Assembly: GCA_017612805.1 (NCBI GenBank)
Contig: JAGAFD010000010.1
Location: 62,001-126,000, forward strand
Origin: Bacilli bacterium
GTDB lineage: Bacteria; Bacillota_I; Bacilli_A; RF39; UBA660
DNA: 64,000 bases
Direction of reading: 5' to 3'
The notes below the pieces were generated by a model. That model saw nothing but the letters and a program-made list of their open reading frames with translations, had not been told where the DNA came from and did no database searches. Position numbers and translations under genes: made by a program. Shown here piece by piece: positions 1-64,000 of this stretch; position 1 is the stretch's first letter, and the number at the start of each line of letters is the position of its first letter.

Positions 1-3000
1 GGTTTTTATGTTGGCAAAGACCAAATGATTGAAATTGGTGCAGTTAAAATTAAAAATGGTGAAATAACTGATACTTTTGATGAACTAATTAAACCCGTTA
101 ATCCAATTCCCAAAAAGATTACTGAATTAACTTGTATTACTGATGAAATGGTTAAGGATTGTGATAATGAACAAAACGTTACAAAACGTTTCTTAGCTTG
201 GGTTAAAGATGCGCCAATGGTTGCTCATAATGCTAAATTCGATATTGGTTTTATCAAAAGTGCATGTGCTAAATATGACTTAGGTGAATTTAAAAATGTC
301 GTATGTGATACGATGGGAATGGCACGTATGCTTAATCCAGATTGGCCAAATCATAAATTATCTACTTTAGTAAAAAAATATAATGTTGAATGGAATGAAG
401 ATGAACACCATCGTGCTGATTATGATGCTTTAGGAACGGCACATTGTTTCCATAAAATGTGTAAGATTTTATATGATCGTAATATTGAAACTACCCAAGA
501 CATTGTTAAAGATGTTAATGTTGATGAGTTAGTCAAGTTTAGTGTACCATTCCATGTTTGTGTGCTTGCTAAAAATAAAGCCGGTTTAAAAAATCTGTTC
601 CAAATTATTAGTTTAGCTAATACTACATATTTATTCCGCAACAATGAACCAAAATTACCAAGAAATGAGTTAGTAAAACATCATGATGGGTTATTAATAG
701 GTAGCGGTTGTATTAATGGTGAAATTTTTGAAGCTGCTAAAACTAAAGAAGATGAAGAACTATCAAATATGATGCAATTCTATGATTATATTGAGGTTCA
801 ACCAATCAGTGCTATGAGTCATTTATTACAAATGGAATCTAGTGGTTTTAGAAGTGAGATTCAATTACAAGAACATATTAAAAAAATAATTCGTGTTGCT
901 AAAATGGCTGGTAAGTTAGTTGTTGCAACTGGGGATGTTCATAATTTAAAAAGTGAAGATAAGATTTTCCGAGAAATAATTATTCGCCAAAAAACGAATG
1001 GTAAATTACATCCATTAAATCGCTCTGGTATTGATGTACCAGATATGCGTTTTTTAACAACGAACGAAATGTTAGAACAATTTAATTTCTTAGATCCAGA
1101 AGAAGCTTATGAAATTGTTGTTACTAATACTAATAAGATTGCGGAAATGATCGAAGAAATTGAAGTAATCAAAGATACTGGTGGAACCCCTTTCTCACCA
1201 AGAGTAAAAGCCGATGATGGGGCTTCATACTTAGATTGCCCTAAAGTAGTAACTGATTTAGTATATGAAAAAGCTGCCTCTTGGTATGGCCAAAATTTAC
1301 CATATAATATTGAAGAACGTATTTCTAAAGAATTATATGGTGATATTGTATTTAACGCTTGTAATACGATTATTAAAGAAGAAAATGATGGTTTAAGTGA
1401 TTCAGAAATAACTACTAAAACTTTTGAAAAATTACATGGTATCTTAGTTCAAGGTAAAGATGAAACCATATCTTTCTTAAAAGAATATTTTAAAAATCAT
1501 TGGGAATCGGAAGAAGAATTAACAGCAGATGCATTAGATAATCGGGTTAAAAAAGAGTTGGGTGGTATTATTGGTGGTGGATTTGATCCAATTTACTTAA
1601 TTGCTCAACGTCTAGTAAAACACTCTAATGATGGTGGTTTCTTAGTAGGATCCCGTGGTTCTGTTGGTTCATCATTTGTGGCAACCATGATGGGAATAAC
1701 GGAAGTAAATCCACTTCCAGCCCATTACCGTTGTCTAAATTGCCAACATAGTGAATTTGAAGATGAAGAAGGTAATGCCCTAGGAGCAACATATCCTTGT
1801 GGCTTTGACTTACCAGATAAAAAATGTCCTTGCTGCGGTAAACCATTATATAAAGATGGTCAAGACATGCCATTTGCCACCTTCTTAGGATTTAATGCTG
1901 ATAAAGTTCCTGATATTGATTTGAATTTCTCCGATTTAAATCAAGCAGATGCCCATCAATATACCAAAGTATTATTTGGGGTTGATAATGTATATCGTGC
2001 TGGTACAATTGGTACCGTAGCAGAAAAAACTGCATTTGGTTTTGTTAAAGGTTACTTAGAAGATAATAATATTACGATGCGTCAAACGGAGATTGAACGC
2101 TTAGCAATTGGCTGTACTGGGGTAAAAAGAACAACTGGACAACACCCTGGTGGTATTGTTGTAGTACCAGATTATATGGACGTTTCTGATTTCACGCCGT
2201 TCCAATTCCCCGCTGAAGATCCAAATAGTGCATGGCGTACAACCCATTTTGATTATCATAGTATCGAAGAGTGTTTATTAAAACTAGATATTCTAGGTCA
2301 CTCTGATCCAACGCAATTAAAGATTCTTGGCGATATGACTAAAACGGATGTATTAAAAGTACCAATGGATGATAAAGATACGATGTCTATCTTTGCTAGT
2401 ACCAAAGTGTTAGGCGTTAAACCAGAACAAATTATGTGTAAGACCGGTATTTTAGGTATTCCTGAATTTGGAACACCATTCTCAACGGTCATGGTTGATG
2501 AAATTAAACCTAAAACATTTGCCGATTTAATTAAAATATCAGGTTTATCACATGGTACTGATGTTTGGAATGGTAATGCTCGTGATTTAATAATTAATAA
2601 TATTGTTCCATTTAGCGAAGTTATTGGATGTCGTGATGATATTATGGTTTATTTAATGTATCATGGTGTTAAACCAATTAAAGCTTTCAAAATCATGGAA
2701 TTTGTCAGAAAAGGTAAAGCATCAAAAGATCCTGCTACGTGGGCTGAACATAAACTTACCATGCAAGAAGCTGGTATTGAAGATTGGTTTATTGATTCAT
2801 GTGGTAAAATTAAATATATGTTCCCTAAAGCTCATGCCGCCGCATACGTTATATCAGCATTTAGAATTGCTTGGTATAAAGTTCATATGCCAGTATATTT
2901 CTATGCTTCATGGTTAACTTGTAAAGCTACAGATGTTGATTTAGATGTTATGATCAAAGGTTATGATGCGATTAAACAAAAAATTATTGAAATCCAAAAT

Positions 3001-3348
3001 AAAGGTTATGATGCGACTAATAAGGAAGCCGGACAACTTGAAAGTTTAAGAGTATGTCTAGAAGCAACTGCTCGTGGAATTACTTTTGCACCATTATCAA
3101 TTAGCGAAAGTAATGGAACCACTTGGGGTGTTCGAGATGATAAGACCATTATTCCGCCATTCTCTGCTGTTGATGGGTTAGGGGAAACCGTTGCTACTAA
3201 GATTGAACAAGAACGCAAAATAAAAAGTTTCTATTCGATTGAAGACTTCCAAAATCGTGGTAAAGTAAATCAAACTACGATGGATAAATTAAGATTAATG
3301 AATGTATTTGATGGCCTTCCAGAGTCAAGTCAATTGTCATTATTTTAA
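1..3348 (+). CDS. polC: DNA polymerase III alpha subunit, PolC type (5' end outside window)
   Basis: Replicative polymerase of low-GC Gram-positives with built-in 3'-5' proofreading. The frame is open from base 1, so the N-terminal OB and first PHP parts lie upstream; Bacillus PolC is about 1440 residues and about 1115 codons are seen here. Counting from the Met at base 25, the DEDDh exonuclease shows HNAKFD (68-73) and HHRADYDA (128-135). The rest of the PHP domain follows (about 170-330). The polymerase core has GSRGSVGSSF (about 541) and the catalytic pair in PDIDLNF (about 629). A zinc-finger Cys set (CxxC about 573, CPCC about 604) lies between them. The last residues, QLSLF, are a sliding-clamp-binding motif. 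A strong terminator follows the stop. The exonuclease inserted within PHP separates PolC from DnaE. Confidence 0.97.
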   Translation, partial: GFYVGKDQMIEIGAVKIKNGEITDTFDELIKPVNPIPKKITELTCITDEMVKDCDNEQNVTKRFLAWVKDAPMVAHNAKFDIGFIKSACAKYDLGEFKNVVCDTMGMARMLNPDWPNHKLSTLVKKYNVEWNEDEHHRADYDALGTAHCFHKMCKILYDRNIETTQDIVKDVNVDELVKFSVPFHVCVLAKNKAGLKNLFQIISLANTTYLFRNNEPKLPRNELVKHHDGLLIGSGCINGEIFEAAKTKEDEELSNMMQFYDYIEVQPISAMSHLLQMESSGFRSEIQLQEHIKKIIRVAKMAGKLVVATGDVHNLKSEDKIFREIIIRQKTNGKLHPLNRSGIDVPDMRFLTTNEMLEQFNFLDPEEAYEIVVTNTNKIAEMIEEIEVIKDTGGTPFSPRVKADDGASYLDCPKVVTDLVYEKAASWYGQNLPYNIEERISKELYGDIVFNACNTIIKEENDGLSDSEITTKTFEKLHGILVQGKDETISFLKEYFKNHWESEEELTADALDNRVKKELGGIIGGGFDPIYLIAQRLVKHSNDGGFLVGSRGSVGSSFVATMMGITEVNPLPAHYRCLNCQHSEFEDEEGNALGATYPCGFDLPDKKCPCCGKPLYKDGQDMPFATFLGFNADKVPDIDLNFSDLNQADAHQYTKVLFGVDNVYRAGTIGTVAEKTAFGFVKGYLEDNNITMRQTEIERLAIGCTGVKRTTGQHPGGIVVVPDYMDVSDFTPFQFPAEDPNSAWRTTHFDYHSIEECLLKLDILGHSDPTQLKILGDMTKTDVLKVPMDDKDTMSIFASTKVLGVKPEQIMCKTGILGIPEFGTPFSTVMVDEIKPKTFADLIKISGLSHGTDVWNGNARDLIINNIVPFSEVIGCRDDIMVYLMYHGVKPIKAFKIMEFVRKGKASKDPATWAEHKLTMQEAGIEDWFIDSCGKIKYMFPKAHAAAYVISAFRIAWYKVHMPVYFYASWLTCKATDVDLDVMIKGYDAIKQKIIEIQNKGYDATNKEAGQLESLRVCLEATARGITFAPLSISESNGTTWGVRDDKTIIPPFSAVDGLGETVATKIEQERKIKSFYSIEDFQNRGKVNQTTMDKLRLMNVFDGLPESSQLSLF

Positions 3349-3376
3349 CTAACTATTTTAAATAGTTAGTTTTTTT
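3347..3376 (+). terminator. Rho-independent terminator after polC
   Basis: The stem AACTAACTATTT pairs with AAATAGTTAGTT and is followed by a run of T. It begins inside the polC stop codon. Confidence 0.85.
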
Positions 3377-3397
3377 GTTATAATCATTAATGAAAGA

Positions 3398-5041
3398 ATG
3401 ATTTATATGAAAAAAGTCGGAATCAATATTTTAAGTGTTATGTTTAGTATCTTCTTTTTAGTAGGTACTTCTTTTATGGTGGAAGATTCTTTATTATTTA
3501 TTTATCAAAATATTGTACATGGTTTAATTAGTGTTTTAATCTTTGTTTTTGCTTTCTTTTTATTTAAGTATTTACTAACGCATTTATTCAATCATTTTGA
3601 TAAGAATCCCAACAATGATTTAAAGGTTACAAAATTTAGTAAGTATTTAGAACAACACCCATTTATTACTAGTTTTATTATTATCACTATTTGCTGGTTA
3701 CCATATTTCATTTGTTTTTATCCAGGTATTTTATCGCCTGATCCAACTTTCCAAATTAAACAATTTTTTGGTATTCCTAATAAGTATAGTAATTATGTGG
3801 TTTTATTAGATCAAAATCAAATTATTACTAATCATCATCCAGTAATTCATACTTTATTATTAGGTTCTTGTTTAAAGTTAGGCCATTTAATTAATAATGA
3901 TAATTTAGGATTATTTTTCTATATAATCATTCAAAGTAGTGTTTTTATTAGCACTCTAAGTTATACGATTTATTATTTAAAAAAGATTGGTTTAAAAACT
4001 AAGTATTTATTAATTACTTTATTAATTTATGCATTAGTACCGGTATTTCCAATGTATACCATGGCTTGCGTAAAAGATGTCTTCTTTGGGTGTTATATCA
4101 TTATTTTTATAACGCTTTTATATGATCTATTAAAAGCAAAATTAAGCATTAAAAAATTATTATTCTTATTATTAATTTTAGTATTAATTACTATTTCACG
4201 TAATAATGGTATTTATGTTATTATCTTATCTTTATTACCAATTTTATTTATTAAGATTGATTGTAAGAAAAGCGTAATTGCTATTTTTGTTACAGCCATT
4301 TTATTGTATTATGGTTATGATAAAGTAATATTACCATCATTTAAAGTAACTAATACATCAGTGCGTGAAGCTTTAAGTATTCCTTTTCAACAAACCGCTA
4401 GAGTAGCAAAAGAACATGAGGAAATATTAACTAAAAAAGATATTAAAGCAATTGATCAAATATTAAATTACGATACCTTAAAAGTACGTTATAACTCGGA
4501 ATTAAGTGATCCTGTAAAGAATGGTTATAACCGTTATGCAACCAAAAAAGATTTAATTATTTATTTTAAATCTTGGTTTAAAACTTTCTTTAAAGCTCCT
4601 GTTACTTATATTGAAGCAACTATTTCTAATACTTACGGTTATTATTATCCGTTAAAAACTAACTGGTATATTTATTATAAAGAAGTGAGTAGGATTAATG
4701 AAGATGGTTTTAATTATCACTATAATAATTTAATAATTCCTAGAAAAGGCCTAACCTTATTTGCCCAAGGATTCCCTTATTTACCAGTTGTTGGTATGCT
4801 TGTTAATATTGGTTTAAATGTTTGGGCATTATTAATCATGGGAGTTTATTTATTAATTAATAAAAAAATAAAATATTGTATTTATTTAATTCCATCATTC
4901 GTGTTATTCTTAGTTTGTTTAGCATCCCCAGCTAATTGCTATTTTAGATATGCATTACCTTTCGTATTTGCATTACCACTTAATTATGGTATATTTAAAA
5001 CAGTAAATAATTTAAAAATTAAAAAAGGAGTAAAAAAATGA
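3398..5041 (+). CDS. Multi-pass membrane protein, DUF6020-like (GT-C fold type)
   Basis: A polytopic protein of 547 residues with roughly a dozen hydrophobic segments. After the second TM pair it has FYPGILSPDP (about 107) and a HHPVIHT motif (about 145). This W-PY...YPG...D...HHP pattern fits DUF6020-type membrane proteins, thought to be relatives of GT-C glycosyltransferases that use lipid-linked sugars; the enzymatic role is inference. It overlaps the next gene, a family 2 glycosyltransferase, by ATGA, so the two are translationally coupled and probably build or transfer one cell-surface glycan. Met1 or Met4 (3407) could be the start, since neither has a strong ribosome binding site. A TATAAT box sits just upstream near 3376. 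Confidence 0.75.
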   Translation: MIYMKKVGINILSVMFSIFFLVGTSFMVEDSLLFIYQNIVHGLISVLIFVFAFFLFKYLLTHLFNHFDKNPNNDLKVTKFSKYLEQHPFITSFIIITICWLPYFICFYPGILSPDPTFQIKQFFGIPNKYSNYVVLLDQNQIITNHHPVIHTLLLGSCLKLGHLINNDNLGLFFYIIIQSSVFISTLSYTIYYLKKIGLKTKYLLITLLIYALVPVFPMYTMACVKDVFFGCYIIIFITLLYDLLKAKLSIKKLLFLLLILVLITISRNNGIYVIILSLLPILFIKIDCKKSVIAIFVTAILLYYGYDKVILPSFKVTNTSVREALSIPFQQTARVAKEHEEILTKKDIKAIDQILNYDTLKVRYNSELSDPVKNGYNRYATKKDLIIYFKSWFKTFFKAPVTYIEATISNTYGYYYPLKTNWYIYYKEVSRINEDGFNYHYNNLIIPRKGLTLFAQGFPYLPVVGMLVNIGLNVWALLIMGVYLLINKKIKYCIYLIPSFVLFLVCLASPANCYFRYALPFVFALPLNYGIFKTVNNLKIKKGVKK

Positions 5042-5961
5042 GTAAAATTGCAGTATTAATTCCTTGCTATAATGAATCTAAAACTATTAAAAAAGTAGTT
5101 ACTGATTATCAAAAAGCATTAAAAGGATTAGATGTTGATATTTATGTATATGATAATAATTCTTCGGATAACACTGATAAACTAGCTAAAGAAGCTGGTG
5201 CGATTGTTAAGTATGAATATCGTCAAGGTAAAGGTAATGTTATTAGAACGATGTTTCGTGAAATTGATGCCGATTGTTATTTAATGATTGATGGGGATGA
5301 TACATATCCTGCTGAAAATGCTAAAGCTATGTGTGAATTAGTACTTGATGGTAAAGCTGATATGGTAGTAGGGGATCGTTTATCTTCAACTTATTTTCAA
5401 GAAAATAAACGTCCATTTCATAACCTAGGTAATCGAATGGTAAGATTCTTAATCAATTTTATTTTTAAAAATAGTATCAAAGATATTATGACTGGGTATC
5501 GTGCTTTCTCACGTGAATTTGTTAAAGGTTTTCCAGTATTATCAAAAGGTTTTGAAATTGAAACGGAAATGACAATCCATGCCGTTGATAAAAATTATAA
5601 GATAGTGGAAATACCCGTAACTTATCGTGATCGTCCGGAAGGATCAGTTTCAAAATTAAATACTTATAGTGATGGTTTTAAAGTATTAAAAACTATTGCA
5701 ATATTATTCAAAGAATACAAACCAAGTCTATTCTTTAATATCGTTGCTGCGCTTATTCTTATAGCAAGTATTGCGATTGGTCTTCCAGCATATATTGAAT
5801 ATTTTACATTAAATTATGTCTATAAAGTTCCAAGCTTAATTGTAAGCTGTATGGGAATTAATTTAAGTTTCTTATTATGGATTGCTGGCGTTATCTTACA
5901 AGTAATTGTTAAAAAAGATCGTCAACGTTATGAGATCTTAATGAATTTATTGAAAAAATAG
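5038..5961 (+). CDS. Family 2 glycosyltransferase (dolichol-phosphate-mannose synthase-like) with C-terminal membrane segments
   Basis: Likely transfers a sugar from a nucleotide donor to a polyprenyl phosphate on the inner membrane face. The GT-A fold starts at the N-terminus (VLIPCYNESKTI). The metal/nucleotide motif DGDD is at 85-88, and DIMTGYRAFSREF with RPEGSVSKLNTYSDG closes the catalytic domain, as in DPM1/GtrB-like enzymes. Two TM helices at about 232-300 anchor it. The ATG overlaps the upstream stop as ATGA and has the site AAAGGAG. With its membrane partner it forms a lipid-linked sugar donor plus acceptor-enzyme pair. The actual sugar cannot be read from sequence. Confidence 0.88.
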   Translation: MSKIAVLIPCYNESKTIKKVVTDYQKALKGLDVDIYVYDNNSSDNTDKLAKEAGAIVKYEYRQGKGNVIRTMFREIDADCYLMIDGDDTYPAENAKAMCELVLDGKADMVVGDRLSSTYFQENKRPFHNLGNRMVRFLINFIFKNSIKDIMTGYRAFSREFVKGFPVLSKGFEIETEMTIHAVDKNYKIVEIPVTYRDRPEGSVSKLNTYSDGFKVLKTIAILFKEYKPSLFFNIVAALILIASIAIGLPAYIEYFTLNYVYKVPSLIVSCMGINLSFLLWIAGVILQVIVKKDRQRYEILMNLLKK

Positions 5962-5967
5962 GTTTAT

Positions 5968-6570
5968 ATGCATAAGAATGATTCATTATTAAATCAATTA
6001 TATAAATCATCAGTAAAAAGAAATCATGCAAAGAATAGCGGTAAAATAGGTGAGGCAAGAACTAATTATATGCTTGATTACTTACCGGAAGAAAAATATA
6101 TTGTATTAGATAATTTGTTGTTAAAAAATGATGATATTACTTGTCAAATTGATCATTTAGTTATCTCTGCATTTGGTATCTTTGTAATTGAAACTAAAAA
6201 TTATGAAGGATTCTTTGTGGGTGATAATAAAAATAAATATTGGTATAAATATTTAGGAAAAGAACGTTATCAATGCTTAAATCCTATTGTTCAAAATAAT
6301 GGTCATATTATTTTCTTATCAAAACTATTAAAATTAAATCAAAATAAATTTTTTAATATTGTATGCATACCAAGCAATGCTAAATTACATATTAAGAATA
6401 ATGGCGAATTATGTCGCTTTGATAATCTTTTAACTAAGATTATTCCCCATAAAGAAATTATTATTACTAATGTACTGGATATTTTGGACATAATTATTGA
6501 TGCTAGTTCTGATGATAAAGAAGATTTAAGAGAACATATTGATTGTATTAAGGATAAATATTTTAATTAG
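5968..6570 (+). CDS. NERD-domain protein (nuclease-related)
   Basis: A 200-residue protein with a NERD fold, a restriction-endonuclease-like domain of uncertain natural substrate. The N-terminal half has GKIGEARTNYML, then QIDHLVISAFGIFVIETKNYEGF. The D...ETK arrangement is the PD-(D/E)xK-like signature of NERD. The C-terminal half is Asn/Ile/Lys-rich and unrecognised. It starts 6 bases after the glycosyltransferase stop, so it shares that transcript. No TM segment is evident. Whether it cuts DNA is not shown. Confidence 0.85.
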   Translation: MHKNDSLLNQLYKSSVKRNHAKNSGKIGEARTNYMLDYLPEEKYIVLDNLLLKNDDITCQIDHLVISAFGIFVIETKNYEGFFVGDNKNKYWYKYLGKERYQCLNPIVQNNGHIIFLSKLLKLNQNKFFNIVCIPSNAKLHIKNNGELCRFDNLLTKIIPHKEIIITNVLDILDIIIDASSDDKEDLREHIDCIKDKYFN

Positions 6571-6576
6571 TAATTA

Positions 6577-6605
6577 TTGAAAAAATAAGTATTTTATGAT
6601 AATAT
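6577..6605 (+). promoter_or_regulatory. Sigma-A-type promoter for the convergent small RNA
   Basis: TTGAAA (6577-6582), a 17-base spacer and TAATAT (6600-6605). No open reading frame with a ribosome site follows before the terminator at 6688, which points to an RNA product. Confidence 0.65.
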
Positions 6606-6611
6606 GAATAC

Positions 6612-6719
6612 AGATGAAGGAAACTTCATAAAATAAAAATAGGAACATCTAATATTGTTGAGTTGGGTGTTGCCAATATTTGGTTGTCACCTAACTTTCG
6701 TTAGGTGATTTTCTTTTTT
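6612..6719 (+). ncRNA. Candidate antisense antitoxin RNA, about 108 nt
   Basis: The RNA is bounded by the promoter at 6577 and a terminator at 6688-6719, and has no convincing start codon with a ribosome site. Its 3' end overlaps the 3' end of a convergent transcript encoding a 28-residue hydrophobic peptide. This is the layout of Fst/TxpA-like type I toxin-antitoxin loci. The segment 6641-6680 recurs in inverted orientation at 6829-6861. The RNA function is inference from arrangement. Confidence 0.5.
6688..6719 (+). terminator. Terminator of the small RNA
   Basis: CACCTAAC (6688-6695), loop TTTC, GTTAGGTG (6700-6707), then a T-rich tract. On the - strand the same stem sits just after the peptide stop but lacks a good U-tract, so it ends the + strand RNA best. 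Confidence 0.85.
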
Positions 6720-6804
6720 ATATTAGAACTATAAAAAGTAATAATAAAAAAAGGATAGTGATTATACAGAAGAAAAATATTAACATATCTTTCTTAGTCA
6801 TCAT
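6718..6804 (-). CDS. Short hydrophobic peptide, candidate type I toxin
   Basis: A 28-codon gene, easily missed because of its size. The reverse strand reads ATG ATG at 6804-6799, preceded by a near-perfect site, AAAGGAGG, with 5-base spacing; that is among the strongest ribosome sites in the window. The product has a short polar head (MMTKKD) and then an unbroken hydrophobic stretch of about 22 residues to the stop. It is one TM helix with a charged N-terminus, like Fst, TxpA or BsrG-type toxins, although no family match is claimed. A TATAAT box lies at 6871-6866 on this strand. The stop codon overlaps the T-run of the opposing small RNA, so the transcripts are complementary at their 3' ends. 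Confidence 0.55.
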   Translation of the reverse strand: MMTKKDMLIFFFCIITILFLLLLFIVLI

Positions 6805-6865
6805 ATCAGCCTCCTTTCATTAGAAAAAATTCGGCAACCACCCAACGTATTAGTTGTTCCTACAA

Positions 6866-6892
6866 ATTATAATAGAAAATATAAGTTCGCAA
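6866..6892 (-). promoter_or_regulatory. Probable promoter of the short peptide gene
   Basis: A perfect TATAAT (6871-6866 on the - strand) with only a weak -35 (TTGCGA at 15 bases or TTTTGC at 17). It would give a leader of about 55 bases before the peptide ATG. Confidence 0.5.
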
Positions 6893-6919
6893 AACGATAA
6901 ACTTTACTAATATTTTACA

Positions 6920-6948
6920 ACAAAAAACAGAACTTATTGTTCTGTTTT
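6920..6948 (-). terminator. Terminator of the yigZ-like gene
   Basis: AAAACAGAAC (6924-6933) pairs with GTTCTGTTTT (6939-6948). On the - strand it ends in a T-run. The stem includes the last codons and the stop. Confidence 0.8.
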
Positions 6949-7293
6949 ATTAATGCATTCATTAGCACTATTTACATAACTTCTTAAAAGATTAGAAGCT
7001 CCTAATTTAGTACCACCAAAGTATCTAACTACGACTAATAATTTATTTTCCAAGCCTTTTAATTGAAGTAGGTTATAAAGTGGTAAACCAGCGGTATTAG
7101 ATGGTTCACCATCATCACTTTTACCAGCGGTATTGCTAAGAACATAAGCATAAGGAATATGTCTTGCTTTACTATGTTCTTTTTTTAATTCACTTAAAAT
7201 ACTTTTAACTTCATCAACGGTTTTGATATCGTATAAATAAGCAATAAACTTTGATTTTTTAATTTCATAGGTATAAGAATTTAATAATTTCAT
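6934..7293 (-). CDS. YigZ/IMPACT-family protein, N-terminal domain only
   Basis: A UPF0029/IMPACT-type protein linked in other bacteria to translation or ribosome-associated functions. The signature DDGEPSNTAGLPLYNLL (about 60-76) and VVVRYFGGTKLGASNLLRSY (about 87-106) are both present. The protein is 119 residues, whereas YigZ/YvyE proteins are about 205-215. The C-terminal DUF1949 domain is absent, so only the IMPACT domain remains, and the short form ends at a proper terminator. It is divergent from uvrC with a shared ~75-base promoter region, and has site GGTG before the ATG. Confidence 0.85.
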   Translation of the reverse strand: MKLLNSYTYEIKKSKFIAYLYDIKTVDEVKSILSELKKEHSKARHIPYAYVLSNTAGKSDDGEPSNTAGLPLYNLLQLKGLENKLLVVVRYFGGTKLGASNLLRSYVNSANECINKTEQ

Positions 7294-7368
7294 TTAAAAC
7301 ACCAATTTCATTATAATATATATTTATAAAATATTAAAGAATTGTTATAATAAATCTAGGTGGTTTTT

Positions 7369-9132
7369 ATGGATGAGAAACTAAAAAGTATTCCGCATTT
7401 ACCAGGTTCATATCAAATGTTTAATAAAGAAGGCGTTATTATTTATGTTGGTAAAGCGAAAGATTTAAATAAAAGAGTAAATTCTTATTTTAATCGTGAA
7501 CATACTGGTAAAACGAAAAAAATGGTTTCTGATATTGCATATTTTGAATATATTGTTGCATCTTCAGAATTAGAAGCATTCTTACTTGAATTTAATTTAA
7601 TTAAAAAATATGATCCAAAGTATAATATTTTATTACGTGATGATAAGAGTTATCCTTATATTGAATATGTTTCTAAACCATATCCAGAATTAAAAGTAAG
7701 TCGCTATTTAAATATCCGTAAAAAGGACAAAAAAATGCTTTTTGGCCCTTATCCTAATGCTTATGCTGCTAAACGGATAGTAGCACTAATTAATCGCTTA
7801 TATCCTTTAAAAAAGTGTAAAAATCTTGGCCATGAATTATGTTTATATTATCATATTAATGAATGTTTAGGTTATTGTGTTAAAAATAATCTTAATCAAG
7901 CTAAAATCGATGAAATGGAACAAGAAATCTTATCTTTTTTAAATGGTAATGATAAAGTTTTAAAAGATAAGATTATGGCTAAAATAAATGTCTATAATGA
8001 ACAGTTAAACTTTGAAGCATCTAAATCATTAAAAGAAGATTTAGATTACATAAAAATCATTAGTGAAAAACAAAAAATGGAATTACATGATTATGTTAAT
8101 CGTGATGTCTTTAACTACACATGTGATTTAGGTTATTTATCAATAGAAATTTTCTTTATTAGAAATGGTCGTTTACTAGGACACTTTAGTGATATTATTG
8201 AATACCTTGATAATGAAGAAGAAATTATTGAAAACTTTATTTATAAGTTTTATCAAAAACATGAAATTCCTAAAGAAATACTTATACCTGCTAATTTAAA
8301 TAGTGAGTTATTAAGTACGATTTTAGAAACTAAAGTAATTATTCCTCAAAAAGGCACGAAACAAAAATTATTAGATTTAGTTAAGAAAAATAGTAAAATT
8401 AACTTAGATAATAAACTGGATGCTATTAATAAAGAGATATTAAAAACGTCAACTGCTAATGAAGAATTAAGAAATATTCTAAATATGCCTTATTTATATC
8501 GCATTGAATCATACGATAACTCCAATTTATTTGGTGATTATAACGTATCAGGAATGGTTGTTTTTAAAGATGGTAAACCATCGAAAAATGACTATCGTAA
8601 ATATAAAATTGCTTTTGATAAGAATGATGATTATCATACAATGCAAAATGTTTTGAGAAGAAGATTTAAAGAAGGGGCAGATCCATTAAACTTCCCTGAA
8701 TTAATTATTGTCGATGGTGGCAAGAACCAAATTAATGCCGTTAAAGAAGTTATCGATGAATTGGGCCTTGATATTAAAGTATGTGGGTTAAAGAAAGATA
8801 ATCACCATAATACAGAGAGTTTATTAGATAGTGATTTAAATGAAATAAAAATTGATAAACATTCAAACTTATTTCACTATTTAACTTGTATTCAAGATGA
8901 AGTACATCGCTTTGCCATAACTTATCATAAAACGATTCGTAGCAAAGGAATGTATCAATCAACGCTTGATGAAATTAGTGGGTTAGGGCCAGCTAATCAA
9001 AAGAAATTATTAAAACACTTTAAAACAATAACTAATATTAAAAATGCTAGTGTTAACGAATTAAATGAAATAGTAAATGTAAATATAGCTAATAATATTT
9101 ATAACTATTTTCATAATGACACAAATAAATAA
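7369..9132 (+). CDS. uvrC: Excinuclease ABC subunit C
   Basis: The nuclease subunit of nucleotide excision repair, which makes the 3' and 5' incisions after UvrB loading. The GIY-YIG domain is at the N-terminus (GSY 13-15, YVG 26-28, Arg36). A UVR helix pair (about 195-230) binds UvrB. The RNase H-like domain shows YRIESYDNSNLFGDYNVSG (about 382) and IIVDGGKNQ (about 445). A helix-hairpin-helix (ISGLGPANQKKLLKHF) ends the protein. Length (587) is normal. I chose the ATG at 7369 over an in-frame GTG at 7360 because AGGTGG sits 5 bases before it. Confidence 0.97.
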   Translation: MDEKLKSIPHLPGSYQMFNKEGVIIYVGKAKDLNKRVNSYFNREHTGKTKKMVSDIAYFEYIVASSELEAFLLEFNLIKKYDPKYNILLRDDKSYPYIEYVSKPYPELKVSRYLNIRKKDKKMLFGPYPNAYAAKRIVALINRLYPLKKCKNLGHELCLYYHINECLGYCVKNNLNQAKIDEMEQEILSFLNGNDKVLKDKIMAKINVYNEQLNFEASKSLKEDLDYIKIISEKQKMELHDYVNRDVFNYTCDLGYLSIEIFFIRNGRLLGHFSDIIEYLDNEEEIIENFIYKFYQKHEIPKEILIPANLNSELLSTILETKVIIPQKGTKQKLLDLVKKNSKINLDNKLDAINKEILKTSTANEELRNILNMPYLYRIESYDNSNLFGDYNVSGMVVFKDGKPSKNDYRKYKIAFDKNDDYHTMQNVLRRRFKEGADPLNFPELIIVDGGKNQINAVKEVIDELGLDIKVCGLKKDNHHNTESLLDSDLNEIKIDKHSNLFHYLTCIQDEVHRFAITYHKTIRSKGMYQSTLDEISGLGPANQKKLLKHFKTITNIKNASVNELNEIVNVNIANNIYNYFHNDTNK

Positions 9133-9164
9133 TTTTAGTATAATTAAAATGGTGGTGATAAATT

Positions 9165-10298
9165 ATGAAGTATGTATCCCTAAAGGGCGAAAAATTAGAT
9201 GTAAGTATTAATAATTATTATGAATACTTAAGCCCTAATTATGTTTTTATTCCTTATCATGCACCACGCAGCGTTAGTAAAAAGAATTTAGATAAAATTT
9301 ATAAAGAAGAATTATTACTTGAAGGAACATATAACTATTATAGTAATATTTCCGGATATATCAGGGGCTTTAAAGATTTTAATAACTATTTAAATGTTAA
9401 TGAAAAATATATTGTCATTGAAAACGATTATAAAGAGAAATATTTAAACAAGAAAAATATTAATAAAGATTATTTAAATACTAAGAAGATTGATTTAATA
9501 AATAAATTAAAAGAATATAAATCTTTTTATACAGCTAAGATACTTGATTTCTTAGAGACTCATGAAATCATTGATAATATTATTGTTATTGGTTTTGATG
9601 ATGATTTATATAACTATGCTAATCGTTATTATTTAGAAAAAGACATTACTAAAATCTTTGATGCCATCTCCCTTTTAACTAATGTATTAGATTTAAATCA
9701 AAGCTATTTATTAATTAAAGATAATAATTCTAAATTAATAAATAATATTGTTGATTTTGAAGGTAGTTATCCTAATATTAAAGTTAACTATTTACCAGAT
9801 ATCTATCCATTAAGTTGTAAAGCAATTCTTAAGAATTATACTAAAACCTATTATAAGATCAATAGTTTAGTTATCAATCTTGAAGAATTATTAATTATAT
9901 ATGACATTATTTATCGCAACAAATATCATACTGAAAAAGTAATTTCAATTACGGATTTAGTTAATAAAAAAGTATCATTTTGTTATACTAAAACCTATGT
10001 GTTAATTGCTAGTATTATTAAGGATTTTCCAGATAATGCTATTTGTTATATTAATAATCCTTTAAATAGTAATGTGATTGATATTAATACGACGGTTTTA
10101 ACTCCAGATGTTAATGCTATTATTATTGATAAAAAATTAAATTATATTGAAAATCCATGTATTAATTGTGGTAAATGTGAAGAAGTTTGCCCATTAAAGT
10201 TAAAAGATTTAACTTCTAGCCCAGAATGTATTAAATGTAATTTATGTAGCTACATGTGTCCTAGTAATATAAATCTTTTGGAGAATAAAAATGAGTAA
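9165..10298 (+). CDS. RnfC-like 4Fe-4S ferredoxin protein, divergent
   Basis: A 377-residue protein. The N-terminus (VFIPYHAPRSVSKKNLDKIYKEE) matches the part of RnfC that carries the pre-SLBB region. The C-terminus has two 4Fe-4S motifs, CINCGKCEEVCPLKL (about 332) and CIKCNLCSYMCPSNIN (about 355). In Rnf complexes RnfC takes electrons at the membrane from soluble donors. The flavin/NADH-binding middle is poorly conserved here and Asn/Ile/Tyr-rich. It overlaps the next gene, an RnfD-like membrane protein, by 8 bases, as expected from rnfCD order. Subunits G, E, A and B are not in the window. The ribosome site GGTGGTGAT precedes the ATG. Confidence 0.7.
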   Translation: MKYVSLKGEKLDVSINNYYEYLSPNYVFIPYHAPRSVSKKNLDKIYKEELLLEGTYNYYSNISGYIRGFKDFNNYLNVNEKYIVIENDYKEKYLNKKNINKDYLNTKKIDLINKLKEYKSFYTAKILDFLETHEIIDNIIVIGFDDDLYNYANRYYLEKDITKIFDAISLLTNVLDLNQSYLLIKDNNSKLINNIVDFEGSYPNIKVNYLPDIYPLSCKAILKNYTKTYYKINSLVINLEELLIIYDIIYRNKYHTEKVISITDLVNKKVSFCYTKTYVLIASIIKDFPDNAICYINNPLNSNVIDINTTVLTPDVNAIIIDKKLNYIENPCINCGKCEEVCPLKLKDLTSSPECIKCNLCSYMCPSNINLLENKNE

Positions 10299-11172
10299 GA
10301 TATTTGCAAAGAGTAAGCTTAAATATGATTCTTATTTATTAATATGTATTTATACCTTAATTCCTTTAATAATATTTGGCTTTTATAAAAACGGCATTAA
10401 TTTATATTTTAAGGGTTTAGTATCATTAATATATATTATTAAACCACTATTATTTCCAGCTATTAGTTTAGTAGTAGGAATTGGGTATTTATTAATTTTT
10501 AAAGATAAGGATCACAATAAAGCATTAATTTATTATAATTTATTAATAAGTCTATGTATTAGTATTAATACTAATATTTGGTTATACCTTGGTTTAATAG
10601 TATTATTAGATTTAATTTATATATTATTTTTAAAGAAACTTAGTATTAACTTTGTAGCTTTAAGTATTCTTATTATTGGGTTAGTATCATACTTAATTAA
10701 AGATTATAGTTTCTATAATCATTATGAAATAATTAATAATCATTCATATGGTATTATTGATTTCTTAATTGGTCGTAGTATTGGGGGAGTAGCTACTACT
10801 AATATTATCTTGTTATTAATAAATGTATTAATCTTATCTTTTTTACCATATTATAAAAAAGATATTGCAATAATGGGTTTAATAATTTATTTTGTATGTT
10901 CGTTATGGGGTTTTGTAATTGGATATAATTTAAACGAAATTATCAATTTACTATGTTCTTATTCAGTAGTATTTGCCATTATTTATATTGCACCAATTAA
11001 TAATTATAGTCCCAAAAAAGAACGTAACCGATATTTATATATTGCCATTATTTGCGTATTAGCTTTTATCCTAGTATATTTTTTCAATAACGTATTTGCG
11101 GCTTATATTAGTATATTGGGTGTCAATATTTTAAGCATTTTACAAAAATTATTCTTAAAAAAAAGGAAATAA
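10291..11172 (+). CDS. RnfD/NqrB-like polytopic membrane protein, divergent
   Basis: A 293-residue protein with eight to ten hydrophobic segments. The stretch DFLIGRSIGGVATTNIILLL (about 158-177) resembles the RnfD region GNIPGSIGETSALALLIGG, and the position right after an RnfC-like gene supports the call. In RnfD a Thr binds FMN covalently; Thr residues occur in VATTN, but whether one is flavinylated is unknown. The last codons contain AAAAGGAAAT, which also forms the -35-like element of the promoter for the next gene. It could instead be an unrelated membrane protein; confidence is moderate. Confidence 0.55.
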   Translation: MSKIFAKSKLKYDSYLLICIYTLIPLIIFGFYKNGINLYFKGLVSLIYIIKPLLFPAISLVVGIGYLLIFKDKDHNKALIYYNLLISLCISINTNIWLYLGLIVLLDLIYILFLKKLSINFVALSILIIGLVSYLIKDYSFYNHYEIINNHSYGIIDFLIGRSIGGVATTNIILLLINVLILSFLPYYKKDIAIMGLIIYFVCSLWGFVIGYNLNEIINLLCSYSVVFAIIYIAPINNYSPKKERNRYLYIAIICVLAFILVYFFNNVFAAYISILGVNILSILQKLFLKKRK

Positions 11173-11191
11173 CGAAAAAAACGATAATATA
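11164..11191 (+). promoter_or_regulatory. Sigma-H-like promoter copy 1
   Basis: AGGAAAT (11164-11170), exactly 11 bases, then CGATAATATA (11182-11191), followed by ATAGTGAGAGCCATAAAT. Spacing is identical to copies at 12433 and 25978. The -35-like element overlaps the stop of the upstream gene. Confidence 0.6.
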
Positions 11192-11222
11192 ATAGTGAGA
11201 GCCATAAATAGAATGGATAATC

Positions 11223-12404
11223 ATGAAAAAAATATTATTGTTTTTTATTGCGTTAATTTGTACAACTGATGTTTGTTATGCGACCGTTAGTGCTTCTTTA
11301 TACGTTCATGCTCCGGGATATGTTTGTAATAATACCATTGCTAGTACCAAAATATGGACTAATGAATTTAGTGTTGAAAATTTAGCTAATCACAAAACTG
11401 ATTATTTTAATCGCTCATTTAGTTATGCTAATGGTTCTCTTAAAAGTGGTAGTTTTCGTATTTATGAAACTAATCCGGAAAGTCTTGGTTATTATAAAAG
11501 TATTCCATTTGATTATACTTTTGAATTAACCGAAGAATGCCCAAGCGTAAGTATTGATATTACCAAGAAGTTAGTTGAATTTAATATTGAAGTTACGATA
11601 AAAGATCATGTTACTTCAAAATTAGATATCTATGATTATGAGGGTAAAAGAATCTTTTATGAAAAAGAATATCAAGGTACTTACACGTTTACGGGAATTT
11701 ATGGTTACTATACGATTCAAACTGACTATGGAAATATTGCTGTTAGGCCTTCTTTAGATAGCGATGATAACATAATTTTTTTTGAAGATGATTATTATCG
11801 TATCAGTTATCAAAAAATAAAAATAGCTGAACCTTATCAACCAGAAGTATCTATAGCAAAAATCTGTTATAACGAGCTTCAGGAAAAGATTAGGGTTGAT
11901 GTTTCCTATATTGAAGAAGAAAAGAGTGATGATTTTGCGAATCGTATTGAGACAAATAGCGAGGATGATAATTCGCTATGCAGTAGCATTCCTATAGTAG
12001 AAGAAGCGATTGAAGAAACTATTGAAGAATCTAAAGAAGAAATCATTAATGAACCAATAATTGAAGATAATACAATAAGTGAAGAAATAGCTTTTGAAGA
12101 TAATGAGATTAAAACCGACTTAACAATAAATGAGATTACTAATGAAGATATCAAATCAATAATTTTAACGCCAATAACCTCAAAAAATACTCCAAAATCT
12201 TTGCATAAAAATCTTTTTAGTTCTATTTCGGATATTGTTGAAGAAGAATCCGAAAGTAATCTTATTATTGAGTATAATAAACCAATCAAGAATGAAAAAA
12301 TATCTTATCAAAAAGCAAGTAATACTCCTTTATTTATTATCTTATTTGTAACCATAATTCCATTATTTATTACAAAAATTGTTAAAAGAGTGCGAAAAAG
12401 TTAA
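11223..12404 (+). CDS. Secreted acidic protein with C-terminal membrane anchor, unknown function
   Basis: Not recognised. Residues 1-20 are a signal peptide (MKKILLFFIALICTTDVCYA). About 21-235 is a folded, Tyr/Asp-rich region with several Cys. About 240-300 is a low-complexity stretch dense in Glu and Ile (EEAIEETIEESKEEIINEP). Residues 370-388 are a TM helix followed by KRVRKS, a sorting-type positive tail without an LPXTG motif. It is therefore probably an extracellular domain on an acidic stalk anchored in the membrane. It stands alone between a sigma-H-like promoter and a strong terminator, so it is probably controlled with the other operons carrying that promoter. Confidence 0.7.
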   Translation: MKKILLFFIALICTTDVCYATVSASLYVHAPGYVCNNTIASTKIWTNEFSVENLANHKTDYFNRSFSYANGSLKSGSFRIYETNPESLGYYKSIPFDYTFELTEECPSVSIDITKKLVEFNIEVTIKDHVTSKLDIYDYEGKRIFYEKEYQGTYTFTGIYGYYTIQTDYGNIAVRPSLDSDDNIIFFEDDYYRISYQKIKIAEPYQPEVSIAKICYNELQEKIRVDVSYIEEEKSDDFANRIETNSEDDNSLCSSIPIVEEAIEETIEESKEEIINEPIIEDNTISEEIAFEDNEIKTDLTINEITNEDIKSIILTPITSKNTPKSLHKNLFSSISDIVEEESESNLIIEYNKPIKNEKISYQKASNTPLFIILFVTIIPLFITKIVKRVRKS

Positions 12405-12421
12405 TTTTTTGCACTTTTTTT
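12388..12421 (+). terminator. Terminator after the secreted protein gene
   Basis: GTGCGAAAAA (12390-12399) pairs with TTTTTTGCAC and is followed by seven T. The stem includes the end of the coding sequence. Confidence 0.8.
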
Positions 12422-12432
12422 CATAAAAAAAA

Positions 12433-12460
12433 AGGAAATTAACCTTTAACCGATAATATA
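12433..12460 (+). promoter_or_regulatory. Sigma-H-like promoter copy 2, before dnaG-rpoD
   Basis: AGGAAAT (12433-12439), 11 bases, CGATAATATA (12451-12460), then TATTAGTGGAGGG. In B. subtilis the homologous operon also has a sigma-H promoter (established knowledge), which supports the reading. Confidence 0.65.
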
Positions 12461-12480
12461 TATTAGTGGAGGGTAAAAAT

Positions 12481-14220
12481 ATGGCATTTATTAGCGAATC
12501 AGAGTTAAATGATATCAAAAATAGTATCAATATTGTTGAAGTTATAAATAAATATATCCCTCTAACGGAAAAGGGTAAAAATTACTTTGGCGTATGTCCT
12601 TTTCATGATGATCATTCGCCAAGCATGAGCGTTAGTAAGGATAAACAAATTTATAAATGCTTCTCATGTGGCGCATCTGGTAATGTTTTTACGTTTTTAC
12701 AAAATTATAATAATATCACTTTTCAAGAAGCCGTTATGATGGCTGCCGATTATGCTGGTATTAAAATTAATAACACGTTTAAAAAAGAACCTTCTAAATT
12801 TAGTAAGGAACATGAATTAATGAATTTAAGTAATATGTATTATGAAAATTTAATTAATTCATCATTTGGGATTTCGGCTGTTAATTATTTAAAAGAACGT
12901 GGCTTTTCTAAAGATGTTATTAAAGAGTTTAATATTGGTGTATCACCTGATACTAATGATGGTTTAATAAAATTAATCAATAGTAAAAAATTAGATTTAA
13001 ATATGGCTTTAAATATTGGTTTAATTAATAAAGGTGATTATGGTTATTATGATGTTTTTACTAAAAGAATCATGATTCCAATTAAAGATGAATTTGGTCA
13101 AACAATCGGTTATAGTGCACGTATTTATAATACTGATAGCCAAAATCGATATATGAATTCAAAAGAAAATTATTTATTCAAAAAAGGAAATATCTTATTT
13201 AATTATGATAAAGCTAAACAAGATATTAAAAAAAGTAAGGAAATAATTATCGTTGAAGGTAACTTAGATGCGATTAGATTATATGATGCTGGTATTAAAA
13301 ATGTTATTGCTCTTATGGGTACTGCTTTAACGGATTATCAAATTAATCTATTAAAAAAATTAAAATGCAAAGTTATTTTAATGCTTGATAATGATGATGC
13401 TGGGTTAAACGCTACCTATAATATTGGTAAAACATTATTTAATGAAAACTTTAATGTTGGGGTAGTAAGATTAAGTGATTATAAAGATCCGGATTTATAT
13501 TTATTAAATAACGGTATTGAAAAACTTAATAATTTAATAACTAATAATATAAATTTTATTGATTTTGAAATGTATTATTTAAAGAAAGACTTAAATTTAA
13601 ATAAAACTGAAGAATTAAGAGATTATATTAAAAAGGTTATTACCAGTTTAAAAAATAGTAATGATGAATTATTAATTGATTTAACTTTAACTAAAATCAG
13701 TGAAGATTATCATGTTGATAAAGAACTATTGAAAAACGAATTTGAAGCTATCAAGAATAAATCAAAGAATGAGGGAAAAATTGTTCAAGAACCAATCAAA
13801 TTTAATAAAACTAAATATGATAATTTAGTCATTAATATACTATATTATATGATGAATGATTATAAATATGTTAAAGGTTTTAAAAATAAACTAGGTTATA
13901 TTAAGACTAAAGTTTATCGTGATATTAGTAATGATATTATTTCATATGCGGATTTAAATAAACAAATAAATTTAAGTGATTTTATTACTTATATAAATTT
14001 AAATAATTATAATGTTGAAGAAATTAATAACATTATTAATGCTTGTAAATATGAAGAGTTTAGTGATGAATTTTTTGATAGTTGTATCAAAAATATTAAT
14101 AAAGAAACTATTAATGAAGAGATTAAAGAATTAAAAGTTAAGTTAAAAAATGAACTTGATGAGAATAAAAAAATGGAGATATTAGAAAAGATCACAGATT
14201 TAAAAAAAGGGAGTGTTTAA
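12481..14220 (+). CDS. dnaG: DNA primase
   Basis: Synthesises RNA primers for replication. The zinc-binding domain has C39-H42-C60-C63 (VCPFHDDHSP ... KCFSCGASGNVF). The TOPRIM core has IIVEGNLDAIRLYDAG (about 256) and the metal-binding LDNDDAG (about 302). A divergent C-terminal DnaB-interaction region follows. Length is 579 residues, normal for the family. The ATG at 12481 follows GGAGGG by 7 bases; an in-frame GTG further up lies inside that ribosome site and is rejected. It is followed 3 bases later by rpoD, the classical macromolecular synthesis operon pairing. Confidence 0.97.
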   Translation: MAFISESELNDIKNSINIVEVINKYIPLTEKGKNYFGVCPFHDDHSPSMSVSKDKQIYKCFSCGASGNVFTFLQNYNNITFQEAVMMAADYAGIKINNTFKKEPSKFSKEHELMNLSNMYYENLINSSFGISAVNYLKERGFSKDVIKEFNIGVSPDTNDGLIKLINSKKLDLNMALNIGLINKGDYGYYDVFTKRIMIPIKDEFGQTIGYSARIYNTDSQNRYMNSKENYLFKKGNILFNYDKAKQDIKKSKEIIIVEGNLDAIRLYDAGIKNVIALMGTALTDYQINLLKKLKCKVILMLDNDDAGLNATYNIGKTLFNENFNVGVVRLSDYKDPDLYLLNNGIEKLNNLITNNINFIDFEMYYLKKDLNLNKTEELRDYIKKVITSLKNSNDELLIDLTLTKISEDYHVDKELLKNEFEAIKNKSKNEGKIVQEPIKFNKTKYDNLVINILYYMMNDYKYVKGFKNKLGYIKTKVYRDISNDIISYADLNKQINLSDFITYINLNNYNVEEINNIINACKYEEFSDEFFDSCIKNINKETINEEIKELKVKLKNELDENKKMEILEKITDLKKGSV

Positions 14221-14223
14221 AAG

Positions 14224-15312
14224 ATGATCGAAATTAAAACATTAGAAGAAAGAAAACAAGAGTTAATTAATAAAGGTAAAGAAAAAGGTTTTGTAACTTT
14301 TGAAGAATTAGCAGAAAGCTTAAAAGGATTAGAAGTAGATACTGATTCATTAGATGAATTATATAATGATTTAGTCCAAAATAATATTGAAGTAGTTAGT
14401 GAAGAAACCGATGCTGAAGGTGGCAATATTAAAGATGATGAACCAATTATCTTAGATGACAATGAAATTACTAAAGACATTAATATTAATGATCCGGTAC
14501 GTATGTATTTAAAAGAAATTGGTCGTATTAACTTACTTTCTACAGAAGAAGAATTAGAGTTATCTAAACGTGTTGCTGATGGTGATGAAGCTGCTAAAAA
14601 TATTTTAGCTGAATCCAACTTACGTTTAGTTGTATCAATTGCTAAAAGATATGTTGGTCGTGGTCTTTTATTCCTAGACTTAATTCAAGAAGGTAATATT
14701 GGTTTAATGAAAGCTGTTGAAAAATTCGATTACGATAAAGGTTATAAATTTTCAACTTATGCAACTTGGTGGATTAGACAAGCTATTACACGTGCTTTAG
14801 CTGACCAAGCAAGAACAATTCGTGTTCCAGTTCATATGGTTGAAACTATTAATAAAATGGCGCGTATTCAACGTCAATTAACCCTTGAATTAAATCGTGA
14901 ACCATCTGAAGAAGAAATTGCTAAGAAGATGGGTATTTCGGTTGAAAAGGTTAGAGAAGTAGTTAAAATTAGTCAAGATCCAGTATCATTAGAAACACCA
15001 ATTGGTGAAGAAGATGATTCACATTTAGGTGATTTCGTAACTGATAAATCTAATTTAACTCCAGAAGAATATGCAACTAATGAAATTTTAAAAGAAGAAA
15101 TTAAGAGTGTACTATTAACATTACAAGAAAGGGAACAAGAAGTTTTAGAGTTACGTTTTGGACTTGTTGATGGAACATGCCATACACTTGAAGAAGTTGG
15201 TAAAAGATTTAATGTAACTCGTGAACGTATTAGACAAATAGAAGCTAAAGCCTTACGTAAACTTCGTCATCCATCACGTGCTAAACGTTTAAAAGATTTC
15301 TTAATAGATTAA
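14224..15312 (+). CDS. rpoD: Primary sigma factor (sigma-70/SigA)
   Basis: The housekeeping sigma factor, directing RNA polymerase to TTGACA/TATAAT promoters. An acidic region 1.1-type segment covers about 1-80, then region 1.2 ([17 protein letters not shown], about 93). Regions 2.1-2.4 include [18 protein letters not shown] and [16 protein letters not shown]. Region 3 begins HMVETINKM. Region 4.2 is [23 protein letters not shown] (about 320-342). At 362 residues it is a typical Firmicutes SigA. It is cotranscribed with dnaG and with trmK, which starts one base after its stop. A much more divergent second sigma-70 protein is encoded at 40964. Confidence 0.97.
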
Positions 15313-15313
15313 T

Positions 15314-15982
15314 ATGAATAGTAATCGTTTATTACAAATTTCCTTATTTGTTGATCATAATGATTCGGTTATTGATATTGGCTGTGATCATGCTCTTTTA
15401 GATATTTATTTAATTGAAAATAAACTATGTAAGAAAGCTTTAGCAACGGATATTTCAGAAAATGCCCTAGAACAAGGAATTAATAATATTAAAAAACATG
15501 ATCTTGAATCATATATTCCAACTGTTTTATCCGATGGTTTAAAGAATATTGAAGTTAGCGATTATAATACTTTAGTATTAAGTGGAATGGGTGCTCATAC
15601 AATAATTGAAATTTTATCTAACAAGCATAAATTAACCAATATCCAAAAAATCCTTATTTCTAGTAATAATGATTATCCTTTAGTTCGTCATGAATTAAAT
15701 CGTATCGGTTATTATTTAGAAGATGAAAAAGTTGTTGAAGATAAAAATCATTTTTATCCAATAATGAAGTTTGTTAAAAAGAAAAAGAAAAATAAAATTA
15801 ATGAAATTAGATATGGTTTATTAAAGATTAGTAACATTCCATATTATGAATATCTAATTCGTAACAATCGTTTATTAATTAAACAAATTAAACATGCTTT
15901 TTTTAAAAAAATGTGTCTTTATTTAGATAATCATTATTATCAAAAATATCTTAAAAAAATTACTGGAAGAAAGTTAAAGTAG
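15314..15982 (+). CDS. trmK: tRNA (adenine22-N1)-methyltransferase TrmK
   Basis: Methylates A22 in tRNA using SAM. The Rossmann motif VIDIGCDHALLDIYL (about 19-33), DISENALEQGINNIKK and LVLSGMGAHTIIEIL fit the TrmK/YqfN family, and B. subtilis also has this gene just after sigA. At 222 residues it is normal. The start lies 1 base past the rpoD stop. The 3' end overlaps the convergent small gene by about 20 bases, and a bidirectional hairpin covers the junction. Confidence 0.92.
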   Translation: MNSNRLLQISLFVDHNDSVIDIGCDHALLDIYLIENKLCKKALATDISENALEQGINNIKKHDLESYIPTVLSDGLKNIEVSDYNTLVLSGMGAHTIIEILSNKHKLTNIQKILISSNNDYPLVRHELNRIGYYLEDEKVVEDKNHFYPIMKFVKKKKKNKINEIRYGLLKISNIPYYEYLIRNNRLLIKQIKHAFFKKMCLYLDNHYYQKYLKKITGRKLK

Positions 15983-16172
15983 AAGCTTTACTTTCTTCTT
16001 TTTTTGTCTTTACAATTTCTTTCTTATCAATCTTTTTATTCGGTTTAAAATTACTTGCCAGATTAATAATTTTAATTAAATCATTTTTATAAGTGCTTAC
16101 TAAAGGTAATATTTTTTTGGTTAAATCTAAAGTTTTTGATATGCCATTTAGAATACTTAAAGCATTATTCAC
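15960..16172 (-). CDS. Small protein, YqfQ-like
   Basis: A protein of about 70 residues. Its N-terminal half (ALSILNGISKTLDLTKKILPLVSTYKND, shown only in part) resembles the core of Bacillus YqfQ, whose gene is also near sigA-trmK. The rest is Lys-rich (KPNKKIDKKEIVKTKKEE). The function of YqfQ is unknown. The start is set at GTG 16172 because GGTGAT lies 4 bases before it, the same arrangement as the GTG start at 26073; a GTG nine bases upstream is part of that ribosome site. It is convergent with trmK. Confidence 0.55.
   Translation of the reverse strand: MNNALSILNGISKTLDLTKKILPLVSTYKNDLIKIINLASNFKPNKKIDKKEIVKTKKEESKASTLTFFQ
15967..16006. terminator. Hairpin terminator between trmK and the convergent gene
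   Basis: AAGAAAGTTAAAG pairs with GCTTTACTTTCTT and is followed by a T-rich run on the + strand. The stem contains the end of both coding regions. Confidence 0.8.
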
Positions 16173-16271
16173 TCTTATCACCTTGTTATATTATATGCAT
16201 TAACTTAGTGATTGTATCTAAAAAAAATATATGATATAATTTTTAAGAGAATAAGATGGAGGCGAGTAGAA

Positions 16272-17855
16272 TTGAATCAAGCAAAGAACAATAATAAAAC
16301 TGCGCCTAAAAATAAGCCACATCAAAATGCTAAAATCAATTATGAATTATTTTTACTGCCAATATCTTTTGTTTATACGATTATTTATGATTTTTTCTTT
16401 GGACTTCGTTTTATCTTTGTTGATTTATTAGGAACTTTATATAATGTCGTTGCTACCAAAGTTGATAAGATATATCGTAAAGGTAAAGCATCAACTGGTA
16501 AAGGTAATGAAGAGCAAAGTTTCTTAATGCAAAAATGGAATAATTTACCATTTAATAAACGTAAGAACCAAGAACTTGAACGTGTTAAAGCTTATTTTGA
16601 AAACACTTTAATTAATGAACAACGTTTAGATCATCCAGCAACCTTCCGTTTCAAAGCGCGTAATCCAAAAGGAAGAATGGAAACTGGTACCATTATTTCA
16701 ACCTCTAAACAAGATGTTAATGCCTTCTTAGTTAATGAAGGATATGACGTTTACGAAATTGAAACTTCGAAACAAATTGAATTCTTTTATGGTAGTTCTT
16801 CAATTTTTGCAACTCGTATTACTAGTAAAGACTTACAATTCTGGTTAACCCAATTAAGTACTTATTTAAGAGCTGGTATTACCCTTGTTGATGGCGTTCG
16901 TATTTTATCTAATCAATTAGGAAAGAATAAAGGTAAAAAACGTATCTTTGATTCAATTACATATGAATTAGTATTAGGATCATCATTTAGTGATGCCTTG
17001 GAAAAATTAGGTGATACTTTCCCAGCTTTAGTTATTAATATGGTTAAAGCAGCGGAGGCAACCGGTGAACTTGCCGAAACCTTAGAAGATTTAGCTGATT
17101 ATTATACGGAAATTGATAAAACTAAAAAAGCAATGATTTCGGCTGCAGCTTATCCAGCTGTAATTACTACCTTTGCGTTAGGCGTAGTAGTATTTATTAT
17201 GGTTTATGTCGTACCAAAGTTTGTTGGTATTTATGATTCGGTAAATGTTAAATTAAATGGTTTAACGAAAGCAATTGTAACTGCAAGTAATTTCTTAAAA
17301 AGTTATTATATGGTTTTATTATTAATATTAGCGGCAACTATTATTGCTATCTTCTTTATGTATCGTAGCGTTAAAGAATTTAGACGTGCAGCGCAAGTAA
17401 TTTTAATGCATATTCCAGTTATTAAAGACATTATTATCTTTAATGAATTAACTATCTTTACTAAAACTTTTGCTTCATTATTAAAGAATAACGTATTTAT
17501 TACTGATTCGATTGATATCTTATCCAAAATTACGAAAAACGAAATCTTTAAAGAAATTATGTATAATACGATTACGAACATTGCGCAAGGTAATAAAATT
17601 AGTGAAGCCTTTAAAGATCACTGGGCCATTCCTGAAATTGCTTATTTCATGATTGTTACTGGTGAATCTACTGGTGAACTTGCTACCATGATGCAAAAGG
17701 TTAGTGAGTATTATCAAGAAATGCATCGTAATATTGTTGGAAATATTAAATCATTTATTGAACCAATCATGATTACATCACTTGCTATTATTGTTGGTGT
17801 TATCATTATGGCTGTAATTATTCCAATGTTTGATTTATATAGTAATATTAGTTAG
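16272..17855 (+). CDS. pilC: Type IV pilus/competence inner-membrane platform protein PilC (T2SF family)
   Basis: The membrane platform that couples the assembly ATPase to pilin insertion. There are two T2SF domains. The first begins LQFWLTQLSTYLRAGITLVDGVRIL and contains VKAAEATGELAETL; the second begins IFNELTIFTKTFASLLKNNV and contains IVTGESTGELATMM. TM segments lie at about 285-310, 340-360 and 505-525. Ahead of them is a typical PilC N-terminal domain (FRFKARNPKGRMETGTI) and an extra ~120 residues with a hydrophobic segment (NYELFLLPISFVYTIIYDFF), longer than standard 400-residue PilC. I chose TTG 16272, since GGAGG precedes it and the upstream ATG lies before the TATAAT box. The prepilin peptidase gene follows. 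Confidence 0.9.
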   Translation: MNQAKNNNKTAPKNKPHQNAKINYELFLLPISFVYTIIYDFFFGLRFIFVDLLGTLYNVVATKVDKIYRKGKASTGKGNEEQSFLMQKWNNLPFNKRKNQELERVKAYFENTLINEQRLDHPATFRFKARNPKGRMETGTIISTSKQDVNAFLVNEGYDVYEIETSKQIEFFYGSSSIFATRITSKDLQFWLTQLSTYLRAGITLVDGVRILSNQLGKNKGKKRIFDSITYELVLGSSFSDALEKLGDTFPALVINMVKAAEATGELAETLEDLADYYTEIDKTKKAMISAAAYPAVITTFALGVVVFIMVYVVPKFVGIYDSVNVKLNGLTKAIVTASNFLKSYYMVLLLILAATIIAIFFMYRSVKEFRRAAQVILMHIPVIKDIIIFNELTIFTKTFASLLKNNVFITDSIDILSKITKNEIFKEIMYNTITNIAQGNKISEAFKDHWAIPEIAYFMIVTGESTGELATMMQKVSEYYQEMHRNIVGNIKSFIEPIMITSLAIIVGVIIMAVIIPMFDLYSNIS

Positions 17856-17871
17856 TTTAGGGGGATTTAAA

Positions 17872-18630
17872 TTGCATATATATTATAATATCCTAATCTT
17901 TATTATTGGTAGTGTTTTAGGATCATTTTATACCGTTATCGCAACGCGTTTACCACAAAAAAAATCAATAATTAAACCACGTAGTCATTGTGATCAATGT
18001 GGGCACGTTTTAAGCCCTTTAGAGCTTATTCCCATCTTATCCTATATCTTTTTATTAGGAAGGTGTCATAAGTGCCATAAACGCATTGATATCACGTCTA
18101 CATTAGTGGAATTATTCTTAGGAACATCTTTTTTGTTAACATATTTATATTATGGTTTCTCATATGATTTTTATATCATTGTTATTATTTTATCTTTAAT
18201 AGCTATTATCTTTGTTAGTGATTTTAATTATTTAATTATTCTTGATTCACCATTAGTAGCTTCAGCAATATTAATCATAATTTTAAAAGCTTACTATTAT
18301 GGTTTCAACGAATTATTCTTATCAATTGTATATGGTTTAATTATGTTTGGGGTTATGTATTTAGTTAAACTTGGTGGTGATAAAGCCTTTGGTCGCGAAA
18401 GCTTAGGTGGCGGCGATATTAAACTTAGTTTCTTGCTTGGTTTAATATTAGGATGGCAAGGTGGTTTATTATCCATTGCTATTGGTTCATTTGTTGCTTT
18501 TCCAATCGCTTTAATAGCTAAGTTTAAAAAATCATCTAATGAGATTCCATTTGGACCTTATTTATTGCTTGGTTTATTAATAACTTATTTCTTTTATGAA
18601 CCAATTATTAATTTCATTTTAGGCAAATAA
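17872..18630 (+). CDS. pilD: Prepilin peptidase / N-methyltransferase (PilD/ComC-like)
   Basis: A membrane aspartyl peptidase that cuts class III prepilin leaders after Gly and methylates the new N-terminus. The cytoplasmic loop has two CxxC pairs (CDQCGHVL, CHKCHKRID). The catalytic Asp residues are in the stretch VSDFNYLIILDS and in GGGDIKLSFLLG. About eight TM helices are expected. The start is TTG 17872, preceded by AGGGGG at 7 bases; the longer upstream frame runs into pilC. It probably processes the GFTLVELL-type prepilin encoded at 37601, the only clear class III substrate in the window. Confidence 0.93.
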   Translation: MHIYYNILIFIIGSVLGSFYTVIATRLPQKKSIIKPRSHCDQCGHVLSPLELIPILSYIFLLGRCHKCHKRIDITSTLVELFLGTSFLLTYLYYGFSYDFYIIVIILSLIAIIFVSDFNYLIILDSPLVASAILIIILKAYYYGFNELFLSIVYGLIMFGVMYLVKLGGDKAFGRESLGGGDIKLSFLLGLILGWQGGLLSIAIGSFVAFPIALIAKFKKSSNEIPFGPYLLLGLLITYFFYEPIINFILGK

Positions 18631-18657
18631 AAAACATCATTTACATGATGTTTTTTT
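18631..18657. terminator. Bidirectional terminator between pilD and pilB
   Basis: AAAACATCAT, loop, ATGATGTTTTTTT; it lies between converging genes with T-runs usable on both strands. Confidence 0.85.
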
Positions 18658-20230
18658 AAATATCTAATAAATCGAAATTAGCAAAGTTACTAATATTATA
18701 ATTATTCGGATTAGTATTTTGATTTACTGGTTGTGGTTGAGGCATTGGTTGTGGAGTAGCCATTGTTGGTGCCATATTATTTAACTCACGATTTAAAATA
18801 TCGCTATTTGGTACTTTGCTAAAATCATCATAGACTTGTTGATTTGGATTTAATGGACTAACACTAATTCGTGGGAATTCATCGCCAGGATTAGCTATTG
18901 GTGTTGTAATTGGTCTTTCAGTTGCAATCACATTTTGATTATTAGGAATTATATTTTGCATCATTTGTGGTTGATTAGCCATATTTTGATCAATATTCTT
19001 TCCTAATAAAGCATTTTTAATTCCTACATCTTCATCATCAATATCACTTTCAATATCAATAACTCTAACGATTTCTTCGAATGATGTATCACCATTAATA
19101 ACCTTTTGTAAGCCGTCTACAAGTAGGGAAGTAGTATCACATTCTTCATATACTAATCTTCTTAAATCATGACGGTTCATTCCATTAACGATGGCATCAC
19201 GAACACTTTGGTTTAATAATAAAGCTTCATGAACCGCAACACGGCCTTTATAACCTTTAATACATTTTTCACAACCTACTGGTTCATAAATTTGATCTAC
19301 TTCTTGATGTAAAATCTCTCTAAATACGTTTCTTTCATATGGGGTAGTAGGTCTTGCTTTTCTGCAATGTGGACATAATTTTTTAGTTAATCTTTGAGAA
19401 ATAATTCCGGTTAATGCTGAACCTAATAAATATCTTTCAATATCCATATCAAGTAAACGTTCAATAGTATTTAATGAGTTATTGGTGTGGATGGTTGAAA
19501 GCACTAAGTGACCAGTAATAGATGCACGAACCGCAATACGAGCCGTTTCGTCATCACGAATTTCTCCGATCATTATAATGTCGGGGTCTTGACGTAAGAT
19601 ACTTCTTAAGGTAGCACCAAAAGTTAAACCAATTTCAGAGTTAACTTGAACTTGATTAATACCAGGAATTTTCATTTCGACTGGGTCTTCTACAGTAATA
19701 ATATTACGTTCACGGGTATTAAGACGTTGTAACATTGCATATACGGTTGTAGATTTACCGGTACCAGTAGCACCGGTTGTAAGAATAATACCGTTTGGAA
19801 CACTAATCATTTTTTTAACAATAGCTAAGTTTTTCTCAGATAAGCCTAATGTTTCAAGACCTTCCAAGCTCATTGAATAATCTAAGATACGGATAACGAT
19901 CTTCTCGCCATCAACAATTGGTAAACTAGATACACGCAAGTCAACGGCATTGCCATCATTTTCGGATTTAATGGCACCATCTTGTGGTAATCTAGATTCA
20001 GTTATATTCATACCAGAAATAATTTTAATTCTGGTCGTTAAGTTCTTTTTAACAACTTCAGGGACTTCAGCATAATCAACTAATTCGCCGTCAATTCTAA
20101 TACGCACATTTAACACCGTTGGTGTTGGATCAAAATGAATATCGGATGCTTTATGCTTAACGGCATCGATAATAATTTCGTTAACTAGATTTACAACTGG
20201 CGTATTTTCATAATCAAATGTTTTCAGCAT
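18656..20230 (-). CDS. pilB: Type IV pilus assembly ATPase PilB/GspE-type
   Basis: The motor for pilin polymerisation. Walker A is GATGTGKST (153-161), Walker B region DPDIIMIGEIRDDET (215-229), and the zinc motif CPHC (286) ... CEKC (320). His residues in STIHTNNSLNTI complete the secretion-ATPase signature. The usual N-terminal MshEN-type domain is missing: the protein begins almost at the N2 domain. The last ~90 residues are a low-complexity Asn/Gln/Pro tail (for example MANQPQMMQNIIPNNQ) of unknown role. The start is ATG 20230 (AAAGGG upstream). The gene is convergent with pilC-pilD rather than in one operon and has its own TATAAT at about 20260 on this strand. Confidence 0.93.
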   Translation of the reverse strand: MLKTFDYENTPVVNLVNEIIIDAVKHKASDIHFDPTPTVLNVRIRIDGELVDYAEVPEVVKKNLTTRIKIISGMNITESRLPQDGAIKSENDGNAVDLRVSSLPIVDGEKIVIRILDYSMSLEGLETLGLSEKNLAIVKKMISVPNGIILTTGATGTGKSTTVYAMLQRLNTRERNIITVEDPVEMKIPGINQVQVNSEIGLTFGATLRSILRQDPDIIMIGEIRDDETARIAVRASITGHLVLSTIHTNNSLNTIERLLDMDIERYLLGSALTGIISQRLTKKLCPHCRKARPTTPYERNVFREILHQEVDQIYEPVGCEKCIKGYKGRVAVHEALLLNQSVRDAIVNGMNRHDLRRLVYEECDTTSLLVDGLQKVINGDTSFEEIVRVIDIESDIDDEDVGIKNALLGKNIDQNMANQPQMMQNIIPNNQNVIATERPITTPIANPGDEFPRISVSPLNPNQQVYDDFSKVPNSDILNRELNNMAPTMATPQPMPQPQPVNQNTNPNNYNISNFANFDLLDI

Positions 20231-20331
20231 AGCTACCAATCCCTTTATTATTCTCTTATTAATTATATCATATTTATCGCAATAAACAATATAAAATAAT
20301 TGTATTTTTAAAATATTATGGTATAATCTAT

Positions 20332-20550
20332 TTAGCAAATGCAAAGAACAAGAGGAGTAATATTAATTAATTTTAAGAAGAGAGTTTATGTTTGGTGAAA
20401 ATAAACAAAATTAATGATATGAAGGTAGCTTGGGAGCAGTTATTCTGAAATAGTAGTAAGAATAAACGTGATACGCGTTAAGTATTTAAGAAGCAATTAA
20501 AGTGGTACCACGATCTAATTCGTCTTTATGATGAATTAGATTTTTTTATT
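20332..20550 (+). promoter_or_regulatory. T-box riboswitch upstream of the HD protein and valS, likely valine-specific
   Basis: Tandem start: an extended -10 (TGGTATAAT, 20330-20337). The leader has the base helix CAAG/CTTG, a GAAGGTAGCTTG specifier-loop region with valine codon GTA at 20425-20427, the T-box core AGTGGTACCACG (20501-20512) and the terminator ATCTAATTCGTC...ATGAATTAGAT followed by T (20513-20547). Uncharged tRNA-Val should favour the antiterminator and switch on the downstream genes. The codon assignment is supported by valS being second in the operon. Confidence 0.88.
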
Positions 20551-20567
20551 AGAAAGGAGTAATTTTA

Positions 20568-22058
20568 ATGCATATTATTGAAGAATTTGATAATTATACT
20601 AAACAATTTGATTTAAAAGATGAATGTATTAAAGAAAAATATGATCATTCTTATCATGTATATGGTTTTGGTGAAGCAATTATGGCGGCTGAAGGTTTTA
20701 GTGAATATGAAACGAAATTAGGTTTAATTGCTTGTATGTATCATGATATTGGTCGTTTTTATCAATGGACTAATTATCATACTTACATGGATGCTGATAG
20801 TATTGACCACGCCAGTTTAAGTGCAGAAATCTTTAAAAAAGAAATTGCTCCTAAATTATCCTTAAACGAAGAAGATATTAATACCATTTTTGATGCGATT
20901 TATTATCACAATAAGTTTGATGTTTCCAATGTTGGTGGTATTAGCAAAAAGATTTTATCATTAGTTCGTGATGCTGATAAAATCGAAATCATGAATCGTA
21001 TGTATATAACTACACTAGATAATCCGATGGATCCTATCCCAACATCTTATGATAAAGTAATTCCTCAAAATATTGTTGATGATACTTTAGGTGGTCGTAT
21101 GTTAAGTAATAAAGATATTATTACGCCTTGTCTAAGAACAGTGAGACATTTAAGTTGGATTAATGATATTAATTTTAATAGTACCATTCAAATGATCGTT
21201 GATTTAGATATTTTTAATCGTAAATATGAATTAGTTAGAAGTCATGAAAATGAACAAAATTTAAGAATTATCCAAGATTATGTTGATCAAAAAATCAATG
21301 AAAGAATTGATATAAAAGCTGATTTTTTCTATGAAATTAAACAAAAATTTAATCAATTCGTTTATCAATATGATTTAAATGATGAAAATATTAAAAACAA
21401 ATTTGAACATTCATATCGAGTAATGGCTAATTGTAAAAGAATTGCTGGCGAATTAAATTTAAATGAAAATGACACTAATTTAGCAATTTTAATTGGTATC
21501 TTACATGATATTGGACGTTTTGAACAAGTAACTATTTATAAAAGTTTTAAAGATCATCAAACTATCGACCATGCTGCGTTAGGTTGTAAGATCTTATTTG
21601 AACAAGGTTTAATTAAAGAATTTTGGCCTAATGAAAGTGATTACGATTTAATCAAATTTGCAATTGGCAATCATAATAAAGTAGCTATTACCGAAACTGA
21701 CAATGATCGTTTCTTACTTTTTGCTAAGATTATTCGTGATGCCGATAAATTAGATATTGTATATCTTTGGGGTATTTTAAAAGAATATCATATTGTTATT
21801 GAAAATGAATCAGTAACGCCAAAAGTTTTAGATGATTTCAAAAAGAATATTTCCATTAATCGCGTTGATGTAAAAAATCCGAGTGATGATATTGTACTTA
21901 CGTATTCCTTCGTTTTTGATTTAAATTTTATTGAAAGTATGAAAAGAATGAAAGAATATTTATACAACTACTATTGTCGAGTGAACATTTATCATCAATT
22001 TGATGAAATTCATAAAGTAGCAATTAATTATTTAGAAAAGAGGATTAATTTATGTTAG
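20568..22058 (+). CDS. Tandem HD-domain phosphohydrolase-like protein
   Basis: A 496-residue protein made of two homologous HD halves. Half one (about 1-240) has HSYHV, MYHDIGRFYQW, IDHASL, YYHN and VRDADKIEI. Half two (about 255-496) has HSYRV, LHDIGRFEQV, IDHAAL, IGNHN and IRDADKLDI. All five metal-site motifs of the HD superfamily are present in both halves, so both could be active metal-dependent phosphohydrolases; substrate is unknown. It is the first gene after the valine T-box and overlaps valS by 7 bases, so its synthesis should follow valine-tRNA charging. Single-domain relatives of about 230 residues are common in Firmicutes; the fused pair looks like a duplication. Confidence 0.85.
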   Translation: MHIIEEFDNYTKQFDLKDECIKEKYDHSYHVYGFGEAIMAAEGFSEYETKLGLIACMYHDIGRFYQWTNYHTYMDADSIDHASLSAEIFKKEIAPKLSLNEEDINTIFDAIYYHNKFDVSNVGGISKKILSLVRDADKIEIMNRMYITTLDNPMDPIPTSYDKVIPQNIVDDTLGGRMLSNKDIITPCLRTVRHLSWINDINFNSTIQMIVDLDIFNRKYELVRSHENEQNLRIIQDYVDQKINERIDIKADFFYEIKQKFNQFVYQYDLNDENIKNKFEHSYRVMANCKRIAGELNLNENDTNLAILIGILHDIGRFEQVTIYKSFKDHQTIDHAALGCKILFEQGLIKEFWPNESDYDLIKFAIGNHNKVAITETDNDRFLLFAKIIRDADKLDIVYLWGILKEYHIVIENESVTPKVLDDFKKNISINRVDVKNPSDDIVLTYSFVFDLNFIESMKRMKEYLYNYYCRVNIYHQFDEIHKVAINYLEKRINLC

Positions 22059-24463
22059 ATAAAAAATATGATTTTAAAGAAAAAGAAATTAAATGGATGA
22101 ATTATTGGAATGATGAAAAAATCTATGAATTTAAAAAGGATCAAAGAGAAGTTTATTCTATAGATACTCCGCCACCTACCGTAAATGGTAAAATTCATAT
22201 TGGACATATTTTTTCATATTCACAAGCAGAAATGATTGCACGTTATAAAAGATTAAAAGGATTTAATGTTTTTTATCCCTTTGGTTTTGATGATAACGGT
22301 CTTCCATCAGAACGTTTAGTTGAAAAAGAGCAAGGTAAAAAAGCTCACGAAATTGGTCGTGAAGAATTCTCTAAACTTTGTTATGATACAACTACTAAAT
22401 ATGAAAGTGACTTTAAAAAATTATTTAAAAGAGCTGGATTTAGTGCCAATATTGATAATGCTTATAAAACTGTAAGTCCATCAAGTACTAAAATTAGTCA
22501 AATATCTTTTATTGAACTTGCTAATAAAGGGGCTTGTTATCATAAAGAAAGTCCAGCATTATGGTGTAATGAATGTTTAACTTCTATTGCTCAAGCTGAA
22601 CTTGAAACTAAAACGATTCAAACCATGTTTAATTATATAAATTATGAAACTACTGATGGCGAAACATTTACTATTGCAACAACTCGTCCAGAGTTAATTC
22701 CGGCTATTGTATGTGTTTTTGTAAATCCTGAAGATCCAGTTCATAATCATTTAATTGGTAAAACTGCTCATATTCCCGTTATTGATGTAGAAGTACCAAT
22801 TTTAGCTGACGAAAAGGTAGCTATTGATAAAGGTACCGGTGTCGTTATGTGTTGTACATTTGGTGACCAAACCGATATTGAATGGTGGAAGAAGTATAAT
22901 TTACCATTAAAAAATATTTTTACTAACGATGGTAAAATTGTTGATTCTGTTAAAAATTATGGTGGTCTAACTATTAAAGAAGCTCGTGCAAAAATTATTG
23001 AAGATTTTAAAGAAGCTGGTTATTTAGTTAAACAAGAAGAATTAGAACACGAAGTACAAGTTCATGAACGTTGTGGTAAAGAGGTAGAATATACCGTAAT
23101 GAATCAATGGTTTATTGATATAATGAATCAAAAACAAGATTTCATTGATATTGGTAATCAAATTAAATGGTATCCAGATCACATGCATATTCGTTACAAT
23201 GAATGGGTAGAAAATATAATGTGGGATTGGTGTATTTCCCGTCAAAGATATTTTGGCGTACCATTCCCAGTTTGGTATTGTAAAAAATGTGGTAAAGTTA
23301 AATTAGCGAGAATTGAAGACTTACCAGTAAATCCATTAGTTGATCAACCAACAACTCCTTGTGAATGTGGTTGTAATGAATTTATTCCAGAAAAAGATAT
23401 TATGGATACATGGCAAACATCTTCTATTACACCATTAATTAATATGCGTTATGGTGAAAAAGATAATTATGAAGATATCTTAAAACCAATGAGTTTAAGA
23501 TGTAATGCTCATGATATTATTCGTACATGGGATTTTTATAGTATTGTTAAATCATTCTATAACTTTGGCGCTAAACCTTGGGAAAATGTCATGATTTCCG
23601 GTTTCGTTATGGCCAATAAAGGGGAAAAGATTTCGAAGAGTAAATCTAATTCTAAGATGGAACCATTTGAATTACTAGATGAATATGGTGCTGATGTAGT
23701 TAGATATTGGGCCGGTTCAGGAAAATTAGGAACGGATATTGTATTTAATGATGAAACATTCTTAAGAGGTAAAAAATTAATTAATAAAATTTGGAATGTA
23801 TCAAAATTTATTGAAATGCATTTAGCTGATTATGAAGATAAAGAATTTAATGATTTTGAATACATTGATAAGTGGGTAATTGCTAAATTTAATGAAATGG
23901 AATCAGGCTTCATTAAATACTTAGATAATTATGAAATGGGTCTTGCTTTAAATCACTTAGAAAAATTCTTCTGGAATTTCTGTGATAACTATATTGAAAT
24001 TGTTAAACATCGTTTATATCGTCCTGAAGAATTTGGTGATATTCCAAGATATTCTGGTCAAAAAACAGTTTATATGATTTTATATAAATTATTACAAGAC
24101 TTTAGTATTTTCTTCCCATTCATTACTGAAGAAATTTATCAAGAGTTATATCATGATCAAAAATCAATCCATTTAACTAATATTAAAGAATTTGATTATG
24201 ATTTTAATAATGAATTAATTAATGGCGATAAGTTAAATATGATTATCAGTCAAGTAAGAGGAGAAAAGTCAAATAATAATATGTCAGTTAAAACTCCAGT
24301 TAAATCATTAAAATTAAGTTTAAGTGATGAATTAAATGATGCGGTAAATAAAGCAATTAAAGACTTTAAAGCTACATTATTCTTAGAAGATTTAACCATT
24401 AATAAAACTGATAAAGATTTTGTAATTGATGAAATTATACTTGATTTAGATGCAACTAATTAA
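22052..24463 (+). CDS. valS: Valyl-tRNA synthetase, archaeal-type
   Basis: Charges tRNA-Val; class Ia. HIGH is HIGH at 49-52 and KMSKS appears as KISKS (about 527). The editing domain includes TIATTRPELIPA and WISRQ-like WCISRQRYFG. The N-terminus (IDTPPPTVNGKIHIGHIFSYSQAEMI) and FGFDDNGLPSERLVEKE differ from the Bacillus form and match the archaeal/rickettsial lineage. At 803 residues it is shorter than bacterial ValRS (about 880) and seems to lack the C-terminal coiled-coil arm. It is under T-box control behind the HD gene and followed by proS. Confidence 0.95.
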   Translation: MLDKKYDFKEKEIKWMNYWNDEKIYEFKKDQREVYSIDTPPPTVNGKIHIGHIFSYSQAEMIARYKRLKGFNVFYPFGFDDNGLPSERLVEKEQGKKAHEIGREEFSKLCYDTTTKYESDFKKLFKRAGFSANIDNAYKTVSPSSTKISQISFIELANKGACYHKESPALWCNECLTSIAQAELETKTIQTMFNYINYETTDGETFTIATTRPELIPAIVCVFVNPEDPVHNHLIGKTAHIPVIDVEVPILADEKVAIDKGTGVVMCCTFGDQTDIEWWKKYNLPLKNIFTNDGKIVDSVKNYGGLTIKEARAKIIEDFKEAGYLVKQEELEHEVQVHERCGKEVEYTVMNQWFIDIMNQKQDFIDIGNQIKWYPDHMHIRYNEWVENIMWDWCISRQRYFGVPFPVWYCKKCGKVKLARIEDLPVNPLVDQPTTPCECGCNEFIPEKDIMDTWQTSSITPLINMRYGEKDNYEDILKPMSLRCNAHDIIRTWDFYSIVKSFYNFGAKPWENVMISGFVMANKGEKISKSKSNSKMEPFELLDEYGADVVRYWAGSGKLGTDIVFNDETFLRGKKLINKIWNVSKFIEMHLADYEDKEFNDFEYIDKWVIAKFNEMESGFIKYLDNYEMGLALNHLEKFFWNFCDNYIEIVKHRLYRPEEFGDIPRYSGQKTVYMILYKLLQDFSIFFPFITEEIYQELYHDQKSIHLTNIKEFDYDFNNELINGDKLNMIISQVRGEKSNNNMSVKTPVKSLKLSLSDELNDAVNKAIKDFKATLFLEDLTINKTDKDFVIDEIILDLDATN

Positions 24464-24491
24464 TAAAATAAAAATGAAAGAAGGTAAGTAG

Positions 24492-25916
24492 ATGAATAAT
24501 AATGCTATTACACCAAGAGATGTTGATTTTGCTAAATGGTATACCGATGTCGTAAGAGCTGCTAAGTTAGCTGACTATACTTCTGTTAAAGGTTGTATTG
24601 CTATTGAACCTAATGGTTATGCTATTTGGGAAAATATTCAAAAAATAATGGATCAAAAATTTAAAGAAATGGGACATGTTAATGTTCAAATGCCATTATT
24701 AATTCCGGAAAGTCTATTTAATCAAGAAAAAGAATTAATTGAAGGGTTTGCTCCAGAATTATTATGGGCAACTGCTGCTGGTGAAAAGAAGTTAGAAGAA
24801 CGTCATGCTATTCGATCTACTTCCGAAACATTATTCTGCGATTATTATAAAAAACATATTACATCTTATAAGGATTTACCAAAGCTTTATAATCAATGGT
24901 GTAATGTATTTAGATATGAAAAAGAAACTAGACCATTTTTAAGAAGTCGCGAATTCCTATGGCAAGAAGGTCATACGATTCATGCTACAGCTGAGGAAGC
25001 CCAATGGGAAACAAAACGGATGATGGATGTTTATGTTTGGTTTAATAAAGAAATCTTAGCAATTCCATCTATCACTGGTAAAAAGACTGAAAAAGAAAAA
25101 TTTGCGGGTGCGGAATATACGTTAACCAATGAAGACTTAATGTATAATGGTGTTTGTTTACAAGATGGTACCAGTCATTATTTTGGTCAAAAGTTTTCGA
25201 AAGCTTATGATGTTAAATTTACAAATAAAGATAACCAAGATGAATATGCTTACTATACAACTTGGGGTAAAACAACGCGTGCTATTGCAGCTATAATCAT
25301 GGTTCATGCCGATGATAAAGGTTTAGTTTTACCACCAAGAATTGCACCAAAGCAAGTAGCTATTATTCCAATTGGCAATGGTAACGAAGAAGTTATTAAT
25401 TTAGCCAATGAATTAAATAATAAATTAAATCAAAGCGGTATAACTTCTTATATCGATAATTCTGATAAATCACCAGGGTTTAAGTTTGCTGAAGCTGAAG
25501 TAAATGGTATTCCGATTCGTATTGAAATTGGTCCAAGAGATCTTGCTAATAGTGAAATTACTTTTGCAAGACGTGACACTTCAGAAAAATATCAAGTAAA
25601 TATTAACGATGATTTAGTTACTTATACCAAAGACTTACTTGATACAATTCAAGATGATATGTTAATTAAAGCAACTAAGCGTCGTGACGAATTAACCTTT
25701 ACAGCTCATAACTTAGATGATTTTGAACGTATTTTAAATACCCAACCAGGATTTATTCATGCTGATTGGTGTGGTGATGAAGCTTGTGAAAATCGTGTTA
25801 AAGAAATTAAAGGATGTAAATCACGATTAATATCTGATGAGCCTTTAATTGATGGTAAATGTGCTATTTGTGGTAAAGAAGCTAAACATCATGTTATTTG
25901 GGGTTTACAATATTAA
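24492..25916 (+). CDS. proS: Prolyl-tRNA synthetase, archaeal/eukaryotic-type (ProS type 3)
   Basis: Charges tRNA-Pro; class IIa. It has motif 2 FRYEKETRPFLRSREFLWQE (about 140) and motif 3 around GKTTRAIAAIIMVHADDKG. The C-terminal zinc-type domain has Cys at CGDEACENRVKEIKGCKS and CAICGKEAKHHVIWGLQY, ending in Tyr as in this class. It lacks the ~180-residue editing insertion of the bacterial type, so the protein is 474 residues. Probably cotranscribed with valS (28-base gap, site GAAGGTAAG). A terminator follows. Confidence 0.95.
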   Translation: MNNNAITPRDVDFAKWYTDVVRAAKLADYTSVKGCIAIEPNGYAIWENIQKIMDQKFKEMGHVNVQMPLLIPESLFNQEKELIEGFAPELLWATAAGEKKLEERHAIRSTSETLFCDYYKKHITSYKDLPKLYNQWCNVFRYEKETRPFLRSREFLWQEGHTIHATAEEAQWETKRMMDVYVWFNKEILAIPSITGKKTEKEKFAGAEYTLTNEDLMYNGVCLQDGTSHYFGQKFSKAYDVKFTNKDNQDEYAYYTTWGKTTRAIAAIIMVHADDKGLVLPPRIAPKQVAIIPIGNGNEEVINLANELNNKLNQSGITSYIDNSDKSPGFKFAEAEVNGIPIRIEIGPRDLANSEITFARRDTSEKYQVNINDDLVTYTKDLLDTIQDDMLIKATKRRDELTFTAHNLDDFERILNTQPGFIHADWCGDEACENRVKEIKGCKSRLISDEPLIDGKCAICGKEAKHHVIWGLQY

Positions 25917-25931
25917 TATGTTAACTATATG

Positions 25932-25958
25932 AAAAGGCAATGTATATATTGTCTTTTT
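25932..25958 (+). terminator. Terminator after proS
   Basis: AAAAGGCAAT, short loop, ATTGTCTTTTT with one G-U pair. Confidence 0.75.
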
Positions 25959-25977
25959 GTTTACGATAAAATAAAAA

Positions 25978-26005
25978 AGGAAATCATCACTTTTTCGCTA
26001 ATATA
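25978..26005 (+). promoter_or_regulatory. Sigma-H-like promoter copy 3, before the SPOR-radC-spoIVFAB run
   Basis: AGGAAAT (25978-25984), 11 bases, CGCTAATATA (25996-26005), then ATAGTAGAGAGCTATATAT. The downstream 12-15 bases also resemble copy 1 (TAGTGAGAGCCATAAAT). Confidence 0.6.
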
Positions 26006-26072
26006 ATAGTAGAGAGCTATATATCGACAAATTACGTAGCATTGATAATTTATATTGGTAATGGTGATAAAA

Positions 26073-26498
26073 GTGAAGAAAAGATTTTTATTATATGGTA
26101 TTACAATTTGTTTAGGTATCATATTAGCATTTATTTTTTATTATAAAATAGATGATTCTCTTGCTTCAGTAATAGATAATAGATCTGTTACTGTTTTTCA
26201 ATTAGGTGTTTTTAAAAATATTGAAAATGCTAAAGAATTCATCAGCAATAATCATATTGGATATTTGTTCTATGACGGGGAGTATTATCGTGTTTATGCG
26301 GGTATTACAATTGATAATATAAAATTAAACGAAGAATATTTAGAAAGTTTAAATCTTAATTATTATGAGAAAAAGCTCAGTGTTAATAAAGAATTTTATA
26401 ATTTAGTAAAAGAATATGATTCATTAACTAAAAGTACTAATAAACTATCTTTAACTAATCAAGATTTAATTGAAAGTTATCTTGAATCAACTAATTAA
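26073..26498 (+). CDS. Membrane-anchored SPOR-domain-like protein
   Basis: About 141 residues with a short N-terminal TM anchor (FLLYGITICLGIILAFIFYY). A SPOR-like region follows, with VTVFQLGVFKNIENAKEFI and FYDGEYYRVYAGITIDN. SPOR domains bind denuded septal glycan and are found in division or sporulation proteins. The start is set at GTG 26073 with GGTGAT four bases upstream; ATG 26061 is an alternative. It overlaps radC by 29 bases. The sigma-H-like promoter and the spoIVF-type genes downstream hint at a developmental or septal role, which is inference. Confidence 0.7.
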   Translation: MKKRFLLYGITICLGIILAFIFYYKIDDSLASVIDNRSVTVFQLGVFKNIENAKEFISNNHIGYLFYDGEYYRVYAGITIDNIKLNEEYLESLNLNYYEKKLSVNKEFYNLVKEYDSLTKSTNKLSLTNQDLIESYLESTN

Positions 26499-27165
26499 AG
26501 ATATTCCAAATAGTGCCCGTCCTAAAGAAAAAGCTTATTTAAATGGTATTAATTCATTAAACGATAATGAACTATTAGCAATATTAATTAATACTGGTTA
26601 TAAAAATACTTCTGCAATTGAAATTGCTAATTTATTATTAAAAGAACATCATAGTTTATATAATATTAGTAATTTATCGATTGATACTTTGACTAAATAC
26701 AAAGGAATTAGTAAGAATAAAGCAATTACCATTTTAAGTGCTATTGCTTTAGGTACAAGAGCTATTAATAATCATCAAGAAATTATTAAAATTAAAAATG
26801 CTTCCGATATTTATAATAAATATCAAATGATATTTAAGAATAACTATCAAGAAAACTTATTAGTAATCTTTTTAAATAATCAGCAAGTTATTATTAAGGA
26901 TGAAATCATTTTTAAAGGTTCTATTAATCAAAGTTTATTTCATCCTCGGGAAATATTTAAAAAAGCGATTGATTATTTAGCCGTTAAAATCATCTTGGTT
27001 CATAATCATCCTTCTGGTGATGTAACCCCAAGTATGGAAGATGATCGATTTACTTTAAATATGATTAATAATGGTAAGATGTTAGGTATTTATGTAATTG
27101 ATCATATAATCATTGGTGATACCTTTTATAGTTATTATGATCATAAAAAAGAATGGTTTTCATAA
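26470..27165 (+). CDS. radC: RadC/JAB-domain protein
   Basis: RadC-family (UPF0758) protein, a JAMM-type fold with a helix-hairpin-helix front. The N-terminal part is IKDIPNSARPKEKA and YKGISKNKAITILSAIALG. The metal-binding motif is VHNHPSGDVTPSMEDD (about 176-191), complete. No biochemical role is settled for the family; it was once linked to repair and is competence-induced in streptococci. Start TTG 26470 lies inside the SPOR gene; TTG 26482 is possible, and neither has a good ribosome site, suggesting coupling. In B. subtilis radC is also upstream of spoIVFA/B in the mre-min region, but mreBCD and minCD are absent here. Confidence 0.9.
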   Translation: MKVILNQLIKDIPNSARPKEKAYLNGINSLNDNELLAILINTGYKNTSAIEIANLLLKEHHSLYNISNLSIDTLTKYKGISKNKAITILSAIALGTRAINNHQEIIKIKNASDIYNKYQMIFKNNYQENLLVIFLNNQQVIIKDEIIFKGSINQSLFHPREIFKKAIDYLAVKIILVHNHPSGDVTPSMEDDRFTLNMINNGKMLGIYVIDHIIIGDTFYSYYDHKKEWFS

Positions 27166-27712
27166 ACTTATATCGGTGATCAATATTAAAAAGTTTATTT
27201 CGCAAGTTCTTTTATCCATTATCTTAGTTTTAATTTCTATTATTTATATTAATAGTAGTAATACTAACAAGAATAATTATTTAAAATATTTTTTAAATAA
27301 TACTTTTAAATTTAATAAAGGTTTAAATATATATAAAAACTTAGTAGGTAATCCCATCATACTTAAAGAAGAAGGTTTAACTAGCCAAGTGATAAATGAT
27401 GCTGTTTATGAAAAAGAACCCTTTTTAGATGGATTATTATTAACGTATCAAACTGATAGCTTTGTTAAAACTTATAAAAGTGGGTTAGTAGTATTTAGTG
27501 GGATTAAAGAAAACTATGGTAATACGATTATTATTCAAGGTAATGATGGGATTGATATATGGTATGGTAATTTAGAAGATATAAGTGTTAATTTATATGA
27601 TTATGTTGAAAAAGATAAAATAATTGGTAAACCTAAAAATAATAAATTATTTATTAAAAGTGATCAAAGTGGGGAAGTAGTAGATATTAATAATTATTTA
27701 AATGAAATTTAA
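27137..27712 (+). CDS. SpoIVFA-like membrane protein with degenerate LytM (M23) domain
   Basis: About 190 residues: a TM segment (FISQVLLSIILVLISIIYIN), a linker, then an M23-like fold (SGLVVFSGIKENYGNTIIIQGNDGIDIWYGNLEDI ... VEKDKIIGK, abbreviated). The zinc ligands of active LytM peptidases are missing (for example the H of YxHL is replaced), as in SpoIVFA, which inhibits the SpoIVFB protease. The 11-base overlap with the M50 protease gene and position before rplU match B. subtilis exactly, and carry most of the weight. The start is uncertain (TTG 27113, ATG 27137 or GTG 27176), with no clear ribosome site. Confidence 0.65.
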   Translation: MIIKKNGFHKLISVINIKKFISQVLLSIILVLISIIYINSSNTNKNNYLKYFLNNTFKFNKGLNIYKNLVGNPIILKEEGLTSQVINDAVYEKEPFLDGLLLTYQTDSFVKTYKSGLVVFSGIKENYGNTIIIQGNDGIDIWYGNLEDISVNLYDYVEKDKIIGKPKNNKLFIKSDQSGEVVDINNYLNEI

Positions 27713-28427
27713 AATAAGTTATTTAATGTATCTTTTTCTAATAATAATGCTTTTATCAGGTTTATTTAAAGAAACAATAGCATTATTAATTATTATTTTT
27801 ATTCATGAATTAGGCCATATTATTGTAATAAAATTATTAAAATATCCGATTAGTTCCATAACCATCTATCCCTTCATTGGCATTATTAAAATTAACAAAA
27901 AAATAAATACTAAAATAATTCATGATGTTTTAATAAGCTTAGGTGGAATTATAAATCAACTAGGCTTTTTTATTATGCTTTATTTAATTAAAAAAAATTT
28001 ATCAATTTATTTTTATCAATTATTATTTTCTTATAATTTAAAAATGCTATTATTTAATATTATTCCTGTTTATCCTTTAGATGGCTTAAAATTAGTTAAT
28101 AGTTTATTAAATTACTTATTTAGTTATCAAAGATCTTACGTGATAAGTATTACTTTAAATATTGCTATAATTATCGTTATTTTATTAATAAAACCAAGTT
28201 ATTTTATCTATCTTTTTAGTACTTATAGTATTATCTATTTATTTAAATATTATCAGTTTAATCTTAAAGTATTTTATTTAGAACGCTTATATTTTGATTA
28301 TTATTACAAGAAAATTAAATATTTAAAAAAACCTAATAAGAATTGCATTAAAAGAGAATACAAATATTTTTATCAAAAAGGATGTCTAATTTATGACGAA
28401 TCCTACATAATTACTAAAAAAGATTGA
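27702..28427 (+). CDS. SpoIVFB-like intramembrane M50 metalloprotease
   Basis: Site-2-type protease in the membrane. Zinc motif HELGH at 35-39 in a TM helix and the third ligand in NIIPVYPLDGLKLVN (Asp about 126). Six or so TM segments fill the first 185 residues, followed by a basic tail. In Bacillus SpoIVFB cleaves pro-sigma-K; here the substrate is unknown and no SigK is seen. It pairs with the SpoIVFA-like regulator just upstream and precedes rplU, as in spore formers. Not proof of sporulation: such genes persist in non-sporulating relatives. Confidence 0.85.
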   Translation: MKFKISYLMYLFLIIMLLSGLFKETIALLIIIFIHELGHIIVIKLLKYPISSITIYPFIGIIKINKKINTKIIHDVLISLGGIINQLGFFIMLYLIKKNLSIYFYQLLFSYNLKMLLFNIIPVYPLDGLKLVNSLLNYLFSYQRSYVISITLNIAIIIVILLIKPSYFIYLFSTYSIIYLFKYYQFNLKVFYLERLYFDYYYKKIKYLKKPNKNCIKREYKYFYQKGCLIYDESYIITKKD

Positions 28428-28439
28428 CTTTTATGCTTA

Positions 28440-28550
28440 TTTTTGATAGTATTTTACTTGGTGAGTTTCACCCGAAAAAACCGCTCTAAAAAGGTTTTGA
28501 AAATCTAATTTAATTAGTACCTTAAAGGCGCGTCTTAAAAATTATTTATA
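28440..28550 (+). promoter_or_regulatory. Candidate L21 (rplU) leader
   Basis: The 129-base gap before rplU holds a perfect hairpin GGTGA-GTT-TCACC (28459-28471), a possible AAGGT...ACCTT pairing and a GGCGCG element at 28526-28531. L21 leaders that bind ribosomal protein are known in Firmicutes at this position. I did not verify the consensus, so the call rests on position and pairing. Confidence 0.4.
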
Positions 28551-28562
28551 GGAGGTATGTTA

Positions 28563-28862
28563 ATGAAAGCTATTTTTGTTACAGGTGGAAAACAATATTA
28601 TGTATCAGTTGGAGATATTTTATATGTTGAAAAATTAGATACTGAAGCTGGCAAAGATATTACATTCAATGAAGTTTTATTAGTTGATAATGCCATTGGT
28701 AATCCTTATGTTAAAGGTGCTAGCGTAGTTTGTACAGTTGAAAAACATGGCAAACAAAAGAAAATTAAAGTATTTAAATATAAACCTAAAAAGAAATATC
28801 GTAAAACTCAAGGCCATAGACAACCATATACTAAATTAGTTGTTAAAGCTATTAATAAATAA
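28563..28862 (+). CDS. rplU: 50S ribosomal protein L21
   Basis: Large-subunit protein of 99 residues. It starts [25 protein letters not shown] and ends with [20 protein letters not shown], the conserved L21 23S-binding tail. The ATG at 28563 follows AGGAGG by 7 bases, while the ATG at 28557 abuts the site and is unlikely. The stop overlaps the ATG of prp by one base. Confidence 0.96.
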
Positions 28863-29173
28863 TGACGACTGTTAATATTAAAAAAAATGGTTCTTTAATC
28901 ACTGAGATTGAAGTTAAAGGACATTCTGGTTTTGCGGTTTCTGGTAAAGATATTGTCTGTGCTGCTATTTCAGCTAGTACAATAACGACTGTTAATGCTA
29001 TTCTTTCACTTAAAAAGGATACTATCAAAACCGAAACGCATGATGGGTATTTACGTATAAATACTTTAAAAGATTGTGAAATAACTAATAAACTGTTATT
29101 AAATTTAGAGGATATGCTTAAAGACATTGAAAAAGAGTATCCTAAGTATCTAAAAATCAATATAGGAGGATAA
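28862..29173 (+). CDS. prp: Ribosomal-processing cysteine protease Prp
   Basis: Removes the N-terminal extension of L27 (established in Staphylococcus). The catalytic His and Cys are in [22 protein letters not shown]: His21 and Cys33. At 103 residues it is normal. It overlaps rplU by one base and precedes rpmA by 5, the conserved rplU-prp-rpmA order. Its presence matches the extended L27 N-terminus encoded next. Confidence 0.95.
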
Positions 29174-29178
29174 TAATT

Positions 29179-29466
29179 ATGAATAAATTATTTTTAAATA
29201 TTCAATTATTTGCTCACGTTAAAGCACAAGGTTCTACTCATAATGGACGTGATAGTGCTGGTCGTAGACTAGGTGCTAAAGCTAGTGATGGACAATTTGT
29301 TACTGCTGGTAGTATTTTATATCGCCAAAGAGGTACAAAAATTTATCCAGGTACTAACGTTGGTATGGGTAAAGATCATACATTATTTGCTAAAGTTTCT
29401 GGTACTGTTAAATTTGAACGTATGGGAAGAGCAAATAAAAAAGTTAGCGTATATGAAGCAAATTAA
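29179..29466 (+). CDS. rpmA: 50S ribosomal protein L27 with Prp-cleavable leader
   Basis: 95 residues. The first 12 ([12 protein letters not shown]) form the leader seen in Firmicutes L27, and cutting after LFA yields [14 protein letters not shown], the functional N-terminus at the peptidyl transferase centre. The core [19 protein letters not shown] is typical. AGGAGG lies 8 bases before the ATG. Confidence 0.96.
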
Positions 29467-29490
29467 TATCATCATTTGATGATATTTTTA
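29464..29490 (+). terminator. Terminator after rpmA
   Basis: AATATCATC, loop ATTT, GATGATATT then T-run. Confidence 0.8.
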
Positions 29491-29537
29491 TTTTAAAAAA
29501 CAATTTACTATGCTAAAATCAAGTTGGAGGAATACTT

Positions 29538-30176
29538 ATGAAATATAACAAAGTTAAAAATGCCAAAACCATTATTAATAATGCCGAAATCTTAATTAAA
29601 GAACCACAAAAATATAAGAATAATTGGCGTAATGTATTTGGTAATAATAATCCAATTTGCTTAGAATTAGGCATGGGTAGAGGTGCCTTTATTATTGAAA
29701 TGGCTCTTACTAATCCTAATATCAATTTTATTGGCTTAGAGCTTGATTATAATCAAACAGCTTATGCTATTAATAATATTGGTAATAAAAATATTCCTAA
29801 TTTAAAATTAATATGTAGTGATGCTAAAGAAATTATTAATTATTTTGGTCGTGAAATTGATACGATTTATTTAACATTCTCTGAACCATGGCCTAAAAAA
29901 ATTGATGAAAAGAAAAGATTCACTTACTATGATTACTTAAAACTTTATGATCGTATCTTTAAAAAAGATAAACATATTATTCTAAAAACAGATAATAAGA
30001 TTTTATTTCAAGCAAGTTTAGAATATTTAAGTAATTATTGGTATGTATTTAAAAAAGTAAGTATGGACTTACATAATGATGAACGTAATATAAAAAATGT
30101 AATGACGGATTTTGAAAAACAATATTTTAAAGAACATCGTCCAATTTATTATGTTGATGCATATTTTAAAAATTAA
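29538..30176 (+). CDS. trmB: tRNA (guanine46-N7)-methyltransferase
   Basis: Forms m7G46 in the tRNA variable loop. SAM motif LELGMGRGAFIIEMA (about 42-56), acidic motif DTIYLTFSEPWPKK (about 108), where most homologues read NFSDPWPK. It starts MKYNKVKNAKTIINN and has 212 residues. Site TGGAGG precedes. It lies between rpmA and obg, where Bacillus has spo0B; no Spo0B-like gene is present. Confidence 0.92.
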   Translation: MKYNKVKNAKTIINNAEILIKEPQKYKNNWRNVFGNNNPICLELGMGRGAFIIEMALTNPNINFIGLELDYNQTAYAINNIGNKNIPNLKLICSDAKEIINYFGREIDTIYLTFSEPWPKKIDEKKRFTYYDYLKLYDRIFKKDKHIILKTDNKILFQASLEYLSNYWYVFKKVSMDLHNDERNIKNVMTDFEKQYFKEHRPIYYVDAYFKN

Positions 30177-30188
30177 TGAGGTGATACC

Positions 30189-31496
30189 ATGTTTGTAGAT
30201 GAGGTCAATTTAAAATTAATAGCTGGTAAAGGTGGCGATGGTTGCACCTCTTTTCGTCGTGAAAAATATGTTCCAATGGGTGGACCTGATGGTGGTAATG
30301 GTGGTAAAGGTGCTGACATTATCTTTAAAGTTGATAAAGGTTTAAAAACCTTAGTTGATTTAAAATTCAAAAAAATTATTAAAGCGGATAAAGGTACTAA
30401 TGGTAAAGGATCTAATCGTTTTGGATCTAATGCAGATAATTTAATTATTAAAGTTCCTGAAGGAACAACGGTATATGACAAAAATACTAATTTAATTATT
30501 TGTGATTTGGTTAATGATGGCCAAGAATTTATTATTGCTCATGGCGGTCGTGGTGGCCGTGGTAACAAAGCTTTTGTTACTGATTCTGAACCTGCTCCAA
30601 AGTTTTCTGAATATGGCGAACCTGGCGAAGAATTAGAAATTCATTGCGAATTAAAAGTAATGGCTGATGTTGGTTTAGTCGGAATGCCATCAGTTGGAAA
30701 ATCAACCTTCTTAAAGTTAGTTTCTAATGCTAATCCAAAAATTGCTGATTATCACTTTACAACGCTTTCTCCTAATTTAGGAGTCGTTAAAGTTGGTAGT
30801 GATGCTTTTACAATTGCAGATTTACCAGGATTAATTGAAGGTGCTTCAACCGGCTTAGGTTTAGGAATAAAATTCTTAAAACATGCCATGCGTACAAAAG
30901 TAATTGCTCATGTCATTGATATGGGAGCATTTGAAGGCAGAAATCCCATTGAAGATTATGAAATAATTAAAAATGAAATGGATCAATATAGCAATAAATT
31001 TAAAGATAAAAAAGCCATTGTTATCGCAACTAAGATGGATTTAGAAAATGCTGAGGCTAATTTAGAAGCATTTAAAAAAGCGTATCCAGATTTAAAGGTA
31101 TATCCAATATCGGCATTAGATGAATCTGGAGTTAAAGAAGTTGTTAATGATTTAAATGAACTTGTTAAAAGTGTTAATGAAACTAAAATTTATGATGAAA
31201 ATGAATTCATTGATCACGTAACTTATGAATATCAAAAAGAAGTTCCGTTTAAGATTGAAAAAGATCCCGAAGGTGTTTATATCGTTTCGGGAAAAGAAGT
31301 GGAAAAACTATTCCTTATGACGAAGTTTACCGAAGAAGAAGGCGTTTTACGTTTTGGTAGACGCCTAAAAGGTATGGGGGTTGATGATTGCTTAAGAAGC
31401 ATGGGTGCTAAAGCTGGTGATACGATTCAAATCATGGATTATGTTTTTGAATTTAATGATGAAGAAGACAAATCTGATTATGAAGGAGAAGTATAA
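30189..31496 (+). CDS. obg: Obg GTPase
   Basis: Ribosome-associated GTPase needed for large-subunit assembly. Glycine-rich Obg domain (about 1-158: GKGGDGCTSFRREKYVPMGG), G domain with GMPSVGKST (166-174), TTLSPNLG, DLPGLIEGAS and TKMDLENA, then a C-terminal OCT domain (about 345-425: FTEEEGVLRFGRRLKGMGVD). 435 residues, normal for Firmicutes. The stop overlaps the next start by one base. Confidence 0.97.
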   Translation: MFVDEVNLKLIAGKGGDGCTSFRREKYVPMGGPDGGNGGKGADIIFKVDKGLKTLVDLKFKKIIKADKGTNGKGSNRFGSNADNLIIKVPEGTTVYDKNTNLIICDLVNDGQEFIIAHGGRGGRGNKAFVTDSEPAPKFSEYGEPGEELEIHCELKVMADVGLVGMPSVGKSTFLKLVSNANPKIADYHFTTLSPNLGVVKVGSDAFTIADLPGLIEGASTGLGLGIKFLKHAMRTKVIAHVIDMGAFEGRNPIEDYEIIKNEMDQYSNKFKDKKAIVIATKMDLENAEANLEAFKKAYPDLKVYPISALDESGVKEVVNDLNELVKSVNETKIYDENEFIDHVTYEYQKEVPFKIEKDPEGVYIVSGKEVEKLFLMTKFTEEEGVLRFGRRLKGMGVDDCLRSMGAKAGDTIQIMDYVFEFNDEEDKSDYEGEV

Positions 31497-31969
31497 TGTA
31501 TTTAAAAGTATCATCCAAAGTTTTTTATGCTAATGCTTTATATGTAGCAAAAACTACTTCATTAACATATGAAGAACTTGAAGTATTCAAATCCTTTTTA
31601 GCACCAATTTTATATGATAAAACTGGTGGATATTTCGATATTGGCGAAACTCAAGGAAGTTATCCTTATGGTTCTAGAATTCCGGAAACCGACTTTGAAA
31701 TAAAATTATTTGATAAAAATGCTAAAAAATATCACATTGTTAAGGATAATAAAGAAATAACTTTAATGGAAGAAACGGATAATGGTAATGTTTATGTTAC
31801 ATCATCAGATCTAATAGATAAAAAGATGTTAGCGCAAATTAATTATTATTGTTATGAAGCAACTAAGGAATGCTTAGCAAAAGCCCGTCAACAATATCAA
31901 AAATACTTAGAAGAAAATCCGTTAATTAAGAAAGAAGCAACGCTTAAGTATCGCTTTGGTTGTAATTAA
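31496..31969 (+). CDS. Unknown 157-residue protein coupled to obg
   Basis: Not recognised. No TM segment. The N-terminal half is beta-rich around GGYFDIGETQGSYPYGSRIPETDFEI; the C-terminal half looks helical with ATKECLAKARQQYQKYLEENPLIKK. The ATG overlaps the obg stop (taATG) and GAAGGAGAAG is the ribosome site, so it is translationally coupled to obg. Ends at a terminator. Confidence 0.7.
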   Translation: MYLKVSSKVFYANALYVAKTTSLTYEELEVFKSFLAPILYDKTGGYFDIGETQGSYPYGSRIPETDFEIKLFDKNAKKYHIVKDNKEITLMEETDNGNVYVTSSDLIDKKMLAQINYYCYEATKECLAKARQQYQKYLEENPLIKKEATLKYRFGCN

Positions 31970-31978
31970 CTATTAAAT

Positions 31979-32000
31979 AAAGCATCTTATGATGCTTTTT
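31979..32000 (+). terminator. Terminator after the obg operon
   Basis: AAAGCATC, loop TTAT, GATGCTTTTT. Confidence 0.85.
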
Positions 32001-32051
32001 ATTGTGTAATTTATTAATATATGCTAAATTAGATATGAAGGGTGGTTTAAA

Positions 32052-33341
32052 ATGGAAAAAGAATTAAAAACTTTAAGAAATCAAATAAATAAAAAATTTG
32101 ATGAATATGAACTTTTATGTAACACATTAAGATCATTAGTGACTTTGTCTCGCTGTAATGCAATTATAGAAAAAACCAATTGTGATTGGGTAGAATTTGA
32201 AAGTGGATGTGCTAAAAATACAGCATTTAATTTATTGATACTTCAATTGGAAAAGATAAATAAATCCGAAAAGTTAAAAAATACTATTGATACTTGTATG
32301 ACAATTGGGGATTTTGAAATTAATGTAGTAAGTAAATGCAAACAAGAATTAGAAGAACTAATTCAAAGAGATCTAAATAAAAATTACTATATAAAGGATT
32401 TAGCACGAATTGAAAACATTTCAATAACTAATCAAGAAATGTATAATTCTAAAACTAGTTATGCTCCGGAAGTATATAATACGATTTTTAGCGAATTTGA
32501 TAACTGCTTTAATTTAGGTTTAAAATTTATTGTTTCAAATGCGCCATTTAATCTTCGCCTTCAAGCGTTTGAAGATATCTTATGCAAAGGAAATCGTACT
32601 ATTGCAAATTTAAGTAATTATAAATATGCTCTTTCAGGCATATATTCGGAAGAAGAAATTACTAAACGTTATAATCGTTTTATTAATGAATTTAAAGATT
32701 TCTATGCTCAAAAACGTCCAGATGGTTCTTTAAAATATTATTATAAGAAACTTTATTTATTTAGAAAATTAACTGCAAATAATTGCAACGGATTATGTGA
32801 CTTAACTGAACAAGGATTTGAATTTGAAGACTATAGTATCTTCCATGATTATTCAAATCTTGAATATATTTTCCAAAATAAAAAGGATATTGGCTGTATT
32901 CCAGCTATAAATTCTATTTATAAAAAAATGTATGAAAAAGATCCATTTGCTGCAAACTTTAATGTAACTCGATTAATTTTTGATTCTCATGAGTTTGAAC
33001 GTTTCTTTGAGATTGATATTGTTTATGATGATGAAATTCTTGAGTACATAACATCACCAGTAAGACATGAAGTTGATTGTATTTTTGTTAAAAGCGAATG
33101 TGATTTTGAAAAAGCAAAAATCGAAATCGAAAATTTTAAAAACTTGCTTAGCAAACTAATAACTTCCCATATTCAAGATGAAGCAATGCAAAATAAATAT
33201 TTAGAAACATTATTTGATAATATTGATGCTATAACTTGTAAGTGGTTAGATAGCATGGTTAACATTAATAATGTTAAAGAGGAAGCATCAATTCAAAAAT
33301 TAGAATATAAACCAGCAAACCCAAATAATGATAAAAAATAA
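32052..33341 (+). CDS. Unknown 429-residue cytoplasmic protein
   Basis: Not recognised. Starts with a coiled-coil-like segment (MEKELKTLRNQINKKFDEYE), then alpha-rich sequence with ten or more scattered Cys (CNTL, SRCNAI, SGCAKN, KCKQEL, DNCF and others). No TM or signal. It has its own ribosome site (GAAGGGTGG) and terminator and precedes the Tad-type genes; a functional link to them is only suggested by position. Confidence 0.65.
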   Translation: MEKELKTLRNQINKKFDEYELLCNTLRSLVTLSRCNAIIEKTNCDWVEFESGCAKNTAFNLLILQLEKINKSEKLKNTIDTCMTIGDFEINVVSKCKQELEELIQRDLNKNYYIKDLARIENISITNQEMYNSKTSYAPEVYNTIFSEFDNCFNLGLKFIVSNAPFNLRLQAFEDILCKGNRTIANLSNYKYALSGIYSEEEITKRYNRFINEFKDFYAQKRPDGSLKYYYKKLYLFRKLTANNCNGLCDLTEQGFEFEDYSIFHDYSNLEYIFQNKKDIGCIPAINSIYKKMYEKDPFAANFNVTRLIFDSHEFERFFEIDIVYDDEILEYITSPVRHEVDCIFVKSECDFEKAKIEIENFKNLLSKLITSHIQDEAMQNKYLETLFDNIDAITCKWLDSMVNINNVKEEASIQKLEYKPANPNNDKK

Positions 33342-33364
33342 AAGATAGTTTTACTATCTTTTTT
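33342..33364 (+). terminator. Terminator before the Tad-type cluster
   Basis: AAGATAGT, TTT loop, ACTATCTT and T-run. Confidence 0.8.
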
Positions 33365-33421
33365 CTTGTTTAATAAGCCTTATTTTGATATAATAAAAAA
33401 TAGTAAAGTAGGTGTTCTTAT

Positions 33422-33772
33422 ATGGATGAAGATAAAAATAAATTCAACTTATTTAAGCTTGCTTTTTTAATTGTTGTCTTAATATTTTTTACTTTACTTA
33501 TCATTGATTGTTCAAGAATTATTTATTATCAATTTAAACTAAATAATGCTGAAATTAAGATTGAAAATAAATATGATGGACGTTATGACGAAGTAAATAT
33601 TAAAAAGGATATTGATAAAGAGTTTTTAGTTAATACGGATTTTGTTGAACGCAACGAAGATAAGTATGTTGAATATAAATATTACTATCATGTTAAATTA
33701 TTAACGCCGCCATTTAATCTAATTTTTAGTGATGGTTTTAAATTGAAAGGTGAAATTTTAATTAACAAATAA
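33422..33772 (+). CDS. TadE-like small membrane protein
   Basis: 116 residues. A short polar N-terminus, one TM helix (KLAFLIVVLIFFTLLIIDCS) and then RIIYYQFKLNNAEIKIEN. The helix-(E/D)xxR-xx-Q-LNNA pattern is what TadE-type pseudopilins show right after their helix, although the TadE leader processing site is not clear. The rest is a beta-rich ectodomain. It is the first gene of the run that encodes CpaE-, CpaF-, TadB- and TadC-like proteins, 16 bases ahead of the ATPase gene. That context is the main support; a generic membrane protein is the alternative. Confidence 0.55.
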   Translation: MDEDKNKFNLFKLAFLIVVLIFFTLLIIDCSRIIYYQFKLNNAEIKIENKYDGRYDEVNIKKDIDKEFLVNTDFVERNEDKYVEYKYYYHVKLLTPPFNLIFSDGFKLKGEILINK

Positions 33773-33788
33773 AAAGAGGGTCAAATAA

Positions 33789-34556
33789 ATGAATAAAATG
33801 GGTAAATCATTAGTAGTATCAAGCGTTAAAGGTGGAGTTGGTAAAACTGTAACTGTTTTAAACTTGGCCGGAATTTGTGAACTACTTGGTAAAAAGACCC
33901 TTATTATTGATTTTGATATCTATACTGGAAACATTGCTCTTACCCTAAATACAAAGTTTATTAGTAGTATGTATAATTTAACCCAAGATATTGCTAATAA
34001 TAATTATCAAAAGCTAGAAAATTATGTTGTTAAATATGACAACTTTATTGATATTTTACCGGCGCCTAAAGATCCTCGTGCATCATTAAAAATCAATTTA
34101 GCTTATATTGAAACTATTGTTGATTTAGCTAGAAGTAACTATGATATCGTTTTAATTGATACAACGCATATATTAAATGAATTAAATATTCGTCTTTTTG
34201 ATAAAACTGATTCATTACTTTTATTAATGGAAAATGATCCACAAGATGTACGTAATATGAAAGCATTATTGAAAGTATTAAATAATTCCAAAAATAAAAA
34301 ATACCAAATTATGTTAAACAATTCTACTAATCCATATAAAAATTATTTTTCTGCTTATGATTTAGAAACCATTATTGATCATAAAATCAAGTATCGTATT
34401 TCTAACCATTTCTTTATTAAAAATATTGATGATTTTATTATGAATGGGGAAATTGTTACATTAAATAAAAGGATGAGTAATTTATTTAATAAAGAATTTA
34501 GTCAATATACGGATGTTATTGCCAGTTTATTTTCAGATAAGGATGGTGATAAATAA
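33789..34556 (+). CDS. CpaE/TadZ-like MinD-family ATPase
   Basis: A ParA/MinD-superfamily ATPase with deviant Walker A KGGVGKT (14-20), Walker A' in TLIIDFDIYTGNIA and Walker B in YDIVLIDTTHIL. TadZ/CpaE proteins place Tad pilus machinery at a site on the membrane. The receiver-like N-terminal domain of CpaE is absent; 255 residues is an ATPase core only. The stop overlaps the cpaF-type start by one base, so the coupling is tight. Confidence 0.8.
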   Translation: MNKMGKSLVVSSVKGGVGKTVTVLNLAGICELLGKKTLIIDFDIYTGNIALTLNTKFISSMYNLTQDIANNNYQKLENYVVKYDNFIDILPAPKDPRASLKINLAYIETIVDLARSNYDIVLIDTTHILNELNIRLFDKTDSLLLLMENDPQDVRNMKALLKVLNNSKNKKYQIMLNNSTNPYKNYFSAYDLETIIDHKIKYRISNHFFIKNIDDFIMNGEIVTLNKRMSNLFNKEFSQYTDVIASLFSDKDGDK

Positions 34557-35860
34557 TGGCTAGTTTAAAAGAAACTTTTGAAATCAAAAATACTTTTGAT
34601 ACAGATATTATTGAAAATGATTATGAAATCTTTAAAGATAAAGAATTATTAGATGCGCTTCGTTCAATAATCATTGAGCGTTTAATTGATGTCCCTAATA
34701 AAAATGATAAAATTATTCAAAATATCATTGATGAAATTATTGAAAATTATAATTTAACTAATAGTGAACGTAGTTATTTAATTAATTTAATTAAAAATGA
34801 ATTATCACCATATGGACCATTAGTTAATGTTATTGATAATGATAATGTTACTGAAATAATGGTGAATTCACCAAGTGAGGTATATATTGAAGTAGATGGT
34901 CAATTATATCGCGAATATGGCATTTCATTTATAAATAATGACCATATTTTAAGAACAATCAAACGTTTAATTGAACCATTAGGTAAAACAATTGATGCTA
35001 CTAATCCAATGGTTGATTCACATTTGAAAAATGGTGCTCGCTTAAATGCCGTAATCGAACCGCTTTCGATGAATGGCCCGGTTTTAACAATCCGTAAGTT
35101 TCAAAAAGGAATGTCTTCAATTAACGATTTAATTAGAACGGGTTCTTTAACTTCAGATATGGCATTATTCTTAGAAGCTTGTGTTAAAGCCAAATTAAAT
35201 ATTATTATTTGTGGTGGTGCGGGTGCTGGTAAAACAACGCTTTTAAACATCTTAGGTGGTTTTATAAATCCAGATGAACGTATTATTACGATTGAAGATG
35301 CTTGTGAAATTAATCTTAAATTACCACATGTAGTATCACTAGAAACTAGAACGGCTAATTACCAAAAAAATAACGAAGTTACAATTAGGGATTTAGTAAT
35401 TAATAGTTTACGTATGCGCCCTGATCGTATTATTGTTGGTGAAGTTCGTGGTAAAGAAGCTTTTGATATGTTGCAAGCAATGAATACTGGTCACGAAGGA
35501 TCAATTACTACCATGCATGCTAATAGCGCTAAAGATGCAATAAATCGTTTAGAAGCTATGGTAATTATGGGTGTAGATATTCCAATTAAAGCTGTTCGCG
35601 AATATATTGATCAAGCTGTTGATATAATCGTTAATGTTGAAAGAATGAATGATGGTAAAAGAAAAATTACCGCCATTTCAGAAATTGCTGGTATAAATAA
35701 CGATGAAATTGAAATTCAAGATATTTTTACTTATGAAGTACTAGGAAAGTTTGATGATGGCTCAATTGATGGTAAATTTAAAATTAAACCGAAAACGCCA
35801 AAGGTTTTAAATAAAATTAAAAGCAAAGGAATTGATATCGATCAATTATTTTATAAATAA
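34556..35860 (+). CDS. cpaF: CpaF/TadA-type secretion ATPase
   Basis: Motor ATPase of Tad pili. It has an N-terminal helical domain, then [21 protein letters not shown], the CpaF landmark. Walker A is GGAGAGKTT (about 220-228), the Asp box [12 protein letters not shown], Walker [18 protein letters not shown], and His box [21 protein letters not shown]. 434 residues, full length. No Cys zinc motif, unlike PilB at 18656, so the two ATPases belong to different subfamilies. Confidence 0.93.
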
Positions 35861-35880
35861 TAAAAAGAAGGGAGAATAAT

Positions 35881-36897
35881 ATGCAAAAAATAACCTTAAT
35901 AAACTTTATTGTAATGCAAGCAATTATTATTATTTCATTTATTGCATTTATGTTTTATTTAGTACGTATTTTAATTGCGAATAAATATAATAAAAAATTC
36001 TCCCAATTTGTTTTTACCGATAATGATATTACCGATAAATCATTAGAAGCTAAACTTAGCAATTTAGTATTATATCGTATTAAAGGCACTAGCTATCTTT
36101 TTAATAAATTACATTTATTTAAAAAAACACGTTTAAAATATAATAAATATTTATTTATAAATAATTATTACTTAAACGAAAATATTGATTTTATTAGTAT
36201 GCGATATTTAATAAATGTTATGGTAATCTTTTTATCAATTATCTTTTTATTATTTAGTTTTACTTATTATAATATTATTGTATGTATATTAACTATTATT
36301 ATGTGTAACTTAATAATTGATATCATTTTAAAAAGATATTTAAATTATTATAAAAAATTATTAAATTTAGAAATCCTTAATACGATTCATATGATTAATT
36401 CGAGCTTAAATGTGGGTTTAAGTATTATGCAAGCAGTTAAAACATCTGCTTCGAAAAGCTCACCTTTATTACAAGCAGAATTAAATATCTTATATGAAGA
36501 TTTAAATAATGGGATTTCGATTGATGCATCTTTTTCAAGATTAAATGATCGTGTTAAAACGGAAGAGATTATGTATCTTTCGACGCTGCTATCGATTTTA
36601 AATAAAAGTGGTGGAACTACGCAAGAAAGTTTTAAAATCTTAGAAGATAGTTATGAAGAAAAAATAAGTAATCAAAAAAGTATTAATAATTTAATTTTTC
36701 CATATCGCTTTATTTATAATTTTTTAGGTTTTATTCCGCTAGGTATCTTCATCTATAAATCAATTATTAATCATTCTTATTTTACGAATATTTTTAATTC
36801 TAATTATAATTTAATATTAATGATTTTAATAGTTGTATTAAATACCTTATATTTTATTATGGTAAATAATTTGATGGAGGTGCATATTGATGAATAA
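35881..36897 (+). CDS. TadB-type platform protein (one T2SF domain)
   Basis: 338 residues. N-terminal TM (IVMQAIIIISFIAFMFYLV), two TM segments at about 100-155, the cytoplasmic T2SF helix bundle (NSSLNVGLSIMQAVKTSA ... LNDRVKTEEIMYLSTLLSI) and C-terminal TMs. Tad systems use two such single-domain proteins in place of the double-domain PilC. AAGGGAG precedes the ATG. Ends 8 bases inside the TadC gene. Confidence 0.8.
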   Translation: MQKITLINFIVMQAIIIISFIAFMFYLVRILIANKYNKKFSQFVFTDNDITDKSLEAKLSNLVLYRIKGTSYLFNKLHLFKKTRLKYNKYLFINNYYLNENIDFISMRYLINVMVIFLSIIFLLFSFTYYNIIVCILTIIMCNLIIDIILKRYLNYYKKLLNLEILNTIHMINSSLNVGLSIMQAVKTSASKSSPLLQAELNILYEDLNNGISIDASFSRLNDRVKTEEIMYLSTLLSILNKSGGTTQESFKILEDSYEEKISNQKSINNLIFPYRFIYNFLGFIPLGIFIYKSIINHSYFTNIFNSNYNLILMILIVVLNTLYFIMVNNLMEVHIDE

Positions 36898-37549
36898 AAT
36901 ATTTAGTCAAAAACATCTTGATCGAATTAATCATAAATTATTACAATTAGGTGTAATTGATAATCGTGCATTAGCTTATTTAACGGTTAAATTAGTAATC
37001 TGTGTGATTATTTCATTTTTAATTGCCATTATTAATGTTTATGGTATTATTGCAGCACCATTTGTATTTATAATCTTATATTTTCTAATTGATTATTTAG
37101 TAATTGATTTAGGGATTAAAAAACGCAGATGCCAATTAGAAAAAGATAGTATTATATTCTTTAAAATATTATATTTTAATTATCGTTCTAGTAAGAACTT
37201 AAAAGTTGCTTTAAAAGTTGCTACTAATAACGTTAATAATGATTTAAGCAAAGAGTTTAAACGTGCTTTAGATGAAACGGAAGTTGGTAAAAGCTTATAT
37301 AATGCTTTAAAAGACTTGGAAAAAAGAATTCCAAGTAATAAACTAAATATGGCTATTTCCAATTTAAACGAATCAATGGTATTAGGTAGTGATGTTACAG
37401 AATTATTAGAAAATCAAATTAAATTTTTTAGTCTTTCAGTTAAGAATTATCAAGCACAAAAAATTAGTAGAGTACCAATAAAAATAGCAATTATTTTTAT
37501 GGTGATAATTGTTCCCATCATCTATCTTGTTTTAACTTTTAAGCCTTAA
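36890..37549 (+). CDS. TadC-type platform protein (one T2SF domain)
   Basis: 219 residues, partner of the TadB-like protein. Two TM helices at about 25-70, the T2SF bundle (SSKNLKVALKVATNNVNND, LNESMVLGSDVTELLE) and a final TM helix. ATG 36890 has GGAGG nine bases upstream; TTG 36887 is an alternative. Overlap with tadB argues for one complex. No TadD, outer-membrane or Flp-type pilin gene follows; the next gene is instead a giant class III prepilin. Confidence 0.8.
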   Translation: MNKIFSQKHLDRINHKLLQLGVIDNRALAYLTVKLVICVIISFLIAIINVYGIIAAPFVFIILYFLIDYLVIDLGIKKRRCQLEKDSIIFFKILYFNYRSSKNLKVALKVATNNVNNDLSKEFKRALDETEVGKSLYNALKDLEKRIPSNKLNMAISNLNESMVLGSDVTELLENQIKFFSLSVKNYQAQKISRVPIKIAIIFMVIIVPIIYLVLTFKP

Positions 37550-37600
37550 CTTTAAAATATAATTAGATAATGATAAAATATTTAATAGGAAAGTGATCAT

Positions 37601-40600
37601 ATGAAAAGAAAAAATCGTAAAGGATTTACCTTAGTTGAATTACTAGCAACCGTTGTTATAATGGGGATTGTTGTATTAATTGCAATTCCTGCTTATTCAG
37701 CTATTTCCAATTCTTTAAAGAAACGTCAAAATAAAAATATTTTTAGTTATATTGAAACGCAAGCTTCAAAATATGCTTCGGAAAATAACCTTTATAGCGA
37801 TATTGATCAAACAACCATCACGGTTCAAACACTATTACAATCTGGTTATGTTGAAGCTGATAATAAGGCCGGAACTAAGGTTATTGATGCCTTTGGTAAG
37901 GATATAACTTGTTATCAAGTAAGAATAGATTTTGAAAATGGTAAACCCGTACCTAAATTTATTGAAGAAGAGGTTTCTAATCAAGATGGTATTTGTATCT
38001 TAGATGATTTAAAAGTTAAAAAGCTAATTCAATTAGATGCATATAAAGCTTCTAGTTTAAGTGAATCAGCTAAAATTACGGTTGAAAATAATCGTACATA
38101 TTGGGTAAAAGAAGATGTTATTTTAAAACTTAAAATTCTTGATGCTAACCTAAATGCCCGTCGTAATGAACAAATCACTAATATTGATTGGAATGCAGTT
38201 AATGAAAATAAGTCATATTCTAATAAGGATGCTAATTGGACAACCGTTGGTTGGTTAGATAACATCACTTTATATAATCAAGCTACCGAATATAAAAATG
38301 TTTATCGTGTATCAACATCAACTATTATGAATGATACCAAGTTTAAAATATCATTAACGGTTAATTATATTGATGATGCTGGTAAGAAAATTAATGAAAC
38401 TTTGACTACATACCTTGTAGTAAGAATTGATAAAGAATTACCAACGGTTACCGCTAGTGTAGATACCAATTGGACTAAAACCAATAAAAAAATATATGTA
38501 ACTGGTAATGATAAACAAGGATCAGGAATTGATTATTTTTGTATCTACGATAGTGAAGTAACTAATTACCAATGTAGTAAAACTAGTGCTAATGCTATTC
38601 AATTAAAGGCTAAAAGTACCAATAAAGGCGAGGTTGCAAAACCAGCAGGTACATATTACATTTGGGCTGTTGATAAAGTAGGTAACTGGTCACTTAATCC
38701 AGCTCGTGTAGTTGTTGGAAATATTGATACTACCGGACCAAATTGTGTATATGAAAATCAAAATACTAATTGGAAAACTGGTGCTCATACCATAACTGTT
38801 AAATGTGATGATGGCAATGATGGATCAGGATGCATAACTAAGCCATATATAGTAACTTATGCTGATGATAGCAAAACCTATAGTAGAGTTAATCTTTTAA
38901 CAAGCTATATCATTACCGATTATGCTGGTAACAAAACAACATGTACTGGTCCAGTAAATGTTTATATAGATAATAAAGCGCCAACATTAAGCGTTACCCA
39001 TGATAAGAAAAGAACGGCAACAATTACTGCTCACGATGATGCTGAGTTAAAAAAATATGAAATTTATAATGGCTCAACATTATTGAAATCAGAAAATATC
39101 TCTGGTAATGACTTGTCTATAACTTATGATCAAAATATTGCTGGTACTTATACCGTAAAAGTATATGATGTAACTGATCATGTGGTAAGTAAACAATTTA
39201 AAGTATCAAGTTATACCGTAACTTGTGAAGATTACTTTGTTGATGCATCAAATAACAATCAAGTTAAATTAGGAAGCAGCACTAAAAAATATAATTATGG
39301 TGAGACTGCATCAGGTACTGATTGGGGAACAGATAGTGCAAAAGGTACTTATTATACGAACTATGTATATAAATCTTCAACTTCATCTACGGTTCCAGAT
39401 AACAACAATCTTGTAGTATATCGTCGTTTCTATGCATGGACGGACTTAAATATTTATTATGCTGATGGAACAACGCAACAAGGAGCAACGGTATCATTTA
39501 AAGTAGGAAATGGATCATGGAAAGATGTTAAAAATGAGGATAATACTATACAACCTTATGGAACTACTTATTATATAAAAAATATTCGCCCTGTTAATGC
39601 CTACGAAGAAATAGATAAAGTTGAAAAATTAACGTATGATTCTGCCAATGGATATTACTATTTCAAACCAACATCGGCTGGAAATGTCATGAAAATATTC
39701 TTAAAATATAAGAAGTTTAGTTTTGATTTAAATGGCAATTTAGATGGAACAACAATGGGTAATATTGCTGGATATGGAACTGCTGATGTTTATATTAACG
39801 GTACCCAAGTTGGCGAAAATATTACTGATTATTATGAATCATGGCCATATGGTACAACCTATGAAATTAAAGATATCAGAGCCAATACCGGAAGAGTATA
39901 TGACGGTGTTACTAGCGGTTCTATATCTGGTACCATTGGTAATGGTAATGTTAGCACATCATTAAAATTCACCACAAAAACTGCTAAGGTTATTTTCCAT
40001 CGTAATATTAATAGTTCAGATACAACTACTAAAACCCAAACGTTTAAATATGGTGATAGTAATTTAAGTTTTGCTAATACTGGTTTTGCTAAAACTGGCT
40101 ATGCATTATTAGGATGGAGTCAAAACTCTGGAGCTACTAGTGCAACTTATAGCGTTAATAATGGCGTAAACAATAACTGGATTATTGGCGTATATGACGG
40201 AAGTTACAGTAATAGCAATCATGAAATTCATCTATATGCCGTATGGAAACAAAATTTACCGTCATCGCAAACTGTGTTTAGTGGTGGTAAGATACATTAT
40301 AAAGATTGGGATGGCACCATTAAATATGATGATTCAGGATTTAATCATATAAATAGTGGATGTACTCCTGGAAATATAACAAATAGTAACTTCGTAGATA
40401 CATCTTATTATGAAGAAGATAATAATGGTACTAAAGTTAAAATTCGTGGCAAGATGCAAGTTGGTGCTTGGTATGGACAAGCTCAAGATAATAGTTCAAC
40501 ACAAACCATAACAATTAAATGGAACGGTTATAAAAAGGCGGCTGTAACAATTAGTGGTACATACAACCGAGGTGCATGTAATCATAATGCATGGTTATGG

Positions 40601-40870
40601 GTTGATGCTAAAGAATATCATAATCAAACTCATGAGGAAGGTTGTTGGGAAGAAAACGGAACTAGAAAATGTAGTTGTGTACCTACCAATAGTGATGGTA
40701 TTACATATCCAAAACACACGGTATTTTATTACACTTCATCAACTGGCCAAGGAACTACTACGATAACATTAAAAGGTCGAGCTACTAAACCGGCATCTAC
40801 ATCCGATAATAATTCATGGGTTTATGGATGTTTAGTTGTTGAATCAATTGTAATGTCTGATCCTGTATAA
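37601..40870 (+). CDS. Giant class III prepilin with adhesin-like ectodomain
   Basis: 1089 residues. The start is a textbook type IV prepilin leader: MKRKNRKG then FTLVELLATVVIMGIVVLIA, with cleavage expected after Gly8 and Glu5 of the mature form present. A pilin-like alpha1/head segment runs to about 120. Then come Ig-like units (GTYYIWAVDKVGNWS; YIDNKAPTLSV), two copies of a YGTTYxIKxIR module (about 653 and 749), an InlB/Listeria-Bacteroides type repeat (about 796-882, ending LYAVWKQ) and a Cys-rich end. Ordinary pilins are 130-180 residues, so this is either a tip adhesin or a very large minor pilin. It has its own ribosome site (AGGAAAGTGATC) downstream of the Tad genes and ends in a terminator. 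Confidence 0.88.
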   Translation: MKRKNRKGFTLVELLATVVIMGIVVLIAIPAYSAISNSLKKRQNKNIFSYIETQASKYASENNLYSDIDQTTITVQTLLQSGYVEADNKAGTKVIDAFGKDITCYQVRIDFENGKPVPKFIEEEVSNQDGICILDDLKVKKLIQLDAYKASSLSESAKITVENNRTYWVKEDVILKLKILDANLNARRNEQITNIDWNAVNENKSYSNKDANWTTVGWLDNITLYNQATEYKNVYRVSTSTIMNDTKFKISLTVNYIDDAGKKINETLTTYLVVRIDKELPTVTASVDTNWTKTNKKIYVTGNDKQGSGIDYFCIYDSEVTNYQCSKTSANAIQLKAKSTNKGEVAKPAGTYYIWAVDKVGNWSLNPARVVVGNIDTTGPNCVYENQNTNWKTGAHTITVKCDDGNDGSGCITKPYIVTYADDSKTYSRVNLLTSYIITDYAGNKTTCTGPVNVYIDNKAPTLSVTHDKKRTATITAHDDAELKKYEIYNGSTLLKSENISGNDLSITYDQNIAGTYTVKVYDVTDHVVSKQFKVSSYTVTCEDYFVDASNNNQVKLGSSTKKYNYGETASGTDWGTDSAKGTYYTNYVYKSSTSSTVPDNNNLVVYRRFYAWTDLNIYYADGTTQQGATVSFKVGNGSWKDVKNEDNTIQPYGTTYYIKNIRPVNAYEEIDKVEKLTYDSANGYYYFKPTSAGNVMKIFLKYKKFSFDLNGNLDGTTMGNIAGYGTADVYINGTQVGENITDYYESWPYGTTYEIKDIRANTGRVYDGVTSGSISGTIGNGNVSTSLKFTTKTAKVIFHRNINSSDTTTKTQTFKYGDSNLSFANTGFAKTGYALLGWSQNSGATSATYSVNNGVNNNWIIGVYDGSYSNSNHEIHLYAVWKQNLPSSQTVFSGGKIHYKDWDGTIKYDDSGFNHINSGCTPGNITNSNFVDTSYYEEDNNGTKVKIRGKMQVGAWYGQAQDNSSTQTITIKWNGYKKAAVTISGTYNRGACNHNAWLWVDAKEYHNQTHEEGCWEENGTRKCSCVPTNSDGITYPKHTVFYYTSSTGQGTTTITLKGRATKPASTSDNNSWVYGCLVVESIVMSDPV

Positions 40871-40877
40871 ATAAAAT

Positions 40878-40904
40878 AAGGATATTTTATAAATATCCTT
40901 TTTT
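40878..40904 (+). terminator. Terminator after the giant prepilin gene
   Basis: AAGGATAT, loop TTTATAA, ATATCCTT, T-run. Confidence 0.85.
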
Positions 40905-40905
40905 A

Positions 40906-40933
40906 TTGACAAAATAAAGATTATGAGTATAAT
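40906..40933 (+). promoter_or_regulatory. Sigma-A-type promoter of the divergent sigma gene
   Basis: TTGACA (40906-40911), 16-base spacer, TATAAT (40928-40933): the closest to consensus in this half of the window, so the sigma factor is probably made in growing cells. Confidence 0.75.
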
Positions 40934-40963
40934 AAAAAAGACTAAAAAAAGGGGTGAGATTTG

Positions 40964-42769
40964 ATGAAATCACTTGAGTTGAATGATAGTATAAAAAAGA
41001 GTAAACTTAAAAAAGCTAAAGATAATTATGCAGCATATGTTTTAAGTTTATTTGATTATTATTTTGATAAATATAAAATCCCTGAAAACGAAGATTTTAA
41101 TGAATATTTTAAGAATTTTTTAAATTATTTAAATACTAATTGTATCGATCTAGCAAGCGTATTTAGTATTATTAAAGATAGTATGTACGAAAATGAAAAT
41201 TTCAACGAAACCATTCACAATGTTGATTTAAATAATTATATTAAAACTAATCCAATCGTATCATTAATCATTGATGATCAGTTTGAAAAAAACATTGAGG
41301 AAGATAAGAAAGAAGAAGTTATTAATGATGCGATTGATGAAGAAATTGATGACTTAGATAAAGATTATACGTCTAAAGAATTTGATTATTCAAAAGTTGA
41401 AAAAGAAATTGAAGAAGAAGAAGCTAAATTATTAGCAGAACCAAACGAAACAGATGCTGCTGAAGAAATTTCTGGTTATGCTGTTAAAATAAAAACTAAA
41501 TTAGATGATGGTGAAAATGAAAGATTGGCTTTAAAAGTCCAACAATATTTTGCCGCTATATCTTATTATGAAGGTATAATATACTATTCTTATTTCCAAA
41601 ATCATTTAGATGTTCTTGAAAAGATGTATCAAGATCATTTTGAAAGCACTGATAAGAAAAATGGAGTAAATTCTAAATTATTTTTAAAGGTAATTAATTA
41701 CTATAAACAAAATAATTATGATTATAATGGTCATATTGCTCAGGATATTTTAAAAATAAGAAAAAATAATGCTATGGTATGGATGCGTTATATTGGTGAT
41801 AATATTAATCCTGAAGATTATTTAAGCGAATATCAATTAAAAGCATATAATCTTTCTAAACGATTATATGATGAAAACATGTCCACATTAATTGAACATA
41901 ATCTTGGTTTAATAAAAAAAGTTGCCAGCAATTACGAAGAAAAATTAAGACAAAAAGAGCATAATAATGTTTTCAATATTGAAGACTTTCAAACTGCTGG
42001 GATTGAAGGCTTAATGAAAGCAATCTTAAAAATTGATCCTAAAATAGCCAAATTAAGTACTTATTCATATTGGTGGATTAAACAATCAATCGAGCGATTC
42101 TATGAGGAAAATTCCAAGGCCATTCGTGTTTCTGTTCATATGTTAGAACGAATAAAAATGTATGAAAGAACTCTAAGTCGCTTAAAAATAATGTTAGGTC
42201 ATGAACCAACTGATGAAGAAATAATGAATGAAATGGGCATTAACGATACAATGCTTAAAGATATTCGCGCTGCGCAACATAAAATGGTTTCATTTGATGA
42301 ACCAATTTCTGATGAAAGAGATGCTACTACCTTAGGTGAAATGATTAGTGACGATCGAAAAGAAACTGAAGAAATAGCGTTAGATCAAAATACATTATCA
42401 ATGTTAATGGATCTATTAGATGAAACTTTTGACGATAACAATCCTAATTCAAAAAGAGAAAAAGAAGTTGTTTTATATCGCTGCGGTTTTTATAATAACC
42501 GCACTTATACATTAGAAGAATTAGGTAAAATTTATGGTGTAACTCGAGAACGTATTCGTCAAATTGAAGCTAAAGCATTTCGTCGTTTAAGAAATAAAGT
42601 TCATTATAATACGAATAAATATATAAGAAAAACAAATGATAAAAATGTATTAAAAGCGGATTACGAAGAAAGATTTGCTTTAACTTGTAATTCTAATTAT
42701 GTTCCAAAATTAAATACTCTTACTAAACCTAAAACCCGTGAAGAGTTATTAAAAGAATTAAAAAAATAA
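40964..42769 (+). CDS. Divergent sigma-70-family factor with long N-terminal extension
   Basis: 601 residues. The first ~300 do not match any sigma region I know: helical, with a strongly acidic stretch (EEIDDLDKDYTSKE; EKEIEEEEAKLLAEP). From about 310 it has sigma region 2 (LIEHNLGLIKKVASNYEEKL, FQTAGIEGLMKAILKIDP, LSTYSYWWIKQSIERFY), region 3 (HMLERIKMYERTLSRLK) and region 4.2 ([28 protein letters not shown], about 515-541). Region 4.2 is nearly that of RpoD, so it may read a similar -35. A ~55-residue tail follows. ATG 40964 has GGGGTGAG upstream. Situated right after the giant prepilin, behind its own promoter. Confidence 0.85.
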   Translation: MKSLELNDSIKKSKLKKAKDNYAAYVLSLFDYYFDKYKIPENEDFNEYFKNFLNYLNTNCIDLASVFSIIKDSMYENENFNETIHNVDLNNYIKTNPIVSLIIDDQFEKNIEEDKKEEVINDAIDEEIDDLDKDYTSKEFDYSKVEKEIEEEEAKLLAEPNETDAAEEISGYAVKIKTKLDDGENERLALKVQQYFAAISYYEGIIYYSYFQNHLDVLEKMYQDHFESTDKKNGVNSKLFLKVINYYKQNNYDYNGHIAQDILKIRKNNAMVWMRYIGDNINPEDYLSEYQLKAYNLSKRLYDENMSTLIEHNLGLIKKVASNYEEKLRQKEHNNVFNIEDFQTAGIEGLMKAILKIDPKIAKLSTYSYWWIKQSIERFYEENSKAIRVSVHMLERIKMYERTLSRLKIMLGHEPTDEEIMNEMGINDTMLKDIRAAQHKMVSFDEPISDERDATTLGEMISDDRKETEEIALDQNTLSMLMDLLDETFDDNNPNSKREKEVVLYRCGFYNNRTYTLEELGKIYGVTRERIRQIEAKAFRRLRNKVHYNTNKYIRKTNDKNVLKADYEERFALTCNSNYVPKLNTLTKPKTREELLKELKK

Positions 42770-42772
42770 AAT

Positions 42773-42799
42773 GAACACATAAAAGGTGTTCTTTTTTAT
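42773..42799 (+). terminator. Terminator after the divergent sigma gene
   Basis: GAACAC, loop, GTGTTC, then TTTTTTATT. Confidence 0.85.
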
Positions 42800-42844
42800 T
42801 TTTTAAAAAAGTATTTATTTTGAATTAAAAACTTAGTTTTTTTC

Positions 42845-42873
42845 TTGTGGTTTTGATATCGATTTATTATAAT
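42845..42873 (+). promoter_or_regulatory. Promoter of the 678-residue unknown gene
   Basis: TTGTGG (42845-42850), 17 bases, TATAAT (42868-42873). Confidence 0.65.
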
Positions 42874-42897
42874 AATACCTTATAGAGGTGATTACTA

Positions 42898-44934
42898 ATG
42901 TACAGCGTCAACAAAAGACTTATAACCGATATAAATATGCATGCAATTGATGATGTATATTTAGTAAATGTCTATAATGAAATTAACAAATTAGTTGATC
43001 AAAATAAAGCTGCTGAGCGTAGTCGCCGTTTTGGACCATATTATTTTGATGGTGGCGATATTGTTTGTAATGATCATAATTATGAAGCTGAATTTAATTT
43101 TGATGACTATCAACATAATAATAATCAAATTAATTTATATCAATTTCGTTTTATAGCTTTAACTGATCAGGGAAGATTAATGTTTAATGATTGTATTAAT
43201 AAAATTATTAATAAAAACTTAATTTATAAAAGAGAACCTTGTAAAGCTGATTTAATTGGAAAAGATAACAGTATTAAAGTAATAAACGAACGCCTAAAAA
43301 AGATGGTTGGCTTACACTTTTTTGATGCTTCAATTGATGCTTTAACGATTGATACGATCATCAAAAATTTTAAAGAAATCGAAGAAATTGAATTTTTGAA
43401 TTGCCATATTTTATCCAGTGCTTATTTTGATCATTTTAGTAAAGACGTAAAATTAGAATTTAAAGACTGTACTATTGAAGATACTAACTCTTTTTATAAT
43501 TGTAAAGCCGAGCTTGATTTTAGGGATCCAATAATTAAAAAAATTAGTCATACTACAATTGCATCATCAATAATCAATGTTTCATTCTTCAATTGCAGAT
43601 ATCTTAATTTAGAACAATTATTCTTAAAATGCTATTTTGAAAACTTAAGAAACTTAAGTATTAGAGCTATTTATCAGTTTGGCAAATATACATTCAGCAA
43701 TTTGGATAATAGTTTTATGTTCTTACCATATAGTGCTCCTAATCTTGAAAGACTTGAAATTAACGGTAAAGTCCGTGATCTAAATTTTTTAACTAAACTT
43801 TCTAAATTAAGAGATTGTATTATTCATAGTCAAGCTGATTGTTCAAACGATATGGGATTTTTATATCCATTCATTACCGATAAAAAAGAACGTGAAAGAC
43901 TAGAGTATGCTAATGAAAGTTTCCAAAGAAGAATAAGAATTATCGAACCGCATCTTAGAGAAGATTTAATTAAATATGTAGCAATTATTAGTAAAACATC
44001 ACGTCTAGGTAATTTATATCAATATTTAAAAGAACGTTACCCAAATGAAATTGAATATTTAATAAATCATCAATTTAATAATTTTCAAGATAGTAAAAGT
44101 GTTGATGAATATTTTTATCATGAATGGGGTAGAATCCAATATAAAAGAGTATATAGGCAAGAATATTTTGATATGTTTGATCAACAAAAAGAAACCTATA
44201 CAATAAAAGATAATTATATGTTTCAAGATAATACTTGTAAAGGCATTATTAAAGCAAGATTATTTATTTATCATCCATCAGGCATACCAATCCTTTTTGA
44301 TTCAGATTCCAATTATGATCCGGTTAAAGAGGCTTTAAAAAGACTTAAAAACCCAGTCGTAGACCCATATCCTCGCGAAAGAAGTGATGATAATACCTTT
44401 GATCCAGATAATATTCCGTTTGCAAATAAATATGATTTAGAATGCTATTTAGATGTTGTTGGTTTATCAATAGATGAACAAAGAGAACTTATTAATAAAT
44501 GCTGTCCGTCGATCGTTAGAAGAAATGATTTACATATCAGATATGAAGATGTTATGACGGAATTCAAACATAAAAGTAAAGAATATACCAAGGAATATTT
44601 TAAAATGATAACGGATATTTATGAGCAGCTAACTATTGATGAAAAAATTTATTTATCATTTACCAATAATTATTCGTTAGTATCGAATGATGGCCAAGCT
44701 CGATTTACTGATGACTGGAGCGTTAAAGATAAGATTAAAGCTGAAGATAAAGAACTTCTTGCAGAAAGTATTAATAAAAAGAGTAATGGCAGGTATTTTA
44801 TAATTTTAAATAAATTAAAATATATGTATAAATTAGATCAATCCAAACAAAAAGAAATTAATTCACTTCCTAATCCGGTATTACCACAAAAAGAAGCTAA
44901 AGCAGTTATGTTATATTTAAAAAGTAATTACTAG
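42898..44934 (+). CDS. Unknown 678-residue protein
   Basis: Not recognised. No TM or signal peptide. About 110-320 is a run of short beta/hydrophobic units with Cys and Asn (IEEIEFLNCHI, VKLEFKDCTIEDTNSFYNCKAEL, NLERLEINGKVRDLNFLTKLSKL), like irregular leucine-rich or pentapeptide-like repeats that build a solenoid. The rest is charged and alpha/beta, with three aromatic-rich stretches. It has its own promoter and ribosome site (GAGGTGAT) and ends at a hairpin that includes the stop codon. The position between the sigma gene and ruvA gives no functional clue. Confidence 0.65.
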   Translation: MYSVNKRLITDINMHAIDDVYLVNVYNEINKLVDQNKAAERSRRFGPYYFDGGDIVCNDHNYEAEFNFDDYQHNNNQINLYQFRFIALTDQGRLMFNDCINKIINKNLIYKREPCKADLIGKDNSIKVINERLKKMVGLHFFDASIDALTIDTIIKNFKEIEEIEFLNCHILSSAYFDHFSKDVKLEFKDCTIEDTNSFYNCKAELDFRDPIIKKISHTTIASSIINVSFFNCRYLNLEQLFLKCYFENLRNLSIRAIYQFGKYTFSNLDNSFMFLPYSAPNLERLEINGKVRDLNFLTKLSKLRDCIIHSQADCSNDMGFLYPFITDKKERERLEYANESFQRRIRIIEPHLREDLIKYVAIISKTSRLGNLYQYLKERYPNEIEYLINHQFNNFQDSKSVDEYFYHEWGRIQYKRVYRQEYFDMFDQQKETYTIKDNYMFQDNTCKGIIKARLFIYHPSGIPILFDSDSNYDPVKEALKRLKNPVVDPYPRERSDDNTFDPDNIPFANKYDLECYLDVVGLSIDEQRELINKCCPSIVRRNDLHIRYEDVMTEFKHKSKEYTKEYFKMITDIYEQLTIDEKIYLSFTNNYSLVSNDGQARFTDDWSVKDKIKAEDKELLAESINKKSNGRYFIILNKLKYMYKLDQSKQKEINSLPNPVLPQKEAKAVMLYLKSNY

Positions 44935-44949
44935 TAATTACTTTTTTCT
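44921..44949 (+). terminator. Terminator overlapping the stop of the unknown gene
   Basis: AAAGTAATTA, CTAG, TAATTACTTTTTT; the TAG stop is in the loop. Confidence 0.8.
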
Positions 44950-44978
44950 TTACAAAACGAATAATTGTTTGATATAAT
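44949..44978 (+). promoter_or_regulatory. ruvA promoter
   Basis: TTTACA/TTACAA about 44949-44955 and TATAAT 44973-44978 with 17-18 base spacing. Confidence 0.6.
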
Positions 44979-44993
44979 GAAAATGGTGATGAT

Positions 44994-45545
44994 ATGTACA
45001 GTTATATTAAAGGAACCGTAAGTGAAATTCTTACTGGAGCTATTAGCGTTGAAAACAATGGTATTGGTTACTTAATTAATGTTAGTAATCCTTATAATTA
45101 CAAAATTAATGAAGAAGTAACAATTTATATATACACTAATGTTAAAGAAGATGAATACAGTTTATATGGTTTTAAAACACGAGATGACTTAGACTTATTT
45201 CTTAAACTAATTAACGTTAAAGGATTAGGTCCAAAGCTTGCTATTAATATGTTTGGGACATGTACTGCTAACGGTATCAAAGATGCAATTGAACGCGAAA
45301 ACATTTTATATTTAACTAAGATTCCGAAAATTGGTGATAAGATAGCTCGTCAAATTATTCTAGATTTAAAAGGTAAATTAATGGTTGATCCAACTAATAA
45401 TGTTACGGGTTTTGATGAATTAGTAAGTGTTTTAGAAAATTTGGGTTATAAGACTGGTGATATTAAAAAGATTTTACCTAATATTAATCAGGAAGATGAT
45501 TTAGAAATACAAATTAAAGAAGCATTAAAATTATTAATGAAATAA
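44994..45545 (+). CDS. ruvA: Holliday junction DNA helicase subunit RuvA
   Basis: Binds the four-way junction and loads RuvB. OB domain (1-62: [13 protein letters not shown] ... [15 protein letters not shown]), helix-hairpin-helix repeats ([40 protein letters not shown]) and the C-terminal RuvB-binding domain ([22 protein letters not shown]). 183 residues. ruvB follows after 11 bases, the standard pair. Confidence 0.96.
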
Positions 45546-45556
45546 AGGAGGATTTT

Positions 45557-46555
45557 ATGGAACGCATTTTAACAAGTGAAGCATTAAGTGAAGATAATGA
45601 TAGTCTAAATATTCGTCCACAATATTTAAATGAATATGTTGGCCAAACTGAAAATAAAGAAAACTTAGATACTTTTATTAAAGCAGCCTTAATTCGCGAA
45701 GAATGTTTAGACCATGTTTTATTATATGGCCCTCCGGGATTAGGTAAAACAACTCTTGCTCATATTATTGCTAACGAAATGCATACTAATATTAAAACGG
45801 CATCAGGTCCAGCAATAGAAAAACCAGGTGATTTAGCGGCTATTTTATCGACGCTTGAACCAAATGATGTGTTATTTATTGATGAGATTCATAGAATGCC
45901 TCGTTTTATTGAGGAAATGTTATATCCCGCAATGGAAGATTTTACTATTGATTTAGTAGTGGGTGGCGATGGTAATACAAGAAGTGTTACCATTGATTTG
46001 CCTCATTTTACTTTAGTAGGCGCAACAACTAAAGCAGGTGATATTTCATCACCACTAAGAGATCGTTTTGGGATTGTATTAAAACTTAATTATTATACAG
46101 AAGAAGAATTAACGGATATTGTTAAAAGAACTAGTTTAGTATATGATATGCCAATTAAAAATGACGCAGCATTAGAATTAGCAAGAAGAAGCCGTAAAAC
46201 ACCACGTATTGCCAATCGTTTATTTAAACGCGTTCGTGATTTTGCCTTAGTTAATGGCGATGCCTATATTAATTTAGATACTACTAAAACCGCTTTAAAT
46301 CGTTTAAATGTTGATGAATATGGTTTAGACCAAATAGATTTAGAATATTTAAATGCCTTAATTAACAAATATAATGGTGGTCCGGTTGGTGCTAATACAA
46401 TTGCCACTAGTATTGGCGAAGAATTAGGAACAATTGAAGATATTGTTGAACCATTCTTATTACAAACCAATTTTATAAAAAGAACACCCCGTGGACGTGT
46501 GGCAACCAAGCTTGCTTACGATCATTTAAATGTTCCATATAATGAAGAAAAATAG
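45557..46555 (+). CDS. ruvB: Holliday junction branch-migration motor RuvB
   Basis: AAA+ motor. [20 protein letters not shown] front, Walker [10 protein letters not shown] (58-66), Walker B/DEIH box LFIDEIHRM (about 104), sensor [20 protein letters not shown], and a winged-helix end ([18 protein letters not shown] ... [16 protein letters not shown]). 332 residues. AAAGGAGG precedes the ATG. Terminator after. Confidence 0.97.
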
Positions 46556-46576
46556 TTTTTTATTAAACTATTTTTT
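46549..46576 (+). terminator. Terminator after ruvB
   Basis: AAAATAGTTT, TTTATT, AAACTATTTTTT, overlapping the ruvB stop. Confidence 0.8.
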
Positions 46577-46578
46577 AA

Positions 46579-46607
46579 TTGCTAAAAACCTAATAATTTG
46601 TTAGAAT
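46579..46607 (+). promoter_or_regulatory. queA promoter
   Basis: TTGCTA, 17 bases, TAGAAT (46602-46607). Its position rules out the longer TTG start for QueA at 46598. Confidence 0.6.
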
Positions 46608-46624
46608 ATGAAATGGTGATTGGC

Positions 46625-47653
46625 ATGAAAACAAGTGATTTTGATTATGAATTACCTGAGGAATTAATTGCACAAAGTCCCTTAAAAAATCGTTCTTCAT
46701 CAAGGCTTTTAGTATTACATAAAAAGACTGGTGAAATCGAGCATAAAACTTTTACCGATATTATTGATTATTTAAATCCTGGTGATGCCTTAGTAATTAA
46801 TGATACTAAAGTTATCCCAGCTAGACTAATTGGGGTAAAAGAAGATACTGGGGCTGTTATTGAAATCCTTTTATTAAAAAGTTTACATGATGATTTATGG
46901 GAATCATTATCTAAACCACAAAAAAGATTACATGTTGGAACAATTCTTTCTTTTGGTGAAGGGCTTTTAAAAGCTGAAGTTATTGAAATTCTCGATAGTG
47001 GTATTACGAAAATTAAACTATTATATGATGGTATTTTAATGGAGATATTAGAAAAATTGGGAACAATGCCTCTACCACCATATATTCACGAAAAGTTAGA
47101 AGATCAAGATCGTTATCAAACTGTTTATGCCAAAAATTATGGATCAGCTGCCGCACCAACGGCTGGATTACATTTTACTGATGAATTACTTGCCGAAATT
47201 AAAAATAAGGGCGTTCATATTGTTAAAGTAACACTTCATGTTGGTTTAGGAACATTCCGTCCAGTAGTAGTTGATGATATTAAAGATCATATTATGCATA
47301 CAGAAAGTTATATTATTGACGATGCAGCATGCAAAATATTAAATGAAGTTAAAGCATCAAATCATCAGATTTTTGCGGTTGGAACAACCTCTACAAGAGT
47401 TTTAGAAACTAACATGAGCAAATATCATGAATTTAAAAGTGAAATTGATGATACGAATATTTTTATCTATCCAGGATATAAGTTTGTTGGAATTGATAAT
47501 TTAATTACTAATTTCCATTTACCAAAATCAACATTAATTATGCTTGTATCAGCACTAGCTGGAAAAGATAATATTATGAAAGCATATCAAGAAGCTGTTA
47601 AAGAAAAGTATCGTTTCTTTTCTTTCGGTGATGCAATGCTTATTATTGATTAG
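46625..47653 (+). CDS. queA: S-adenosylmethionine:tRNA ribosyltransferase-isomerase
   Basis: Transfers a ribosyl group from SAM to preQ1-tRNA in queuosine synthesis. Starts [17 protein letters not shown] as in the whole family. [26 protein letters not shown], and [14 protein letters not shown] are family marks. 342 residues. ATG 46625 has GGTGAT in front. Cotranscribed with tgt via the unknown gene between them. Confidence 0.97.
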
Positions 47654-47665
47654 GGAGGTTTAAAA

Positions 47666-50026
<2,361 letters not shown>

Positions 50027-50037
<11 letters not shown>

Positions 50038-50368
50038 CGCTTTTTTTATTTTTAAATAAATAACTAAATAATAAAATTAAATACATCAAAATTAAATAAA
50101 TAATACTTTTAAAACTAAATTTAATTATAAAACTTAATATAATATTTATTATTAAAATAATTAAACTATATTTAAATAATATTTTCTTGTTTTTAGCAAT
50201 ATATAAGCCCCATAACGCATAATAAAGTACATTTATGATAAATAACACTAACTTGTTAAAAAAAGGGCTTAAAAGGCCTAATAAACTAAATAGGGAATAA
50301 ACTAGAATTAATAAAACCATTCCTAAATAAAATAAACCTAATTTTTTTAATGCATATTTAATATTCAT
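50027..50368 (-). CDS. Small membrane protein, YrzE/TIGR04086-like
   Basis: About 113 residues with four TM helices (LGLFYLGMVLLILVYSLFSL; LVLFIINVLYYALWGLYIA and two more) and a basic end. The family of Bacillus YrzE, encoded at the same place between tgt and yrbG, is four-TM and of unknown function; here the gene is inverted relative to tgt. ATG 50368 has AGGTGAT upstream. The assignment rests on size, topology and gene order. Confidence 0.55.
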
Positions 50369-50437
50369 GAATATCACCTAATAAATAATATGTATTATAA
50401 AATAAATTATTCTGGTTATTATAAAAATGGTGATGCT

Positions 50438-51076
50438 ATGAACTTAATAACAGCTTTAATAAGAACAATATTCTTTTATTTTTTTATTATGATTTCATAC
50501 CGTATTATGGGAAAAAGAGAAATTGCTGAACTAGGAGTAATTGATTTAATTGTATCTATTTTAATTGCTAATATTGTTGCAATATCAATCGAAAACTTAG
50601 ATCACAATATTCTAGAAAGTGTTATTCCGATAATTATATTAGTATTATTAGAAGTTGGTTTTGCTTATTTAAGTGTTAAAAATAATCATGTAAGAATGAT
50701 CCTTAGTGGTAAACCGGCTTTAATTATAAATAAAGGAAAAATTAATCATCAAGAAATGATTAAACAACGTTATACTTTAGATGACTTATTATTAGAATTA
50801 CGGAATAAAGAAATTAAAAATATTAAAGAAGTAGCATATGCTATCCTTGAACCAAACGGATCATTATCGGTATTTAAAGCTAAATCTTCAAAAAATATTT
50901 TTCCTTTACCATTAATTATGGACGGTTCAATAATTAATGATTCGTTAAAATATTTAAATAAAGAAGTTACTTGGTTAGAAAAAATAATTAGTAGTAAAAA
51001 TTTAAATCTTTCTAATATTTTTTATGCATACTATAAAAATAATACTGTTCATTTTATTCTTAAAAAAGATCTTTAA
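50438..51076 (+). CDS. DUF421 membrane protein (YrbG/YetF-like)
   Basis: 212 residues. Three TM helices and then a cytoplasmic/extracellular domain with the DUF421 marks YRIMGKREIAELGVIDLIVSI and SGKPALIINKGKINHQEM, YTLDDLLLELR. ATG 50438 is preceded by GGTGAT, so a longer frame beginning at 50390 is rejected. The family's role is unclear; it accompanies spoVB and comN as in Bacillus. The 3' end overlaps the convergent flippase gene by 17 bases. Confidence 0.9.
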   Translation: MNLITALIRTIFFYFFIMISYRIMGKREIAELGVIDLIVSILIANIVAISIENLDHNILESVIPIIILVLLEVGFAYLSVKNNHVRMILSGKPALIINKGKINHQEMIKQRYTLDDLLLELRNKEIKNIKEVAYAILEPNGSLSVFKAKSSKNIFPLPLIMDGSIINDSLKYLNKEVTWLEKIISSKNLNLSNIFYAYYKNNTVHFILKKDL

Positions 51077-52361
51077 TCCCTTTTCTTAAAGCAAGATAAT
51101 TCATTAAAATAACCAATATAATGTTAACTAATTCAGCAATTAATAAAGCATATATAAATAAATTCATTTTTAATAAAATAACCATCAAAATAACTTTAAT
51201 ACTATTGGCAACTATGGTTGAGACAACAATTATTTTATTTTTATATAATGCCAATAAACTACAAGATAGTGGTATTTCTAAGAAGTATAAAAAGAAATAC
51301 TGATTTATAAATATTAAATAATGATAACTAGTTGTATCATGATATAAGATTGCTAATATTTCTTTACCAAAAATATCAATAATAACTTTAAAGACGATAC
51401 TAATAATTAAAGTTATAATGATACTTTTTTTAATGCGATTAATAAATAAGCGTTTATTTTTTAATTGATATAACTTACTTAATTCTGGAACTAAACTTTT
51501 TTCTAAAACACCCATAATAAATGATGGTAGCATCACGATCGATAAAGCATAAATATTATATCTGGCATAATTAGCAGTTATCACATCATAACTTAAACCT
51601 TGATTAATTAAAATATTAATAATAATTATGGGTTCAAAAAAATAAAAAATATTCCCAATAATTTTACTTAATACCGATGGTGTTGATAGTAAAACGATAT
51701 CTTTATTAATTTGATGTTCATAGTTCCAAGGAATATTAGAGAGTTTTATTTTTTGAGGGATAAATAACATAAATATTAAAACGGAAAAGGATTCCGAAAA
51801 GATATTTAATAAAATAATAAACAAGATTCCATAATAACTATTATAATTATTAATTTTTAACAAAAAGATATTAAATAATATTAACCGAAAGAATTGTTCT
51901 AATACATTAGAAAAAGCATAAGGAAGCATATTTTCATTACCAAAGAAATAACCTTTTACAATCGAAGATAATGAAATAAATGGTAACGTTAGTAAAAGGG
52001 CTAAAATCAAATAATTAGTGCAACTATTTTTTAAAAGATGTGTAGCAATGAAATTACTATTTAAGCCAACTAATAAAATAATAAAGATATTAATAAAGAT
52101 CATTAAATATAGGGAATTAGTAATAATCTTCGATGATTGATATTTCCTTTCACTAATTAATTTAGCAATTGTTAGTGGAAAAGAAAACGTTGCAATTTGG
52201 GTTAAAAGGGAATAAATAGGATTAATAACGCTTAATAAACTATTACCTTCAATACCGATAATTCTGGTAATATAAAGTCTAATAATAAACCCTAGGCCTT
52301 TAGTAATTAAAGAAGCTACTAACAAAATAAAAGTATTTTTTAAAAATTTATTTTTTATCAT
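51060..52361 (-). CDS. MOP-family lipid-linked oligosaccharide flippase, SpoVB-like
   Basis: 433 residues, 12-14 TM helices. Starts KNTFILLVASLITKGLGFIIRLYITRIIG, the SpoVB/MurJ-type first helix. Middle GYFFGNENMLPYAFSNVLEQFFRL and later PSFIMGVLEKSLVPELSKL agree. Likely moves lipid-linked glycan across the membrane; Bacillus SpoVB acts in spore cortex formation. Here it may serve peptidoglycan or surface polysaccharide. ATG 52361 has AAAAGGAGAT in front. Gene order (yrbG, spoVB, comN) equals that of B. subtilis. Confidence 0.88.
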   Translation of the reverse strand: MIKNKFLKNTFILLVASLITKGLGFIIRLYITRIIGIEGNSLLSVINPIYSLLTQIATFSFPLTIAKLISERKYQSSKIITNSLYLMIFINIFIILLVGLNSNFIATHLLKNSCTNYLILALLLTLPFISLSSIVKGYFFGNENMLPYAFSNVLEQFFRLILFNIFLLKINNYNSYYGILFIILLNIFSESFSVLIFMLFIPQKIKLSNIPWNYEHQINKDIVLLSTPSVLSKIIGNIFYFFEPIIIINILINQGLSYDVITANYARYNIYALSIVMLPSFIMGVLEKSLVPELSKLYQLKNKRLFINRIKKSIIITLIISIVFKVIIDIFGKEILAILYHDTTSYHYLIFINQYFFLYFLEIPLSCSLLALYKNKIIVVSTIVANSIKVILMVILLKMNLFIYALLIAELVNIILVILMNYLALRKGIKDLF

Positions 52362-52422
52362 AATATCTCCTTTTAAAAACATATTAAATAAGATATAATA
52401 TATTCGTGAAGTAGGTGATTAT

Positions 52423-52677
52423 ATGGAAGATATTGAATTTAATTCTTTACAAGATTTATATAATCGAATAACCCCTGCATTAAACACGAAACGCCATGAA
52501 TTAATGAGTCGTGGTTTTAACTATGTAAAAAATAAAGATATTTGGAATTATCTAACTAAGCATTATTGGACTAATAGTAAATATTTAAGTCTAAGTGAAA
52601 TGGTAGATGATATTCTTAATATGAATAATGAAGCATTTATTGAATATTTAAATAATAATATAAGAAAAGTGAGTTGA
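52423..52677 (+). CDS. ComN-like post-transcriptional regulator
   Basis: 84 residues. LYNRITPALNTKRHELMSRGF, KDIWNYLTKHYW and LSLSEMVDDILNMNNEAFIEYL follow the Bacillus ComN pattern (DIW..L....W......L.E.V.DIL). ComN there acts post-transcriptionally on the comE late competence operon. It is adjacent to spoVB as in Bacillus. Site GTAGGTGATT precedes. The gene is coupled to rel downstream (5-base gap). Confidence 0.8.
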   Translation: MEDIEFNSLQDLYNRITPALNTKRHELMSRGFNYVKNKDIWNYLTKHYWTNSKYLSLSEMVDDILNMNNEAFIEYLNNNIRKVS

Positions 52678-52682
52678 ATAAA

Positions 52683-54818
52683 ATGAGTTTAAAATTAAGC
52701 TCTAACGAAATTTTAAATAAAATAAATAATAGTTTCCCTGAAAATGAAGCAAAAATCATTAATGACTGTTATTTATATGCTAAAGAGGTATTCGGTGATC
52801 AAAAGATTAATCTTTATGAAACGGAACTAGATCATGCCTTACAAGTTATTGATATTTTATTAGATTTAAATGTTGATTATATAACTATAGCAGCAACTTT
52901 TTTTCATGAAATAATTAATGATACTGATGTTAATGCAGATGCAATTACCAATCAATTTGGAGATGAAATTGGTAAAATTGCGGATAGTATTAATGCTATA
53001 AACCGCTTATCTTTAGATACGGCTGATGAATCAAGCGTTATTTATTTAAGAAAAGTATTAGTTGGTCTAGCATCAGATCCAAGAGTAATCTTTATCAAAT
53101 TAGCTGATCGCTTACATAACATGCGTCATAACTGGAATTTAAAAGATCCGCAAAAGAAACCAAAAGTTATTGAAACTGAAAAAGTCTTAATTCCGATAGC
53201 GCATCGTCTTGGTATTAATGGTATTAAATCGGAATTAGAAGATTTATGTTTACTATATAATAAACCTGACGATTACAAAATGATTGAAACTAAATTATCC
53301 GATACAAGAGAAGAATTAAAAGAAATCTTACTTGATATGCAAAATAAATTAAGTTATTTACTTGATGAAGCCGGTATTAAGCATGAAATTAAATCTCGTG
53401 TTAAAAGTATTCATAGTATTTATGATAAAATTCATAATAAAGGTAAAAAATGGGAAGATATTTATGATGTCTTGGCTTTAAGAATCTTTGTAAACAGCGC
53501 TAATGAATGTTATTCTGTAGTTGGTTTAATTCATGCTAATTATCGTCCAGTTCCTAACCGTTTTAAAGATTATATTGCTTCTCCTAAAGAGAATATGTAT
53601 CAATCACTTCATACAACCGTATTTGGTGAAAAAGGCCATTTCTTTGAAATCCAAATTCGTACTTATGAAATGGACGAAATTGCTGAAAAAGGAATTGCAT
53701 CACATTGGTCATATAAAGAACACGGTACCATTAAAGCACAAAATTATATGGAACAAAAACTTGAAATCTTCCGTGATTTAATTGAAAACAACATGGATGA
53801 AGAAGAAGCAGACAATGATTCAACTTATATTAATGAAATATTAAATGAAAATATTTATGTCTTTACCCCAAAAGGGGATGTAGTAGAACTTCCATATGGA
53901 GCTACACCAATTGACTTTGCATACCGTATTCACTCTAAAATAGGAGATACAATGGTTGGTGCAATTGTTAATGATGAAATCGTCCCAATCGATTATAAAT
54001 TAGAAAATAATGATATTGTATCTATTAAAACTAATGCTTCATCAACACCATCTGCTGATTGGTTAAATATTGTTAAAAGTACCCAAGCTAAAAATAAAAT
54101 TAAAGCTTATTTTAATCAAAAAACTAAAGAAGAATACATTGAACGTGGTCGTGAATTATTAGATAAAGAATGTCGTAAAAAACAAGTTAGTTTATCAGAA
54201 TTAACTTCATCACCAATTATTGATCGAATCTTAAGTTCATTAAAATTAAGTGATTTAAATGAATTATATTTAAATATTGGATCACTTCGTTATACTACCA
54301 ACTATATTATTAGTTTCATGGATGATAAAAAAGATGATCAATATGATATCTTATTAACTAAGATTTCTAGTTATCAAAATCGTAAAATTATTCATAATTC
54401 TCCAATTAAAGTTGAAGGAATGGATAATATTAAAATCACTCTAGCTAAATGTTGTAATCCAATATATGGTGATCCTATTGTTGGTTTTGTAACCCTTAAT
54501 CAAGGATTAACCGTTCATTGTAAAGATTGTCCAAACATTGCTGATAAAGATCGTTTAATTGATGTATCTTGGAATGATTATGATAATGAATTTAGTGTTG
54601 ATTTAAAAATTGTTACTTTAAATAATAAGAATTATTTAATTGATTTAGTTACCATTGTATCAACATGTAATTTAAACGTTATTAAAGTTGATACTACTAG
54701 TATTGATGATAAAAATATTTATTATTTAACAATTAAATTAAAAAATAATGAAGAGCTAAAACATTTAATTGTAACATTAGAAAATAAACCATATGTGGTT
54801 AATGTAAGTAGGGGTTAG
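52683..54818 (+). CDS. rel: RelA/SpoT-family (p)ppGpp enzyme with altered hydrolase site
   Basis: 711 residues. The synthetase half is intact: VKSIHSIYDKI, FKDYIASPKENMYQSLHTTV and FEIQIRTYEMDEIAEKGIASHWSYKEH (about 240-355). A TGS domain (IYVFTPKGDVVELPYGATPIDF) and a conserved Cys-rich/ACT end follow. In the hydrolase half the HD pair, normally HDVVEDT, reads HEIINDT (75-81), so Asp is Glu76 and Glu is Asn79, and the front motif around Q..R.sGepY..HP is QKINLYETELDHA. His51, Asp142 and Asn146 remain. Hydrolysis may be weak or lost. ATG 52683 was chosen over TTG 52674. Confidence 0.95.
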   Translation: MSLKLSSNEILNKINNSFPENEAKIINDCYLYAKEVFGDQKINLYETELDHALQVIDILLDLNVDYITIAATFFHEIINDTDVNADAITNQFGDEIGKIADSINAINRLSLDTADESSVIYLRKVLVGLASDPRVIFIKLADRLHNMRHNWNLKDPQKKPKVIETEKVLIPIAHRLGINGIKSELEDLCLLYNKPDDYKMIETKLSDTREELKEILLDMQNKLSYLLDEAGIKHEIKSRVKSIHSIYDKIHNKGKKWEDIYDVLALRIFVNSANECYSVVGLIHANYRPVPNRFKDYIASPKENMYQSLHTTVFGEKGHFFEIQIRTYEMDEIAEKGIASHWSYKEHGTIKAQNYMEQKLEIFRDLIENNMDEEEADNDSTYINEILNENIYVFTPKGDVVELPYGATPIDFAYRIHSKIGDTMVGAIVNDEIVPIDYKLENNDIVSIKTNASSTPSADWLNIVKSTQAKNKIKAYFNQKTKEEYIERGRELLDKECRKKQVSLSELTSSPIIDRILSSLKLSDLNELYLNIGSLRYTTNYIISFMDDKKDDQYDILLTKISSYQNRKIIHNSPIKVEGMDNIKITLAKCCNPIYGDPIVGFVTLNQGLTVHCKDCPNIADKDRLIDVSWNDYDNEFSVDLKIVTLNNKNYLIDLVTIVSTCNLNVIKVDTTSIDDKNIYYLTIKLKNNEELKHLIVTLENKPYVVNVSRG

Positions 54819-54819
54819 A

Positions 54820-55263
54820 ATGCGCGTAGTAGTACAAAAAACTAAAGAAGCTTCCGTAATTGTTGAAGACCGTTTAATTAATAAAATTGATTCTGGTTTA
54901 GTTGTCTTAATTGGTTTTACCGAAACTGATAATGAAGCTATAATTGATAAAATGATTAACAAAATTACTAAATTACGTATATTTGAAGACGAAAACAATA
55001 TAATGAATTTAAGTGTTATTGATTTAAAAAAAGAAATCTTAGCAATATCTCAATTTACTTTATATGGTAATCCTTATAACGGTAATAGACCATCATATAT
55101 TGAAGCATTAAATGGTGAGAAAGCTAAACCGTTATATGATTATTTCATTAAAGAATGTAACAAGATTGTACCAACATATCCGGGAATATTTGGTGCTGAT
55201 ATGAAAATTAGTTTAATAAATGATGGCCCAACCACAATCATTATTGATTCAGCTAATTTTTAA
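54820..55263 (+). CDS. dtd: D-aminoacyl-tRNA deacylase
   Basis: 147 residues. Removes D-amino acids (and glycine on tRNA-Ala) from tRNA. Starts MRVVVQKTKEASVIVEDRL; motif SQFTLYGNPYNGNRPSYIEAL (consensus SQFTLYGDxxKGxRPSF) and the C-terminal cross-subunit Gly-Pro motif in NDGPTTIIID. Starts 2 bases after rel, as in Bacillus. Confidence 0.95.
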   Translation: MRVVVQKTKEASVIVEDRLINKIDSGLVVLIGFTETDNEAIIDKMINKITKLRIFEDENNIMNLSVIDLKKEILAISQFTLYGNPYNGNRPSYIEALNGEKAKPLYDYFIKECNKIVPTYPGIFGADMKISLINDGPTTIIIDSANF

Positions 55264-55274
55264 AGGAGTATTTT

Positions 55275-57665
55275 ATGGTTCCAAATGAATCTCAAAGAGA
55301 AATTGAAAACCAAAAAATTGCTTACCAAGCTGCATTAGAAAGTATTGTATTATTGGAGAATAATCAAGGTCTTCCAATAAGCAATCAAAATGTAGCATTT
55401 TTTGGCGTGGGAACCAATTATACAATTATTGCAGGTCTTGGTTCTGGAGAAGTACATCCACGTAAAAGTATTAGTATTTATGAGGGTTTAAAAACATCTG
55501 GAATAAATATTCTTTCTACCGATTATCTGAATCGCCTAGAAAAACATGTTACTTCATCAATAAATTCTTATAAGAAAAAAGTATTAACTAATATTATTAA
55601 ATTGCAAATAAAAGACCTTGTTAATTCCATCTTTTTCTATCCAAAAGTCGATGATATTTTAATTAACGAAACTGATTTAAATTTAAATACCGACACGGCC
55701 ATTTATGTTATAAATCGTAATTCTAGTGAAAATATTGATAATACCAATATTAAAGGTGAATATTATTTAACTGATAATGAAAAAACTAACTTAATTAACT
55801 TAAGTAAACACTATAAAAACTTAAATATTATTATTAATTCTGGATATCCAATTGATATGAATTTCTTACAGGAATTAGATCATTATGAATCAGTATTATA
55901 TGTTGGTTATCCCGGAATGCAAGGCGGTTTAGCAGTTGCTAATATTTTAAAAGGTATTGAAAATCCTTCTGGCAAATTAGCCCAAACATGGCCTTTAAAT
56001 TATCAAGATATTCCATTAATTGCTAATTATTTTAGTAATCAAGATAATTTAAATTATGAAGAAGGTTCATACGTTGGTTATCGTTATTATGATACTTACC
56101 AAATACCGGTAAAATATCCATTTACCCATGGTTTATCATATAGTAATTTTAGTTTATCAAATGTTACTTCATCTAATCAAAATAATATGTTTAATATTAA
56201 TTGCGATATTACTAATAATTCTAATTATACTGGTAAACAAACGGTTTTCGTTTTCTTAGAAACCGGTAATACGAAAAATAATCATCCTAAAAACATTCTA
56301 GTTGGATTTAATAAAACTAAAGCTTTAAAACCAAATGAAACAAGCAACATCAACGTTAATTTCGATTTAACTGATTTTGCTACTTATAACCAAGAAAAAG
56401 CTTGTTATTTAATTGAAAAAGGAACTTATAAAATTAAGGTTGGCTTTGGTCTAAATAATTATTTAGTGGAAAGAACTTTTAACATTCGTGAAGATATTAT
56501 TATAAAAAAAGTTAGTAATATAACTCCTAATAATATTACTGAAAAAATTACTGGATTACCAAATAATATTGCTGATCAAGGGACTTACTTAGCAATTAAT
56601 ATTAATCCGGATATCATCAGTTACCATAAAAAGAATGTTTATCTAACAAATAAACCTGATTCAATTGCCTTTATTAAGACACTGGTTGGGCATGGCATAA
56701 CCAGTATTAAAAACCATGCCATAGTAGGTGAATATAATGATCTAAAGGACTATAAATATGCCTTATCAGATGGTCCAGCTGGCTTAAGAGTAAGTCAAAA
56801 ATCAAATAAATTATTAGGTATTAGATTACCAAGTGATCCACCAGTTAAATCACTATCATATTTTCCAAGTTCATTAGTTAATTTAATCTATAACAGTAAA
56901 GATAAAAAAGATACAACATATATGTTTGCGACATGTTTTCCTGCTGAAACCAATCTCGCACAAACCTTCAATTTACAATTATTAAATGAAGTCGGTAGTG
57001 CAATTGGTCGAGAAATGACCGAATTTAACATTGATTATCTATTAGCACCGGCAATCAATATTCAAAAAAATCCGTTCTGTGGTCGAAACTTTGAATATTT
57101 TTCAGAAGATCCATTCGTGAGTGGTATTGTAAGTTCTGCGATTATTAATGGTGTTAGTTCATATCCTGGTAAGAAAGCTTCAATTAAACATTTCTGTTGT
57201 AATAATAAGGAAACCCAAAGAAATTTTTATTCAGTAAATGTTAATGATCAAGCTTTAAGAGAAATCTATTTAAAACCGTTTGAAATAGCTATTAAATATG
57301 CAAATCCCTCAGCTTTAATGTCATCATATAATAAAGTTAATCATGAATATGTTGCTAGCTCCAATAATTTAATTAACAACTATTTAAGAAAAGAACTAAA
57401 TTATGAAGGAATTATCATGACGGACTGGTATGCAACTGGTAAAAATAAAGCATCTTCTATAGCGGTTATTAAGGCCAATGCGGATTTGATTATGCCCGGT
57501 ACCAAAGGTGAATTACATAAGCTTTTAAAAGCTTATCAAAAAGGAATAATTACTGATGATGAACTATATGAAAGTATGATTCGTTTTAATAATCAAAATA
57601 ATTCAATGAATAATCATCAATTTTATGATTTATTAACGGATAATAATTATATTAATCACTTGTAA
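55275..57665 (+). CDS. GH3 beta-glycosidase, domain order permuted
   Basis: 796 residues, no signal peptide, so probably cytoplasmic. Order is unusual: the alpha/beta sandwich domain comes first (LLENNQGLPISN, PSGKLAQTWPLNY, VGYRYYDTYQIPVKYPFTHGLSYSNF), then an FnIII-like segment (about 300-400), then the TIM barrel (about 480-790: SDGPAGLR, FPAETNLAQTFNLQL, FEYFSEDPFVSG, KHFCCNN). The nucleophile is Asp717 in IIMTDWYA. Such permuted GH3s occur in gut Firmicutes. Substrate unknown; beta-glucoside most common. It sits outside any sugar operon, between dtd and the hisS T-box. Confidence 0.9.
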   Translation: MVPNESQREIENQKIAYQAALESIVLLENNQGLPISNQNVAFFGVGTNYTIIAGLGSGEVHPRKSISIYEGLKTSGINILSTDYLNRLEKHVTSSINSYKKKVLTNIIKLQIKDLVNSIFFYPKVDDILINETDLNLNTDTAIYVINRNSSENIDNTNIKGEYYLTDNEKTNLINLSKHYKNLNIIINSGYPIDMNFLQELDHYESVLYVGYPGMQGGLAVANILKGIENPSGKLAQTWPLNYQDIPLIANYFSNQDNLNYEEGSYVGYRYYDTYQIPVKYPFTHGLSYSNFSLSNVTSSNQNNMFNINCDITNNSNYTGKQTVFVFLETGNTKNNHPKNILVGFNKTKALKPNETSNINVNFDLTDFATYNQEKACYLIEKGTYKIKVGFGLNNYLVERTFNIREDIIIKKVSNITPNNITEKITGLPNNIADQGTYLAININPDIISYHKKNVYLTNKPDSIAFIKTLVGHGITSIKNHAIVGEYNDLKDYKYALSDGPAGLRVSQKSNKLLGIRLPSDPPVKSLSYFPSSLVNLIYNSKDKKDTTYMFATCFPAETNLAQTFNLQLLNEVGSAIGREMTEFNIDYLLAPAINIQKNPFCGRNFEYFSEDPFVSGIVSSAIINGVSSYPGKKASIKHFCCNNKETQRNFYSVNVNDQALREIYLKPFEIAIKYANPSALMSSYNKVNHEYVASSNNLINNYLRKELNYEGIIMTDWYATGKNKASSIAVIKANADLIMPGTKGELHKLLKAYQKGIITDDELYESMIRFNNQNNSMNNHQFYDLLTDNNYINHL

Positions 57666-57690
57666 AATAAGACATATATTTTACGTAATA

Positions 57691-57719
57691 TTGACATTTT
57701 TTAAAATATTTGATATAAT
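57691..57719 (+). promoter_or_regulatory. Strong promoter of a short transcript
   Basis: Perfect TTGACA (57691-57696), 17-base spacer, perfect TATAAT (57714-57719). Confidence 0.8.
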
Positions 57720-57725
57720 TAAATC

Positions 57726-57780
57726 ATCAGGGGTTTGGTTATATTGAGATTATTTGCAACCCAATTAGGTTGCTTTTTTA
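57726..57780 (+). ncRNA. Candidate small RNA, about 55 nt
   Basis: Bounded by the consensus promoter at 57691 and the hairpin GCAACC-CAATTA-GGTTGC followed by six T (57756-57779). The RNA starts ATCATCAGGGGTTTGG. No ATG-led frame; a TTG frame (57744) would run through the terminator and has only a distant AGGGG, so I favour an RNA product. It precedes, but is separated by its terminator from, the second T-box promoter. Confidence 0.5.
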
Positions 57781-57806
57781 TTAGTTTAAATTATGTAATA
57801 ATTTAA

Positions 57807-58055
57807 TTGCTAATAATAAATATCTTTGATATAATAAATACAGTTATTTCGTTGGAAAGAAAAGTAGAAGTTATGGTGTTATAAAGAGAATTCTTTCAAG
57901 GCTGAGAAAAGAAGATAAACATAATTTTGAAAAGAACAACTTTCAATAAATACGAAACGTGATAGTTGCGTTAAAACTATAAAAGAGTACCTAGGTAAAG
58001 TAAGGTGGCACCGCGGAAATAAATTTTTCGTCCTTACGTTTATTTAGGTTTTTTT
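57807..58055 (+). promoter_or_regulatory. T-box riboswitch upstream of the acetyltransferase-hisS-aspS-asnS-gatCA run
   Basis: Promoter TTGCTA (57807-57812)-17-TATAAT (57830-57835). Stem I base helix TTGGAAAG/CTTTCAA, distal motif GGCTGAGAAAAG, T-box core GGTGGCACCGCGG (58004-58016) and a terminator-like AAATAAA...TTTATTT plus T (58018-58055). The specifier is not certain: AAC (Asn) at 57935-57940, next to the base helix, is the best-placed codon; CAT (His) at 57920-57922 is further away. Controls a run of His, Asp and Asn synthetases. Confidence 0.85.
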
Positions 58056-58073
58056 GTTTATTAGGAGGTAAAT

Positions 58074-58703
58074 ATGAAAGTAATTGATAAAAATACTTGG
58101 GATCGAAAAGATTTATTTATGCATTATGATTCTTGTAATAATCCCTTTATTTATTTAACGATACCGATTGATATTACCAATTTATATCATTTTAGTAAAG
58201 AGAATAATTATCCATTCTATCCAACAATGGGATATGTTATCAATAAAGCTGTTAATCAAGTTGATGCATTTAAATATCGTAAAGTTGATGATGAAATAAT
58301 TTTCTATGAAAATATTAATTCTAATTATACAGAAATGATTAATGAAGAAAAAATTGGTTATTTTAAAGTAAATTATAATTCAAATTTTAAAGCATATATT
58401 GATGAATATAATAATCAATTAAAAGCTTTAAAAAATGGCTTACTAACCAGTGTAGATACGCTTAATCATGATGAGATCTGGTTCTCATGTGCACCATGGT
58501 TTAACTTTACTTCATTAATAACCCCTTTTAATAAAGAAACAACCATTCCCCAATTTATTTGGGATAAATTTAATAAAGAAAACGATCAAGTTTCCATAAA
58601 CTTAATGATTATGGTCCATCATGGCTTTGCTGATGGCTATCAAATTAATCGTTTTATTAAGATATTAGAAACTGAAATAAATAATTGTAAAGGAGAAGAA
58701 TAA
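58074..58703 (+). CDS. Chloramphenicol-acetyltransferase-like (CatA-fold) protein
   Basis: 209 residues, close to the 213-219 of CatA. The catalytic motif is VHHGFADGYQINRF (about 182-195), with the base His and the structural Asp. WDRKDLFMHYDSCNNPFIYLT at the start fits the family's RKxxFxxY pattern. Most CatA-like proteins in gut bacteria do not give resistance and have unknown acceptors. First gene after the T-box and only 2 bases ahead of hisS, so its production is set by tRNA charging. AGGAGG precedes the ATG. Confidence 0.85.
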   Translation: MKVIDKNTWDRKDLFMHYDSCNNPFIYLTIPIDITNLYHFSKENNYPFYPTMGYVINKAVNQVDAFKYRKVDDEIIFYENINSNYTEMINEEKIGYFKVNYNSNFKAYIDEYNNQLKALKNGLLTSVDTLNHDEIWFSCAPWFNFTSLITPFNKETTIPQFIWDKFNKENDQVSINLMIMVHHGFADGYQINRFIKILETEINNCKGEE

Positions 58704-58705
58704 AA

Positions 58706-59956
58706 ATGATTACAAAACCTAAAGGAACCATTGATATTTATGGTAAAGAAGCAAAAATAAGAAGTTATGTTAATGATGTATTAGATGCAATATGTGAAAA
58801 ATATCACTTTGATCGTATTGAAACACCAGTATTTGAAGATTCTAGTCTTTTTCACCGAGGTGTTGGCGAATCATCAGATTTAGTTCGTAAAGAAACCTAT
58901 GATTTTAAAGATCGTGGTGATCGTGATATTACTTTAAGACCAGAAGGTACCGCCGGGGTAGTAAGATGGTTTAATGAAAATAAGCTTTATGGTAATATGA
59001 CTGATCCAGTAAAAGTTTATTACAATATGAAAATGTATCGTTATGAACGTCCACAAGCTGGAAGATTAAGAGAATTTACTCAATGGGGATTTGAGTTATT
59101 TGGTTCAAATGATCCAATGAGTGATGCGGAAGTTATATCTCTTTCTTATAATGCTTATCGTTTACTTGGACTTGAAAATATTACGGTACATTTAAATAGT
59201 TTAGGTGATAAAGAATCACGAGAAAATTATCGTAAAGCTTTGCTAGATTATTTAAAACCACATTTAAATGAATTATGTGAAGATTGTCGTGAACGTTATG
59301 AAATTAATCCATTACGTATCTTAGATTGTAAGGTTGATGCTGATAGTGACATTTTAAAAAATGCCCCAAAACCAATTGATTATTTAAATGAAGAATCACT
59401 TAATAGATTCAATCAAGTTAAAGAGTACCTAGATTTAATGGATATTAATTATGAAGTAGATAAAACTTTAGTAAGAGGCCTAGATTATTATGACCACACG
59501 GTATTTGAAATTAAATTAAATAACTCTTATGCTCTAGGTGGTGGTGGTAGATACAATAACCTTGTTAAAGAACTTGGTGATGCTGATGTTCCAGCAGTTG
59601 GTTTTGCAATGGGTTATGATCGTACTATCTTAGCTTTAGCTGAAAACGAAGTTAATATTCCAATTAATGAATCATTAGATGTATATATTTTATATGTATC
59701 TGATTCCGAAAAAGATACTGCTTGTTATTTAACGCAAGATTTAAGATTAAATGGATTTAGTGCTGAAACAGATTTAATGAATAAATCATTAAAAGCACAA
59801 TTTAAATCAGTAGATCGTTATAATGCTAAATATTTAATTGTTTTAAATGATGAAGATTTGGCTAAAGATCAAGTAAAAATTAAAGATAATAAAACTAAAG
59901 AAGAAGAAACTATTGCAATAAATGATTTAATTGATTATTTAGATATGCATATGTAA
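58706..59956 (+). CDS. hisS: Histidyl-tRNA synthetase
   Basis: Class IIa, 416 residues. Motif 1 ETPVFEDSSLFHRGVGESSD, motif 2 YYNMKMYRYERPQAGRLREFTQWGFE, His-A region LVRGLDYYDHTVFE (about 262-275) and motif 3 GGGGRYNNLVKELG/ PAVGFAMGYDRTIL, then an anticodon-binding domain. Full length and normal. Under T-box control with the acetyltransferase gene. Confidence 0.97.
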   Translation: MITKPKGTIDIYGKEAKIRSYVNDVLDAICEKYHFDRIETPVFEDSSLFHRGVGESSDLVRKETYDFKDRGDRDITLRPEGTAGVVRWFNENKLYGNMTDPVKVYYNMKMYRYERPQAGRLREFTQWGFELFGSNDPMSDAEVISLSYNAYRLLGLENITVHLNSLGDKESRENYRKALLDYLKPHLNELCEDCRERYEINPLRILDCKVDADSDILKNAPKPIDYLNEESLNRFNQVKEYLDLMDINYEVDKTLVRGLDYYDHTVFEIKLNNSYALGGGGRYNNLVKELGDADVPAVGFAMGYDRTILALAENEVNIPINESLDVYILYVSDSEKDTACYLTQDLRLNGFSAETDLMNKSLKAQFKSVDRYNAKYLIVLNDEDLAKDQVKIKDNKTKEEETIAINDLIDYLDMHM

Positions 59957-59971
59957 GGCGGGTTTTAAAAA

Positions 59972-60226
59972 ATGATTAATAAAAAATTAGCAAATGATCG
60001 AGTTTTAGAATTACAAAGATTATATCGATTAAGAGAATATATTAATAATGAAGTAATTAATAAAGATTATCCAGACTTTAAAGTAACAGATAAAACTAAG
60101 GAAGATGTCTTTATACATCCTGGAGCTTATTTAAATTGTGATTCAAGAATAAGAATGGGCAAATTTTATACTGATCAAGAATATAAAAATTATAAAAAAA
60201 GAGTGTTAAGTAGACCTCTTCCATAA
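59972..60226 (+). CDS. Unknown 84-residue protein
   Basis: Not recognised. Charged, no TM. Ends in DSRIRMGKFYTDQEYKNYKKRVLSRPLP. Has a ribosome site like that of the next gene (AGGCGGGT, here; AGGTGGGT, next) and uses AGA/CGA for Arg and ATA for Ile more than hisS and aspS, which prefer CGT and ATT. The shared style suggests the two small genes came together. Possibly a pair; function unknown. Confidence 0.7.
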   Translation: MINKKLANDRVLELQRLYRLREYINNEVINKDYPDFKVTDKTKEDVFIHPGAYLNCDSRIRMGKFYTDQEYKNYKKRVLSRPLP

Positions 60227-60243
60227 AAAAAGGTGGGTTATAA

Positions 60244-60840
60244 ATGGAAAATAATAAAAGTTATAACGAAGAAATGGCACAATTATATAATGAATTAGGA
60301 TTAACTGACTATGAATTAAGACCGTTAGCAGAAGAAGAAAAATCAAACCCAGAAGATTGGGCAAAAATGGCTGACAACTTAGCATTAAAAGATGCTGAAA
60401 GTACAGAAGTCGCTAGATTAAGTGGCGTGTATGCTAAAGAAGGAAGTATAATACAAAAAGATGGAAAAGAATGGATTACAATAGCTATAATTGGTCATAC
60501 TGAATCAGGAAAAACAACATTAATGGAAGCTATTAATAAATGCTTAGATGCCAGAAAAGAAACTAAAAAAGTTGAGTCAATTAAATTAATAGAAATAAAT
60601 AAACCAGAACAATTTAGAAACCTCTTTGATCCTAGAGATAAATGGCCAGAAACTATTAAACTTTTAGAAGAATCAATAGGAGTAATAGAACCACATTCAG
60701 ATCAAGAAAGATTAACTTATCCATATACAAAAGAAAAATTTGGACATGAAATAAATAAAATCACTAGCAATTATGAATATAGTAAAAAATTAACATTTAA
60801 ATCAAAACTATACCATCAAACAAGAAAGAAAGGAAGATAA
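60244..60840 (+). CDS. Unknown P-loop protein with an AspRS-like segment
   Basis: 198 residues. Residues 1-70 are helical and acidic. Residues 78-98 (ITIAIIGHTESGKTTLMEAI) hold a P-loop of GHxxxxGKT type, close in shape to the G1 box of translation factors, but no G3/G4 boxes follow, so the GTPase fold cannot be complete. Residues 157-182 (LTYPYTKEKFGHEINKIT) match the neighbouring AspRS at about 315-340 (LTYRYAKEKFGHEFMFIT), with nearly identical DNA over AAAGAAAAATTTGG(A/T)CATGAA. It starts 17 bases after the small gene and ends one base before aspS. Real protein or relic of an aspS rearrangement: both are possible. Confidence 0.65.
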   Translation: MENNKSYNEEMAQLYNELGLTDYELRPLAEEEKSNPEDWAKMADNLALKDAESTEVARLSGVYAKEGSIIQKDGKEWITIAIIGHTESGKTTLMEAINKCLDARKETKKVESIKLIEINKPEQFRNLFDPRDKWPETIKLLEESIGVIEPHSDQERLTYPYTKEKFGHEINKITSNYEYSKKLTFKSKLYHQTRKKGR

Positions 60841-60841
60841 T

Positions 60842-62161
60842 ATGGAACGTAAAATTAATGTAGAAGAATTAAATAAATATCTTGGACAAGAAATAACTTT
60901 TCATGGTTTTGTTGATGCCGTTCGTGATAAAAAATGGGTTATGTTTGTAATTCTACGTGACCAAACTGGTAAGGTTCAATTAACGCTTGAAAAAAGCGAA
61001 GAAGCTAATCAACAAATGATTGAATTATTTCAAAATTTAAATATTGATTCTACTATTAAAGTAAATTGTAAAGTAGTAGCTAATGAAGCTGTTAAACTTG
61101 GCGGCTTAGAATTAATTCCAACAAATATTGAAGTTACTAGTAATGCCGAGGTTTTACCATATGATTATAACAATTTAGAAGGCGTTAATATTGATACAAG
61201 ATTAGATTATCGTTGGATTGATATTCGTAACGAAAAGAATATGCTTATTCGTCGAATTGAATCTTGTATGGTAAATGCAATGCGTGATTATTTAAATAAT
61301 AATGATTTTACTGAAATTCATACTCCTAAGTTAATTGGTACTGCTTCTGAATCAGGATCATCTGTATTTGAAGTAAAATACTTTGATCGTAAAGCTTATC
61401 TAGCTCAAAGTCCTCAATTTTATAAACAAATGGCAATGGCTGCTGGAATGAATCGTATATATGAAGTAGCACCAGCATTTAGAGCTGAAAATTCTAATAC
61501 TAATCGTCATACAACTGAATTCACTTCATTTGATTTGGAGTTTTCATATATTAATTCTTATGAAGATGTTATGGCTTTAGAAGAAGATTTACTTATTGCT
61601 GGTTTAACTAAAGTTAAAGATTGCTTTGGTGAAAAAATTAAAGAAGTATTTGGTATAGAAGTAATTGTTCCGACTAAACCATTCCCAAGAATGAAATTAA
61701 AAGATTTATATCAAGAATTCCATGATTTATATGGTTTTGATATTCCTACCTGTGATATTGGTGATATGAATGCAGAAGCTGAAAAACTTACATATCGCTA
61801 TGCTAAAGAAAAATTTGGTCATGAATTTATGTTTATTACTGATTATGCAGCTACTAAACGCCCATTCTATCACATGCGTGATGAAAATGGTGTTTTACAA
61901 GGTTATGACTTAATTTGGCGTGGCACAGAAATAACATCAGGTGCCCAAAGAGAACATCGCTATGATGAATTAGTAAAAAATGCAAACGAAAAAGGTTTAA
62001 AAGATGATGTTAAGTTTTACTTACAATTCTTTAAATATGGATGCCCTCCACATGGTGGTTTTGCCGTTGGTGTTGACCGTTTAACAATGTTATTATTAGG
62101 ACTTCCATCTCTTAAAGAAGCAATGTTTATCTTTAGAGGACCTAATCGTCTAGAACCTTAG
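60842..62161 (+). CDS. aspS: Aspartyl-tRNA synthetase, archaeal-type (AspRS2)
   Basis: Class IIb, 439 residues rather than the ~590 of bacterial AspRS: it lacks the GAD insertion domain, so it belongs to the archaeal/eukaryotic-like AspRS2 group. OB fold (HGFVDAVRDKKWVMFVILRDQTGKVQLTL, abbreviated), motif 1 around FTEIHTPKLIGTASESGSSVFEV, motif 2 APAFRAENSNTNRHTTEFTSFDLEF (abbreviated), motif 3 GFAVGVDRLTMLLLGL. AspRS2 enzymes are often non-discriminating; with asnS and gatC/gatA next to it this cannot be settled here. ATG 60842 has GGAAGATA before it. Confidence 0.93.
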   Translation: MERKINVEELNKYLGQEITFHGFVDAVRDKKWVMFVILRDQTGKVQLTLEKSEEANQQMIELFQNLNIDSTIKVNCKVVANEAVKLGGLELIPTNIEVTSNAEVLPYDYNNLEGVNIDTRLDYRWIDIRNEKNMLIRRIESCMVNAMRDYLNNNDFTEIHTPKLIGTASESGSSVFEVKYFDRKAYLAQSPQFYKQMAMAAGMNRIYEVAPAFRAENSNTNRHTTEFTSFDLEFSYINSYEDVMALEEDLLIAGLTKVKDCFGEKIKEVFGIEVIVPTKPFPRMKLKDLYQEFHDLYGFDIPTCDIGDMNAEAEKLTYRYAKEKFGHEFMFITDYAATKRPFYHMRDENGVLQGYDLIWRGTEITSGAQREHRYDELVKNANEKGLKDDVKFYLQFFKYGCPPHGGFAVGVDRLTMLLLGLPSLKEAMFIFRGPNRLEP

Positions 62162-62175
62162 AAAGGAAGATATTT

Positions 62176-63555
62176 ATGTATTTAAATGAATTATATAAAG
62201 ATATCGAAAAATATGTTGATCAAGAAATAACTTTAAAAGGTTGGATTAAATCAATTCGTAAACAATCTAACTTTGGTTTTATTGATTTTTCTGATGGAAC
62301 ATGTTTTAAAAGAATTCAAGTAGTTTATACTGATGATTTAGCAAATTTTGATAAAATAGCTACTTATAGTTTAGGTTCATCAATAAAAGTAGTAGGAAAG
62401 TTAGTAAAATCAGAAGGTGAAAAACAAGACTATGAAATTAAAGCTACTAATATTGAATTATTAGGAGATTGTGATAAAGATTATCCGCTTCAAGCAAAAG
62501 GTAGACCTAGTCGTGAATATTTAAGAGAAATAGCTCATATTAGACCACGTACCAACCTTTACCAAGCAGTTTTTAGAATTCGTAGTGTTGCTGCATTTGC
62601 TATCCATGAATACTTCCAAAATAATGGTTATTTATATGTTCACACACCATTATTTACAACTGCTGATTGTGAAGGATCTGATCAAATGTTTAAAGTAACA
62701 ACCCTTGATTTTGATAATCTTCCAGTTAAAGATGGAAAATGTGATTTCTCTAAAGATTTATTTGGTAAAAAAACTTATATTACTGGTTCAGGACAATTAC
62801 ATGGTGAAACTTTTGCAATGGCATTTAACAAAATTTATACTTTTGGACCAACATTTAGAACCGAAAATTCTAATACTAAAACCCATGCTAATGAATTCTG
62901 GATGATTGAACCTGAAATGGCTTTTATGGACCTAGAAGATTTAATGAATGTTGAAGAAGATATGTTAAAATATATTGTAAATACCGTGTTAGATAAATGT
63001 AAAGATGAAATCAGATTCTTAACATTATTTGTTGACGAGGGTTTACATGATAAATTGACAACACTTGTCAATAGTAATTTCTATCGCGTAACGCATAAAG
63101 AAGCCATCGATATCTTAAAAAATGCCGATGTTAAATGGGAATTTGAACCATCTTATGAAGAAGATATTGCTAAAGAACACGAAAAGTATTTAACTGAACA
63201 TTTTAATGGACCTGTATTTGTATATAACTGGCCTAAAGATATTAAAGCTTGGTATATGAAATTAAATGATGATGGAAAAACTGTTGCTGCAGTTGATCTA
63301 GAAGTACCAGGTGCTGGTGAATTAATGGGTGGTTCACAAAGAGAAGAAGATATTGATAAATTAAATAAACGTTGTAGTGAATTAGGCGTTGAAACATCAC
63401 CAATTGAATGGTTTATGGATTTAAGAAGATTTGGCGGATGTGTTCACTCTGGTTTCGGAATGGGATTTGAAAGACTTATTATGTACTTAACAGGTATTGA
63501 TAATATTCGTGATGTAATTCCATATCCAAGAACACCAAATAACTGTGATTTTTAG
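62176..63555 (+). CDS. asnS: Asparaginyl-tRNA synthetase
   Basis: Class IIb, 459 residues. OB domain (LKGWIKSIRKQSNFGFIDFSDG), motif 1 YLYVHTPLFTTADCEGSDQMFKV, the AsnRS landmark GSGQLHGETFAMAFNKIYTFGPTFRTENSNTKTHANEFWMIEPE (abbreviated; about 203-245) and motif 3 GFGMGFERLIMYLTGI. With AsnRS present, GatCAB downstream is more likely needed for Gln-tRNA. AAAGGAAGAT before the ATG. Part of the T-box run. Confidence 0.96.
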   Translation: MYLNELYKDIEKYVDQEITLKGWIKSIRKQSNFGFIDFSDGTCFKRIQVVYTDDLANFDKIATYSLGSSIKVVGKLVKSEGEKQDYEIKATNIELLGDCDKDYPLQAKGRPSREYLREIAHIRPRTNLYQAVFRIRSVAAFAIHEYFQNNGYLYVHTPLFTTADCEGSDQMFKVTTLDFDNLPVKDGKCDFSKDLFGKKTYITGSGQLHGETFAMAFNKIYTFGPTFRTENSNTKTHANEFWMIEPEMAFMDLEDLMNVEEDMLKYIVNTVLDKCKDEIRFLTLFVDEGLHDKLTTLVNSNFYRVTHKEAIDILKNADVKWEFEPSYEEDIAKEHEKYLTEHFNGPVFVYNWPKDIKAWYMKLNDDGKTVAAVDLEVPGAGELMGGSQREEDIDKLNKRCSELGVETSPIEWFMDLRRFGGCVHSGFGMGFERLIMYLTGIDNIRDVIPYPRTPNNCDF

Positions 63556-63564
63556 GAGGTAATT

Positions 63565-63858
63565 ATGGAATTTAATGAAAGTACTATTGATAAACTAGCT
63601 GATCTTTTAATGATTGGCTTAACTCCTGAAGAAAATAAAATGATTCTAGATGAATTTGCTATTATTGATAAAAACATAGATAAAATCAATAATATTAAAG
63701 GTATCGAAAATATTAAACCGATGACTCATTGCTTAGATGATTTTAAATGTGAACTAAGAGAAGATATTGCCGAAAATTCACCTTCAATTGATGATTTATT
63801 AGCTAATTGTAAAAAGGTTGATGGTCGTGAAGTAGAAGTACCAAAGGTGGTGGAGTAA
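63565..63858 (+). CDS. gatC: Aspartyl/glutamyl-tRNA amidotransferase subunit C
   Basis: 97 residues. Small subunit that wraps and stabilises GatA. Starts MEFNESTIDKLADLLMIGLTPEE, where most GatC proteins read xxVxhlAxLARLxLxxEE, and ends near KVDGREVEVPKVVE, the usual PKV-E end. TTTAGGAGGT before the ATG; gatA follows after one base. Confidence 0.9.
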   Translation: MEFNESTIDKLADLLMIGLTPEENKMILDEFAIIDKNIDKINNIKGIENIKPMTHCLDDFKCELREDIAENSPSIDDLLANCKKVDGREVEVPKVVE

Positions 63859-63859
63859 A

Positions 63860-64000
63860 ATGATGGATAAAACAATCACTGAATTACACGAAGAGTTAAA
63901 AAACAATCATGTTACTTCCCAAGCATTAGTAGATGAAGCAATTAAAAAATCTCATGAAGTTCAAGAAAAATGTAATGCTTTTGTTACTATTTTAGATGAT
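63860..64000 (+). CDS. gatA: Aspartyl/glutamyl-tRNA amidotransferase subunit A (3' end outside window)
   Basis: The amidase that frees ammonia from glutamine for Glu-tRNA(Gln) or Asp-tRNA(Asn). Only the first 47 codons are here: ITELHEELKNNHVTSQALVD then NAFVTILDD, the standard GatA N-terminus. Ser-cis-Ser-Lys catalytic residues lie beyond the end. ATG 63860 or 63863, with GGTGG upstream. Confidence 0.9.
   Translation, partial: MMDKTITELHEELKNNHVTSQALVDEAIKKSHEVQEKCNAFVTILDD

Follow-up and report, generated by a model that had tools for sequence, protein, structure and literature searches.

A sequence pattern that recurs in the window (the whole stretch of 64,000 nucleotides that was analysed), AGGAAAT-N11-CGMTAATATA, is best explained as the promoter shared by the genes of a SigH regulon (sigma-H/ComX type), a reading to which we assign a probability of roughly 0.86 on the basis of sequence comparisons. 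The gene set, very probably controlled by the alternative sigma factor SigH in this uncultured Bacilli genome, joins the genes for primase and the main sigma factor to genes for DNA uptake and DNA processing.

Putative promoter sites in the window and in the genome

In order to verify the pattern, the three copies proposed in the initial annotation, at 11164, 12433 and 25978, were inspected, and all of them proved to be exact matches with a spacer of 11 bases and A-rich flanking sequence. The putative sigma-H-type promoter of dnaG-rpoD (12433..12460, + strand) has the -35 element AAAGGAAAT at 12431-12439, followed by N11 and the -10 element CGATAAT at 12451-12457. A GGAGGG ribosome-binding site is located at 12468..12473 (+ strand), and the ATG at 12481 is, from the sequence, a more likely start of dnaG than the GTG at 12466. 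The dnaG gene (DNA primase, 12481..14220, + strand) encodes a CHC2-type zinc-finger motif and is followed by rpoD (primary sigma factor sigma-A, 14224..15312, + strand), whose product gave a Sigma70_r2 match. The second site (11164..11191, + strand) precedes an open reading frame for a 393-aa secreted or membrane-anchored protein (11223..12404, + strand), for which a Pfam search gave no match and the family is unassigned. The AGGAAATAA sequence at this site also includes the stop codon of the preceding Rnf-like gene, and the site is kept in a genome of the same genus, G001 (L084:4759). The third site (25978..26005, + strand), with orthologous copies in G001, G013 and G025, precedes a four-gene operon on the + strand. 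The operon encodes a 147-aa membrane protein (26055..26498), RadC (26470..27165; PF04002 and PF20582), an M23 peptidase-like protein (27113..27712; PF01551) and an M50 peptidase (27702..28427; PF02163). The names SpoIVFA-like, suggested by gene order, and SpoIVFB-like are putative for the last two products. The 147-aa protein resembles a SPOR protein by eye only, and a Pfam search gave no match.

The sites were compared with the sigma-H consensus published for Listeria, RMAGGRWWW-N11-12-RRMGAAW (PMC4754846). The -35 element AAAGGAAAT agrees with it at 9 of 9 positions, and the spacer is 11 in all sites of this genome and 12 before comEA in G001. The -10 element CGMTAAT agrees at 5 of 7 positions, the key G being replaced by T and AAT being kept. 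Among relatives, GTAT is found in many and GAAT in a few, where this genome has TAAT; the -10 element has drifted from the GAAT of the sigma-H consensus. Forms with GAAT include the comEA promoter of G026, AAAGGAAAT-N11-GTCGAAT (also given as AAAAAAAGGAAAT-N11-GTCGAAT), and the dnaG promoter of G016, with GTAGAAT and N12.

The pattern gave no match in 100 dinucleotide-preserving shuffles of the window, and a search allowing gaps of 10-12 bases found no further copy there. Additionally, a matrix built from other genomes only scored the three window sites at 47.3, 34.0 and 27.0, the next best window position at -1.1, and the maximum over twenty random 64-kb sequences at 11.1. The genome's own assembly (G000, about 1.05 Mb) was covered by pattern searches and by the inspection of selected stretches. 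The genome-wide count proposed with the initial annotation revealed a clear excess upstream of genes, with six exact copies against about 0.002 expected in 1.048 Mb under an order-1 Markov model. A seventh site, with two mismatches, was also identified; beyond these, only matches with three mismatches were found, at the level of a reversed-pattern control.

All seven sites lie just upstream of genes and on the sense strand. The earlier set of three operons was incomplete: four sites outside the window had been missed, including one at C8:40141 (exact) before comEA-comEC and then a YhcG/DUF1016 nuclease gene. The others precede an ABC transporter (C8:26048, exact), a gene for an MvaI/BcnI-family restriction enzyme (C3:4790, - strand, exact) and a peptidase-C39 peptide exporter (C3:51691, the site with two mismatches), in addition to the window sites at C10:74433 (dnaG-rpoD), C10:73164 (393-aa protein) and C10:87978 (radC operon). 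Two RNA leaders were also observed in the window: HD-domain/aminoacyl-tRNA synthetase genes follow a T-box leader (20335-20530), and an L21-type ribosomal protein gene follows an L21 leader (28469-28545).

The predicted sigma factor and other candidate readers

A gene for a SigH-like sigma factor, of the kind sought since the initial annotation, was found in nearly all genomes of the family but not in this genome's own assembly. A profile built from the proteins of four relatives detected a SigH-like sigma factor in 374 of 386 genomes of the same family. In the pattern-bearing genomes G001, G012, G013 and G025, a sigma factor of roughly 200 aa is encoded directly after rlmB, and in G001 the full order is mrnC-rlmB-sigH-nusG, with the sigma gene directly before nusG. 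The rlmB-sigH-nusG position is also the place of sigH in B. subtilis. In S. aureus, sigH likewise adjoins nusG (PMC3486894). The best NCBIfam models for the four proteins were those of SigH (TIGR02859/PRK08295), matched over nearly the full length; as the scores of 95-118 bits are under the curated cut-offs of 208-295, we call the protein SigH-like. In the G000 assembly, sigma and SigH-profile searches revealed RpoD, SigE, SigF, SigG, SigK and a 602-aa RpoD-like protein, and no SigH. Neither nusG nor a close rlmB was found in this assembly, and the whole rlmB-sigH-nusG region is probably missing through an assembly gap, which is the simplest reading given that nusG is close to universal.

Other sigma factors were considered as readers of the pattern. 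In G001, no sigma factor besides RpoD, the sporulation sigma factors and the SigH-like protein scored over the cut-off, and this includes ECF sigma factors. SigF, SigG, SigE and SigK are present, but their known promoters are unlike the AGGAAAT-N11 pattern.

The strongest competing explanation, which we nevertheless consider improbable, is that sigma-A reads a TATAAT-like -10 element further downstream, with an activator on AGGAAAT replacing the -35 element. Indeed, TATAATAG follows the block in six of the seven sites of this genome, 17 bases from GGAAAT, the dnaG site having TATATA. However, this downstream hexamer varies across genera (TATATA, TATTAA, TATTAT, AAATAA and others), whereas GTAT or TAAT occupies the SigH -10 position in 18 of 21 sites. 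Moreover, the information drops past the first block, there is no candidate activator, and the -35 element equals the sigma-H consensus.

It is far less probable that the pattern is read by the 602-aa RpoD-like protein (window 40961-42769), an additional sigma factor of this genome. The absence of a full-length counterpart from the pattern-bearing genomes G001, G012 and G025 largely refutes this idea, and region 4.2 of the protein retains the RpoD residues that would be expected to bind a TTGACA-type -35 element. This protein has about 300 N-terminal residues of unassigned nature and a C-terminal half similar to MzaA of the MZA anti-phage system; other large RpoD-like proteins of this kind occur sporadically across the family. 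We give equally little credit to the view that the sites are operators rather than promoters, bound by a repressor or some other DNA-binding protein: strong conservation would suit it, but the sites have a fixed orientation, a short distance to genes, promoter-like spacing and a match to the sigma-H consensus, and are not palindromic. Chance similarity, conceivable in an AT-rich genome, is refuted by the observed and expected counts (6 against 0.002) and by the orthologous positions kept in other genera.

Conservation of the predicted targets across the family

The initial reading of a SigH-type promoter was supported, since the -35 element and the spacer fit the published consensus, a SigH-like sigma factor is near-universal in the family, and dnaG-rpoD and comEA-comEC are SigH targets in Listeria. 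To define how widely the targets are shared, the DNA upstream of dnaG was inspected in distant members of the class and in 29 additional genomes of the family, the presence of a site being judged by eye. An A-tract-AGGAWWT sequence with an AT-rich -10 element at the same distance was observed before dnaG in 20 of the 29; together with G000/G001, G012, G013 and G025, about 24 of the 33 genera examined have this promoter type, with TAAT, GTAT or (with N12) GAAT in the -10 element. No site was found upstream of dnaG in the distant class members. The 20 genera with the promoter have a SigH that resembles A1, and in the eight genera without it (G005, G009, G010, G014, G015, G018, G024 and G028) SigH is more distant. 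The exception is G034, where the dnaG site is absent and SigH is without an otherwise conserved arginine of region 2.4. Shared ancestry confounds the association between dnaG promoter and SigH type (Fisher p = 2e-6, Mann-Whitney p = 9e-5), and the independent lineages were too few for a claim that region 2.4 and the -10 element have co-evolved. In G014, a long frame had suggested that dnaG and rpoD are fused, but a stop separates the genes and the fusion was rejected.

A matrix trained on the dnaG sites alone detected sites before comEA in G002, G008, G016, G025, G026 and G027 (p <= 0.015), with the best match in G026. At radC, the same matrix detected a site only in G025 among the loci tested, and the radC-SpoIVF site is confined to the closely related G000, G001, G013 and G025. 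The proposal of an ancient control fits dnaG-rpoD and comEA but not radC, a clade-specific target that found no support outside the close clade as a family-wide one; radC-SpoIVF and several PD-(D/E)XK nucleases are lineage-specific additions. AGGAAAW-N11-AGCGTATTTT-like sites (L216, L330 and L342) were also seen before comEA in G046 (p = 0.005), and a weaker comEA site in G057, which belongs to another family of the class.

When 84,980 species genomes were searched for the local variant of the pattern, 39 stretches were returned, nearly all from MAGs of uncultured Bacilli from rumen, rabbit and other gut samples; records from Bacteroidales, Bacteroides and Thermoguttaceae were discarded as chance matches. 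The recurrent downstream genes were dnaG-rpoD (10) and C39 exporters (4), along with genes for YhcG/DUF1016 nucleases, PDDEXK_2 (Rpn-type) nucleases and Bro-N/DinD-like proteins, while a UvrD helicase and an M23 peptidase were single cases. Sites of relatives were further found before ruvAB and genes for SpaA-type surface proteins. Genes for PDDEXK_2 (Rpn-type) nucleases each lie behind their own promoter copy (L251, L257, L267, L285, L093 and L099), and up to eight copies occur in one MAG, Lapin-027 bin20.

Proposed regulation and comparison with known systems

We propose that SigH, whose gene probably lies at the rlmB-sigH-nusG locus missing from this assembly, would direct RNA polymerase to AAAGGAAAT-N11-CGMTAAT and could jointly turn on dnaG-rpoD, comEA-comEC, the C39 peptide exporter, the restriction enzyme, radC-SpoIVF and surface proteins. 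Given that rpoD is among the targets, the response would also raise sigma-A, and competition of sigma-A for core polymerase might contribute to ending the response.

A role in uptake and DNA processing, though not natural transformation, is supported, with comEA-comEC behind such a site here (C8:40141), in G025, in G001 and in others. The term competence should be used with care, because DprA (PF02481) was not found in G000, G001, G013 and G025 (11 of 14 control genomes gave a match) and no promoter was found before the pilus-type (comG-type) genes within the window. DprA went undetected although comEA-comEC and, in the window, pilus-type genes are present; the window also encodes a very large pilin-like protein of 1089 aa with a prepilin N-methylation motif (37601-40870), adjoining a T2SSF gene. 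A bolder idea, which we consider rather doubtful, is that SigH-driven dnaG-rpoD is both the most conserved output and a built-in timer, with sigma-A displacing SigH, and that, in the absence of DprA, ComEA/ComEC together with the co-induced PD-(D/E)XK nucleases and restriction enzyme would produce a state of DNA uptake and destruction (for feeding or defence) and not classical transformation.

These results provide a testable SigH regulon for an uncultured gut lineage of Bacilli and extend the link from SigH to dnaG-rpoD, known from Bacillus and Listeria, to numerous genera in a distant family. ComK drives the late competence genes of B. subtilis, whereas here comEA lies behind a SigH-type promoter; the neighbourhood of the sigH gene is the same. 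The ComX targets of Streptococcus include comEA and comEC, and the present regulon resembles that of ComX in its related sigma factor and in these targets. A further likeness is radC, a target of the late competence regulon of ComX/SigX (PMC6560143, PMC6066662). In pneumococcus, competence brings an approximately tenfold increase in rpoD, which was proposed to shut competence down, but the gene lacks a recognisable ComX site and the increase is unexplained (PMC6560143); here, in contrast, rpoD has a direct SigH-type site, a plain conserved promoter that makes the idea of sigma competition directly testable. Another difference is that DprA, a core ComX target, was not detected in the four genomes named above.

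According to Qi and Doi (1990, as cited in PMC2824700), SigH promoters in the sigA operon of B. subtilis feed dnaG (dnaE) and sigA, as would be the case here for the primase and sigma-A genes. Overexpression of SigH induces com genes in Lactobacillus sakei and Staphylococcus aureus, and the excerpts of these reports do not stress dnaG-rpoD as an output (PMC3364868, PMC3486894). The closest likeness is to SigH of Listeria monocytogenes, which by RNA-seq drives LMRG_00908-dnaG-rpoD and comEA-comEB-comEC (PMC4754846), the same two core operons. Listeria differs in its -10 consensus (RRMGAAW, against CGMTAAT here) and in having a comG target, whereas no site precedes the pilus-type genes in the window; the restriction enzyme, the C39 exporter and other nucleases are additional here. 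Because Listeria SigH drives both core operons, this wiring is already known and probably ancient, and the present regulon is a well-supported case of it in a new lineage.
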